A stretch of 38,992 nt of DNA from a virus. Positions 1-38,992 of this stretch are shown in pieces. Under the pieces are notes generated by a model. It did not search any database, was not told where the DNA came from, and worked only from the letters and a program-made list of their open reading frames with translations. Location: the IMG/VR virus record IMGVR_UViG_3300031576_000165, positions 1-38,992 of that record; one strand, written 5' to 3'. Numbering within the stretch: the first letter of the stretch is position 1; every line of letters begins with the position of its first letter. The translations under genes and the position numbers were made by a program.

Positions 1-354
1 GCGCGAAACCATTAACGACTTGTCGAAATCAGTCTCGATGCGTGTGGGTGGGAAGGGTTCTAGTATATAGTCACTTAACTGTGTGATAGGTTGCGTTGGG
101 ATTAGGGCAACGTCAGTTGTGGCGGGCGGCGCAACGACAAATCTAACAAATCCAGTAGAAGGCAGAGAACTAGTTGGTAGACTTTCAAACGGGAGTGCGC
201 CTGAGCGTACAGTATAGTCGGTATCCAGTAACTTGACTAAACCAGCTTGTAGAACAATAATGTTATTCTTTGTGAATATTGGAAAATCAAAGTTAAAGTC
301 GGTAGCAGTGCCGTTTGCCACATAGTCGTTACGTAGAGCTTCTGTGTTAAACAT
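1..354 (-). CDS. T7-type tail-fibre anchor protein, N-terminal part (continues at 38992)
   Basis: The ATG at 354 opens 118 codons with no stop down to base 1, and base 1 is the last base of a codon. The continuation is at 38992..38618 in the same frame, giving 242 residues in total. The visible domain has the layout of the T7 gp17 N-terminal family, which fixes fibres to the tail: an aromatic FNFDFPIF strand, then LLDTDYTV, a TGFVRFVVAPPA strand, the PTQPITQLSDY segment and the acidic ETDFDK end. No adhesin follows in this protein, so it is probably an anchor for a separately encoded spike. A GAGGA Shine-Dalgarno lies in the end of the tail tubular A gene, one base away. The domain call is confident; the adaptor role is inferred. 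Confidence 0.85.
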   Translation of the reverse strand, partial: MFNTEALRNDYVANGTATDFNFDFPIFTKNNIIVLQAGLVKLLDTDYTVRSGALPFESLPTSSLPSTGFVRFVVAPPATTDVALIPTQPITQLSDYILEPFPPTRIETDFDKSLMVSR

Positions 355-355
355 G

Positions 356-955
356 TCATCTTCCTCGTAGCAAGTCGTCTGCCCGAAATGGCTCCACAGT
401 TCCCTCTTGACCATCGACGGCTAGTGCCATTGGCAACAATAAGCTTAAAGTGTTCTGTAGAAGATCACGTGCCATGCGCGTGTCCTTCGTAATGGCAGAT
501 GCGAGTTTCGAGGCAAGCCAACCCGCTACGACTTGATAAAATAATGAATCCCATACGTTAGGATCAGTGACTCGCGCCACATAGACGATCTTTACCTCAC
601 CATCATTAGTCAACAGTTTCCGCCCCTCGATCTTGTAACGACTTACTGTCGTACTCTCAAACAAACTTAGATTGGTCGTGTCTAGCGACGCACCATTATA
701 TTCAACTATCTTAAGTGAGTCTGTTGGCAAAGTATAAGAGAATGCGAACTCAAACAACGGTGCCGCCGCATCTGCAACCAGAACTGCGCGTCGCATAGCA
801 AAGTTCCAATGATGAGACCTTAGCAAATCATCGAGCAACGCCGGATACATTCTCTTACAATGATTGGCATTAATACTACCATCGTCAATACCAGTGATTA
901 CAGTCGCACCTATCTGCGATAGTGCGTCATTCAAGACATCAGTTTGTGATGGCAT
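356..955 (-). CDS. Tail tubular protein A (T7 gp11-like, head-tail gatekeeper)
   Basis: This 199-residue protein is nearly the length of T7 gp11 (196). The opening pattern is typical of the family: an N-terminal helix with ALSQIGA, then CKRMYPALLDDLLRSHHWNFAMRRA, where the Tyr-Pro and His-Trp-Asn-Phe-Ala positions are hallmarks. A middle beta region contains FSYTLPTDSLKIVEY. In T7 this protein forms the dodecameric ring between the portal and the tail nozzle. It is followed after one base by the fibre-anchor protein and then tail tubular protein B, the usual tail cluster. No odd features were seen. Confidence 0.9.
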   Translation of the reverse strand: MPSQTDVLNDALSQIGATVITGIDDGSINANHCKRMYPALLDDLLRSHHWNFAMRRAVLVADAAAPLFEFAFSYTLPTDSLKIVEYNGASLDTTNLSLFESTTVSRYKIEGRKLLTNDGEVKIVYVARVTDPNVWDSLFYQVVAGWLASKLASAITKDTRMARDLLQNTLSLLLPMALAVDGQEGTVEPFRADDLLRGR

Positions 956-963
956 GACTTCTC

Positions 964-1968
964 CTAAACTTTATAGACTCGCACGTGTGGCTTTTCGCTT
1001 GTGACCTCACGAACTGGCACGACATTCGCAATGCTGGGTACCTCACGCACTGGCACTGCACCTATCTCGGCCACGGAGATAGTCACAACAGGCACCACGT
1101 TTGGCACGATTCCAACAACGTACCGAACTGGTACAAACGGCCCCGTATATATCGGTGGGGGCGCGTTTGTGTCCATCGTTGGCGCGCCTAGATTTAACAA
1201 ATGACTTGCATGAACTCCGCTAAAGTTACGCATTTGCCGCGCTATAAATGTTGGAGCTGTGTCGGGTTCTATCGGAGCATCAAAATCTTGTGCCGGAGAC
1301 CAGACATAGGGATTTTTGCCAAGAGGTTTATACGAGGCACGAACAATGCTCCCTACACTGTCTGGTTCAGGTGGAACCGAAATGTCCTGAGATAAACTAA
1401 AACGATACTTGTTAGGAGCAAACGTAAGAAATTCTCGCTGAACTTGGAACGCGGCACCCGCGTCAGGTTGAACGATAGACTCATCTTGAGTCGATGACCA
1501 AGTATACGGATTCCGCCCCAACGAACGGAACTTGCGGTACACAATGCTGCCAACACTATCCGACTCAAGAGTAGCACTAGGATCGCGCGCCTGCGTGAAT
1601 AGGTAACGACTACGATAGTATGGTTTGAACTGTAAACGTGTCCAATGCGTCGACGGGGGATCTAGTCCGACAGGAGGTGCGGTCTCGTCTTGAATTGTAC
1701 TAAAGACGTACGGATTACGTCCGAGCCCATGAAATGGTCGACGAATCCAGAATGGTCCGACTTCTGGCTCAGGTAATGGTGCGTTAACGTCCTGTGAAGT
1801 CGAGAAAAGATAAACGCTTCGTCCGAGTGAACGATATGGAAGAGCACGAACCCAACTTCGTGGTACGTCTGGTGGTGGCGCGTCTTCGTCTAGATTTGTA
1901 CGTTCATAACTCTTAGTTGCGGCTCGTGGAGCTTCAAGGTCTCGCCACCCGACAACCCACAGTGACAT
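964..1968 (-). CDS. Virion-associated protein of about seven tandem 33-36-residue modules
   Basis: This is a 334-residue protein of unknown family. From about residue 43 to 280 it consists of tandem modules. Each has a core like LGRNPYVFS, then a QD pair, an AP or PP turn and an acidic proline-rich linker ending in a basic or aromatic strand. Cores visible include LGRSVYLFS, LGRNPYVFS, YRSRYLFTQ, LGRNPYTWS, APNKYRFSL and LGKNPYVWS; a seventh copy is degenerate. The C-terminal 55 residues are Val/Pro-rich with two copies of VPVREV. It sits between a triplicated-domain virion protein and tail tubular A, which points to a structural role on the tail or capsid surface. Each module may be a small beta hairpin. 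Function is inferred from position only. Confidence 0.75.
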   Translation of the reverse strand: MSLWVVGWRDLEAPRAATKSYERTNLDEDAPPPDVPRSWVRALPYRSLGRSVYLFSTSQDVNAPLPEPEVGPFWIRRPFHGLGRNPYVFSTIQDETAPPVGLDPPSTHWTRLQFKPYYRSRYLFTQARDPSATLESDSVGSIVYRKFRSLGRNPYTWSSTQDESIVQPDAGAAFQVQREFLTFAPNKYRFSLSQDISVPPEPDSVGSIVRASYKPLGKNPYVWSPAQDFDAPIEPDTAPTFIARQMRNFSGVHASHLLNLGAPTMDTNAPPPIYTGPFVPVRYVVGIVPNVVPVVTISVAEIGAVPVREVPSIANVVPVREVTSEKPHVRVYKV

Positions 1969-1971
1969 AAT

Positions 1972-3216
1972 CTAACCAAATGCAGGCCGTCGCACGAAGC
2001 GCGGCATGCCTTCGACGGTATCCGGTTGCGGTACACCAGTTGAGCCAAATGCGAAGTAGAGAATCTCATGCGCAACGCCGCCGGCCGTCACATGATTATA
2101 AGTGAATCCATCGGCGTCAAATGATACTAAGTCATACTCATCAGTCACGGTCGGTGTACCTTCTGTCAACATAGTAAGCATCTTTGTACGATCAAGACGC
2201 GAATCTACGACGCTTGGGTTTGCGGCATCCGTATCACCATTAGCGATAGTTGCACGTGCGGTTGCAGAAGAGGCTACACCGAAACCGCCTCGCGCCGACA
2301 CGATGGTACCGGCCGCCGCGATATTGGCGAAGGACATCAAGACAATAGCAACAGGGGTGAAACCAACACCAGTCACACCAGTATTACCAACGCCAGTAGA
2401 CGAAGTGAAGGAGCCTGCCTTAAACGTGCCGCCCTTAAACCCAAGTCCATACACAAAATCTGCAACGCCACCCACCGTAACCCAATTAAGCGTTGCTCCA
2501 TCAGCATCGAAGGAAACAATATCGGCATCAGAGCGTACCGCGCCACCGGTTGGCTGGATAAAGCAGCGATTCGTACCCTGTCGACGACTAGTGTCAGCCG
2601 CTGCGCCGCCATTTGTATGAAGAAAACCTAATGCACCGCGACTTGTTAAGCCGGAAGCCCAGCCTAAACAGGGGCGATGCGTTGAAGAACCTAGAGCAGC
2701 ATTCTCTGTTGTGCCGGCCAACGCATGCAACCAAAAAGCGTCTGGCGCAAAACCAAATCCTGTAAATGCGGCGTTGCCTGCCACGGTAGGCATTGCGAAT
2801 GCAATGTCCGACACATTTGTTAGATCGGCCCCACCTAATGCAAGATAATTAACAATCCAACCTGAAGTCGGTGCGGCGGTAATATTGATAGTAAACCCAT
2901 CTGCGTCTTGTGAGACAAAATCTGCAACACCTTCCGCCGTGGCAGCATTATTATAAGCAATGCAACGAGTATTGTCCATACCACGCCGCGCTTGCTGCGG
3001 TGTGACTGCATCAACTGAGCTAGACATCGTGGCACGTCGATCGGTCGAAGAGATACCAACACCGAACATTTTCTCACAAGACACCGCATTACCGTCTGCT
3101 GTAACGCGTATACCAAAGAGTATGACCAACTTTGGTTGAAAACCGACACCTGTAATAGCCTGATTCCCGGTTACAGTATTTAGAGCAAACGAGCCTACCT
3201 TCGCTGAGAGAGCCAT
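1972..3216 (-). CDS. Virion protein with three copies of a ~130-residue beta domain
   Basis: This 414-residue protein has no family I can name. Three repeats of about 120-130 residues are visible, starting near residues 7, 140 and 265. Each opens with a GN.(A/G).TG.GF.P strand (TGVGFQPKLVILFG, TGFGFAPDAFWLHA, TGVGFTPVAIVLMS). Each then has a Gly-rich stretch with a serine or threonine pair, and a conserved end like (S/Q)DADGFT.N followed by GG.A. The pattern suggests an all-beta concanavalin- or jelly-roll-like fold. The gene lies four bases after the tailspike gene and before the modular protein, all in the virion block. It may form fibres or decorate the capsid; this is inference. Confidence 0.75.
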   Translation of the reverse strand: MALSAKVGSFALNTVTGNQAITGVGFQPKLVILFGIRVTADGNAVSCEKMFGVGISSTDRRATMSSSVDAVTPQQARRGMDNTRCIAYNNAATAEGVADFVSQDADGFTINITAAPTSGWIVNYLALGGADLTNVSDIAFAMPTVAGNAAFTGFGFAPDAFWLHALAGTTENAALGSSTHRPCLGWASGLTSRGALGFLHTNGGAAADTSRRQGTNRCFIQPTGGAVRSDADIVSFDADGATLNWVTVGGVADFVYGLGFKGGTFKAGSFTSSTGVGNTGVTGVGFTPVAIVLMSFANIAAAGTIVSARGGFGVASSATARATIANGDTDAANPSVVDSRLDRTKMLTMLTEGTPTVTDEYDLVSFDADGFTYNHVTAGGVAHEILYFAFGSTGVPQPDTVEGMPRFVRRPAFG

Positions 3217-3220
3217 CTAT

Positions 3221-4825
3221 TTAAAACCGTCCATACTTAACTTTATTAGGGCCGCGACCAGAGCCAGTTGGAAGCACCCCGACGGGTGGAGGCACTGGTC
3301 CTGAACCAAACTCAAACGCTCCAATATCCCAGGCGGTGCCCGGAACAGGTCGAAGATTTCCATCCCAGTCTTTCTTGATTGACCCCGCAGTTGGAAACTG
3401 CGTCTCGAACGTTGTATACGCTGCATGCGGTGTTGTCACGTTGGCGTCGCGCGCGGGAGAACTCGATTGCAAATGAAAGTCACCACCAGCCTGATTTACG
3501 AAAATTGGATCTGCTGTCACATTATTGTCAACGATAGCAGCCGGAAAAGCTGCATCGAAAGCAGCGAAACCAGAATAAGTCGTAGAACTCGCACGAATCA
3601 ATGGTGTAACGCGAGACAAATTATGTCGAAGAGTGCAAGCGCCCGCTGCGCCTGTCGTGCCATAACCAATGTGAAAGTCCGTTCCCCCGTCAACAAATAT
3701 ATTACCTTGTGTCACGACAGCAGCACTACCACTTTGTGGCGCGCTCAAAAACTTGGGAATGCCAACAAACGTGTTCTCCAAGAAGAATATGCTCGATGAA
3801 GCACGTATATAACCACCAATACCATTGCCAAAGAAGCTTCCGGCAGTTGGGCTGCCGAGGTTATTTCTAATAATATTTCCAATAGCATAGAATCCCGTAA
3901 AGCCTGTACTTCCAACATCATTGTGATTACTGTAGATATCATTAAATATGATCCAGACATCCTCTCCAGAGTCGTGAACAACACAGGCGTCGCCCGCTGA
4001 AGTATCCACTGGCACGTGATTGTGCATTTTATTTTGACTAACAATAGTGCGACGACATTTTTTAAGATCAACTGCATTTTCTCGATTTTCATACATATCA
4101 TTGCGCCCGATGAATGTGTTGCGACACCAGGGTTCGGGCTCAGTGGCATCTCCAAGTTGGATAGCATCGCCGCCACAATGAAAGATTCGACTATCAAGAA
4201 TCCAGTTTGTATCACCACCAGGCGATCCCTTGAATCCGTGCACATCCCACTCAACGCCAGATTGCCACTGCCCATTTTCATGGATGTCGTTATTGTAGTA
4301 GACTCCGCGCACTGAAGACATGCCAATCGCCGCACCGAAGTTATTGGTCACAGCATTTACATCTTTAACTTCATTGTTGCGAAAACCAAAATCGGTTGTA
4401 GCGTTGCCAAAGTTTAAAGTTTTATTAGAAAATTGCAGATTGTCAATAATGAAAAATGTACCACTAAAGTCTAGATCCGAATCTGATTCGGTAGTGGTGG
4501 GCGCCTTAAATAATGGACGTGCACCAGCACCCGGTGCTGCAAGAATCCATGCGGGCGATCCCAAAGTCCCATTGATAGTCCAGGTCACACCAGACGTAAC
4601 ATTAAACGTGCCTCCACGTTCAACGAAACAGACTTCGCCATCTGCAATTGTTGTCGGGATTGATCCTCGAGGACTGGTCGGAAATCCGTTGCCAGCGTTC
4701 GTGCCACCTGCGGCGACATAATAGAATCCTGCGAGGTTGGTCGTCCAAGGACTTGGCATCGTGGGATTGACTTGGTCAATGCCAAAAGGTGGCGTTGGTA
4801 TGCCAATTGGAGGGCTGTATGGCAT
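3221..4825 (-). CDS. Tailspike with right-handed parallel beta-helix (pectate-lyase-like fold)
   Basis: This 534-residue protein has a short Pro-rich N-terminus (about residues 1-30). A long run of Asn-rich beta-helix coils follows, for example FGFRNNEV, VYYNNDIHENG, FIGRNDMYENRENAVDL, FNDIYSNHNDV and IGNIIRNNLG. The end carries the KDWDGNLRPVPGTAWDIGAFEF signature common at the end of secreted and phage beta-helix proteins. The ENAVDLKKC segment resembles the Asp/Lys region of PL9-type pectate lyases. It likely degrades a host capsule or exopolysaccharide as the receptor-binding spike. No T7 fibre anchor domain is present; that domain is encoded separately at the window ends. The fold call is strong; substrate and enzymatic activity are inferred. 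Confidence 0.85.
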   Translation of the reverse strand: MPYSPPIGIPTPPFGIDQVNPTMPSPWTTNLAGFYYVAAGGTNAGNGFPTSPRGSIPTTIADGEVCFVERGGTFNVTSGVTWTINGTLGSPAWILAAPGAGARPLFKAPTTTESDSDLDFSGTFFIIDNLQFSNKTLNFGNATTDFGFRNNEVKDVNAVTNNFGAAIGMSSVRGVYYNNDIHENGQWQSGVEWDVHGFKGSPGGDTNWILDSRIFHCGGDAIQLGDATEPEPWCRNTFIGRNDMYENRENAVDLKKCRRTIVSQNKMHNHVPVDTSAGDACVVHDSGEDVWIIFNDIYSNHNDVGSTGFTGFYAIGNIIRNNLGSPTAGSFFGNGIGGYIRASSSIFFLENTFVGIPKFLSAPQSGSAAVVTQGNIFVDGGTDFHIGYGTTGAAGACTLRHNLSRVTPLIRASSTTYSGFAAFDAAFPAAIVDNNVTADPIFVNQAGGDFHLQSSSPARDANVTTPHAAYTTFETQFPTAGSIKKDWDGNLRPVPGTAWDIGAFEFGSGPVPPPVGVLPTGSGRGPNKVKYGRF

Positions 4826-4835
4826 GCTTTAGTCT

Positions 4836-5087
4836 CTATTTAGGGATTACTTCAATACAGCCTGCTGGAGGTCCCCATTTCTCCACACATTCGTCACATA
4901 GAAAGAAAATCGGACTGCCTTTGGTGACAGCTCCGGCCGCCTTACCACAGTTGACGCAAAACACGCGCTCATACAATTGTTCGAGCAGCACGACCTCTGT
5001 GCGCTTTCGGCGTCCCCAGAGGTCGAGCCGCGCGTCGGGAATGCGTACGCCATCAAGTATAATCTCGAACTCGAAAGCATCCGCCAT
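4836..5087 (-). CDS. Small zinc-ribbon protein
   Basis: This 83-residue protein has a CVNCGK knuckle and a later CDECVEKWG knuckle about 20 residues apart, a four-cysteine zinc ribbon. The N-terminal half (FEFEIILDGVRIPDARLDLWGR) looks like a short beta domain. I place the start at 5087 because the GGAGGA at 5095-5100 is seven bases upstream of that ATG. Two upstream in-frame starts (5102 GTG and 5093 ATG) overlap or abut the Shine-Dalgarno. It lies between the tailspike and small virion proteins. Its role is unknown. Confidence 0.7.
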   Translation of the reverse strand: MADAFEFEIILDGVRIPDARLDLWGRRKRTEVVLLEQLYERVFCVNCGKAAGAVTKGSPIFFLCDECVEKWGPPAGCIEVIPK

Positions 5088-5105
5088 TCCCATTTCCTCC
5101 ACTAA

Positions 5106-5573
5106 TTACGTGACTTCGAACCAGTCGACCGTCGCGTTGATCGGCACCGAAACGCCGACGGCTTTCGAGCCAACCTCAACACCGACACCAGCAGCTTTCA
5201 TCTGAAGAGCCATGTCACGCTCAAGCGCGACCCAGCCATTGTTGCCACCAGTCTGAGCAAAGCCGACGGTGGCTTGCACGACGGGGGTTAAGCCTGCCGT
5301 GATGGCTGTGGCATCATCAAACCAAGCAAGCGCCGCAGCCGGGTTGTCAGGATGCTTCTTGCTTTCGGTGGCGGCCGTACCTCCTGTACCAGCAGCACCG
5401 GGACGCGTGCAATAGCCGACACCACCACCTGCAGTTCCATGTCGGCCGTTCATGTAGAACCCAACAACGCCCGACGGTACTGCCGCAGCCGGTGCCGCAC
5501 GCAAGTGTGTGGTCAGAGTCTGCGTAGTACCATTCGTGTTTGTCTCTCTTGTCACATCAAAGTAGAACGGCAT
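5106..5573 (-). CDS. Probable small virion protein, unknown family
   Basis: This 155-residue protein is rich in Ala, Gly and Thr, with few charged residues and no membrane segment. It contains a HLRAAPAAAVP stretch and a Gly-rich central loop (HGTAGGGVGYC). It starts ATG behind AAGGA. Composition and place, between capsid and tailspike, fit a beta-rich decoration or head-fibre protein. I do not recognise the family. Confidence 0.65.
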   Translation of the reverse strand: MPFYFDVTRETNTNGTTQTLTTHLRAAPAAAVPSGVVGFYMNGRHGTAGGGVGYCTRPGAAGTGGTAATESKKHPDNPAAALAWFDDATAITAGLTPVVQATVGFAQTGGNNGWVALERDMALQMKAAGVGVEVGSKAVGVSVPINATVDWFEVT

Positions 5574-5594
5574 TTCGGTGTCCTTTCTAATTGG

Positions 5595-5786
5595 CTACAT
5601 TGTGGTATCGTCGGTCAATTCAACCCAGGCCCCAGCGTCTGGCGCGCTAGGACTCATCTTTCTCTGCACACGCACTACAAGCGTGCCAATCACGTTACGG
5701 GCTGCGTGTGCATTGATCCAGGTCTTGTCGGCTACTTTTGCCACTGCACGAGTTTCACAAGCAGCAAAAGTTGCAAACGCTGCCAT
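5595..5786 (-). CDS. Small protein of unknown function
   Basis: This is a 63-residue protein. The N-terminal third is Ala-rich with a possible helix; the rest contains VIGTLVVRVQRK and a short acidic end. GGAG eight bases upstream of the ATG supports the start. Only two bases separate it from the gene before it. Probably translated; no function can be assigned. Confidence 0.6.
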   Translation of the reverse strand: MAAFATFAACETRAVAKVADKTWINAHAARNVIGTLVVRVQRKMSPSAPDAGAWVELTDDTTM

Positions 5787-5788
5787 GC

Positions 5789-6214
5789 TTAGGCTCCAGG
5801 TACGATATAGAATGCGCCTCGCACAATCCTACCCACCGTGGGCGCCGCAACACCATACGTCAATAGCACAATCGTGTCGGCTGTTGGACGGAAACGTGCT
5901 CCCGCAAACGCGAGAACACCACGAGCTTCCGCAGCCACCATGACTGTTGACGCCTGAAAACGATCTGTGTCGCCAGAATCTCCCACGATCACAGTGATTC
6001 CTGCACCCACCAAACCATCTGTGACCATGTCGTAGCCGACGACTTCACAGTTAGCAGGCAGGACACAGAGGTTCACAGTGTCAGCAGAAGCCTCACCAGC
6101 AACGACCGTATGCTCGAATGGAATGGGTACCATCCTACCTGCGCGGTCGCGAGCGTCTCCGAGGTACTTCTTAACATGTAGCTTGTCGTACAGTACAGAG
6201 TCTCGTAATGCCAT
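5789..6214 (-). CDS. Probable virion or decoration protein downstream of the capsid gene
   Basis: This 141-residue protein has an Ala/Val/Gly-rich beta pattern (VNLCVLPANCEVVGYDM, ITVIVGDSGDTDRF). Small phage structural proteins encoded next to capsid genes often look like this. It starts with ATGGCATTACGAG behind AAAGGAG. It is the first gene after the 6256-6286 hairpin downstream of the capsid gene. A jelly-roll-like head protein is likely, but this is inference. Confidence 0.65.
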   Translation of the reverse strand: MALRDSVLYDKLHVKKYLGDARDRAGRMVPIPFEHTVVAGEASADTVNLCVLPANCEVVGYDMVTDGLVGAGITVIVGDSGDTDRFQASTVMVAAEARGVLAFAGARFRPTADTIVLLTYGVAAPTVGRIVRGAFYIVPGA

Positions 6215-6255
6215 CTATAACTCCTTTAGGGCTGTTAGCCCACGTTAATTTTGAT

Positions 6256-6286
6256 GTCGCAAGCTTCAGCTGCTGAAGCTGGCGAC
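6256..6286. terminator. Perfectly paired inverted repeat after the capsid gene (contains the 15-bp palindrome)
   Basis: GTCGC and AGCTTCAGC on the left pair with GCTGAAGCT and GCGAC on the right, with one mismatch and a one-base centre. This predicts a 14-bp stem in the 78-base gap after the capsid stop codon. No clear T-run follows on the minus strand, so it may be a processing or attenuation hairpin rather than a simple intrinsic terminator. Its centre is the CTTCAGCNGCTGAAG palindrome that recurs at three other places in the genome. Confidence 0.55.
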
Positions 6287-6292
6287 GTTTAA

Positions 6293-7228
6293 CTAATTTT
6301 CCAGAGCTTTGACTTCAACCACACCCCCTTCCCAAGTGCGACCAGCCGCCATCATCATTACCGATCTAACTTGAATACTGTTATTCAGATCGGGACGTTC
6401 GTTGATCTTCGTGTCGATGTCACGCCCAATAGCAAGACCCACTGCGCCACGATGCATCGCAATGCAAGAGCGCGTGGTGCCACTCAACGCGAGCATACGT
6501 TGCAGAACTGTGATGGACGGATCAACAACGTCCGCAATCTCGATCCAGTTGAAACCTTCCCACTGTACGCCGTTGATCGTGCCGCGATCGTGGATTTGAT
6601 TTCTGGTGAAATCACTAGACGATGCTTGTGTAATGCCCAGAATGTCACGTAGCTGACCAGGTGAGTACAGCATGAGGCGCTCGCCCATGCCATTTGGTAC
6701 GCCGGCCTTACTCAACAGCTCAGCAGCGTTAACGATACGTGCAAGATCAATGGCGGTCGCACCACCAATGATCTGCCCTGCCGGGAGTGCTTGTGTGCCA
6801 AAGGTGATGACACCGCTACCGGCCGTGACAGCCGCGGTAGTGGCAGTACCAGTCGCTGCGTCGATGATATGTTTGTCAGCACGACGGCCAAGCGCGAACA
6901 CGATAGTGCTCGTGTAGCCATTTTGAGGCTGGGTCATACTCCGTAGAGTATGTTCATCTGACAATAGCACGGCAGCATCGCTACTTTGTAGAGTGACGGC
7001 GCGTCTGCTGTGTGCAGGGTTTAGTATCTGGGTTTGACCAAATGGTGAGATAACGTCATTTGCGATGACGTTGCCGAGACGTTCAAAGTGGTCGATAGCC
7101 GCTTGAACATCGCGGTGCACCATTGATGGATCAACTAGATTCTCCAGGAGAGAACCCTTTTGTTGATATGTGAGAAGCAACTGATCGTGGAATCTATAGA
7201 CCCAGGCTTGGTCGACTGTCACAGCCAT
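6293..7228 (-). CDS. Major capsid protein (HK97-fold, podovirus type)
   Basis: This 311-residue protein is slightly shorter than T7 gp10A (345). Features match podoviral coat proteins. An N-terminal helix contains VDQAWVYRFHDQLLLTYQQKGS, followed by the HRDVQAAIDHFERLG spine-helix region. Then comes the QPQNGYTSTIVFALGRRADKHIIDAATG segment, where phage capsid proteins of this class place the Asp-His-Ile-Ile-Asp-Ala motif. The order is scaffold, small gene, capsid, as expected. A G-run (GGGGGT) precedes the ATG. Assignment rests on family pattern plus position. Confidence 0.88.
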   Translation of the reverse strand: MAVTVDQAWVYRFHDQLLLTYQQKGSLLENLVDPSMVHRDVQAAIDHFERLGNVIANDVISPFGQTQILNPAHSRRAVTLQSSDAAVLLSDEHTLRSMTQPQNGYTSTIVFALGRRADKHIIDAATGTATTAAVTAGSGVITFGTQALPAGQIIGGATAIDLARIVNAAELLSKAGVPNGMGERLMLYSPGQLRDILGITQASSSDFTRNQIHDRGTINGVQWEGFNWIEIADVVDPSITVLQRMLALSGTTRSCIAMHRGAVGLAIGRDIDTKINERPDLNNSIQVRSVMMMAAGRTWEGGVVEVKALEN

Positions 7229-7367
7229 ACGCTACCCCCATGATAACATGACGTATTCATGTTAGAAAAACGGGGGGCTGCCGCACTGACGCGACCCTCC
7301 TGCGCTCTACGTGGCGCTCTCACGATCGCTTTGTAAGACTGGACTCGCGATAGAGTTACCCAGTCCA
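7229..7367. other. Intergenic segment upstream of the capsid gene
   Basis: This is the largest gap in the head gene run. An AACATG/CATGTT inverted repeat lies at 7243-7261, and a GACTGG/CCAGTC pair at 7337-7365 has a long loop. A 22-codon minus-strand frame (7375 to 7307) overlaps the end of the gene before it and is probably not meaningful. A late promoter or RNA-processing site for capsid expression would fit here, but no clear -35/-10 pair was found. Confidence 0.35.
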
Positions 7368-7670
7368 TCACTCATGTACACTTTGCACAACTTCAGAAGG
7401 CATGCCTACGATGCGCATGATGTCTTCAGTCTTCTTTCCCTGTCTTTTCAAAATCTTGATTGCTTCCACGATTCGTGGATGTTCTACACTAACACCTTGA
7501 TACTCTTGGGATTCTACCGTGCTACTCACTTGTGTGTTCCTTTGATTGTTCCCTTGTTCTGACTCGCATAGAAGACTTGCTTCCCCTTCTTCTGACCGTA
7601 CTCCTCGACCATCGCCCGTAGAATCGATTTGCCCTTCTTCGTCAACGGCATAGTATTTTCTCTGTCTCAT
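7368..7670 (-). CDS. Acidic small protein between scaffold and capsid genes
   Basis: This 100-residue protein starts at an ATG that overlaps the scaffold stop codon (ATGA), so translation is coupled. The first 60 residues are acidic and Gln/Ser-rich and look disordered. The last 40 (RIVEAIKILKRQGKKTEDIM, then VGMPSEVVQSV) look like a helix-turn-helix. Its role is unknown; an assembly factor or a regulator are both possible. Confidence 0.6.
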   Translation of the reverse strand: MRQRKYYAVDEEGQIDSTGDGRGVRSEEGEASLLCESEQGNNQRNTQVSSTVESQEYQGVSVEHPRIVEAIKILKRQGKKTEDIMRIVGMPSEVVQSVHE

Positions 7671-8503
7671 GTTAGCACAGTCTGACCCGTACCGTAGGCT
7701 TTCTTGTATAGATTATCAATGTATTCAAGCGTAGCTTTGTCACGCTGCCAATATAGTTTGTTGCGAGCGTTGTTTGGGTTACTCATGATGTCGGCAACCT
7801 CCTTACGAACTTCGTCGCCTGTCGTACCACCAGCACCTGCGCTTGGAATTAACCCAGCTAACACACTTGAGTCTTGCTCTGCAAGCGGTGCTAGGCGCAT
7901 CAAAACAGACAAAAACGTCGGATGATCACCCACGCCGGTTTGTTCAAAAAAGTTTACCTCTTCAGGAGTCTTGAAGATCGCAGAAATTAGACGTTTTGCA
8001 CCTTCACGTCGCACATCAAACTTATCGCCAAACTCTTTCTTTAGGGCGACCATGCCCGCGTCATGGGAAGTCTTCAGACTAGCATTCTGACCTTGAAGTG
8101 CTTCCACGTGAAGAGCCATCAACTCCGGGACAATTGCCTTGGGAACGCCATGCTTGTGTAACACTGTTGCATAGCGACGAGCACGATCTTCGTCCCACAT
8201 AAGACCGTCTGGTGCATCGGAAGGCTTTGTGATGCCATACTCCTCTGGAGTAGCCGGCGGCGCAGTCAGAATGCCAGCCTTGTATAGCTTTGGCAAGTGT
8301 TCTTTACGCCACGTGTCAGAGTCTCCCTTTATGGGAATGCGCGCACCCACTTCACGATGTGCGTCGTATGCGCTCCGTGCGAATGCTTGGAAGTCTTTTG
8401 CCTCCCTGACAAAGGAAGTCTCACGTAGCGGCATCTGCCGACCTTCGTGTTCCACAGTAAAAGTATCGGGAAGCTGTGCTAGAAGCGCATCATCTAATGG
8501 CAT
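7667..8503 (-). CDS. Capsid scaffolding protein
   Basis: This 278-residue, highly charged, mostly helical protein lies between the portal-proximal gene and the capsid gene. I choose the ATG at 8503 because GGAGGA sits six bases upstream; an upstream in-frame start would add 17 residues of unrelated composition. The N-terminus (LPDTFTVEHEGRQMPLRETS) and the long helical middle with MALHVEALQGQNASLK resemble scaffolds of this podovirus group. The C-terminal ~80 residues, with ARNKLYWQRDKATLEYIDNL, would be the capsid-binding helices. The call is by position and composition. Confidence 0.75.
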   Translation of the reverse strand: MPLDDALLAQLPDTFTVEHEGRQMPLRETSFVREAKDFQAFARSAYDAHREVGARIPIKGDSDTWRKEHLPKLYKAGILTAPPATPEEYGITKPSDAPDGLMWDEDRARRYATVLHKHGVPKAIVPELMALHVEALQGQNASLKTSHDAGMVALKKEFGDKFDVRREGAKRLISAIFKTPEEVNFFEQTGVGDHPTFLSVLMRLAPLAEQDSSVLAGLIPSAGAGGTTGDEVRKEVADIMSNPNNARNKLYWQRDKATLEYIDNLYKKAYGTGQTVLT

Positions 8504-8792
8504 TGTCGTCCTCCAGTGTTTGCACGAGCACATGATACTTCTCAGGATGCTCACCCATGTCTATGTTCTCTAGTATTTCTTGCACGACGGTGCGTCGTGC
8601 ATTATGAACCAGCGCCTCGTTTGGATCTTTGCCTTCGTAAACTCTAAAATAGATCCTATCTAGCAAGTGCTGAAGAACACGTACACCATGCTCGTTACTA
8701 AATGCAGCATGATATGCGTGCACAAGAGTTGGATCACCAAGAGGTGCCGATGCCCATTTATTTTTAAGCCATACAAAAAGTCGCGTAGTCAT
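8490..8792 (-). CDS. Bbp19-like small phage protein
   Basis: This 100-residue protein has the core FSNEHGVRVLQHLLDRIYF, matching small proteins typified by Bordetella phage Bbp19 that lie between portal and scaffold genes. Its start overlaps the portal stop (ATGA) and its end overlaps the scaffold start. The family is recurrent but its function is not established. Confidence 0.7.
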   Translation of the reverse strand: MTTRLFVWLKNKWASAPLGDPTLVHAYHAAFSNEHGVRVLQHLLDRIYFRVYEGKDPNEALVHNARRTVVQEILENIDMGEHPEKYHVLVQTLEDDNAIR

Positions 8793-10462
8793 CGCGTGGG
8801 TCGCCCTTGTGCGCCACCTTGGAGTGCTTGCAAAGCAGGCGCAGCCTTGCCAGCAGCACCAGCAACTTGTTCAACCTGTGCCAGCATATTCTCACGCTCG
8901 TCCTGTTCTTGTCGTGCTTGTCGCAAGGCCGCGATCTCACGATCATTTCGTGTCCACTTTGCAGGCACGCCGCGTATATCAATAATGCCCGTGGCCGCTT
9001 TGTCGGGGTCGAAACGATCAAAAATCTGTGGAAATACTTGACCCAGTGGCGCAAGATCATTTAAGGCAAGGGCAAGTGCTTCGGCGTCGCCAGCACGTTG
9101 AGCTTTGGCGATAGGATTCTGAAACTCTATGTCAATCTGCCCGTCCGTGATAAACACTTCAGGCGGAGGCGGGCTAAAAGCTCCCGTCGCGAATTGCAGG
9201 TCAAAGGTCACGTCGATGATGCGATGTAGGTATTCCCATTCTAGTCTGCCATAAACTGGACCAAGTAGCCTGAATAGTAATTCTATTTTCTTGGCAAACT
9301 CAAAAGCTGTCATCTCGGACTTCTCAACTTGTAGCAACTGACGAATCGCATCTACGTAGAAGATTTCTCTAATAGACCTACGAAGTTCCTCTTCCTTCAG
9401 ATGACTAACCTCGGGACGACTTCCTGTCTCGAAGGGCATGATCGTGTCGCGAATGGGCATACCATGAGTATTTATAGAAGTCGGACCAGCAGGAACTAGA
9501 CGCAACGATCCTATGACGGAGTCACTTCGTACGAGAATGGGGGGACGAATTTTGAGCGCCCAATCCTCAAGACCCATTCTCTTTGCGGTGTTCAAAGTGT
9601 ACGTATCGGGAAAAGCAATATCACCACGTCCACGACCGTAAACTTCACCAGGCGTCTTATGGTAACGCGGCACGGCGGCCGGGAAGGTGTTGTAACCGCT
9701 TTCTAATACTAAATGCTTGGCATCTAACTCAACCCAGCAAGAGGCCCACGGCGCGGCGAGAGCGCCTGCGCCTTGATCGCTACGTGCTCGCGGATAGATC
9801 GCGTGAACAAACTTGAAGAGTTTATCGCTCTTGCCTTCACGCAAACTTGCTTGTATGCTCTCAGAAAGCGCACCAGGACGCTCCCCCCATTGCTCGTTTG
9901 CAATACGTGCCGTCAACTCAAATTCTCGATAGACTGTATCCACCAAACCGTCAGCACCTTCCTCAATGCAAAATCGACCAGTCTTCTCTGCATGAAAATA
10001 GAAGCCGCGAAAACCTTCTATGACACGATTGATCGGCTGAGGAGATTCTTCTACTAATAGAAATCCCGTGCCGAAGCCCGCATAGTCAATTAATGCTTCG
10101 GGACCTTCAGCGTAGAACAGTGAAGCACTCAACCTTTTCAATGTACGATCGCGACATTCTTCGAGCCACTCTCTGACTTCGTCTGACATACCTATTTCGT
10201 CACGCATTCGATAGCCAAACCATTGCTGGCTTGGATTGATGATGTGTCCAGCAATAAACAATGCCATCGTCTCAGCAGCAAGCATGGTCGTGCTATCATA
10301 AACATTTCTGCTCTGTTTGTCGCCTGGCGTCCACTTCGTGATAATGCCCATACGTGAGGGTGATATAAATGGTGCCATAGCTTCCCAACGCGCGTCAAAG
10401 TTGTAGCGTTGCTCTTTCAAGCGTTGGTAACGTTTGATAATATCGGGGCCGTTAGCTGGCAT
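8789..10462 (-). CDS. Portal (head-tail connector) protein, T7 gp8 type
   Basis: This 557-residue protein is close to T7 gp8 (536). The N-terminus carries the family pattern IIKRYQRLKEQRYNFDARWE, then APFISPSRM and the VYDSTTMLAAETMALFIAGH region with NPSQQWF. The middle holds the aromatic wing segment and the YGRGRGDIAFPD motif. The C-terminal 60 residues form a helical, Gln/Ala-rich barrel segment. The protein is the dodecameric DNA entry channel and docks the terminase and tail. Neighbours (terminase upstream, scaffold downstream) agree. Confidence 0.93.
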   Translation of the reverse strand: MPANGPDIIKRYQRLKEQRYNFDARWEAMAPFISPSRMGIITKWTPGDKQSRNVYDSTTMLAAETMALFIAGHIINPSQQWFGYRMRDEIGMSDEVREWLEECRDRTLKRLSASLFYAEGPEALIDYAGFGTGFLLVEESPQPINRVIEGFRGFYFHAEKTGRFCIEEGADGLVDTVYREFELTARIANEQWGERPGALSESIQASLREGKSDKLFKFVHAIYPRARSDQGAGALAAPWASCWVELDAKHLVLESGYNTFPAAVPRYHKTPGEVYGRGRGDIAFPDTYTLNTAKRMGLEDWALKIRPPILVRSDSVIGSLRLVPAGPTSINTHGMPIRDTIMPFETGSRPEVSHLKEEELRRSIREIFYVDAIRQLLQVEKSEMTAFEFAKKIELLFRLLGPVYGRLEWEYLHRIIDVTFDLQFATGAFSPPPPEVFITDGQIDIEFQNPIAKAQRAGDAEALALALNDLAPLGQVFPQIFDRFDPDKAATGIIDIRGVPAKWTRNDREIAALRQARQEQDERENMLAQVEQVAGAAGKAAPALQALQGGAQGRPTR

Positions 10463-10493
10463 CTTGATCCAAATAAAGTTCCATTGTTAAGGT

Positions 10494-10583
10494 TTACTTC
10501 CTGCTGTTAAGAAAGAGTCCTACGGCAAGACCGGCGATAAACGCAAGAATCACAAAGACCCCAGCTATAATGCCTTCAATCAT
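10494..10583 (-). CDS. 29-residue single-membrane-span microprotein
   Basis: ATG at 10583 opens 29 codons ending TAA at 10494-10496. The product MIEGIIAGVFVILAFIAGLA, then VGLFLNSRK, is one hydrophobic span with a positive tail, giving a cytoplasmic C-terminus. GGAGGAG lies about 12 bases upstream, longer than ideal. It sits between the portal gene and the 75-residue proline-rich gene. It could be a pinholin-like or membrane-anchoring protein; the evidence is composition only. Confidence 0.55.
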   Translation of the reverse strand: MIEGIIAGVFVILAFIAGLAVGLFLNSRK

Positions 10584-10607
10584 AATATATCACGGCTCCT
10601 CCATGCT

Positions 10608-10835
10608 TCATGACCCAAATGTCTCTTTGAGCGCAGGCTGACCTTCGGTTATAGAACCAAGAATAGTTGATCGAAACCCGCGAGCAAGTTTTCGACGACG
10701 TGCAGCCTCCGCTGAAGCTTCTTGCACGGCTTTGTCTTCCTCTGTAGGCGGTGGCGGTGGAGGCGGTGGAGTTTTGACACGACCACCACCGAAGTATCGT
10801 GCGAATCGTGGACGACCAGTAAGCTCGTCTACCAT
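10608..10835 (-). CDS. Small proline-tract protein between terminase and portal
   Basis: This 75-residue protein has a run of eight prolines (residues 23-30), an Ala/Glu/Arg helix, and the end RGFRSTILG...LKETFGS. Small proteins with a proline tract followed by an R(G/A).(R/A)STIL motif commonly lie next to the terminase and portal genes of podoviruses. They may be packaging or head-completion factors. The ATG overlaps the large terminase stop. The conserved position makes a real gene likely; the exact role is unknown. Confidence 0.7.
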   Translation of the reverse strand: MVDELTGRPRFARYFGGGRVKTPPPPPPPPTEEDKAVQEASAEAARRRKLARGFRSTILGSITEGQPALKETFGS

Positions 10836-12193
10836 GGACGCATAACCTCTGGCATGCGGGGGTCAAACTCGCTCTCCACTTTGATATCTAAACCGGCACC
10901 AGGTACAAACTGCATAGGACCAAAACCGGCCACCGCACCATAGCGAAGCGCATCCGCGCCGTGTGAGTATTCGTCATGTCGAGGCTCACGTCCGTATGAT
11001 TTAAGATCTTCTTTCCAGGGCCGTGAGTATTTCTCTAAACATTCAATACCGCGAGTCGTCTTCAATTCATCAAACATAAAACGCGAAAAGTGCTGACGCA
11101 CTTCATCTATTCCCGCTTGAACAGGCATGCTACGTGCAATTTCAATACCACGAAAGCCGACACTCGAGAAGTAGTCTTCGGCTGACCACCTCGCGTCATG
11201 CGGCAGAATCATACGTCCATACATGTATGGCTTTTGCTCACGCAACACGCGCGCATAATGTTGCGCTTGTTTCAGTGTGTCTTCATGATAGTCTATCAGT
11301 AATATTTGCTGACCAACAAGTTGGTAGAACCAGATAGCGGTAGCATCAGAAGTACCAATGTCCCAACAGGTTCCAACCGGCAGATTAACAGTATAGGGAA
11401 CACGCTTAATGCGTTCGTCGCGACGTGCCTCCAGCATAAGGTCGCCATAGATGGTACCATGAAGGAATCCTTCAAATGAACAATAATATTCTTGTTGAAT
11501 AAACTCTTCACGCTGACCTTGCCGACGCAACGCATTGATCTCATCAATAGCGATTACGGGCGCGCCACTCTCGCCCTTCGCATCCCGGCGCGTCTCGTCA
11601 ATTGTTAGTTTCTGACAGAACCATGCGGGGTCTGTGCGAGCAAAATTGTATAGATCGAATCCATGATTGCGCCCATTTGGAGTATAGACGAAAGCCGCCC
11701 AACCACCGTTCTCTGCAAGGACTGGCGATAACGTATCCCACGCGGACGGCAACATATGCGCGTACTCACTAAATACGATACCGACAGGATTAGGTCCACG
11801 AAGTCTGTTGACAGCCTCCTGACTATCTGCTCCCATTATCTGCCAAATGCTGCCATTAATCAACTTGATTTGCATCTCAGTCTCGTTCTTACCGTTTGGA
11901 GCAATAAGTTCAGGTGGGAACATATTTATCATAGGCATAGCGCGCGTAACACCGTCAACAGTTTCTTTTATAATGTTATCCCAAAGATCGCGCCGACCTT
12001 GGTTTAAGGATGGAAACACATGAAAGTATGTTCCAATTGTTTCTAGCATTGACAATAGCGTTATGTTAAGCCAGTTACGATCCTTGCCCGCACGCCTATG
12101 CAGCAACTCACAAAATCTCTTGCAGCCTGCACGCTTCGCGTGCAAAGGACACAACTGATAACTTCGCATACGAAAGTGGTCACGCGTGGGCAT
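10829..12193 (-). CDS. terL: Terminase large subunit (packaging ATPase-nuclease)
   Basis: This 454-residue protein has the Walker A motif HRRAGKD at 32-38 and Walker B with catalytic acid at VGIVFSEYAHM (Glu143). A coupling segment follows with FVYTPNGRNHG. The nuclease carries Asp278 (TCWDIGTSDA), Asp333 (ILPHDARW) and an acidic residue in HGADALRYG near the C-terminus. It is shorter than T7 gp19 (586), mainly because only about 30 residues precede Walker A. No clear Shine-Dalgarno precedes the ATG; translation is probably coupled to the 74-residue gene that overlaps by 14 bases. Confidence 0.93.
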   Translation of the reverse strand: MPTRDHFRMRSYQLCPLHAKRAGCKRFCELLHRRAGKDRNWLNITLLSMLETIGTYFHVFPSLNQGRRDLWDNIIKETVDGVTRAMPMINMFPPELIAPNGKNETEMQIKLINGSIWQIMGADSQEAVNRLRGPNPVGIVFSEYAHMLPSAWDTLSPVLAENGGWAAFVYTPNGRNHGFDLYNFARTDPAWFCQKLTIDETRRDAKGESGAPVIAIDEINALRRQGQREEFIQQEYYCSFEGFLHGTIYGDLMLEARRDERIKRVPYTVNLPVGTCWDIGTSDATAIWFYQLVGQQILLIDYHEDTLKQAQHYARVLREQKPYMYGRMILPHDARWSAEDYFSSVGFRGIEIARSMPVQAGIDEVRQHFSRFMFDELKTTRGIECLEKYSRPWKEDLKSYGREPRHDEYSHGADALRYGAVAGFGPMQFVPGAGLDIKVESEFDPRMPEVMRPW

Positions 12194-12404
12194 TTTTGTT
12201 TAGTCCGCGCGTATGTAACAATACAACCACTTCAGTTACAAGAGTCAAACCACAAGAGCACCGAACAGTTGTAACTAGAGGTGACGTACTCTCAATAGTA
12301 GACGGGCCAGGGTAGTGCTCCAGATGTTCGACGCGCCAGCTTTCAACAATAGCACGCTGACTAGAGACTACCTCGTCTATCAAATCTTCAATCTGCTTCT
12401 TCAT
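12180..12404 (-). CDS. Small protein upstream of large terminase
   Basis: This 74-residue protein has a helical N-terminal 30 residues (IEDLIDEVVSSQRAIVESW), then a Cys-x-Cys (VRCSCG) segment and a beta-like end. It overlaps the gene before it by 17 bases and the terminase by 14 bases. That tight packing supports it as a real, coupled gene. No function is recognised. Confidence 0.5.
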   Translation of the reverse strand: MKKQIEDLIDEVVSSQRAIVESWRVEHLEHYPGPSTIESTSPLVTTVRCSCGLTLVTEVVVLLHTRGLNKNAHA

Positions 12405-12903
12405 CTAGCACCAACTTCCAAACTTCGTCAGGTACGCGCGACCGCGCCCCGCGGGGTGTCACAGTTGGAAGGGCGGGCGCTTCGACAAGCGCTTCAGCTG
12501 CTGAAGCTTCAGTGGGAAGCTCTGGCGCTAAAGTGTTGGGATGCTCGGCTTGACTAGAGAGCTCGACTTGACTATTTACGATAAGACGTACAACACCCGT
12601 GTGCGGGTCTACTTCAAGCGCGACTGTGGGCATGCCCACGAACGCTTCGCGTTCACGCGAATACAGACCAGCAAGTGAGTAAATCTGATCGGCAGCGGTT
12701 AACTGAACGCCATAGTTAGGTACGTCCACTTGCTGCATGACTCGACCACGATACGCGAAAAACTTTGTCTCTTGGCCATGCAACGCCGCGGCAGTCGTTT
12801 TTAGTGCTTCGTTGACTAGTTCTCGTGGAATGAGAATCCCACGAAGCATCTCGTGACGAACGCGTTCAACACTCAGCGCGAGGGGTTTGTCACTATTATT
12901 CAA
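12388..12903 (-). CDS. Candidate small terminase subunit
   Basis: This 171-residue protein has a helical first 45 residues. Residues 46-80 (KFFAYRGRVMQQVDV and LTAADQIYSLAGLY) resemble the middle region of podoviral small terminases, where a conserved Phe-x-x-x-Gly turn precedes a helix ending in a Leu-Gly patch. A low-complexity Ala/Pro/Glu linker precedes a short acidic C-terminal helix. The linker contains one of the 15-bp palindrome copies, coding Ser-Ala-Ala-Glu. Position just before the large terminase supports the call, but no diagnostic DNA-binding motif was seen. Confidence 0.4.
   Translation of the reverse strand: MNNSDKPLALSVERVRHEMLRGILIPRELVNEALKTTAAALHGQETKFFAYRGRVMQQVDVPNYGVQLTAADQIYSLAGLYSREREAFVGMPTVALEVDPHTGVVRLIVNSQVELSSQAEHPNTLAPELPTEASAAEALVEAPALPTVTPRGARSRVPDEVWKLVLDEEAD
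12492..12506. repeat. 15-bp palindrome copy 2 (CTTCAGCTGCTGAAG)
   Basis: Inside the linker of the candidate small terminase. Read on the minus strand it codes Ser-Ala-Ala-Glu. The other copies lie at 6264-6278, 20940-20954 and 33281-33295. Confidence 0.7.
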
Positions 12904-13198
12904 CTGACTTCACCTCCAGTAACATGCCATACCTTGTCGGGCGCGCCGTGCCCATGCTCTTAAGACCTGCCCTTCTACTGTTACCACTACGCTTAATGAC
13001 TAGATTACGTACAATCAAGCACTCGTGCTCTGTAAGCATACGTATAGGACTAGATCGACCGAATTCGGCATGTGCGGTATGATAGCAAGGTGGATTGAAT
13101 AATTCGGGACGCCGCGATAGAATGTGTTCTAGCGCATATGTGCTAATTGGGATTAGTTCACTGGCAACAGCTAAACTATACATAGGTTCAATTGCCAC
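12896..13198 (-). CDS. Small DNA-binding-like protein (MerR/excisionase-type helix-turn-helix)
   Basis: This 100-residue protein contains YSLAVASELIPISTYALEHI, which reads as a winged helix-turn-helix entry. A second helical part, RMLTEHECLIVRNLVI, precedes a basic C-terminus. It starts at an ATG inside the end of the gene before it. As one of the first leftward genes next to the divergent region it may regulate late transcription or recognise packaging sites. The fold is inferred from pattern only. Confidence 0.55.
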   Translation of the reverse strand: MAIEPMYSLAVASELIPISTYALEHILSRRPELFNPPCYHTAHAEFGRSSPIRMLTEHECLIVRNLVIKRSGNSRRAGLKSMGTARPTRYGMLLEVKSVE

Positions 13199-13397
13199 GG
13201 GCCGTCTCCGTTAGGTGGCCACGAGCCACCTCCGCAAGTGCAAGGGGAGAACGTAGAATGACAAGTACGGCACCTAGCGGGATACCAGTCTTCGCAGCAA
13301 TTACCTCCGGCGGGGCGCCCGCACGTGCAAGCTCTAGAAGATAGTGATGGGCGCCGCGCATGCCCATAGCATAGCGCCGCCTGCGGCGGCATGTCAA
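13188..13397 (-). CDS. First gene of the leftward operon, small helix-turn-helix protein
   Basis: This 69-residue protein has a very basic start and then YLLELARAGAPPEVIAAKTG and IPLGAVLVILRS, matching a helix-turn-helix with the usual Ala-x-x-x-Gly turn. An internal ATG near 13367 could be the true start and would remove the Arg run. It opens the late operon next to the structured noncoding region, so a regulatory role is plausible. Confidence 0.5.
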   Translation of the reverse strand: MTCRRRRRYAMGMRGAHHYLLELARAGAPPEVIAAKTGIPLGAVLVILRSPLALAEVARGHLTETARGN

Positions 13398-13947
13398 GAA
13401 GAAAATGCGGCGGCCGTAGGCCCCGCAGGCCCTCTAGGCATGCCTATTATCGCATCCTTAAGCAAGGCCCGCGAGGGCCCGGGGCGGCGCCGGAAAGTGA
13501 AATTTCTAAAAAATTAGAAAATGCACGTGTTGGGGACCGCATTTCCCATGCCAAGTCGGCGCGAAAGCCCCTGCCGGGGGTGCCAATTTTGTCAATAAAA
13601 TCAAATATTTACACGTGGCGCGGCGCGGCATTTGCCGCACTGCGGCATGGCATGGTCTTTGTCAACGCAAGATGCATGCCAGAAAATCGCACATGTAATC
13701 GCAGGCTTGCGCGCGCTGGCGCGCAGTGACGTTTTTTGTCATAATGCGGCGCGCTAAGGTGAAATGTCCCGCCATTTGGCGCCCACGGGGGGCATGCCTC
13801 GGGCATGCTGCCCGACAAGCAAGAATCGCGCCAAGTGTAAGTTATTGATTCTATTGGACTGGCGCTGGCGTACGTGCCTGGACCTAAAATTGCTACACTT
13901 AAAAGATATGGAAGATCAAATGTGCGGGGGAGGAGGGAGAGGGGAAC
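13398..13947. other. Structured noncoding divergent region (candidate control region or origin)
   Basis: About 550 bases lie between the leftward and rightward operons without a convincing gene. The region is dense in inverted repeats: TAGGCATGCCTA (13435-13446), GGCCC/GGGCC around 13470, TTTCTAA/TTAGAAA (13503-13520), CCCC/GGGG around 13570, nested GCGGCA/TGCCGC copies near 13625-13650, and GCATGC sites near 13672, 13793 and 13803. Two TTGACAA elements face left near 13590 and 13660, but neither has a good -10 box. Plus-strand open frames here have atypical protein composition and I left them out. Replication origin or divergent regulation is inferred from location and structure. Confidence 0.5.
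13708..13737 (+). terminator. Intrinsic-terminator-like hairpin
   Basis: TGCGCGC (13708-13714), loop GCTG and GCGCGCA (13719-13725) form a 7-bp GC stem. A run of six T follows at 13732-13737 after a short spacer. It faces right and lies upstream of the early genes, so it may stop a leader transcript or be part of an early attenuator. No gene ends at it. Confidence 0.4.
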
Positions 13948-14040
13948 ATGATGGAAAGCAAGAAATACACGTCCGAACGAGCTATCACGGCTAGCCAAGA
14001 GGTTGAGTCAGAAAGATTGGGACCGGCTCTTCCCGCCTAG
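13948..14040 (+). CDS. 30-residue hydrophilic early peptide
   Basis: ATGATG at 13948 opens 30 codons ending TAG. A purine-rich GGGAGAGGGGAAC lies just upstream as a strong Shine-Dalgarno. The product, starting MMESKKYTSERAITASQEVE, is charged and without a membrane span. If real it is the first rightward gene. The next 156 bases, to 14196, show nothing recognisable except the Shine-Dalgarno of the following gene. Confidence 0.4.
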   Translation: MMESKKYTSERAITASQEVESERLGPALPA

Positions 14041-14196
14041 GGAAAGCCTACGCGAACCCTTCGACGCCACCGGATACACGGGCAGCGCGAGTGAGGATTA
14101 GAGGACACAGCGAAAAGGAAAGGTGGTGAGAAAACGCACCAGACTCGGGCAACAAGAAGAGTAACCCTTAAACAGCGAAACGGAGGGAAGAAGAAA

Positions 14197-14694
14197 ATGG
14201 CCGAACGGAAGGTAACTTCGGTACAAGGATTGCTTGCAACATTCGAGATCAGCCTCAATGATCGAGGCGTCACGAAGAAAGCGACGTTCACGGCCTGCAA
14301 GGACGCCGCGTCCTTCAAGCCGTACGTCGCAGGCCTCGCGGATGGCCCCGGCGTCGGCGGCAAGCCGTCGCCACTCGATAACGTGTACGGTCTCTACATC
14401 GCGATGGCCGATCTGAAGGCCCGCGCGCAAGAGCGCGTCGTTATCGCGAGTGAGAGCACGATCATCAAACGGGATGGCCGCGAGATCGACCTGCTCAAAC
14501 TGAGCAACGAGAAGGCTGTCGGCGCCGTCAACATGGCGTACGGGCTGGCTTTCATGACTGGCACGGATGCCCCGGCGGCGTTCATTGCCACGATGCGCAA
14601 ACTGGTAGAGAGCGGCCGCGCCCTTGCGAGCGAGCCGCGGAAGAACGACAAGGGCGAGCTGTTGGGACCGCTCATCCTCAGCGTCAAGAAGTAG
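14197..14694 (+). CDS. Early protein of unknown family, unusually GC-rich
   Basis: This 165-residue soluble protein starts behind GGAGG. It has a beta-like N-terminus (VQGLLATFEISLND) and a helical C-terminus (FIATMRKLVESGRALAS). Its codons favour G or C in the third position: the line 14281-14340 has 42 G+C of 60, against 26 of 60 at 28081-28140 in the replication operon. This suggests a later acquisition. As the first long early gene it could act on host functions; no family is recognised. Confidence 0.75.
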   Translation: MAERKVTSVQGLLATFEISLNDRGVTKKATFTACKDAASFKPYVAGLADGPGVGGKPSPLDNVYGLYIAMADLKARAQERVVIASESTIIKRDGREIDLLKLSNEKAVGAVNMAYGLAFMTGTDAPAAFIATMRKLVESGRALASEPRKNDKGELLGPLILSVKK

Positions 14695-14755
14695 CTTGCC
14701 CTAACAGGCAGGACGTGGGACGCGCATACGATAGCACGCGTTAGAAAGGATCTTA

Positions 14756-15226
14756 GTGAAGTACCAGACGCAAGGCAAATTAGAATGCTACCCCACCACC
14801 TTGGCCATGCTAGCAGGAGTCCCAAAGGCTGAGGTAATCGCGGCGGGGTTGGCCATTGCCAAACTCCCGGCTAGCACGCCATGGGAGCAATTTATTCTGA
14901 CGCAGCCTCTGGAGGTACTACATACTCTCCAAATACGATACGTGCCTAATCTTCAACTTCCGCTTGCAACACTCTGTCGCTGGGGCAGCGTCCTGCCCGG
15001 CGCTGTGCTCCCAAGTCACGGGCGTGGCGCGATACTCGTATCATATTGTGGCAAAACACGGCATATCATGCCTTACGAGGATGGCCGAGTGCTTGACCCT
15101 GCTGGTCCGGGGACCTACGAAACCTTGGATGCGTTACTCACGCGCTATGGTGTGGGTTGGTACGTCGAATCTATCCATCCAGAAATCGCGGCCTCGGAGG
15201 CCCTCGTGGCCCCGGAGGCCCAGTGA
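14756..15226 (+). CDS. Papain/C39-like cysteine peptidase domain protein
   Basis: This 156-residue protein starts at GTG behind AAAGGA. The layout resembles C39/papain-like folds. A Gln precedes Cys11 in KLECYPTTLAMLAG, as in the catalytic Cys helix. His103 sits in the TRHIMPYEDGRVLDP segment, with Asp114 in the position of the third catalytic residue. It ends with an Ala/Glu-rich tail. It could cleave a host protein or peptide early in infection, or be an inactive relative. The fold call comes from motif spacing only. Confidence 0.6.
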   Translation: MKYQTQGKLECYPTTLAMLAGVPKAEVIAAGLAIAKLPASTPWEQFILTQPLEVLHTLQIRYVPNLQLPLATLCRWGSVLPGAVLPSHGRGAILVSYCGKTRHIMPYEDGRVLDPAGPGTYETLDALLTRYGVGWYVESIHPEIAASEALVAPEAQ

Positions 15227-15269
15227 ACCGTTTGTGGCGCCGACTTGGCATGATTCTGGCGGGAAAATG

Positions 15270-15409
<140 letters not shown>

Positions 15410-15459
15410 CTAGCGAGCACAGCAAGATTCATGCCAGAAAAAGGTGCGAAAAGGGAATC

Positions 15460-15702
15460 ATGACTTACGACAATTGGCGCACATCGGGCCTGCAAGAAGA
15501 AGCTTTTGGGCAAGTCCTGTCGGCAGTCTCGGCCGTGGGTGCGTGATGCTCTCAGCCGGCTGCGCGCGCCTACGTTAAAGAGACGTATGTCGGCGTCGGG
15601 GAGAGTGAAGATGTAACGCACGAAAAAGTGTTAAGTTGGTTTGATCGCGCAAGCATGTTCGCACGCCAGAAAAAGGTCGTCAGCCGTGGAGGAGAACAGT
15701 GA
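15460..15702 (+). pseudogene. Broken gene copy related to the following DUF6197-like gene
   Basis: One frame runs from the ATG at 15460 to TGA at 15700-15702, interrupted by a TGA at 15544-15546. The part after that stop (VTHEKVLSWFDRAS) matches the following gene (TTHDEVMDWFNRAI). A 13-base repeat, GCCAGAAAAAGGT, occurs at 15433-15445 and 15665-15677, as if more than one degraded copy were stacked here. The first 28 codons may still be translated. The TGA is not read as Trp elsewhere, since several genes end in TGA. Confidence 0.5.
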
Positions 15703-16148
15703 TGATGACTCGCGATAGCCTAGACCTACTTGTCAATGCCCGGACCTATGTCAGTCACGGGCCATGTGCGGGAGCGCGCGCTCGGGACGCTCACGGAAAG
15801 CCAGTCTCGTGTTTTTCGCTGGAGGCTGTGTATTTTTGCGCTCAGGGTGCCCTTGACCGTGCTGCGTACGATGCGTCCCTGGCTGTTGATTCAACCGGCT
15901 ACCGTGAAGCACAGTTTGCACTCGCACAGGTCCGACTAGCATCAGCCATATGGATGGACGCGCCCACCGACGAACAAATGGCAACATCTCTGGTGATCGA
16001 CAGCGCCGCCACGACTCATGACGAAGTCATGGACTGGTTCAACCGAGCGATCACATGGACTCTAGACGCGCTAGCGCGGGATGCGTCAGATCGAGAGGCC
16101 GACAGTCGCATCGCCCGTGAGCGCGAGCAGTGGGAGGATGTAACATGA
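15702..16148 (+). CDS. DUF6197-like protein of unknown function
   Basis: This 148-residue protein contains the pattern of the DUF6197 family common in actinobacteria and phages. A Cys-Phe-Ser segment before AVYFCAQGALDRAAYD is followed by a central WMDAPTD element and TTHDEVMDWFNRAI. I start at the ATG at 15702, seven bases after GGAGGAG; a GTG three bases earlier is less likely. It overlaps the stop of the broken copy before it. Function is unknown. Confidence 0.65.
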   Translation: MMTRDSLDLLVNARTYVSHGPCAGARARDAHGKPVSCFSLEAVYFCAQGALDRAAYDASLAVDSTGYREAQFALAQVRLASAIWMDAPTDEQMATSLVIDSAATTHDEVMDWFNRAITWTLDALARDASDREADSRIAREREQWEDVT

Positions 16149-16210
16149 ACTGGCTAGAGCACTTGGACCTGGAAGAAATGCGTATTCGGTCTTCCCCACA
16201 GGCGGGATAG
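16145..16210 (+). pseudogene. 21-codon truncated copy of the MNWLE family
   Basis: The ATG overlaps the stop of the gene before it (ATGA). The first residues, MNWLEHLDLEEM, match the start of the next gene, MNWLERLDDELT, after which the sequence diverges and stops at TAG. It looks like a remnant of a tandem duplication, though it may be translated as a short leader. Confidence 0.5.
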
Positions 16211-16213
16211 GCA

Positions 16214-16519
16214 ATGAATTGGTTAGAACGACTAGACGACGAACTGACCCCAATCCGAGATTACTATAAAGATGCGGACGACTGGTACTTGTGCGCGGTC
16301 AATGAGATGCGCGAGAAGTACCCAGATGTTGTATTGTATGGTCACTATAGTCATCGGACACGGGTCGAACCCGCCGACCGCGTTCTGATAGTGCTAGGAC
16401 GCCAGTTTTGCGATGCTGTAAATAACGACGACCGACACGTGGCGAGAGCTATCTACTACGAGATTAAAGACCGCGTGGCTACGCTACGGACGCTGAAAAC
16501 GTCGGAGGGCTCGGAGTGA
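16214..16519 (+). CDS. Small early protein, paralogue of 20037..20351
   Basis: This 101-residue protein shares the pattern W..RLDD..TPI.YY with the gene at 20037, followed by W..C.V.E.R..YPDV.LY, VL..LG.QF..AV and DR..A..IY..I..RV. Both are acidic and helical. The family is unknown; two full copies plus a truncated one in a 39-kb genome suggest useful duplication or recombination. Confidence 0.65.
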   Translation: MNWLERLDDELTPIRDYYKDADDWYLCAVNEMREKYPDVVLYGHYSHRTRVEPADRVLIVLGRQFCDAVNNDDRHVARAIYYEIKDRVATLRTLKTSEGSE

Positions 16520-16875
16520 ATGGTGCGATGGACAAATATCAACGCCTAGCTACAATCACGACACTCATGTCCATGGGACACGTATGTGTCGTTTGCGCAA
16601 CCGCGACGGACGTCGCAAAAGACATGCTATTGACAAAACTCGATAGTCTGCAACCCTATAGATTGTCGAATCTTGGCTTACGGCACATAACATGCCGTGC
16701 GCCACGTCCACACGAGTCTTCATTAGAACATCTTGTAGAGTGCATGATTCTGTCGAAGTACAAAGTATGTCAACTATGTAAACAGTCGTGGGTTGGATAT
16801 GAACTAGATGCGCTTACGGTTGTGACCATAAAGAGCATGGAGCATGTGGTACACACTACATGTAGTAGGGTATAG
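16516..16875 (+). CDS. Zinc-binding early protein
   Basis: This 119-residue protein starts at GTG, six bases after GGAGGG, overlapping the stop before it. Two Cys pairs are visible: CVVC near residue 24 and CQLC near residue 87, plus a final HTTC. That fits one or two zinc sites. Its last codons contain the first ACTACATGTAGT operator-like site. The role is unknown. Confidence 0.6.
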   Translation: MNGAMDKYQRLATITTLMSMGHVCVVCATATDVAKDMLLTKLDSLQPYRLSNLGLRHITCRAPRPHESSLEHLVECMILSKYKVCQLCKQSWVGYELDALTVVTIKSMEHVVHTTCSRV

Positions 16876-16911
16876 TCAAATACATACTACATATAGTATA
16901 CTACATATAGT
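16855..16911. promoter_or_regulatory. Three operator-like 12-bp sites (ACTACATRTAGT)
   Basis: ACTACATGTAGT (16855-16866, a perfect palindrome) and ACTACATATAGT at 16886-16897 and 16900-16911 share an ACTA/TAGT dyad. Spacings are 31 and 14 bases. They lie 34-90 bases upstream of the promoter at 16945 and are suited to a dimeric regulator, for example the ribbon-helix-helix protein at 20607. Confidence 0.65.
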
Positions 16912-16928
16912 GGTCGCGCAAGCGCGCG

Positions 16929-16944
16929 CCCCTATATTTAGGGG
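16929..16944. terminator. CCCCTA/TAGGGG hairpin
   Basis: A 6-bp GC stem with loop TATT ends directly at the -35 box of the next promoter. A CGCG/CGCG stem lies just before it. Without a T-run it may insulate the upstream operon or act as an operator rather than a classic terminator. Confidence 0.45.
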
Positions 16945-16973
16945 TTGACAAGGCGTTTTAGCCATGATAGGCT
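16945..16973 (+). promoter_or_regulatory. Sigma70-type promoter of the replication operon
   Basis: TTGACA at 16945-16950, a 17-base spacer and TAGGCT at 16968-16973. A Shine-Dalgarno (AGGAGG) and the ATG at 16994 follow closely. This is the best host-type promoter seen in the window, and it fits a phage without its own RNA polymerase. Confidence 0.7.
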
Positions 16974-16993
16974 TTATAGGAGGATAGTAGAAC

Positions 16994-17338
16994 ATGACTA
17001 GTACCTCCGACGCCGAAATACAAGCTCGCACAAAAACCGCTTTTTGGAGTCAAGAAGTTGTGCGTCTTAGATCTCAACTAAACGAGGCCGAAGAACAACT
17101 ACGTCAGGCATGGAAACAAGTTCCGTACGACCCAGAAATACTGAAAAAACCCTACGAGTCTGACATCGCTGTTAGTTGCTACGAGTGCGGTCGGCTCACA
17201 AAATGGCGCACAGGTAAAGGCGGCGCACATTGTCAGCCTCTTTGTCCCACAGCACGCGGTCCGGCGCGGCCGCGAATCGCACAAGAAATATGGGACTTTA
17301 TCACCGCCACCACTACTGAGAGTCTAGACGATGATTAG
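16994..17338 (+). CDS. Coiled-coil zinc-knuckle protein, first gene of replication operon
   Basis: This 114-residue protein has a coiled coil at about residues 20-43 (VVRLRSQLNEAEEQLRQAW). A CYECGRLTKW knuckle then pairs with HCQPLC about 20 residues later. It starts behind AGGAGG from the 16945 promoter and overlaps the helicase gene by eight bases. A partner of the helicase is possible. Confidence 0.65.
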   Translation: MTSTSDAEIQARTKTAFWSQEVVRLRSQLNEAEEQLRQAWKQVPYDPEILKKPYESDIAVSCYECGRLTKWRTGKGGAHCQPLCPTARGPARPRIAQEIWDFITATTTESLDDD

Positions 17339-18935
17339 CGCCGCCGCACCTTACGCACCACCTAACGAAGCGTACCTACCCTTCCAACTTGGTGGTATTC
17401 AAGAAATACTCCTACGTCCGCACGTTTTGCTAGCCGATGAAATGGGACTTGGCAAGACCATTGAAATTATAGGTTATCTAAACCTAACACGACCAAAGAC
17501 CGTGCTAGTTGTCTGCCCCAATAACTTGCGTTTAAACTGGTTATCTGAGATAGACAAATGGCTGGAACCCACGCTACGTGCAACGTATGACATTGAACAA
17601 TGCACCACAGGCTTGCTCATACCCACTAATTTTGTTCTAGCAAGCTACGAAGGTCTGACAAGGTGGGCTCTTGTCCTTGCGACCACGCGCTGGGACGTAT
17701 TCGTCTTAGACGAAGCACACTACATCAAAAACAGTTCAACAAAGCGTGCACGGGCCGTTTTTCAGTTCCGCAACGCCGGCAAAAAAATACTTGCCACCGG
17801 CACGCCCATTTGTAATTATCCATACGAACTTTTCCCGTTGATTAACTTTCTCGACCAAGAACAATGGCCGTCAGTATCGGCATTCCAAAGACGTTACTGT
17901 CCGTATGCTAACAAGTATGGCTACCACCTAGGAGAACTACAACAGTTCTTGCGTGAGGGAACATTTGTCAAGAAAGTAATAACGCAAAAGTCAGTCCGAG
18001 CAGTCAAGACCACCAGCAACCTACCCAGTTCCTACACCTGTGCAACGTGTTCTGTAATTGTTGACTACGAAAATGACGCTATCGTGCACGTCGAGCAGAC
18101 AGGTCACGAAGTCACCATGAAGCGTGTGATGCAAGAAAAAATCGTTGCAGTCGAAAGTGAACCGATCAACGTTACTACGACCGAACGTGCCATAGGTCTT
18201 ATGATCCGACGCTTAAAGAAGGAAGTTCTTCCAGAACTTCCGCGTAAGCGTCGGCAGATAATCGAACTACCTGCCGAAGGTGAACTGCTAGGACTAGTTG
18301 AAAAAGAAAACGCTCTGTGGCAACAGCAGTACGAAATGGTCAAGCAACTTGAAATGGCTCTTGAACTTGAAAGTAAGACTGACGATGATTTTGCAGCCAT
18401 GATAGAAAGTATGAAATTCAATCGTCAGTATTTCTTCCAAGAGATTGCCCTTATTCGTCACGCACTTGCCGTCGCAAAGGTGCCATACGTCTGTGAGCAT
18501 ATTGAAGACTTGCTTGAATCAAAAGATAAGCTTGTCTGTTTCGTCCATCACAATGACGTCGCCGAGGCGATCTTTGATCGCTTTCGCGACCGTGCTGTGC
18601 TTGTCTATGGTCCCAGCACCATGCCTGACCGACAGGAGGCGGTCCAGCGATTTTGGACTGACGAAAAGTGTGAACTATTCATTGGTTCACTCAAGGTGAC
18701 GGGTTTGGGAATCAATCTACAGGTTGCATCAAACATTGTATTTGCGGAACTTGACTGGGTTCCAGGGGTGATAACACAAGCTGAAGATCGCTGCCACAGG
18801 ATAGGTCAAGACAAGTCCTTGCTCGTGCAACACCTTGTCGCACAGAATAGCATGGACAGCAACATGGCCAAACGTATTGTCGCTAAGCAAAAGAGCATAC
18901 AAAAGGCTCTGAACCGGCAGGAGTCTGGCACATGA
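17331..18935 (+). CDS. SNF2-family DNA helicase/translocase with embedded C2H2 finger
   Basis: This 534-residue superfamily-2 ATPase has Walker A DEMGLGKT at 36-43, DEAH at 127-130 and motif III TGTPI at 156-160. The second lobe holds VCFVHH, VTGLGINLQVAS and motif VI DRCHRIGQ ending at 493. Between the lobes lies a Cys-x2-Cys-x12-His-x5-His finger (Cys237, Cys240, His253, His259). The region that normally has LMLRR follows as LMIRRLKKEVL. Phage SNF2 proteins are thought to remodel DNA-protein complexes in replication or recombination. The gene overlaps both neighbours. Confidence 0.95.
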   Translation: MISAAAPYAPPNEAYLPFQLGGIQEILLRPHVLLADEMGLGKTIEIIGYLNLTRPKTVLVVCPNNLRLNWLSEIDKWLEPTLRATYDIEQCTTGLLIPTNFVLASYEGLTRWALVLATTRWDVFVLDEAHYIKNSSTKRARAVFQFRNAGKKILATGTPICNYPYELFPLINFLDQEQWPSVSAFQRRYCPYANKYGYHLGELQQFLREGTFVKKVITQKSVRAVKTTSNLPSSYTCATCSVIVDYENDAIVHVEQTGHEVTMKRVMQEKIVAVESEPINVTTTERAIGLMIRRLKKEVLPELPRKRRQIIELPAEGELLGLVEKENALWQQQYEMVKQLEMALELESKTDDDFAAMIESMKFNRQYFFQEIALIRHALAVAKVPYVCEHIEDLLESKDKLVCFVHHNDVAEAIFDRFRDRAVLVYGPSTMPDRQEAVQRFWTDEKCELFIGSLKVTGLGINLQVASNIVFAELDWVPGVITQAEDRCHRIGQDKSLLVQHLVAQNSMDSNMAKRIVAKQKSIQKALNRQESGT

Positions 18936-19225
18936 CAGAATACGACGACCAGAGTTTCGAGTGGCTACTGGAGATGCTAGAATTCCGCCAAGTCATGGTG
19001 GAGGCTCCACCTAAGGGCAACGTAGAGACGGAAAAGGAGACTAACATGAAAATCTACCAAACATCAGACGGCGAGCTAATTCACGAAACCTGTTTCGATA
19101 ACATGTCTGTTCAGCCTGAAGCGTTCCATCTAGTCGAATCTGTAGAGGCCGACGACCGTTGCTCGGCATGTGGGGGATTCTTTGAGTCCGAGGACGAGTC
19201 CGCGGACGAAGTCGAGGGGATTTGA
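18932..19225 (+). CDS. Small acidic protein with Cys-x2-Cys element
   Basis: This 97-residue protein overlaps the helicase stop. A second start at 19046, in frame and behind AAGGAG, would give a 59-residue form (MKIYQTSDGELIHETC). Its CSACGG pair with an upstream Cys resembles small zinc proteins common in phage early regions. Both starts may be used. Function is unknown. Confidence 0.6.
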   Translation: MTEYDDQSFEWLLEMLEFRQVMVEAPPKGNVETEKETNMKIYQTSDGELIHETCFDNMSVQPEAFHLVESVEADDRCSACGGFFESEDESADEVEGI

Positions 19226-19228
19226 CGT

Positions 19229-19837
19229 GTGGAGCCATTCACGCCTGAAAATTGGACGCCAATGCTCAAAGTCCGGAAGCGTCCTATTCACGCTACCGTC
19301 ATGAAGAAGTGCTACCTTGGCGATGGGGTCTATGTGGAGGTTGTTGACGGTTTCAGCCTTCGGTTGACCACAGAAAACGGGGCTGAAACCACGAACACAA
19401 TCTGGCTGGAGCCAGATACGTACGAGGCCTTGACGGCCTTCGTGAAGGAGATACCTGATGAACATGCAGGAGCGGGCCTGCCACAGATTGAAGCGGCGTT
19501 GAGGCGACTGGCAGGCTTACCTGCCTTCGTTGATGTTTCCAGCATAAGCGTCGGCGACGGGCTCATACTGAGCCTGAGTAACCCCGAGTCCGCGCTCCCT
19601 CGGCAAATCGCAAGCGGATTCGGCGTGATACTTCGGAAGGAAGCCGCGTTATCTGGGGAGCATCTCGTGGTAAGGGGAACCATCGACGGTGTGGCTTTGG
19701 CAATCTACAAATACCGCCCGGCTGCCTGCCGCGTCGAGTATGAAGAAGTTAGTACTGTCAAACTCGTGGCCCGGATCACCTGTGCTCCTGAGCGTGCTCA
19801 AGAGGCGCTCCGTCAATGCGAAAAGAGGCAAGGATGA
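19229..19837 (+). CDS. Two-domain early protein of unknown function
   Basis: This 202-residue protein starts at GTG behind GAGGGG. Residues 1-75 contain GDGVYVEVVDGFSLRLTTENG and then TIWLEPDTYEALTAFV, a small phage domain that also occurs alone in other phages. Residues about 90-195 form a second beta-rich part with SVGDGLILSL and LVVRGTIDGVALAIY. The reading suggests a fusion. Codon use is richer in G+C than the helicase gene. Confidence 0.6.
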   Translation: MEPFTPENWTPMLKVRKRPIHATVMKKCYLGDGVYVEVVDGFSLRLTTENGAETTNTIWLEPDTYEALTAFVKEIPDEHAGAGLPQIEAALRRLAGLPAFVDVSSISVGDGLILSLSNPESALPRQIASGFGVILRKEAALSGEHLVVRGTIDGVALAIYKYRPAACRVEYEEVSTVKLVARITCAPERAQEALRQCEKRQG

Positions 19838-20004
19838 GTGAACAGGAGAACGACAAGTTTTTCAAGATCATCGAACCGGTTGTAAAGATAAAGACAACGA
19901 GCGGAAGGATTCTTGAGGGTAAGGTCATGGCTCACTTTAAGAACAAGGAGTTGGGCCATTGTCTTCTCATCACCCACGTCAAACCGCGAAAGCCCGAGTT
20001 TTAA
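19834..20004 (+). CDS. Small basic early protein
   Basis: This 56-residue protein starts at ATG 19834, overlapping the previous stop (ATGA) and behind AGGCAAGG. It contains VKIKTTSGRILEGKV, a beta-hairpin pattern reminiscent of Sm-like or KOW folds, and ends basic. I do not recognise it. Confidence 0.55.
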   Translation: MSEQENDKFFKIIEPVVKIKTTSGRILEGKVMAHFKNKELGHCLLITHVKPRKPEF

Positions 20005-20036
20005 GCGCAGGCCCGGTACGAAAGGAGAGACGTCCC

Positions 20037-20351
20037 ATGAGTGAGTGGGGTAAGCGACTTGACGACCTAGAGACGCCGATCGAATACTACAGAGTGGACG
20101 CCAAAAACTGGGATCGCTGTGTGGTCGGCGAAGCACGAGATGAGTACCCGGATGTTATACTATACGACACCACCAATTCTCACCCGACTGATACGGTCCT
20201 ATACTCGCTTGGGATACAATTCTACTGGGCGGTGCAGGATTGTGATCGGAGCTTGGCGTGCACCATCTACCACCTGATCCAGAAACGGGTCAGGCTGTTA
20301 TGCGATGCTTATGCATGCATGCATAAACGCCTAGGGTTCGCGCAATGCTAA
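20037..20351 (+). CDS. Paralogue of 16214..16519
   Basis: This 104-residue protein starts at ATG 20037 behind AAAGGAGAG. It shares RLDD..TPI, YPDV.LY, LG.QF and the DR..A..IY end with the copy at 16214. The C-terminal 20 residues are different and Cys-rich. Function is unknown. Confidence 0.65.
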   Translation: MSEWGKRLDDLETPIEYYRVDAKNWDRCVVGEARDEYPDVILYDTTNSHPTDTVLYSLGIQFYWAVQDCDRSLACTIYHLIQKRVRLLCDAYACMHKRLGFAQC

Positions 20352-20602
20352 AACTATGCGCCACCACGATCCTACGCTACACGTCAGCAAGCGGCACACC
20401 TTGGGTCGCCACTCGTCTAGAAGTCGGTTGGTCTGACGGACAGTGGTCAAACCTAGGCTTGTCCCATCTTGAAGAATCCGATTGGAGTCTGCTAGTTAAG
20501 TTGCTTGCATTGGGTGCGCGCCGCGCAGACGTTGAGTTTACACATGTGGAGTACGTCGTCAAACCACAAACCGGCGAAATACCAACCAGATCTTGGAGTT
20601 GA
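20345..20602 (+). CDS. Small early protein of unknown function
   Basis: This 85-residue protein overlaps the previous gene by seven bases. It is Trp-rich (five Trp) with alternating beta-like segments (TPWVATRLEVGWSDGQW). No known domain. Confidence 0.5.
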   Translation: MLKLCATTILRYTSASGTPWVATRLEVGWSDGQWSNLGLSHLEESDWSLLVKLLALGARRADVEFTHVEYVVKPQTGEIPTRSWS

Positions 20603-20606
20603 CATA

Positions 20607-20834
20607 ATGCAGAGTAAAGCAAAGGACCGTAATATTCTCATAAGAGAGTTGCCAGTCGATACCGACTATATTCTGAACGTGCTTGCTGTGCAGCGTGGCG
20701 TCCATAAGTGGCAAGTCATTAGAGACGCACTCATTACGTACGCGGACGAAAATCGTCTACAAGCGGCGACAACTTCGAACCTAAGACGTCTTCTCGGCCC
20801 AAGGTTGCAGGACAACAAGGAGAAGAAAGTTTGA
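20607..20834 (+). CDS. Ribbon-helix-helix (CopG/Arc-like) protein
   Basis: This 75-residue protein starts at ATG 20607 behind TTGGAG. The N-terminal strand RNILIRELP is followed by two helices (TDYILNVLAVQRG, KWQVIRDALITYADENR), the ribbon-helix-helix arrangement. The C-terminal tail is basic. It is a candidate regulator for the dyad sites at 16855-16911. The DNA-binding role is inferred from pattern. Confidence 0.6.
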   Translation: MQSKAKDRNILIRELPVDTDYILNVLAVQRGVHKWQVIRDALITYADENRLQAATTSNLRRLLGPRLQDNKEKKV

Positions 20835-21034
20835 GTGAAAAAGCTATCACCGACATGACCGATGACGAGATCCTTGCCGAGATTCAAACTCTGCGTGAAC
20901 GGCGCGCTCAAGCACGTGAACGGCGCGTACAGTCGAAGGCTTCAGCGGCTGAAGGCCCCGTCGGCAGCCGAAAGCGTGTAGAGGAAATTAGCGCCGAACT
21001 ATCGAAATTACTTGGAGACCTTGAGGAGACATAA
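20831..21034 (+). CDS. Small coiled-coil protein with palindrome-encoded SAAE
   Basis: This 67-residue protein starts at TTG behind AGGAG and overlaps the previous stop. It is Arg/Glu-rich and probably helical (ILAEIQTLRERRAQARERRV). The middle ASAAEG is encoded by a copy of the 15-bp palindrome. Confidence 0.5.
   Translation: MSEKAITDMTDDEILAEIQTLRERRAQARERRVQSKASAAEGPVGSRKRVEEISAELSKLLGDLEET
20940..20954. repeat. 15-bp palindrome copy 3 (CTTCAGCGGCTGAAG)
   Basis: Inside the coiled-coil gene at 20831, coding Ser-Ala-Ala-Glu on the plus strand. Confidence 0.7.
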
Positions 21035-21038
21035 TAGA

Positions 21039-21227
21039 ATGAAAACATGTCCGAAGTGTGGTAGGTATCTACCTAATTTTGACTTCTACTGTCACAAGGA
21101 TGGGACCCTACTAGTTGCATGGCCGACTTGTCCTAAGTGCGGCGCTGAAGTCCTGCCTGGCCATGGCCTGTTTTGTCCGCAGTGTGGCGCCAAAGTCGAA
21201 TCCGAAGTCGAGTCCGAGTCCGAATGA
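21039..21227 (+). CDS. Double zinc-ribbon protein
   Basis: This 62-residue protein starts at ATG 21039 behind GAGGAG. Cys pairs CPKC (residue 3), FYC...H, CPKC and CPQC form two ribbons of the double-zinc-ribbon type, followed by an acidic tail. It overlaps the nuclease gene (ATGA), suggesting they act together. Confidence 0.75.
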   Translation: MKTCPKCGRYLPNFDFYCHKDGTLLVAWPTCPKCGAEVLPGHGLFCPQCGAKVESEVESESE

Positions 21228-22210
21228 ATGCAATCTTCGTAGATCACAGCATTCTGTCTACATTTGCATGCTGTCACGAAAAAGCACGTCTTGCGTATGT
21301 TGAACACTTAAAACCTGAACTTGAAGGCCCTCCTCTCGTCTTTGGTAGCGCATTTCATGCGGCTGTCGCCGCATATTACAATCATCGTGCATCGACAAAC
21401 TATGCCCGTCAGGCCATAGACGTGGCGCGCAAGGAGGCTCGTCACGCTTTTCTAGACGCAGTTCGTAGCGCGGGCGCCGATGCTCTTCCACTGTCAGCAG
21501 ATAGCGACGAGAAACGCTCTGTCGAACGTGGTCTTTATCTTGTTGATGCTTACATTACAAAGTGGCAGGAATTTGATATAAACTGGGTGGACGTATTCCG
21601 TCCGGACACTGGCGCGCCATACATTGAGATTGGCTTTGCAGTCTATTTCATGGAATGGCGTGGTAAGCCTGTTGTGCTTGTTGGAAAGATTGATCGCATC
21701 CGCCGCAATCGTGTCGATGACAGACTATACAATTGGGAAACTAAGACAACAGGCAGCAACGTTACACATTTTGCACAAAGTCGTCGTCCTAATCACCAAC
21801 TAACAGGCTATGCTTGGGCCTGTCGCGAGCTTTTGCACTTAGATATTGCTGGCACCATACTAGACGTAATCTACGTCAGCGATCGTAAGATTGGCGGCAA
21901 GTTCCCAAACGGCATCGACATAGAAAAAGACTTCGGCCGTTTCGAGACACGACGTAGCCCAACAGACATTGACGAATTTTTGTATGACCTTAAACTCGTA
22001 ACAGAGTCCTTTCTGAGGCTTCGAGATGAAAAACAGCGACGTTGGCACCGCAACGCCCCAGCGGCATGTGGCATGTATGGAGGCTGCCACTTTCGAGAGA
22101 TTTGTGAGTCTAACTTGAACTCCGTAGTGATAAAATCAAAATACAAGATTGAGAGGTGGGAACCTTGGAAAGGTCTAAGCATGAAGTCACTCAGTATTCC
22201 ACCAGACTAG
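21224..22210 (+). CDS. Cas4/RecB-like PD-(D/E)XK nuclease with Fe-S cysteines
   Basis: This 328-residue protein carries GSAFH at 41-45, the metal-site Asp157 in GKIDRI, ETK at 172-174 and QLTGY at 192-196, the order of PD-(D/E)XK exonucleases. Cys282, Cys288 and Cys294 plus Cys16/17 match the four-cysteine iron-sulfur staple of Cas4/AddB. I place the start at 21224, where ATGA overlaps the previous gene. It is followed by a RecA-fold ATPase and an ssDNA-binding protein, a recombination set seen in several phages. Confidence 0.9.
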   Translation: MNAIFVDHSILSTFACCHEKARLAYVEHLKPELEGPPLVFGSAFHAAVAAYYNHRASTNYARQAIDVARKEARHAFLDAVRSAGADALPLSADSDEKRSVERGLYLVDAYITKWQEFDINWVDVFRPDTGAPYIEIGFAVYFMEWRGKPVVLVGKIDRIRRNRVDDRLYNWETKTTGSNVTHFAQSRRPNHQLTGYAWACRELLHLDIAGTILDVIYVSDRKIGGKFPNGIDIEKDFGRFETRRSPTDIDEFLYDLKLVTESFLRLRDEKQRRWHRNAPAACGMYGGCHFREICESNLNSVVIKSKYKIERWEPWKGLSMKSLSIPPD

Positions 22211-22265
22211 GCGCGTTTGAAATTCCAAGCACTGAGCTTGCACTTCACTTCTACAGGAGAAAGCA

Positions 22266-23084
22266 ATGGCCACAGTCGCACTCATGGGACCACCCGGTAG
22301 TGGCAAGACCACGATGGCATGCCTCACAGCACCCCCACCTGTTCATGTGGTTGACATTGATCGCAAGGTGCGTAGCATGGCCTCTCTACAGAAAACTTTG
22401 CGCGATGGAACGCTCACGTGTCACGAAATCGGCGAAACGCTGACTGAAGATTCTCTAGCTAAAAGATTGGAAGCCCTGGTGAAAGACGAAAAGCTAACGC
22501 GGCCGCCGCGTGGCTGGACAAACTTTGCTAATTATTGTGCTGGACTAGAGTCTGACGAACAAGCACGCAAGGCACGAACTATCGTCATTGATAGTTATAC
22601 ACAGCTTGCACTTCACATGCGCGCGCACATTCAGTACCTCCGAGGAAAAAGCAAGTTTATGTGGGATGACTGGTCCACATGGAAAACTATGTGGACAGAA
22701 GTTACGACCATTTTGGTGGACTATGCTCTCGCAAACAACAAACATCTGGTAATCACTCTACACGAACGCGTAAGCGAGAAGCCTGGTCAGCAGACTGGCA
22801 AGGTCATGGTCAGAACCAGTGATAAGGGTGAGAAGTCTAGAGAATACCTCGGTACGATGGATGTCCGGATTGCTGGTAGCATTGAAGGTGCTTTTGGTCT
22901 TGAATTTGGTTCCTACTTCACAGACGTGTACGGTCTGCACGTTATCGCAGAACACGGCAAGCCGCCTAAATGGTTATGCCGCGTTCAACCAGACAACCAA
23001 CGTGATCTTCGTTGCTCCTTTGCAGTTAAGGAACTGGAGTACGCACCTAGATTTTTTGACATTTGGGGACTTGAGTGGAACTAA
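22266..23084 (+). CDS. Sak4-like RecA-fold ATPase (AAA_24)
   Basis: This 272-residue protein has Walker A GPPGSGKT at 8-15 and Walker B IVIDSYTQ near 106. It is a RecA core without the C-terminal domain, as in Sak4-type single-strand annealing or recombination proteins. A Shine-Dalgarno AGGAGA precedes it. The gene pair with the DUF669-type ssDNA-binding protein supports the recombination role. Strand-annealing activity itself is not shown by the sequence. Confidence 0.85.
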   Translation: MATVALMGPPGSGKTTMACLTAPPPVHVVDIDRKVRSMASLQKTLRDGTLTCHEIGETLTEDSLAKRLEALVKDEKLTRPPRGWTNFANYCAGLESDEQARKARTIVIDSYTQLALHMRAHIQYLRGKSKFMWDDWSTWKTMWTEVTTILVDYALANNKHLVITLHERVSEKPGQQTGKVMVRTSDKGEKSREYLGTMDVRIAGSIEGAFGLEFGSYFTDVYGLHVIAEHGKPPKWLCRVQPDNQRDLRCSFAVKELEYAPRFFDIWGLEWN

Positions 23085-23164
23085 TGCCGTGCATAGAACG
23101 GAGGTGGAAAAAACGTAAGGCCATGTCCCGAAAAACACCAGTCTATAAACAGAAAGGAAAATGA
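23084..23164 (+). CDS. 26-residue basic peptide
   Basis: The ATG overlaps the ATPase stop (TAATG) and the frame ends just before the next ATG. The product (MPCIERRWKKRKAMSRKTP...) is strongly basic. Coupled position makes translation plausible; function is unknown. Confidence 0.4.
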   Translation: MPCIERRWKKRKAMSRKTPVYKQKGK

Positions 23165-23165
23165 A

Positions 23166-23591
23166 ATGCCACGAATTCCTGTAGACATCGCTTCGTTGTC
23201 CACTGAGTTTGAACCTCTAGACGAGAGTCTTGTGTACCACGTAGTTTGCAAGTCCTGTGATCTGTCAGATACCACAGACAAGAATGGAAACAACTATCTA
23301 AAGAACGTTCGACTGGAGGTGGTTGAACCTGAGGAATGGCGAGGTCGCAACATCTTTATGAACTATATCGGACTACCTGCTGAGGTTCATTCTGGAACTT
23401 CTGTGGTCGAAAGACGTGCTGTTGCGGATCAGGCTCGAGGCTTTGCACGTTTCATTGCGGCACTCAAAGTGCCCTTCGACTCTGCGGGTTTCGACACTGA
23501 AGACGCAATCGGCTGCGAGGGCGACGTAACGATTCAGATCGAAGAATATCAAGGTCGAAAGAACGCGCGCGTGCGCGACTGGCTTATCTAA
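23166..23591 (+). CDS. ssDNA-binding protein (DUF669-like)
   Basis: This 141-residue protein has an OB-fold-like pattern (YHVVCKSCDL, NNYLKNVRLEVV, GRNIFMNYIGL). The DUF669-like ending EGDVTIQIEEYQGRKNARVR is typical of phage single-strand-binding proteins found beside Sak4 ATPases. It is likely the partner of the ATPase and polymerase. Confidence 0.8.
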   Translation: MPRIPVDIASLSTEFEPLDESLVYHVVCKSCDLSDTTDKNGNNYLKNVRLEVVEPEEWRGRNIFMNYIGLPAEVHSGTSVVERRAVADQARGFARFIAALKVPFDSAGFDTEDAIGCEGDVTIQIEEYQGRKNARVRDWLI

Positions 23592-23599
23592 CCTACGGC

Positions 23600-23631
23600 G
23601 ATGTGCTAGGGTCCCTTGGCCCTAGCACATC
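23600..23631. terminator. 12-bp perfect hairpin before the ParB-methyltransferase gene
   Basis: GATGTGCTAGGG (23600-23611) pairs with CCCTAGCACATC (23620-23631) around an 8-base loop. No T-run follows, so an attenuator, RNase site or operator is as likely as a terminator. A possible upstream TTG start at 23616 would lie in its loop, which argues for the start at 23649. Confidence 0.6.
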
Positions 23632-23648
23632 AGTTAAAGGGACCAACC

Positions 23649-24962
23649 TTGGACCTACCTCTCGACGACGTAAACTTCGATGACGCTACGCGCATCCGTG
23701 AAGACCTCGACGAATCGTCACTAATTGAGTTAATGGAGTCACTAAAAAACGTAGGCCAGATCACGCCTATCGTCGTTACTAGACAAAACGGTCTTATTGC
23801 TGGTCGCAGACGTCTTGAAGCCGCACGCCGATTAGGTTGGTCGACTATTCGTGTAGAGTATTTTGAAGACCTATCGCCACTTGACAGGAAGATTGTAGAA
23901 TTTGACGAGAATGATAAACGGCGACAATTAACATGGCAGGAAAGCGCACGTGCCATAAAAGAGATACACGATCTCAAACGTGCCGCGGAGAAGAACTGGA
24001 CTGCTAGCGATACGGCGCGCGCTCTTGGATTCAGTTTAGGAAAGGTGTCAGAAGACCTTGCTCTTGGAAGTGTATTAGACAATATACGTGTAACTACGCG
24101 CCCTTCACGCCGCGGCGCACTTGAGGCATTTAAAAAAGAACGTGAACTTGTACTCGTGCGTGAGCTTGCGCGACGCCGCGCCTCTAGCATAGGTCTTGAC
24201 AGCAGTGCGGCAAAGTCAAGCAGCCTGTCAGGCGGCGTTATTTATAATGATGATTGTATAAAGATTCTTACAAACATGCTTGAAGACTCAGTTGACCTCG
24301 TCATTATTGACCCGCCGTGGGGCATTGACTTTGACAAAGCAAGTCAGTGGTCGACAGACTGGATTAGCACTTACGATGATCGAGAAGAAACTGTACGTAA
24401 AGTTCTCGTAGAAGCGTTTCCACTATTATTTAAAGTTCTTAAACCTGCGGCGCATATTTACTGTTTTTATCCCGTTCAAGAAGTTCAGTGGTGGACTGAA
24501 CGTATGACCCAAGCAGGATTTAGCATTCGTCATCGTCCATTAATATGGTTCAAACCTAATGCTAACATCACAAACGTGTACACATCATTTTTACCGCGTT
24601 ACGAGAGCATTCTATGGGGTTACAAGCCTGCAGCGGGCAACGTGCGTCGACTGTTCGCAAATCCCGTACCAGAGGCACAATCATGGCCCACCGAATCAAC
24701 AACTTGGCATGAAAATAGCAAACCTGTCGAAATGCTGAAAAGATGGATAGAAGCAAGCAGTGAAGTAAATGAAATAGTGTTGGACGCGTTCAGTGGCGGT
24801 GGCAGCACACTTGTAGCCGCCTTTAGTGCCGCACGCTACTATATAGGAGTGGAACTAGATGAAGTCAACTACATAAAGAGTGTGACAAGACTGAGACAAT
24901 TAGAAGAAGGTGCTGCGGAGCCGTCCATCGAAACCTCCGAACCCTTAAATGATGAAAAATAG
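23649..24962 (+). CDS. ParB-domain/DNA methyltransferase fusion
   Basis: This 437-residue protein starts at TTG 23649, behind AAAGGG. Residues about 1-90 form a ParB/Srx-type nuclease domain with the AGRRRLEAARRLG box (51-63). A helix-turn-helix follows (NWTASDTARALGFSLGKVSEDL, about 116-137). The C-terminal domain is an N6-adenine/N4-cytosine methyltransferase with DPPWG at 221-225 and the SAM site LDAFSGGGST near 378-387, in the beta-class order. It probably modifies phage DNA for protection from host restriction, or marks origins. The fusion is known in several phages and mobile elements. Confidence 0.9.
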   Translation: MDLPLDDVNFDDATRIREDLDESSLIELMESLKNVGQITPIVVTRQNGLIAGRRRLEAARRLGWSTIRVEYFEDLSPLDRKIVEFDENDKRRQLTWQESARAIKEIHDLKRAAEKNWTASDTARALGFSLGKVSEDLALGSVLDNIRVTTRPSRRGALEAFKKERELVLVRELARRRASSIGLDSSAAKSSSLSGGVIYNDDCIKILTNMLEDSVDLVIIDPPWGIDFDKASQWSTDWISTYDDREETVRKVLVEAFPLLFKVLKPAAHIYCFYPVQEVQWWTERMTQAGFSIRHRPLIWFKPNANITNVYTSFLPRYESILWGYKPAAGNVRRLFANPVPEAQSWPTESTTWHENSKPVEMLKRWIEASSEVNEIVLDAFSGGGSTLVAAFSAARYYIGVELDEVNYIKSVTRLRQLEEGAAEPSIETSEPLNDEK

Positions 24963-26613
24963 GATCGTCCCTGCTTCGGGTCCCCGCAACGCGAAAATTG
25001 CATTCGTCGGGATGGCTCCTGGTCGTCAAGAGCTTGCCACGGGCGTACCATTTATGGGTGCAGCCGGCGCAATTTTCAATGGCGCCTTACGACAATTAGG
25101 AAAGATAAGAAATGAAGTTTATGTCACCAATATACACAACGAATTCTTAGCGCCGGGGACCTCTTTATTCTCACTCCCACAAAGTACGCGGCAAACTAGT
25201 ATCGACAGATTTAAGCGCGAGATGGAAGTTGTCAGACCACATATCATTGTCACACTTGGAGATGAACCTTTATATTTTATCTGTAACCTTCGAGGTATAC
25301 AGAAGTGGCGCGGAAGTATTCTTCCATCGACCTTAATTCCCGGACAAAAATGCTTAGCTTCAGTTCACCCCGCCTGGATAGTTCGCGGTATGCACAAGTG
25401 GGAACCTGTTATGACACACATAGACTTCAAACGTGCGTTCGAGGAATCCGTTTCGCCAGACATTGTTCTTCCAGAACGCCGCGCAATCACTGGACCATCT
25501 ATGAATACAGTTATGGACTATATACAGGAGTGCCACCAGCATGATATCATTTCTTTTGACATTGAAGTGTATGGGTACACCGCTACTGGAACAGGCGAAA
25601 TGGCGTGTATCGGAATTGGATATTCTCCAGATGAAGCCCTTTGCATCCCACTTATCAGGTCAGGCGGAATCCCTTATTGGGGTGTGCGTGAAGAGTCAAG
25701 AATATGGCGAGCAATTGCAAACCTTCTACAGGACAGAAACATTAGAAAAGTTGGTCAGAACCTTGCTTTTGAGTGGATTTACTTCTGGCTCCATCGAATT
25801 TACCCGACAAATATGTGGATCGACACAATGCTCCTTCACCATACGTTGTACCCTGACTTTGGAGGAACAGAAGATATTTGGGGTCGTCGTCGCTCCTATG
25901 ACGAACCCGGACATTCCCTAGCTTTCATAAACTCGCAGTACACAAAAAGTCCCTACTATAAAGACGACGGGCGGCGTTGGTCGCCCGGGCTAGGCGATCA
26001 TGCCTTTTGGCGATACAATGCTATGGATGTTATGGTGACATTAGAGTGCGCCTACAAGTTGAGGGCGGAAGCCGAAGAAGAAAATCTGTGGGACTTCTAT
26101 GTCGAGTTTCAACAGCGACCGTTCATTCACACCGCACGCGCCGAATGGTTTGGCGTTGCTATAGACACAAACAAGCGCGCCCTTGTGGGCGCGGAACTGG
26201 GCGAGCAAATAAGAATGCTTCAAGATCGTATCGATCAGAAGCTAGGTTATTCATTGAATGTTAACTCGCCAAAGCAAATACACAAATTACTTTACGACGA
26301 GAAGGGATTTAAAGTAAAGAGGCACAAAGAGACCAAGAGACCTACCGCCGACAAGCACGTTCTACGAACATTTGCAGAGCAAACACAAGACGAAGTGCTA
26401 TTATGGATTCAAGAGCTAAGAAGCGTGCGCGATCTAAAAAGCGATATCGTCGATCAACCACTAGGAACGGACGAACGAATGCACACCCATTACAAACAGG
26501 GGGGAACCGACACGAACCGCTGGTCTTCGACAAAGAGTATTCTCGGGACCGGAACGAACCTGCAAAACATACCTCGCGATGGAGTCGCTCGAACTTTGTT
26601 TCTACCCAACTAG
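24949..26613 (+). CDS. Uracil-DNA glycosylase / 3'-5' exonuclease / N-terminal part of family A DNA polymerase (split gene)
   Basis: This 554-residue protein overlaps the methyltransferase by 14 bases. Residues about 1-165 are a family 4/5-type uracil-DNA glycosylase: GMAPG at 21-25, GVPFMGAAG, HPAW at 140-143. Residues about 195-375 are the proofreading exonuclease: FDIE (Asp204, Glu206), NLAFEW near 271 and YNAMD (356-360). Polymerase thumb/palm follows and ends in NRWSSTKS, NLQNIPRDG and RTLFLPN, then TAG. Family A polymerases normally continue at once into motif A, which is found at 26774. Confidence 0.9.
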   Translation: MMKNRIVPASGPRNAKIAFVGMAPGRQELATGVPFMGAAGAIFNGALRQLGKIRNEVYVTNIHNEFLAPGTSLFSLPQSTRQTSIDRFKREMEVVRPHIIVTLGDEPLYFICNLRGIQKWRGSILPSTLIPGQKCLASVHPAWIVRGMHKWEPVMTHIDFKRAFEESVSPDIVLPERRAITGPSMNTVMDYIQECHQHDIISFDIEVYGYTATGTGEMACIGIGYSPDEALCIPLIRSGGIPYWGVREESRIWRAIANLLQDRNIRKVGQNLAFEWIYFWLHRIYPTNMWIDTMLLHHTLYPDFGGTEDIWGRRRSYDEPGHSLAFINSQYTKSPYYKDDGRRWSPGLGDHAFWRYNAMDVMVTLECAYKLRAEAEEENLWDFYVEFQQRPFIHTARAEWFGVAIDTNKRALVGAELGEQIRMLQDRIDQKLGYSLNVNSPKQIHKLLYDEKGFKVKRHKETKRPTADKHVLRTFAEQTQDEVLLWIQELRSVRDLKSDIVDQPLGTDERMHTHYKQGGTDTNRWSSTKSILGTGTNLQNIPRDGVARTLFLPN

Positions 26614-26624
26614 ACGAGCAGAGC

Positions 26625-26777
26625 ATGGAGTTTCGCTGGGCTTCTGAAACGGGTGCTCACAACCTACCACACCCCGAAGAACTTGAGTATTTGGGCTGGA
26701 CTCGTATGCGCCGACATCCAATTTGGACGGAAAGTTGGCTCATGTTTCGCAACATAAGTTCAAGTTTCATACGATGA
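26625..26777 (+). CDS. 50-residue gene inserted in the split polymerase gene
   Basis: ATG at 26625 lies 11 bases after the polymerase TAG. The product (MEFRWASETGAHNLPHPEEL, then EYLGWTRMRRHPIWTESWLM) is Trp-rich, with a GW..(M/V)R.HP.W..S.LM pattern that resembles stand-alone small phage proteins. Its TGA overlaps the ATG of the polymerase C-terminal gene (ATGA). A nested stem (GAGCA/TGCTC, GTTTC/GAAAC) spans 26621-26658. No nuclease motif is visible, so it is not an obvious homing gene. Confidence 0.55.
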   Translation: MEFRWASETGAHNLPHPEELEYLGWTRMRRHPIWTESWLMFRNISSSFIR

Positions 26778-27574
26778 ATAAAATCTGGCTTTTTGGTGAC
26801 TACAGTCAAGCAGAAGTTCGCGTAAGTGCGTGGGCCGGTCCCATCCCATTAATGAAGACGTGGTTCCAAAATGGCGAAGATATTCACATAAATGTGGCAA
26901 AAATGATTGGCAAAGTCGTTGAAGAAAATAACATCCCAATGCCAAGAGGCCTATGGCACAGAAAGCCGTGGCAGGAGCTTGACTCGGGTGATCCTGAGCG
27001 TGAGGTTTCTAAAAGAACTGTTCACGCAAACACGAATGGTCAGGGTCCCGGACAGTTTGCTATCATTACTGGTCTGCCATTCAAGTACGCAAAAATTGTG
27101 CAAGACGTATATCATGCGTTGCTTCCAGAAATAAAGGGAAACTACCACAAATGGATTCGTGACCAGTTACAGGCAACTCGGCAGTTAACCAACCCACTAG
27201 GTTGGAAGCGTACGTTTTATGGCATGTACTCAAGCGCACTAGAGCGCGAAGCCTATGCGTGGTATCCACAATCTACGATTGGCCTGTTGACGATACGAAC
27301 GTTCTGTCACGTTTGTGAAGTGTTCAGAGACAGCGCTGTGAAGTTACAAACACCATCAAACATTCGCGCTATGGGGTACGACGTACAACTTCAGGTTCAC
27401 GATTCCATTGGGGTCGTCTTACCAAATGATTCAACTATAATAAGGGACGCGGCACGTGCCATATCACGTATTGCTGAATATCCACTTGTGATAAAGGACG
27501 AGACGCTAGTCGTACCAATGAACTTCAAGATTGGCCCAAGTTGGGGTGATCTACATAACTATATTCTAGAATAG
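26774..27574 (+). CDS. Family A DNA polymerase, C-terminal part (palm/fingers)
   Basis: This 266-residue protein starts at ATG 26774, overlapping the small gene. Motif A is GDYSQAEVRV (Asp9). Motif B is R76-x3-K80-x3-H84-x3-N88-G89, where the usual Phe and Tyr are His and Asn. Motif C is LQVHDS (Asp210), with Ser where Glu is common. The end matches the polymerase C-terminus. With the N-terminal part it makes a full polymerase, missing few or no residues. A longer frame upstream exists, but the coupled ATG is the more likely start. Confidence 0.9.
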   Translation: MNKIWLFGDYSQAEVRVSAWAGPIPLMKTWFQNGEDIHINVAKMIGKVVEENNIPMPRGLWHRKPWQELDSGDPEREVSKRTVHANTNGQGPGQFAIITGLPFKYAKIVQDVYHALLPEIKGNYHKWIRDQLQATRQLTNPLGWKRTFYGMYSSALEREAYAWYPQSTIGLLTIRTFCHVCEVFRDSAVKLQTPSNIRAMGYDVQLQVHDSIGVVLPNDSTIIRDAARAISRIAEYPLVIKDETLVVPMNFKIGPSWGDLHNYILE

Positions 27575-27580
27575 TCCTTC

Positions 27581-28771
27581 ATGGCTGACCGACAACTTGC
27601 AAACTGGCTGGACAGTTATCTAACGTACACAAAGAAGCAAGAAAGTCCAGAAAAGCTACACTTCTGGGTTGGCATGTCCATGCTCTCGGCCGCGCTAAAA
27701 CGCCAAGTTTGGCTTGATCGCGGATACTATAAGTTATATCCAAACATATATGTATTATTGGTAGCTGAAAGCGCACGCATTCGTAAAAGTGTAGCAATGG
27801 ACATCGGCATTGAGCTTGTACGCAAGGCAGTACCTGACCTATATTATATAAGTGGAACGATGACGCCAGAGGGACTTATCAAACATACAAACAGAATCAA
27901 AATTATATCAAATGAAACAAACAAGCCTATTATACGGTATGATAGTTATATACTGATACATGCCGACGAACTCGCAGAACTATTCGGTTATGACCGACAA
28001 CGTGCACTAAAGTTAACGATGCTACTGACAAAGATATATGGTGCGCAGAGCGAACACACGCATACACTTGCAACAGAAGGACAGATTCTATTGCGTAATT
28101 TGTATCCAGGACTGCTTGCAGCGACTGATCCACGAAATCTAAAAGTTCTGCCTGAGGAGGCAGTCGCAGGTCTTTTCGGTAGAATGATTTTTGTGACAGC
28201 ACGCGACAAACGTGAGCCAATAGCATGGCCACAACCTGATGATGAAGAGCACGCACTCTACGAACAACTAAAATATGATTTGCACAGTGTTAGCATACTT
28301 CAAGGCGAGATAGTGACTACACCAAAAGCACGTGATTTATTTAGTGAATGGTATGTCGATCTGTGTAAGGCTAAGATAGATGACCCTAGACTAGAAGCAT
28401 TTCACGAACGCTGCCACGATACCGCACTCAAGCTAGCAATGTTGCTTGCAATAGCTACTGGTGATGAACTAGTTCTGACGCACGAACATATGGCACGCGG
28501 TATTGATTACATAGAAAGACAAGCGTCAGAGTTTCACAGCGTAATAAACTGGGCTGCGTCATCTATATATGCACAAAATCGCGCCAAATTTATTGATACA
28601 TTAAGACGACAAGGCGGTGTTGGTATGCGTCGTCAGATGCTAAAGGTGCTAGCACTGCCATTAGAAGATATTCTGACACTAGAAACGTCACTAGAACAAG
28701 AAGGTACCCTAGATATACGTATAACTGGAAAGAATATTATCTATAAGTTGTCGAAGGAGGAACTAAAGTGA
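27581..28771 (+). CDS. DUF3987 primase-helicase-like ATPase
   Basis: This 396-residue protein has a degenerate Walker A, VAESARIRKSVAMD, as seen in DUF3987 proteins, where an RKS replaces GKS. An HADELAELFGYD motif serves as Walker B. GLLAATDPRNL and FGRMIFVTARD belong to the family core. It lies at the end of the replication operon and is the likely replicative helicase. No primase motif was recognised. It starts at ATG six bases after the polymerase stop. Confidence 0.8.
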   Translation: MADRQLANWLDSYLTYTKKQESPEKLHFWVGMSMLSAALKRQVWLDRGYYKLYPNIYVLLVAESARIRKSVAMDIGIELVRKAVPDLYYISGTMTPEGLIKHTNRIKIISNETNKPIIRYDSYILIHADELAELFGYDRQRALKLTMLLTKIYGAQSEHTHTLATEGQILLRNLYPGLLAATDPRNLKVLPEEAVAGLFGRMIFVTARDKREPIAWPQPDDEEHALYEQLKYDLHSVSILQGEIVTTPKARDLFSEWYVDLCKAKIDDPRLEAFHERCHDTALKLAMLLAIATGDELVLTHEHMARGIDYIERQASEFHSVINWAASSIYAQNRAKFIDTLRRQGGVGMRRQMLKVLALPLEDILTLETSLEQEGTLDIRITGKNIIYKLSKEELK

Positions 28772-28938
28772 GTTACGACAAGTTCCTGGGTGCGCTCCCA
28801 CTTAGCAGAAGATTAAATAACCCACGATTGAGCGCCCGATACTTATTATTTCGATCTCGATACCAGCGACGCCCAAGACGTATGTGCTCATGCCCAGCCA
28901 GACGTAAGTCTACATGTAGTCCGGGGTTGTTCCAGTAG
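28768..28938 (+). CDS. Doubtful 56-codon frame at the convergent junction
   Basis: GTG at 28768 follows GGAGG by seven bases and overlaps the stop of the DUF3987 gene. The first residues (MSYDKFLGALPL) look gene-like, but the rest is Arg-rich shadow sequence antisense to the endolysin. It may be the stump of an early gene cut by a module exchange. Confidence 0.25.
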   Translation: MSYDKFLGALPLSRRLNNPRLSARYLLFRSRYQRRPRRMCSCPARRKSTCSPGLFQ

Positions 28939-29219
28939 GGATAAATACCAATACCTTGCCATGGAAAACGTTCAGCAAACAACCATTGGTCTAGCAATGG
29001 CCAACCTACGAAGTGGAAATCAACCGCCAGACCGGCATAGTGCGCACTATTTTTGGCGTGGCCATCAGGCGCCCACGCTTCGTGTATTTTAATAGGTACA
29101 CCTGCTGTACGCCGCATTTCGTCCAGCATGTCAACCAGATCAAAGTGGACACGTGTAGGGTCTCTTACAAACTCACTAGGTTTGAAGAATTCGATTTTAG
29201 ACCAGTCAGCGTCATTCAC
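28773..29219 (-). CDS. Endolysin, M15-type peptidase
   Basis: This 148-residue protein has the zinc-site pattern S-x-H-x-x-G-x-A-x-D (His60, Asp67) and GLHVD with His102. That places it with M15 D-Ala-D-Ala carboxypeptidase / L-Ala-D-Glu peptidase endolysins. It starts at GTG 29219, seven bases after GAGGAGG. No signal peptide or SAR segment was seen, so it needs a holin. It is the last gene of the late block. Confidence 0.9.
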   Translation of the reverse strand: MNDADWSKIEFFKPSEFVRDPTRVHFDLVDMLDEMRRTAGVPIKIHEAWAPDGHAKNSAHYAGLAVDFHFVGWPLLDQWLFAERFPWQGIGIYPYWNNPGLHVDLRLAGHEHIRLGRRWYRDRNNKYRALNRGLFNLLLSGSAPRNLS

Positions 29220-29377
29220 AGCCGTGCCTCCTCATGTTTCGGCATATGACTAGGTACAAGTTCGTCGTCCACGCCACGTACTGACGGCTCATGTGCGGAA
29301 CAATAGTGCAGTTCTAGTTCAGTCTCATGCACATTTGACTCGTCAAGTTCACAAACTGGGCACCAGAGTCTGTTCAT
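29216..29377 (-). CDS. 53-residue zinc-finger protein in the lysis cassette
   Basis: ATG at 29377, eight bases after AGGAT, opens 53 codons; the stop overlaps the endolysin GTG. CPVC near residue 6 and a His-Tyr-Cys...His group near residue 26 form a zinc site. It is acidic overall. It lies between the holin-like gene and the endolysin; its role is unknown. Confidence 0.6.
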   Translation of the reverse strand: MNRLWCPVCELDESNVHETELELHYCSAHEPSVRGVDDELVPSHMPKHEEARL

Positions 29378-29388
29378 GGTTTTTTATC

Positions 29389-29646
29389 CTATTTTGGGTT
29401 GGCGTGGCTCATCAAAGAGTCTATTCTCTTCTCAATTCTATCAAGTTGTGCCTCTATTCTGTCTAGTCTATTCGGCACACCATACACAATTCCAGTTCTA
29501 CGTGCCTGCTCTCCACGAACCACTTCAATCTCAGCCTTGGTAGCAAACTGTCCAAAGAATCCAAACGAAGCTATTGTGAATGTTGCCAGAGTTACGAGCA
29601 AGCCAATGATCGCGACAATGATGGACTCTCTAAGATTGTTAACCAT
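29389..29646 (-). CDS. Holin-like protein with one membrane span
   Basis: This 85-residue protein has a membrane segment at about residues 8-30 (SIIVAIIGLLVTLATFTIAS), then a coiled-coil tail with RLDRIEAQLDRIEKRID. ATG at 29646 overlaps the stop of the large internal virion gene. Position before the endolysin and topology fit a class III holin or an inner-membrane spanin-like part. A second spanin component was not found. Confidence 0.65.
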   Translation of the reverse strand: MVNNLRESIIVAIIGLLVTLATFTIASFGFFGQFATKAEIEVVRGEQARRTGIVYGVPNRLDRIEAQLDRIEKRIDSLMSHANPK

Positions 29647-32600
29647 CACGGCGCCAAACCTGGTGAAGGAAAACGTTGCTGTAGACGACGTGTAGCCTCT
29701 GCTTGTCTCTCTATAGGCATTTGCTCGATCATACTTTCGCCGCGCTTCCTTTGAAAGTCTTTTCGTAATGATTCATTTTCCTTAAGAAGCAACAACTCTG
29801 CTCTCTTGCGAAAACCATTCCAACGCTGCTGAATCAACTCTCGTCGTGTTACATCACTCTGCCGCTTGTACGTAGCACTTTGCACCAACGCATTCAATGA
29901 GTCAGTTAACTTTCCATGTGCATCTCGCACAACCTGCGCCATCAAAACTTCGAGTCTGTCTAATTCTTCTGTATTGAGTCGCACACCAGGTGCCGTAGGT
30001 CTATCTTGTAGACCTATATCTGCCGATTGCGGCTGACCAATCCAGTCTGGCAGGGGCTCAAGACCCGCGCCGTTTAGACGTTTTATCTCACTTGCCCAAG
30101 GCGCAAGCTGTGCTGGTTTTGTGGTGAATGGATTAAATGGCCAACTATCATTAATCATTTTGTCGGCAGTAAACATATTGCGTTTCACTTTCAGGTATGG
30201 CGGCGCGCCGAAGGCGCCACCGCGCGCGCCAAATCCTTTTCTATATTCGTCAAACAACGCTTGAAGTTCCCGACGTACCGGTGCAGACGGACTCTTGTCT
30301 TCATCAAACGCTCCGGTCAACATGACTCGTCTTTGTTCCTGTCCAGTGAGCGTCTGTTTTGCGACAGCAGGAATAAAAACGGTTAGCCGTCGCCGTATGA
30401 ATTCCAAGGACTTTTCCCACTGACTATCTGTACGGCCCATTTTAATAACATCCGCGAGTTCTGAAAGTGCCTCAGTGAAGGCTTGTATGCTAAGATCGTT
30501 CAACTCGACCAAAATTGTAGTCAAGAACAGACGCACAGCATCTACCTCTGGTAGCTGACCCATAGCATACGCAAGATCGGCACCCATTGAAACAAAATAT
30601 GTTAGCGGCTCCATTCCAGCATAGGAACGATGCTTACTAGCAAGCGGGTCCCAAAAAGATAATGGCGGCCGCCCTGCGTGTTCCATCGCTATAGCTTCTT
30701 CACGTGAGCTAGGCATTCTACCTGTTATATAACCTTGCATTGCTAGCGCCATAAAACTACCAATCATAATAGCGCCAGAGGCTATTCGTGCTTGTGCGAC
30801 AGACGCCGACGAGCCACCAAGTTTTAACTCGCGATAAAAATTCGCAGCCAAGAAATTGATGCCGAGTGTGTACTCAGCACCAACCTCTAGTATACGCACG
30901 GGTGTACGCACAAAGGGTAGAAACATCATTCTATATAATAAATTAGCCCACGGATTAGTCGGCCCGGCCTGCGCTAATTTTAGGAGTGAATTTTCCAGTT
31001 GCCGTGTAAATGTCTGGTGGTCTCTAAACTGTTTGATCCGTACAAGCGCTTCTGGTGGAAGTTGACTATAGTCAGTGACCAACTCAGACACACGACTCCA
31101 ATATGCGTCACCCTTCAAATTCTCAATACGTGCAGCATGTTGCATGGACTCCCACTGAATTGCCATGCGCATGTTTATGGCTTTGAATATGCCATCTGTA
31201 CGTTGCATTATTCCTGGACCAAAGTGTGCGGCACTAGCCATATAGTCAAAGCCCTTTGCTAGCATAGGCGCACCAGACTCACGACTAATGTCGGCGAGTG
31301 CCTCGAAGCCTCGTGGCTGAAATTCTACATGCGTTGCACCCATTCTTTGCGCCTGTTCGCCAAGTGCCTGCCAGCTTCGTAGCATACGGACTTGTTCGAT
31401 GGCAGCTTCCCAAAAAGCGACGGCACCCATGACACCTTCGCTCATTGCTGGCGCCGTTGGGTCCCAAAACTTTAGACTAGCTAAACTTCTATCTAATATA
31501 GCAATAGGTACCATTGGCATGCTACCTGCTGCGTTTTTGACGATAGCTGGCCCTAACAACATGCTACCATACATGGTCTCGGTGAGTGCTTCGGGTATTG
31601 CAAAGTTGATACGTGCTGCTAGACCAACCTTCTCGATAGCACCAAGCTTGCTAAGCGCCATGGCCATATCCTTTTCACTTATCATGGGGTCCCACTCTTT
31701 TGCTAGTTTGCTAATCTGTTCAGTGTTAACCTTAACACGTTCAAGACCGCGACCACCTGTCGCACCCAAACGCCGCTCGGTATGCTTAATATAGTCATTT
31801 AGTGTACGCGCTGCGGCAAAAGTCCATTTCAGCTCACCAGCCTCAAATGGTTTGTCTGCGACAATGTCATCAACCAATTCTTGTACACGCTCCCATGTGC
31901 GCATCTCAACTTGTCTGGTGAGTCGTAACTCATCAATAGAGAGTACTTCGTCTGGTTGTAGGGACAACAGCTTATCAACTAAATCCTTATTTTCGCCAGC
32001 CAAAGTCTTAAGAATTCTCTGCGGCTGCGTCGACGCCTCTAAGGTAGAAAACCCCGGCATCTTCGTGTTCGTAGAGTCTAGAATTGGCGCAATTTTTGGA
32101 TCAGAACGAAACGCGCTGACGAGACGCCGCGCAACACGTGGCGCGACTACGCCCACGAACATTCCACCTAGTGCGAACGCTACACGATCTTCTGGAGTGT
32201 CGCCTTGTGTTCCACCGATGGCCGCACCAACAGCCATACGCGCTAGCAAGTTAATACTTATGCGTCCGGCTTCGCCAGCGCCGCCAGGTTCTGGAATGTC
32301 TGGCATAACCGGCAACTTCGCACGTCGGCCGCGATTAAGTGGTTTTGCAAGTGGTTCGACAGGCTCAGCGGGTATCGGAGAAGGCGTTGGTTTGACAACT
32401 GCACCAGGTTCAGTAGGTATCGGAGAGGGCGTCGACTTACCCGCGGCACCAGGTGCTACTTTTTCCTCGAGTAGTTTACTCAACTCGGGAATAGTTGCGG
32501 CTTCTTCTCGAATTATCTCTTCCGCACGTTTAGTAGCGACTTCGATAGAAGTCCTCAATCGTAAGAAATGTTCGGTACGACCGAGTGCGAGCTCGGCAGC

Positions 32601-33440
32601 CGATTTTAAAGGCACCTCTGCGACAGCAGGAGTTAACTCTTCAGCTACGACAGCTATGCGCTCTGCAATCGATTCTGGAGTCATAGCTGACTGAGTACGT
32701 GGTACGTCGGCGGCACGTGTCGCATCCTGAACTTGTAACGGTTCAGGTGGGGGAACCGTCGTGCGCTTTTTCGCGGCGCGCTTACCAACGCCGCGTGTTA
32801 CGAGACTAGGTATAGCAACCGCAACGAGATTCTCAAATAACTCACCGTACGTCATTGGTTTGTAAAGTTCTTCCACTAACATTCGCTGCTGCGCAAGTTC
32901 TTCACGTGTCAATTCAGATGAGTGGGAAAATGCTAACTTGCGTGTCTCAGGATCTAACAAGAAAGAGGGAAGACCAAGAAAAGTTCTGATATATGCTGCA
33001 TTCTCTTCTGTCAGAGCGACGCCTTTCTCAAACCCCGGCACATACGTCTCCAACGCGCGCTTGAACCCGGCGCCAACTCCAAGCGGAAGTGCCATTAGTG
33101 CACTTAGACCGCCAAGAAGAGCTTCACCCGCACCTGATAGTGCCGCAGTATCAGACGCATCAGAAGCACTGTTTTCTATGACAGTCATCGCCCCCCGCGT
33201 AAAGTGTGTATACGCTTGTCCTAGAGCTTCTTTGGTGGTTTTGAAAGCCGTTCCGACGATGCCCAGTTTTGCGACCGCGCCTTCAGCAGCTGAAGGAACT
33301 GTCGCCTGCGGCATTGCCTGCGGCGTCGCCTGTGCCTGGACAGGCACAGCATCCAGTTCCGGAATATACTGATTCATGAAATCAGATAGACGTTTCTTCT
33401 CACGTTCGCGAAGTAACTGTCTATACGAAAGTTCACTCAT
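29646..33440 (-). CDS. Large internal virion (DNA ejection) protein, T7 gp16-like
   Basis: This 1,264-residue protein is close to T7 gp16 (1,318). It is Ala-rich with hydrophobic patches (LLGGLSALMALPLGVGAGF; VAFALGGMFVGVVAPRVARR). Two PTPSPIP-like proline repeats lie near residue 355. Together with the two genes before it, it matches the gp14-gp15-gp16 order of proteins that build the ejection channel in the host envelope. I did not find the transglycosylase motif that T7 gp16 has at its N-terminus. The N-terminal region holds a palindrome copy. Confidence 0.75.
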   Translation of the reverse strand: MSELSYRQLLREREKKRLSDFMNQYIPELDAVPVQAQATPQAMPQATVPSAAEGAVAKLGIVGTAFKTTKEALGQAYTHFTRGAMTVIENSASDASDTAALSGAGEALLGGLSALMALPLGVGAGFKRALETYVPGFEKGVALTEENAAYIRTFLGLPSFLLDPETRKLAFSHSSELTREELAQQRMLVEELYKPMTYGELFENLVAVAIPSLVTRGVGKRAAKKRTTVPPPEPLQVQDATRAADVPRTQSAMTPESIAERIAVVAEELTPAVAEVPLKSAAELALGRTEHFLRLRTSIEVATKRAEEIIREEAATIPELSKLLEEKVAPGAAGKSTPSPIPTEPGAVVKPTPSPIPAEPVEPLAKPLNRGRRAKLPVMPDIPEPGGAGEAGRISINLLARMAVGAAIGGTQGDTPEDRVAFALGGMFVGVVAPRVARRLVSAFRSDPKIAPILDSTNTKMPGFSTLEASTQPQRILKTLAGENKDLVDKLLSLQPDEVLSIDELRLTRQVEMRTWERVQELVDDIVADKPFEAGELKWTFAAARTLNDYIKHTERRLGATGGRGLERVKVNTEQISKLAKEWDPMISEKDMAMALSKLGAIEKVGLAARINFAIPEALTETMYGSMLLGPAIVKNAAGSMPMVPIAILDRSLASLKFWDPTAPAMSEGVMGAVAFWEAAIEQVRMLRSWQALGEQAQRMGATHVEFQPRGFEALADISRESGAPMLAKGFDYMASAAHFGPGIMQRTDGIFKAINMRMAIQWESMQHAARIENLKGDAYWSRVSELVTDYSQLPPEALVRIKQFRDHQTFTRQLENSLLKLAQAGPTNPWANLLYRMMFLPFVRTPVRILEVGAEYTLGINFLAANFYRELKLGGSSASVAQARIASGAIMIGSFMALAMQGYITGRMPSSREEAIAMEHAGRPPLSFWDPLASKHRSYAGMEPLTYFVSMGADLAYAMGQLPEVDAVRLFLTTILVELNDLSIQAFTEALSELADVIKMGRTDSQWEKSLEFIRRRLTVFIPAVAKQTLTGQEQRRVMLTGAFDEDKSPSAPVRRELQALFDEYRKGFGARGGAFGAPPYLKVKRNMFTADKMINDSWPFNPFTTKPAQLAPWASEIKRLNGAGLEPLPDWIGQPQSADIGLQDRPTAPGVRLNTEELDRLEVLMAQVVRDAHGKLTDSLNALVQSATYKRQSDVTRRELIQQRWNGFRKRAELLLLKENESLRKDFQRKRGESMIEQMPIERQAEATRRLQQRFPSPGLAP
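33281..33295. repeat. 15-bp palindrome copy 4 (CTTCAGCAGCTGAAG)
   Basis: Inside the large internal virion protein gene, coding Ser-Ala-Ala-Glu on the minus strand. Confidence 0.7.
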
Positions 33441-35035
33441 TTCGTAAATCTCTCTTTTTTCGGTACTGGCTTGACATCCGTCTGCTGGCGACGGAACGCA
33501 TCAAGACGCGTACGTGCTAGTTTAATACCATGTATTTCCTCAAATATCCGCGCCTGATTTTCGTAAGCAACTTCGCCAATGCGAGCTCGCGCAGCCTTGA
33601 GACTAGGTCTATCTTTGTGCAACAATTGAGATTCAAGAAACGCAAGGCGTGACTCTGTTCGCATATCCACTTGAACGATATATTTTGGCAGTATTTCACG
33701 CAAAACCTCACGCGAGTCTTCATCGCCACCAATATAGTCTGCCCTGCGATCAAGCTCATCAAGAAACTGAGCAAGTGCCTCTGTTGCGCTAGCGTCAAAA
33801 TCTTCATACTGATTGGTTGTGTTAAACGCAAGCGCGGCAATGCGTCGTGCCGAATCGTAACGACGTCCCTGCAACTCGCGCTTTCTAGTTTCAACCTCAT
33901 TCCGAACGACACGAGTTTCACCATCCTGACGGACAATCGTAGCACTTAGTTTTGGAGCCCATACCTCATACTTATTTAGACTGATTGCGTTTCTTCTATA
34001 AAGAGTCGTCAACCGAGCAAGAGTCTTGCGCGGGTCAAGATTTGGGTCATTAACGTCTGCCAACATTTCACGTTCGACGAGCGGATCTCCCCCAGATATG
34101 CCAAGCCTCTGTTCGCGTAACGCCTTGCTATAAGCTTCTACCTTCTCAGAACTCAGAGCATAACGATATTCTTCTATCCATTCTTGCGTAAGTGTACGTG
34201 CGCCAATATGCACGGCAGTCTCACGCTCAATACTTTCAACCCACGTCTTCATAGCTTTGTCCAGCGTCGCTTGCCCTTGTGCTGCTCGTGCCGCGTGTTC
34301 GCGTGTTGCGCGATCGATAATCGTGACGCGCTTGATCGGATCCACACCGGCAAATGCACCTTGCTCTTCAAGTTCAAATAGCCTGTCAGGATCCCGCATA
34401 CGAAGGATGTCCATGAAATTAAGTTCAACTTTCTCTCTAAATCGTTGACGTCGCTTTTCTGTTTCCACCGCATCAAACAACGTATTTGCTTCACCTGCCG
34501 TAACTAGTCTTTCATGTGTCGCTATGAATTCATCACGCTCGGCCGGCGTTTCGGCCAGCGCAGCACTACGACTTAGCTTATCTTCGGCTGCGTCTATAGT
34601 CGCAATCTGTTGCTTTTCTTGTAATTCTAGATTGTTAGCGTGATACGTAATAGCCTGTATAGGAAAGTTACGCGCAACGTGCTGCTTAAAAGCGACTAGA
34701 ACTTCGCGACGATTCGTTGAACTAGCAAGTTCATGTTGCATCGCACGAGCACGACGCGTAAACTCTTTTGTTCGGCCTATGGGATCTAGAATCTCTTTGT
34801 TCACCTCAAGCTGAAGTTCCTTGATCCGTGCGTCATGTCGACCATTTAGGTTGCCAATGTCGATTTCATCTTGTTGATTCTGTAACTTTTCGCTAATTTT
34901 AGAAAGTTGTTCACTAAAGCGAGTAATGTCGGCGCCGAATTGACTGAACTGGGTATAGCTAGGAACAGGCACAGTTTGTGGAAGTTGCAGCACTCCTGCC
35001 CGAGGTTCAGCCGTGTACGTTGGAATACGTGGCAT
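33437..35035 (-). CDS. Internal virion protein, T7 gp15-like
   Basis: This 532-residue protein starts at ATG 35035 overlapping the previous stop (TAATG); an upstream in-frame extension lacks support. It is a long helical protein (FSEQLSKISEKLQNQQDEID near the start, many Arg/Glu/Gln helices). T7 gp15 is 747 residues. It probably forms the middle of the ejection tunnel. Assignment is by gene order and composition. Confidence 0.7.
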   Translation of the reverse strand: MPRIPTYTAEPRAGVLQLPQTVPVPSYTQFSQFGADITRFSEQLSKISEKLQNQQDEIDIGNLNGRHDARIKELQLEVNKEILDPIGRTKEFTRRARAMQHELASSTNRREVLVAFKQHVARNFPIQAITYHANNLELQEKQQIATIDAAEDKLSRSAALAETPAERDEFIATHERLVTAGEANTLFDAVETEKRRQRFREKVELNFMDILRMRDPDRLFELEEQGAFAGVDPIKRVTIIDRATREHAARAAQGQATLDKAMKTWVESIERETAVHIGARTLTQEWIEEYRYALSSEKVEAYSKALREQRLGISGGDPLVEREMLADVNDPNLDPRKTLARLTTLYRRNAISLNKYEVWAPKLSATIVRQDGETRVVRNEVETRKRELQGRRYDSARRIAALAFNTTNQYEDFDASATEALAQFLDELDRRADYIGGDEDSREVLREILPKYIVQVDMRTESRLAFLESQLLHKDRPSLKAARARIGEVAYENQARIFEEIHGIKLARTRLDAFRRQQTDVKPVPKKERFTK

Positions 35036-35520
35036 TAGGGTTTCGCTGGCGGCACCGGCCGCCGTTTTGCCCAAGTTGCTAGAATAGAGCCAGCACCCGC
35101 CACTCCACCAACAACTCCAAGAGCTTGTTGCCGACCAAAATAGGACGCGCGCGTCCGTGCGAGGCGTGCCTCGAACTCTTTCGCCGAACTAGCCAGATCG
35201 CCAGATCGCCGCACGTTTAATGCTTCAAGTTCTGCTTGTCTGACAGTATCAAGTTCCAACAATAGTGGACTGCCTATGGATGGGTCAAGTCCAGACTCTG
35301 CCACTATAGCACGTTGCTTGCCAAGTAGAAGAGTGATACGACGCCGAAATTGTCGTTCCTCATACGCCGCAGCTTGACGAATGCTCTCCGCTTCCTGTTC
35401 TCTGAATTCTTCCTCACTCTTGGCTGCGCGTCTCTGTGCAGCAGCCGACTCATACGCTGCGTATGTAGAGACGGCTGTTCCAACGATTGCAGCAATGGCA
35501 CCAGCGATAATCCAGCCCAT
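35035..35520 (-). CDS. Internal virion protein, T7 gp14-like
   Basis: This 161-residue protein has an N-terminal membrane-like segment (WIIAGAIAAIVGTAVSTYAA) and a coiled coil. The group signature LLLGKQRAIVAESGLDP, then GSPLLLELDTVRQAE, is seen in many podoviruses. In T7 the equivalent protein inserts in the outer membrane during ejection. Confidence 0.8.
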   Translation of the reverse strand: MGWIIAGAIAAIVGTAVSTYAAYESAAAQRRAAKSEEEFREQEAESIRQAAAYEERQFRRRITLLLGKQRAIVAESGLDPSIGSPLLLELDTVRQAELEALNVRRSGDLASSAKEFEARLARTRASYFGRQQALGVVGGVAGAGSILATWAKRRPVPPAKP

Positions 35521-35521
35521 A

Positions 35522-35953
35522 TCAGTAGTCCAACTCTGGAATTAGTCCTGTATACAATGTACCATCCTCTACAGTTAGGCATTCGTGCGCGCCAGCTTTT
35601 TTCAGTATTTCACCCATAGCAACATTATCTTTGAATGCGACGCCCATAAAAATACGCGCGCCTACTTCACGTCCAAGGGCAAGACGTATTTCATGTAACG
35701 TTTTCGCAATTCCTCTTCCTCTGTACTCTGGATGCACGCACATGTCTTTTCCATACATAACTTGGCCGTAGCCAGGTAGCAAAGTAACGTTGCATGAAGT
35801 AAATCCAACCACGCGACTCCCATCCAAAGCAACGAATGTTGGGTTGACAAAATACCAACCAGGAGGTTGAGTTGCGCGACCTGGATAGCACATAGCATAA
35901 AGTTCTCTAACTCTAAGCGTCTCTTCTTGCAACATTGCCCGAATGTCTATCAT
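35522..35953 (-). CDS. GNAT N-acetyltransferase
   Basis: This 143-residue protein has the acetyl-CoA motif VHPEYRGRGIAKTL (about 73-86), preceded by a GKDMC strand and followed by the FMGVAFKDNVAMGEILKKAG segment. It sits inside the virion gene run and overlaps the next GNAT-like gene. It may modify a virion or host protein; the substrate is unknown. Confidence 0.8.
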   Translation of the reverse strand: MIDIRAMLQEETLRVRELYAMCYPGRATQPPGWYFVNPTFVALDGSRVVGFTSCNVTLLPGYGQVMYGKDMCVHPEYRGRGIAKTLHEIRLALGREVGARIFMGVAFKDNVAMGEILKKAGAHECLTVEDGTLYTGLIPELDY

Positions 35954-36387
35954 CGGTTAATGCGCTCAAAACGTACGACACTCCGTCGATCTTGTGTATA
36001 GGCACGAGCCACGTTTTTCTCGCGCTTAAATCCCAATAGTTCAATCCACCTTAAGTTGTGTTCATTGCTTGTCAAGACAACTGCCTCCACTCTATGAAGG
36101 TGAAAACTGCGCATTACGTCAGTCAGAGCCATTCGAGTCAGACGTGTCATCCATATGGTATGTTTATTCATGGACTTACTTGCGGCAAGCCAAGCGACAC
36201 CTACGCCGGGCCACACAAGCATGACACCGGCACAGCCAAGGATTACATCATCAATAATGGCAGTAAAGGCTGGACCACCACGTTCTTTTTCAATAGCAAA
36301 TTTCCACTCGGCAAGAGCAAGCGTATCTCTATTGACGAATTCTAACATGTGCTCAGCTTTAAACGGCACAAGCCGCGGCCTAGTCAT
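35950..36387 (-). CDS. GNAT-fold virion-associated protein
   Basis: This 145-residue protein starts at ATG 36387 inside the end of the tail tubular B gene, behind GGGAG. The HRVEAVVLTSNEHNLRWIEL segment followed by LGFKRE is the C-terminal signature of GNAT folds, but the central acetyl-CoA loop (R-x-x-G) is not clear. Proteins of this kind near tail tubular B are often listed as internal virion acyltransferases. It may be non-catalytic. Confidence 0.65.
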   Translation of the reverse strand: MTRPRLVPFKAEHMLEFVNRDTLALAEWKFAIEKERGGPAFTAIIDDVILGCAGVMLVWPGVGVAWLAASKSMNKHTIWMTRLTRMALTDVMRSFHLHRVEAVVLTSNEHNLRWIELLGFKREKNVARAYTQDRRSVVRFERINR

Positions 36388-38617
36388 GATCTCCCAGCGA
36401 AAGTGTACCAAACATTGCCAACAATGTCATAGGATAAGGTTCACGTTGTTCAATTGTGACCCGACCATCCGTATCCCAACCTTGACCAGTTACTTCACGA
36501 TCGCCAGTAAACAAACTTAATGCTCCAAGCGAGCTTGGCGTATATTGTATAGGTTCACCATTCACGTGTCCACCAATAGTATCAACTAGTCGAACCCATA
36601 ACTTGTCCCAGCTTCGTGGTAAGCCCTCAATTACGGTGTTTTCGACCGCGGGACGCATAGTCACAACTTTAGAGTCATATTTTAGACCAATCTCAGCTAT
36701 GGAGACTTCTTCAGACAACGTAATCTGGCCACCACTCACAACCTTAGTACCACGACTGCCATTATCAGCAATTATACTGACAGTCTTACCCTCAAGGTGT
36801 GACAAACCAGTTATAATAGTAGTAGGTGCACCGCTATAGACTTTTGCAGAGTCCGTCTGTAACGATGTCCATGACCTTGTCAACAACCCTGCATGATGGT
36901 CCTCGAACACTTCCACATAACGCTTTGTCTGATTATTAATTGTGCGTTTCACGATCGTCCAGACTTCGTCACCTGCTCCATGTAAGTCTTGCACATGCGG
37001 AATCGCGGCAACGCTCTCAAATGTGCCGTCGGTCGTCAATCTTGTGAATCCAATAACTTTCTCATGATAAAAGTACGTGAGTACAACTAATGTGCCATCT
37101 TCCCGCACGAAGTAAACGCGCGGGTCGCGTTGGCGTACAAGCGAAATTGGACCAAGCCGTGCGCCAGTTCCCAAAATGTGCTCAGCTGCACCAGTCAACT
37201 CTAGTGCGTCAAAGTCATCCTGTTCAATATCAAATGCCATGCTAATAATTTTCTTACGACTTCTGTCTACGAATATGATCCGTTTATTAATAATATTTGA
37301 CTGAATAGGAGCAGAACCGTGGGTCGTCAATCGCCTAGTTAGTGGAATGCTATCACCACCGATAGGTTCATCTGAACGTCCACCCTGCGCACGAAACTCT
37401 ACACCAGCCGTTCCTATGAATAAATCTTTATTGTCCGTGATCCATTCTATTCTATTCAACTGACGAGAGGCAATCGTGTACTCAACAGCACGATCGGCCG
37501 ACGCACCTACTGCATAGTTATCAAAATCGTCTGGCGTTGATAACCACCACGTAGTTGGTTGCTTTTTGGTGCTTGCCTGACCAAGACGCCCCTGAAAGAA
37601 CTCGCCGGTTCGCGGAAAACCGTTCGTGGTACTCCACGACGCAACTTCAAGTGTCCAAGCACCTGCCGCGGCAGCAGGTGGGTCAGCTACGTTTGTACCA
37701 ACCATAACACTTAGTATCTCACCTTTAACCTGTATTGCAGAATCTCGTATGGTAATCCGCACAAGTCCGCCATAGATTGCAATGAACTTGCCTACATCAG
37801 CTGTCCTAAAGGCGTTCAAACCAGACACAAGGGTGACCTGACCTCCAATGGGCTCCTTAATATTTGGGTCAAGAGTCGTTTGTGGCGACAAACGTAGTAG
37901 CCAGCTACCAGCAGCAATAGGATTGGTATTTGGAAAATCATCAATAATGTCGGCCGTAACAACGGCTAAACCAACATCGACTACTGTAATAGTGGCACGT
38001 GACGCGCCAAATACTATCAAACGTCCCTTATCGGCCGCCAAAAATACGGCGCTCGACGCCGTGAACGTGACGCCCGTTCCAGTTATCGCACTGGGTGTTA
38101 GAGTAGCCGTGCCGCCTGAAATATCAGTATCAGCTTCAAACGCCGGAGGTGGTTTGTACGTAATTGTGGATAACGTCCAACTTGTGTCAGAGATGCGACT
38201 AAGTCGACGTTGTGGAACATCTGGATGAAAAAGAAACAGGACATCGACAGATTGCGTGAAATGTATCTCTCGAAGCTGCGCTTCGGTGTACGGGGATGTA
38301 ATTTCGACCGGAACGCCAGCCGTTAGAATAGGTGCTTTATTCTTGTAGAAACGCATATACAAATGACCGACTTCTATAATGAATGCGTCATTTACACTTG
38401 CTTCAAAAGGTATGAGAATAGTATCTCTTGACGAGTCTTTTACTTCCTGAATGAACGCAGTACCAAGACGACGATCAAGTCCACCTTGTCGCATGATAAC
38501 GAAGTTTTCTATCGTCTTTCCACCCTCGAAGTAGGCAGCAAGGTCGGGACGGCCTTCTAGTTTAGGCGAAAGCTCGCCTTTGCTGAAGTTTGTTATAAGT
38601 CGTCTGCTCTTTGACAT
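36380..38617 (-). CDS. Tail tubular protein B (T7 gp12-like nozzle)
   Basis: This 745-residue protein is close to T7 gp12 (794). It has the typical entry NFSKGELSPKLEGRPDLAAY, then GGKTIENFVIMRQGGLDRRLG, and the GEFFQGRLGQAS and TPDDFDNYAVG motifs of the nozzle family. It forms the hexameric tip of the tail. The ATG directly follows the stop of the anchor gene. One exact DnaA-box-like 9-mer lies inside and is probably chance. Confidence 0.92.
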   Translation of the reverse strand: MSKSRRLITNFSKGELSPKLEGRPDLAAYFEGGKTIENFVIMRQGGLDRRLGTAFIQEVKDSSRDTILIPFEASVNDAFIIEVGHLYMRFYKNKAPILTAGVPVEITSPYTEAQLREIHFTQSVDVLFLFHPDVPQRRLSRISDTSWTLSTITYKPPPAFEADTDISGGTATLTPSAITGTGVTFTASSAVFLAADKGRLIVFGASRATITVVDVGLAVVTADIIDDFPNTNPIAAGSWLLRLSPQTTLDPNIKEPIGGQVTLVSGLNAFRTADVGKFIAIYGGLVRITIRDSAIQVKGEILSVMVGTNVADPPAAAAGAWTLEVASWSTTNGFPRTGEFFQGRLGQASTKKQPTTWWLSTPDDFDNYAVGASADRAVEYTIASRQLNRIEWITDNKDLFIGTAGVEFRAQGGRSDEPIGGDSIPLTRRLTTHGSAPIQSNIINKRIIFVDRSRKKIISMAFDIEQDDFDALELTGAAEHILGTGARLGPISLVRQRDPRVYFVREDGTLVVLTYFYHEKVIGFTRLTTDGTFESVAAIPHVQDLHGAGDEVWTIVKRTINNQTKRYVEVFEDHHAGLLTRSWTSLQTDSAKVYSGAPTTIITGLSHLEGKTVSIIADNGSRGTKVVSGGQITLSEEVSIAEIGLKYDSKVVTMRPAVENTVIEGLPRSWDKLWVRLVDTIGGHVNGEPIQYTPSSLGALSLFTGDREVTGQGWDTDGRVTIEQREPYPMTLLAMFGTLSLGDHD

Positions 38618-38992
38618 CTAGTCTTTTCTAGTTAGGTCATGCCAACCAAAGGTGGCCAGATAGAATTGACTAGTAATCGTGGCACTAGCATCAGTCACGA
38701 TCTGACCAGACGTGTTCGTAAGGACCCATACTTCCGCATGATCCGCGGAAGCCGATCCACTAAGCTGACTAAATGGACTGGCGCCATTTGCAGGGGTCAA
38801 GTCATTTGAGCCTACAGGACGTGCCGCAACAAGTGCCGCTCCCGCATTTTCGTGTATACGAATGTTTGCCATGACTCTGATACCAGTCGGCACAGTTAAT
38901 GTACGTGTGGTTGGTGTGGCCGCAGTCTGTGTGACTGCACTAAGATCGGTGATAGGATCTTTCAAGCGAAAGAAATCTACAACTTGGTCAAA
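38618..38992 (-). CDS. T7-type tail-fibre anchor protein, C-terminal part (continued from 1..354)
   Basis: The minus-strand frame from base 38992 continues the one ending at base 1 and stops at TAG 38618-38620 (124 residues here). It opens with FDQVVDFFRLKDPITDLSAV, an acidic helix that matches the expected helix after the anchor domain. A beta-rich domain with ITSQFYLATFGWHDL at the end follows. No enzymatic motif. A TTG at 38965 could be taken as a start if the circular closure were ignored, but the join makes that unnecessary. Confidence 0.8.
   Translation of the reverse strand, partial: FDQVVDFFRLKDPITDLSAVTQTAATPTTRTLTVPTGIRVMANIRIHENAGAALVAARPVGSNDLTPANGASPFSQLSGSASADHAEVWVLTNTSGQIVTDASATITSQFYLATFGWHDLTRKD

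Follow-up and report, generated by a model that had tools for sequence, protein, structure and literature searches.

DNA polymerases of family A are textbook single-chain enzymes. A polymerase gene of this family that is split in two was described in 2023 in the Methylophilales phages MEP401 and MEP402 (Zobellviridae), where an intron was raised as a possibility (PMC10580990). In the present work, we have analysed a split family A polymerase gene in the window, i.e. the whole stretch of 38,992 bases that constitutes one virus record, where the N-terminal part (the N-chain) and the C-terminal part (the C-chain) are encoded in different frames. The initial annotation of the window had held that a break at this loop had not been seen; this needs correcting, since we have checked the position in MEP401/402 and have found the same turn cut, with a small open reading frame between the halves (KTLFLSRYGE-stop / MILNADAKALEW). 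The cut itself is, thus, already known. The MEP401/402 polymerase differs from that of the window in belonging to another family A lineage and in being without the uracil-DNA glycosylase (UDG) domain that the window polymerase has; in a phage search with the C-chain of the window, MEP401 was not among the matches.

Two further phage polymerases are known in two chains: RNA polymerase II of phage N4 (gp15/gp16), which is active as a purified heterodimer and has its cut in the interval from the DX2GR motif to motif A (PMC4496689), and the DNA polymerase of the T4-like Aeromonas phage 25, whose chains 43A and 43B co-purify and are active (PMC2988022). The N4 enzyme shares with the window the palm/fingers fold (T7-like) and the two chains, but it is an RNA polymerase, and the likeness of its cut is one of motif interval. 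The split gene 43 of Aeromonas phages 25 and 44RR is, like the gene of the window, a replicative phage polymerase in two genes, but it belongs to family B, is cut at another site and is associated either with a homing endonuclease or with a spacer that is not translated. Uncut counterparts also exist: the polymerases of Desulfofustis phage LS06-2018-MD01 and Microcystis phage Mel-JY34 have the same domain order (UDG, exonuclease, PolA) and similar neighbours at about 30% identity, but are single uninterrupted chains. In Caulobacter phage Kuura (L014), the UDG-exonuclease and the polymerase appear to be encoded separately, with two small genes in between, a break of the same kind at a different position.

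The polymerase of the window and the site of its cut

The features of the locus are listed in Table 1. Both halves match the DNA_pol_A profile PF00476 above the cut-off, over profile positions 8-133 (N-chain) and 154-380 (C-chain), and the N half additionally has the UDG and 3'-5' exonuclease domains in Pfam. The catalytic residues D9, K80 and D210 of the C-chain (motif A Asp, motif B Lys and motif C Asp) are invariant across 35 sequences; D9 is the residue that we take to be D705 of Klenow in the established numbering. The predicted models of the two chains (mean pLDDT 90.7 and 90.1) match Bst, Taq and Klenow, with Z scores of 20-23 for the C-chain, so that profile, catalytic residues and Pol I fold all identify a family A DNA polymerase. 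A profile search of the window has found neither a second PF00476 polymerase nor any PF00136 polymerase, the latter being the mark of family B.

Table 1. Positions of the split polymerase gene and its surroundings in the window.
Feature	Positions	Strand	Details
Upstream gene	23616..24962	+	ParB_N + N6_N4 DNA methylase; same gene order in L005
N-chain, family A DNA polymerase	24949..26613	+	554 aa; ends ARTLFLPN-TAG
N-chain domains			UDG-like, residues 10-150; 3'-5' exonuclease, residues 188-374; then thumb and first part of palm
Gap in the beta-turn ahead of motif A	26614..26773	+	160 nt
Hairpin	26621..26658	+	z -0.16 against shuffled sequence, within chance
50-codon frame in the gap	26625..26777	+	TGA overlaps the C-chain ATG (ATGA, 26774-26777)
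C-chain	26774..27574	+	266 aa; carries motif A, the fingers (motif B) and motif C
Catalytic Asp codon, motif A	26798..26800	+	C-chain residue 9; invariant in 35 sequences
Motif C His-Asp	27398..27403	+	C-chain residues 209-210
Downstream gene	27581..28771	+	kept in L005, L009 and L010

In alignments of the predicted models with the solved structures, the final residue of the N-chain corresponds to Klenow 696 (Bst 643), and the first residue of the C-chain to Klenow 697 (Bst 645, Taq 602). Hence, little or no polymerase sequence is missing, and the cut falls in the surface turn that links the final N-chain strand to the motif A strand, with which the C-chain opens (ATG at 26774, MNKIWLFGDYSQAE); in most one-chain relatives, this beta-turn reads [PA]-D-x-G. 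The initial annotation had placed the break just before motif A, with little or nothing lost, and both points are borne out by the reading frames, the profile matches and the structural alignment: the break in the window polymerase is real.

The position of the chain ends bears directly on the idea that a split intein joins the two chains by protein trans-splicing, as has been reported for the fractured PolB gene of the Pseudomonas jumbo phage MIJ3. An intein-like insertion does occur in the same polymerase family, in locus L146, but it is an in-frame insertion at motif B, within a C-chain already separated from its N-chain, while the chains of the window end on adjacent Klenow positions and neither carries intein sequence; trans-splicing is, thus, already contradicted and retains hardly any probability.

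The insertion of L146 (2786-4675; QAGKK / CLVAGTEVL ... SISGN / SNHSLNY) gives a weak Hint_2 match, and its C-chain is separated at the usual turn. In a one-chain relative, L031, about 290 residues are inserted in frame close to motif B (7419-8293), which is intein-like by position; Pfam finds only the polymerase, UDG and exonuclease domains in L031. Motif B itself (26999-27045, C-chain residues 76-91) reads HANTNG in the window and in L010, and H[GA]NNYD in L005 and L009; at the position of the fingers Tyr (Y766 in E. coli), the window and L010 have Asn, which could alter the enzyme. The gene downstream of the C-chain occupies the place of a gene called DUF3987/primase in distant phages. A search of phage records with the window at the DNA level has given no match.

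Recurrence of the cut and contents of the gap

L005 and L006 were found by a scan for close relatives with the N-chain of the window. Two contigs at 74% (N-chain) and 63% (C-chain) identity are cut at the same place, their gap holding a 46-codon membrane-like frame that is unrelated to the frame of the window, and relatives at about 50-55% identity are also broken there. The gap of L009 has 77 nt with a 20-codon frame, that of L010 has 617 nt with three small frames, and in L018, a DUF4406-like protein and a dCTP deaminase are encoded within a gap of 959 nt. Throughout the clade of the window, the N-chains end in ARxLF and two to three further residues, and the starting Met of the C-chains lies about 8 residues ahead of the catalytic Asp. 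A scan with the aligned N-chains has yielded 80 loci, each of which was then profile-searched frame by frame; many are split at the same site, and about 50 have the polymerase in one frame. A second scan, started from a second split clade, has enlarged the split set, and the two scans together give about 45 IMG/VR contigs with the same break.

The gaps of these loci span 42 to about 2,000 nt and are unrelated in sequence, and some hold complete genes; tiny open reading frames, MazG, dCTP deaminase, ThyX, a subtilase, and GH25 and M15 endolysins have been found there, as well as a bare spacer in L090, where 42 nt without a gene separate the halves and a Shine-Dalgarno (SD)-like motif precedes the C-chain start. 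Among the gap genes scanned with Pfam, there is no homing endonuclease that might have caused the break, a result with which an old, since lost one is compatible. We know of no comparable gene slot in N4 RNA polymerase II.

In L119, L122, L123, L128, L132 and L134, the two polymerase halves flank endolysin genes (GH25, M15) or ThyX. In MW202796 (L096), the C-chain is present with no N-chain within 2.5 kb upstream, and the chains may be coded apart.

Since the window is a single metagenomic record, the break could in principle come from an assembly error or from a decayed gene; this is already contradicted by the about 45 other contigs and the sequenced isolates with the same break, and runs against the purifying selection on the chains, the invariant catalytic residues and the lack of a backup family A or B polymerase in the window, and we give it almost no credence.

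The 50-codon frame is joined to the C-chain by the ATGA that the initial annotation had described, and the overlap is confirmed in the sequence. An open run of at least 45 codons is expected by chance in such a stretch in about 21% of cases, so open length alone is weak evidence; the codon usage, in turn, fits that of the window genes, the score being 0.289 against 0.207 +/- 0.081 for the window genes and -0.089 +/- 0.098 for out-of-frame pieces, none of which reaches it. Judged by this gene-like codon usage, the frame is probably a small gene, although neither relatives in phages nor a Pfam match have been found for its 50 residues. It is probably a cargo gene, which would also bring ribosomes to the start of the C-chain.

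The small gap protein might instead be a third subunit that bridges or regulates both chains. Apart from the gene-like codon usage in the window, this would fit a part of the second split clade, where the gap genes (about 70 aa) look alike by eye, and the gap genes of L027 and L041, whose dN/dS of 0.13 points to purifying selection; the gap proteins differ, however, from one relative to the next (a membrane-like protein of 46 aa in L005, one of 50 aa in the window, one of 20 aa in L009, and three frames in L010), and L090 and the Alcaligenes phage vB_Af_QDWS535 have no gap protein at all, so that a third subunit appears very improbable.

Evidence for two separately translated chains

The gap could also be removed before the final protein is made, by ribosome bypass, frameshifting or an intron, yielding one chain. 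An intron was suggested by the authors of the MEP401 study, and T4 gene 60 resembles the window in that a replication gene is interrupted by tens of nucleotides. The hairpin that the initial annotation had noted in the gap is present as described, but its stability does not exceed that of shuffled sequence (Table 1), and neither does the folding of the entire gap interval (z +0.77). No Rfam family, and with it no group I or II ribozyme, matches the gap, in agreement with the earlier view that an intron is unlikely, and no promoter or terminator site has been predicted within it; among the relatives found, none carries the 50 residues as an in-frame insertion. Unlike T4 gene 60, the window has a gap that is not conserved, structure at the level of chance and a second part with a start codon of its own.

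The lengths of the chain ends provide a further comparison. Between the P/A of the turn and the catalytic Asp, there are 9 residues in 32 of 33 one-chain enzymes, whereas the tail of the N-chain and the head of the C-chain add up to 6-22 residues (sd 3.3) in 34 split enzymes, for some of which the C-chain start was chosen among two or three candidates; the N tails alone have 1 to 8 residues in the same set. Such variation is expected of free ends and argues against rejoining by bypass, intron or intein. In the clade of the window the sum is 9-10, i.e. the one-chain length, which by itself would suit removal of the gap, and the free-end argument comes, therefore, mainly from the other clades. 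Bypass, which the initial annotation had considered, is not supported, given this inconstant joined length, the chance-level hairpin and the unrelated gaps with complete genes; as the C-chain also opens with an in-register start codon, often behind an SD-like motif, we regard any removal of the gap as very improbable.

In 16 of 18 loci, the C-chain start and the stop codon of a gap frame overlap, and an SD-like motif lies ahead of 17 of 23 C-chain starts, against 17% of random window positions. The window has no such motif ahead of its C-chain, so initiation there would rest on coupling. For chains with unsaturated synonymous sites, dN/dS is 0.06-0.13, which indicates purifying selection on both chains where it is measurable; between the C-chains of the window and L005, the synonymous sites are saturated (pS 0.79, pN 0.26), and no dN/dS is derived.

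The repeated break in many independent assemblies, the conserved start and stop positions and the variable free-end lengths that only split enzymes have strongly support the suggestion of the initial annotation that the polymerase works as two chains, and we consider it very probable that the two chains of this functional-looking polymerase are translated separately and then assemble into one enzyme. The two polypeptides would be encoded by adjacent genes within one operon, with the N-chain supplying the UDG-like domain, the exonuclease, the thumb and the first palm strand, and the C-chain supplying motifs A, B and C. Ribosomes would complete the N-chain and then translate the small gap gene, and the C-chain would be initiated at the ATG that overlaps the stop of this gene, by a predicted translational coupling. 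The chains are then predicted to fold together noncovalently, with the final N-chain strand against the C-chain strand that bears motif A, and to form one active polymerase; by analogy, 43A/43B and N4 RNA polymerase II make the assembly of the present chains plausible. As the cut lies in a turn that tolerates free ends, the gap would have become a place for interchangeable small phage genes.

Origins and meaning of the cut

We have built trees of 55 and 65 polymerases, the second without the columns at the cut, and have left L135 out of the counts, since its N-chain end is unclear. In both trees, no fewer than three changes of the split label are required, all on branches with good support, and there are three split groups: the clade of the window (5 rows, support 100/99; the enzyme closest to it, L020, has no split), L044, and a clade of 28 that is nested among unsplit enzymes. 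By count, three gains fit as well as one gain plus two losses; the position of the second clade among several unsplit enzymes favours a gain there.

Two constrained topologies were also compared: a topology that unites every split enzyme in a single clade is rejected (AU p 1e-100), and the joining of L044 to the clade of the window is disfavoured (AU p 0.0175), L044 being on a long branch that leaves its separate origin uncertain.

Outside this polymerase family, the same turn is cut in MEP401/402, in MW202697 and in vB_Af_QDWS535, a distant relative of the MEP401/402 polymerase that has no gap at all; in a metagenomic relative that is cut at this turn, the gene in the gap carries the annotation R67 dihydrofolate reductase. 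The related polymerase of Pelagibacter phage HTVC033P is whole. What is new is the recurrence of the cut at one turn in several lineages, together with the interchangeable gene slot; our literature search, mostly outside subscription journals, has found no published report of the clade of the window.

It is possible, but in our view doubtful, that the repeated cutting at this turn is an adaptation, by which the output of the C-chain would be uncoupled from that of the N-chain and tied to translation of the gap gene, the slot thereby controlling the amount of polymerase.

In an enzyme family known for its single chain, the palm has been split in phages of several lineages at one shared beta-turn, which lies a few residues away from the catalytic Asp, and genes keep being swapped through the gap. 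The split enzymes mark a loop that tolerates a break and offer a natural two-part polymerase for studies of assembly, and for the published MEP401 case, two chains are an alternative to the intron. For annotators and for polymerase-based virus surveys, the finding is a warning that half-length PolA genes can be genuine genes and not fragments.
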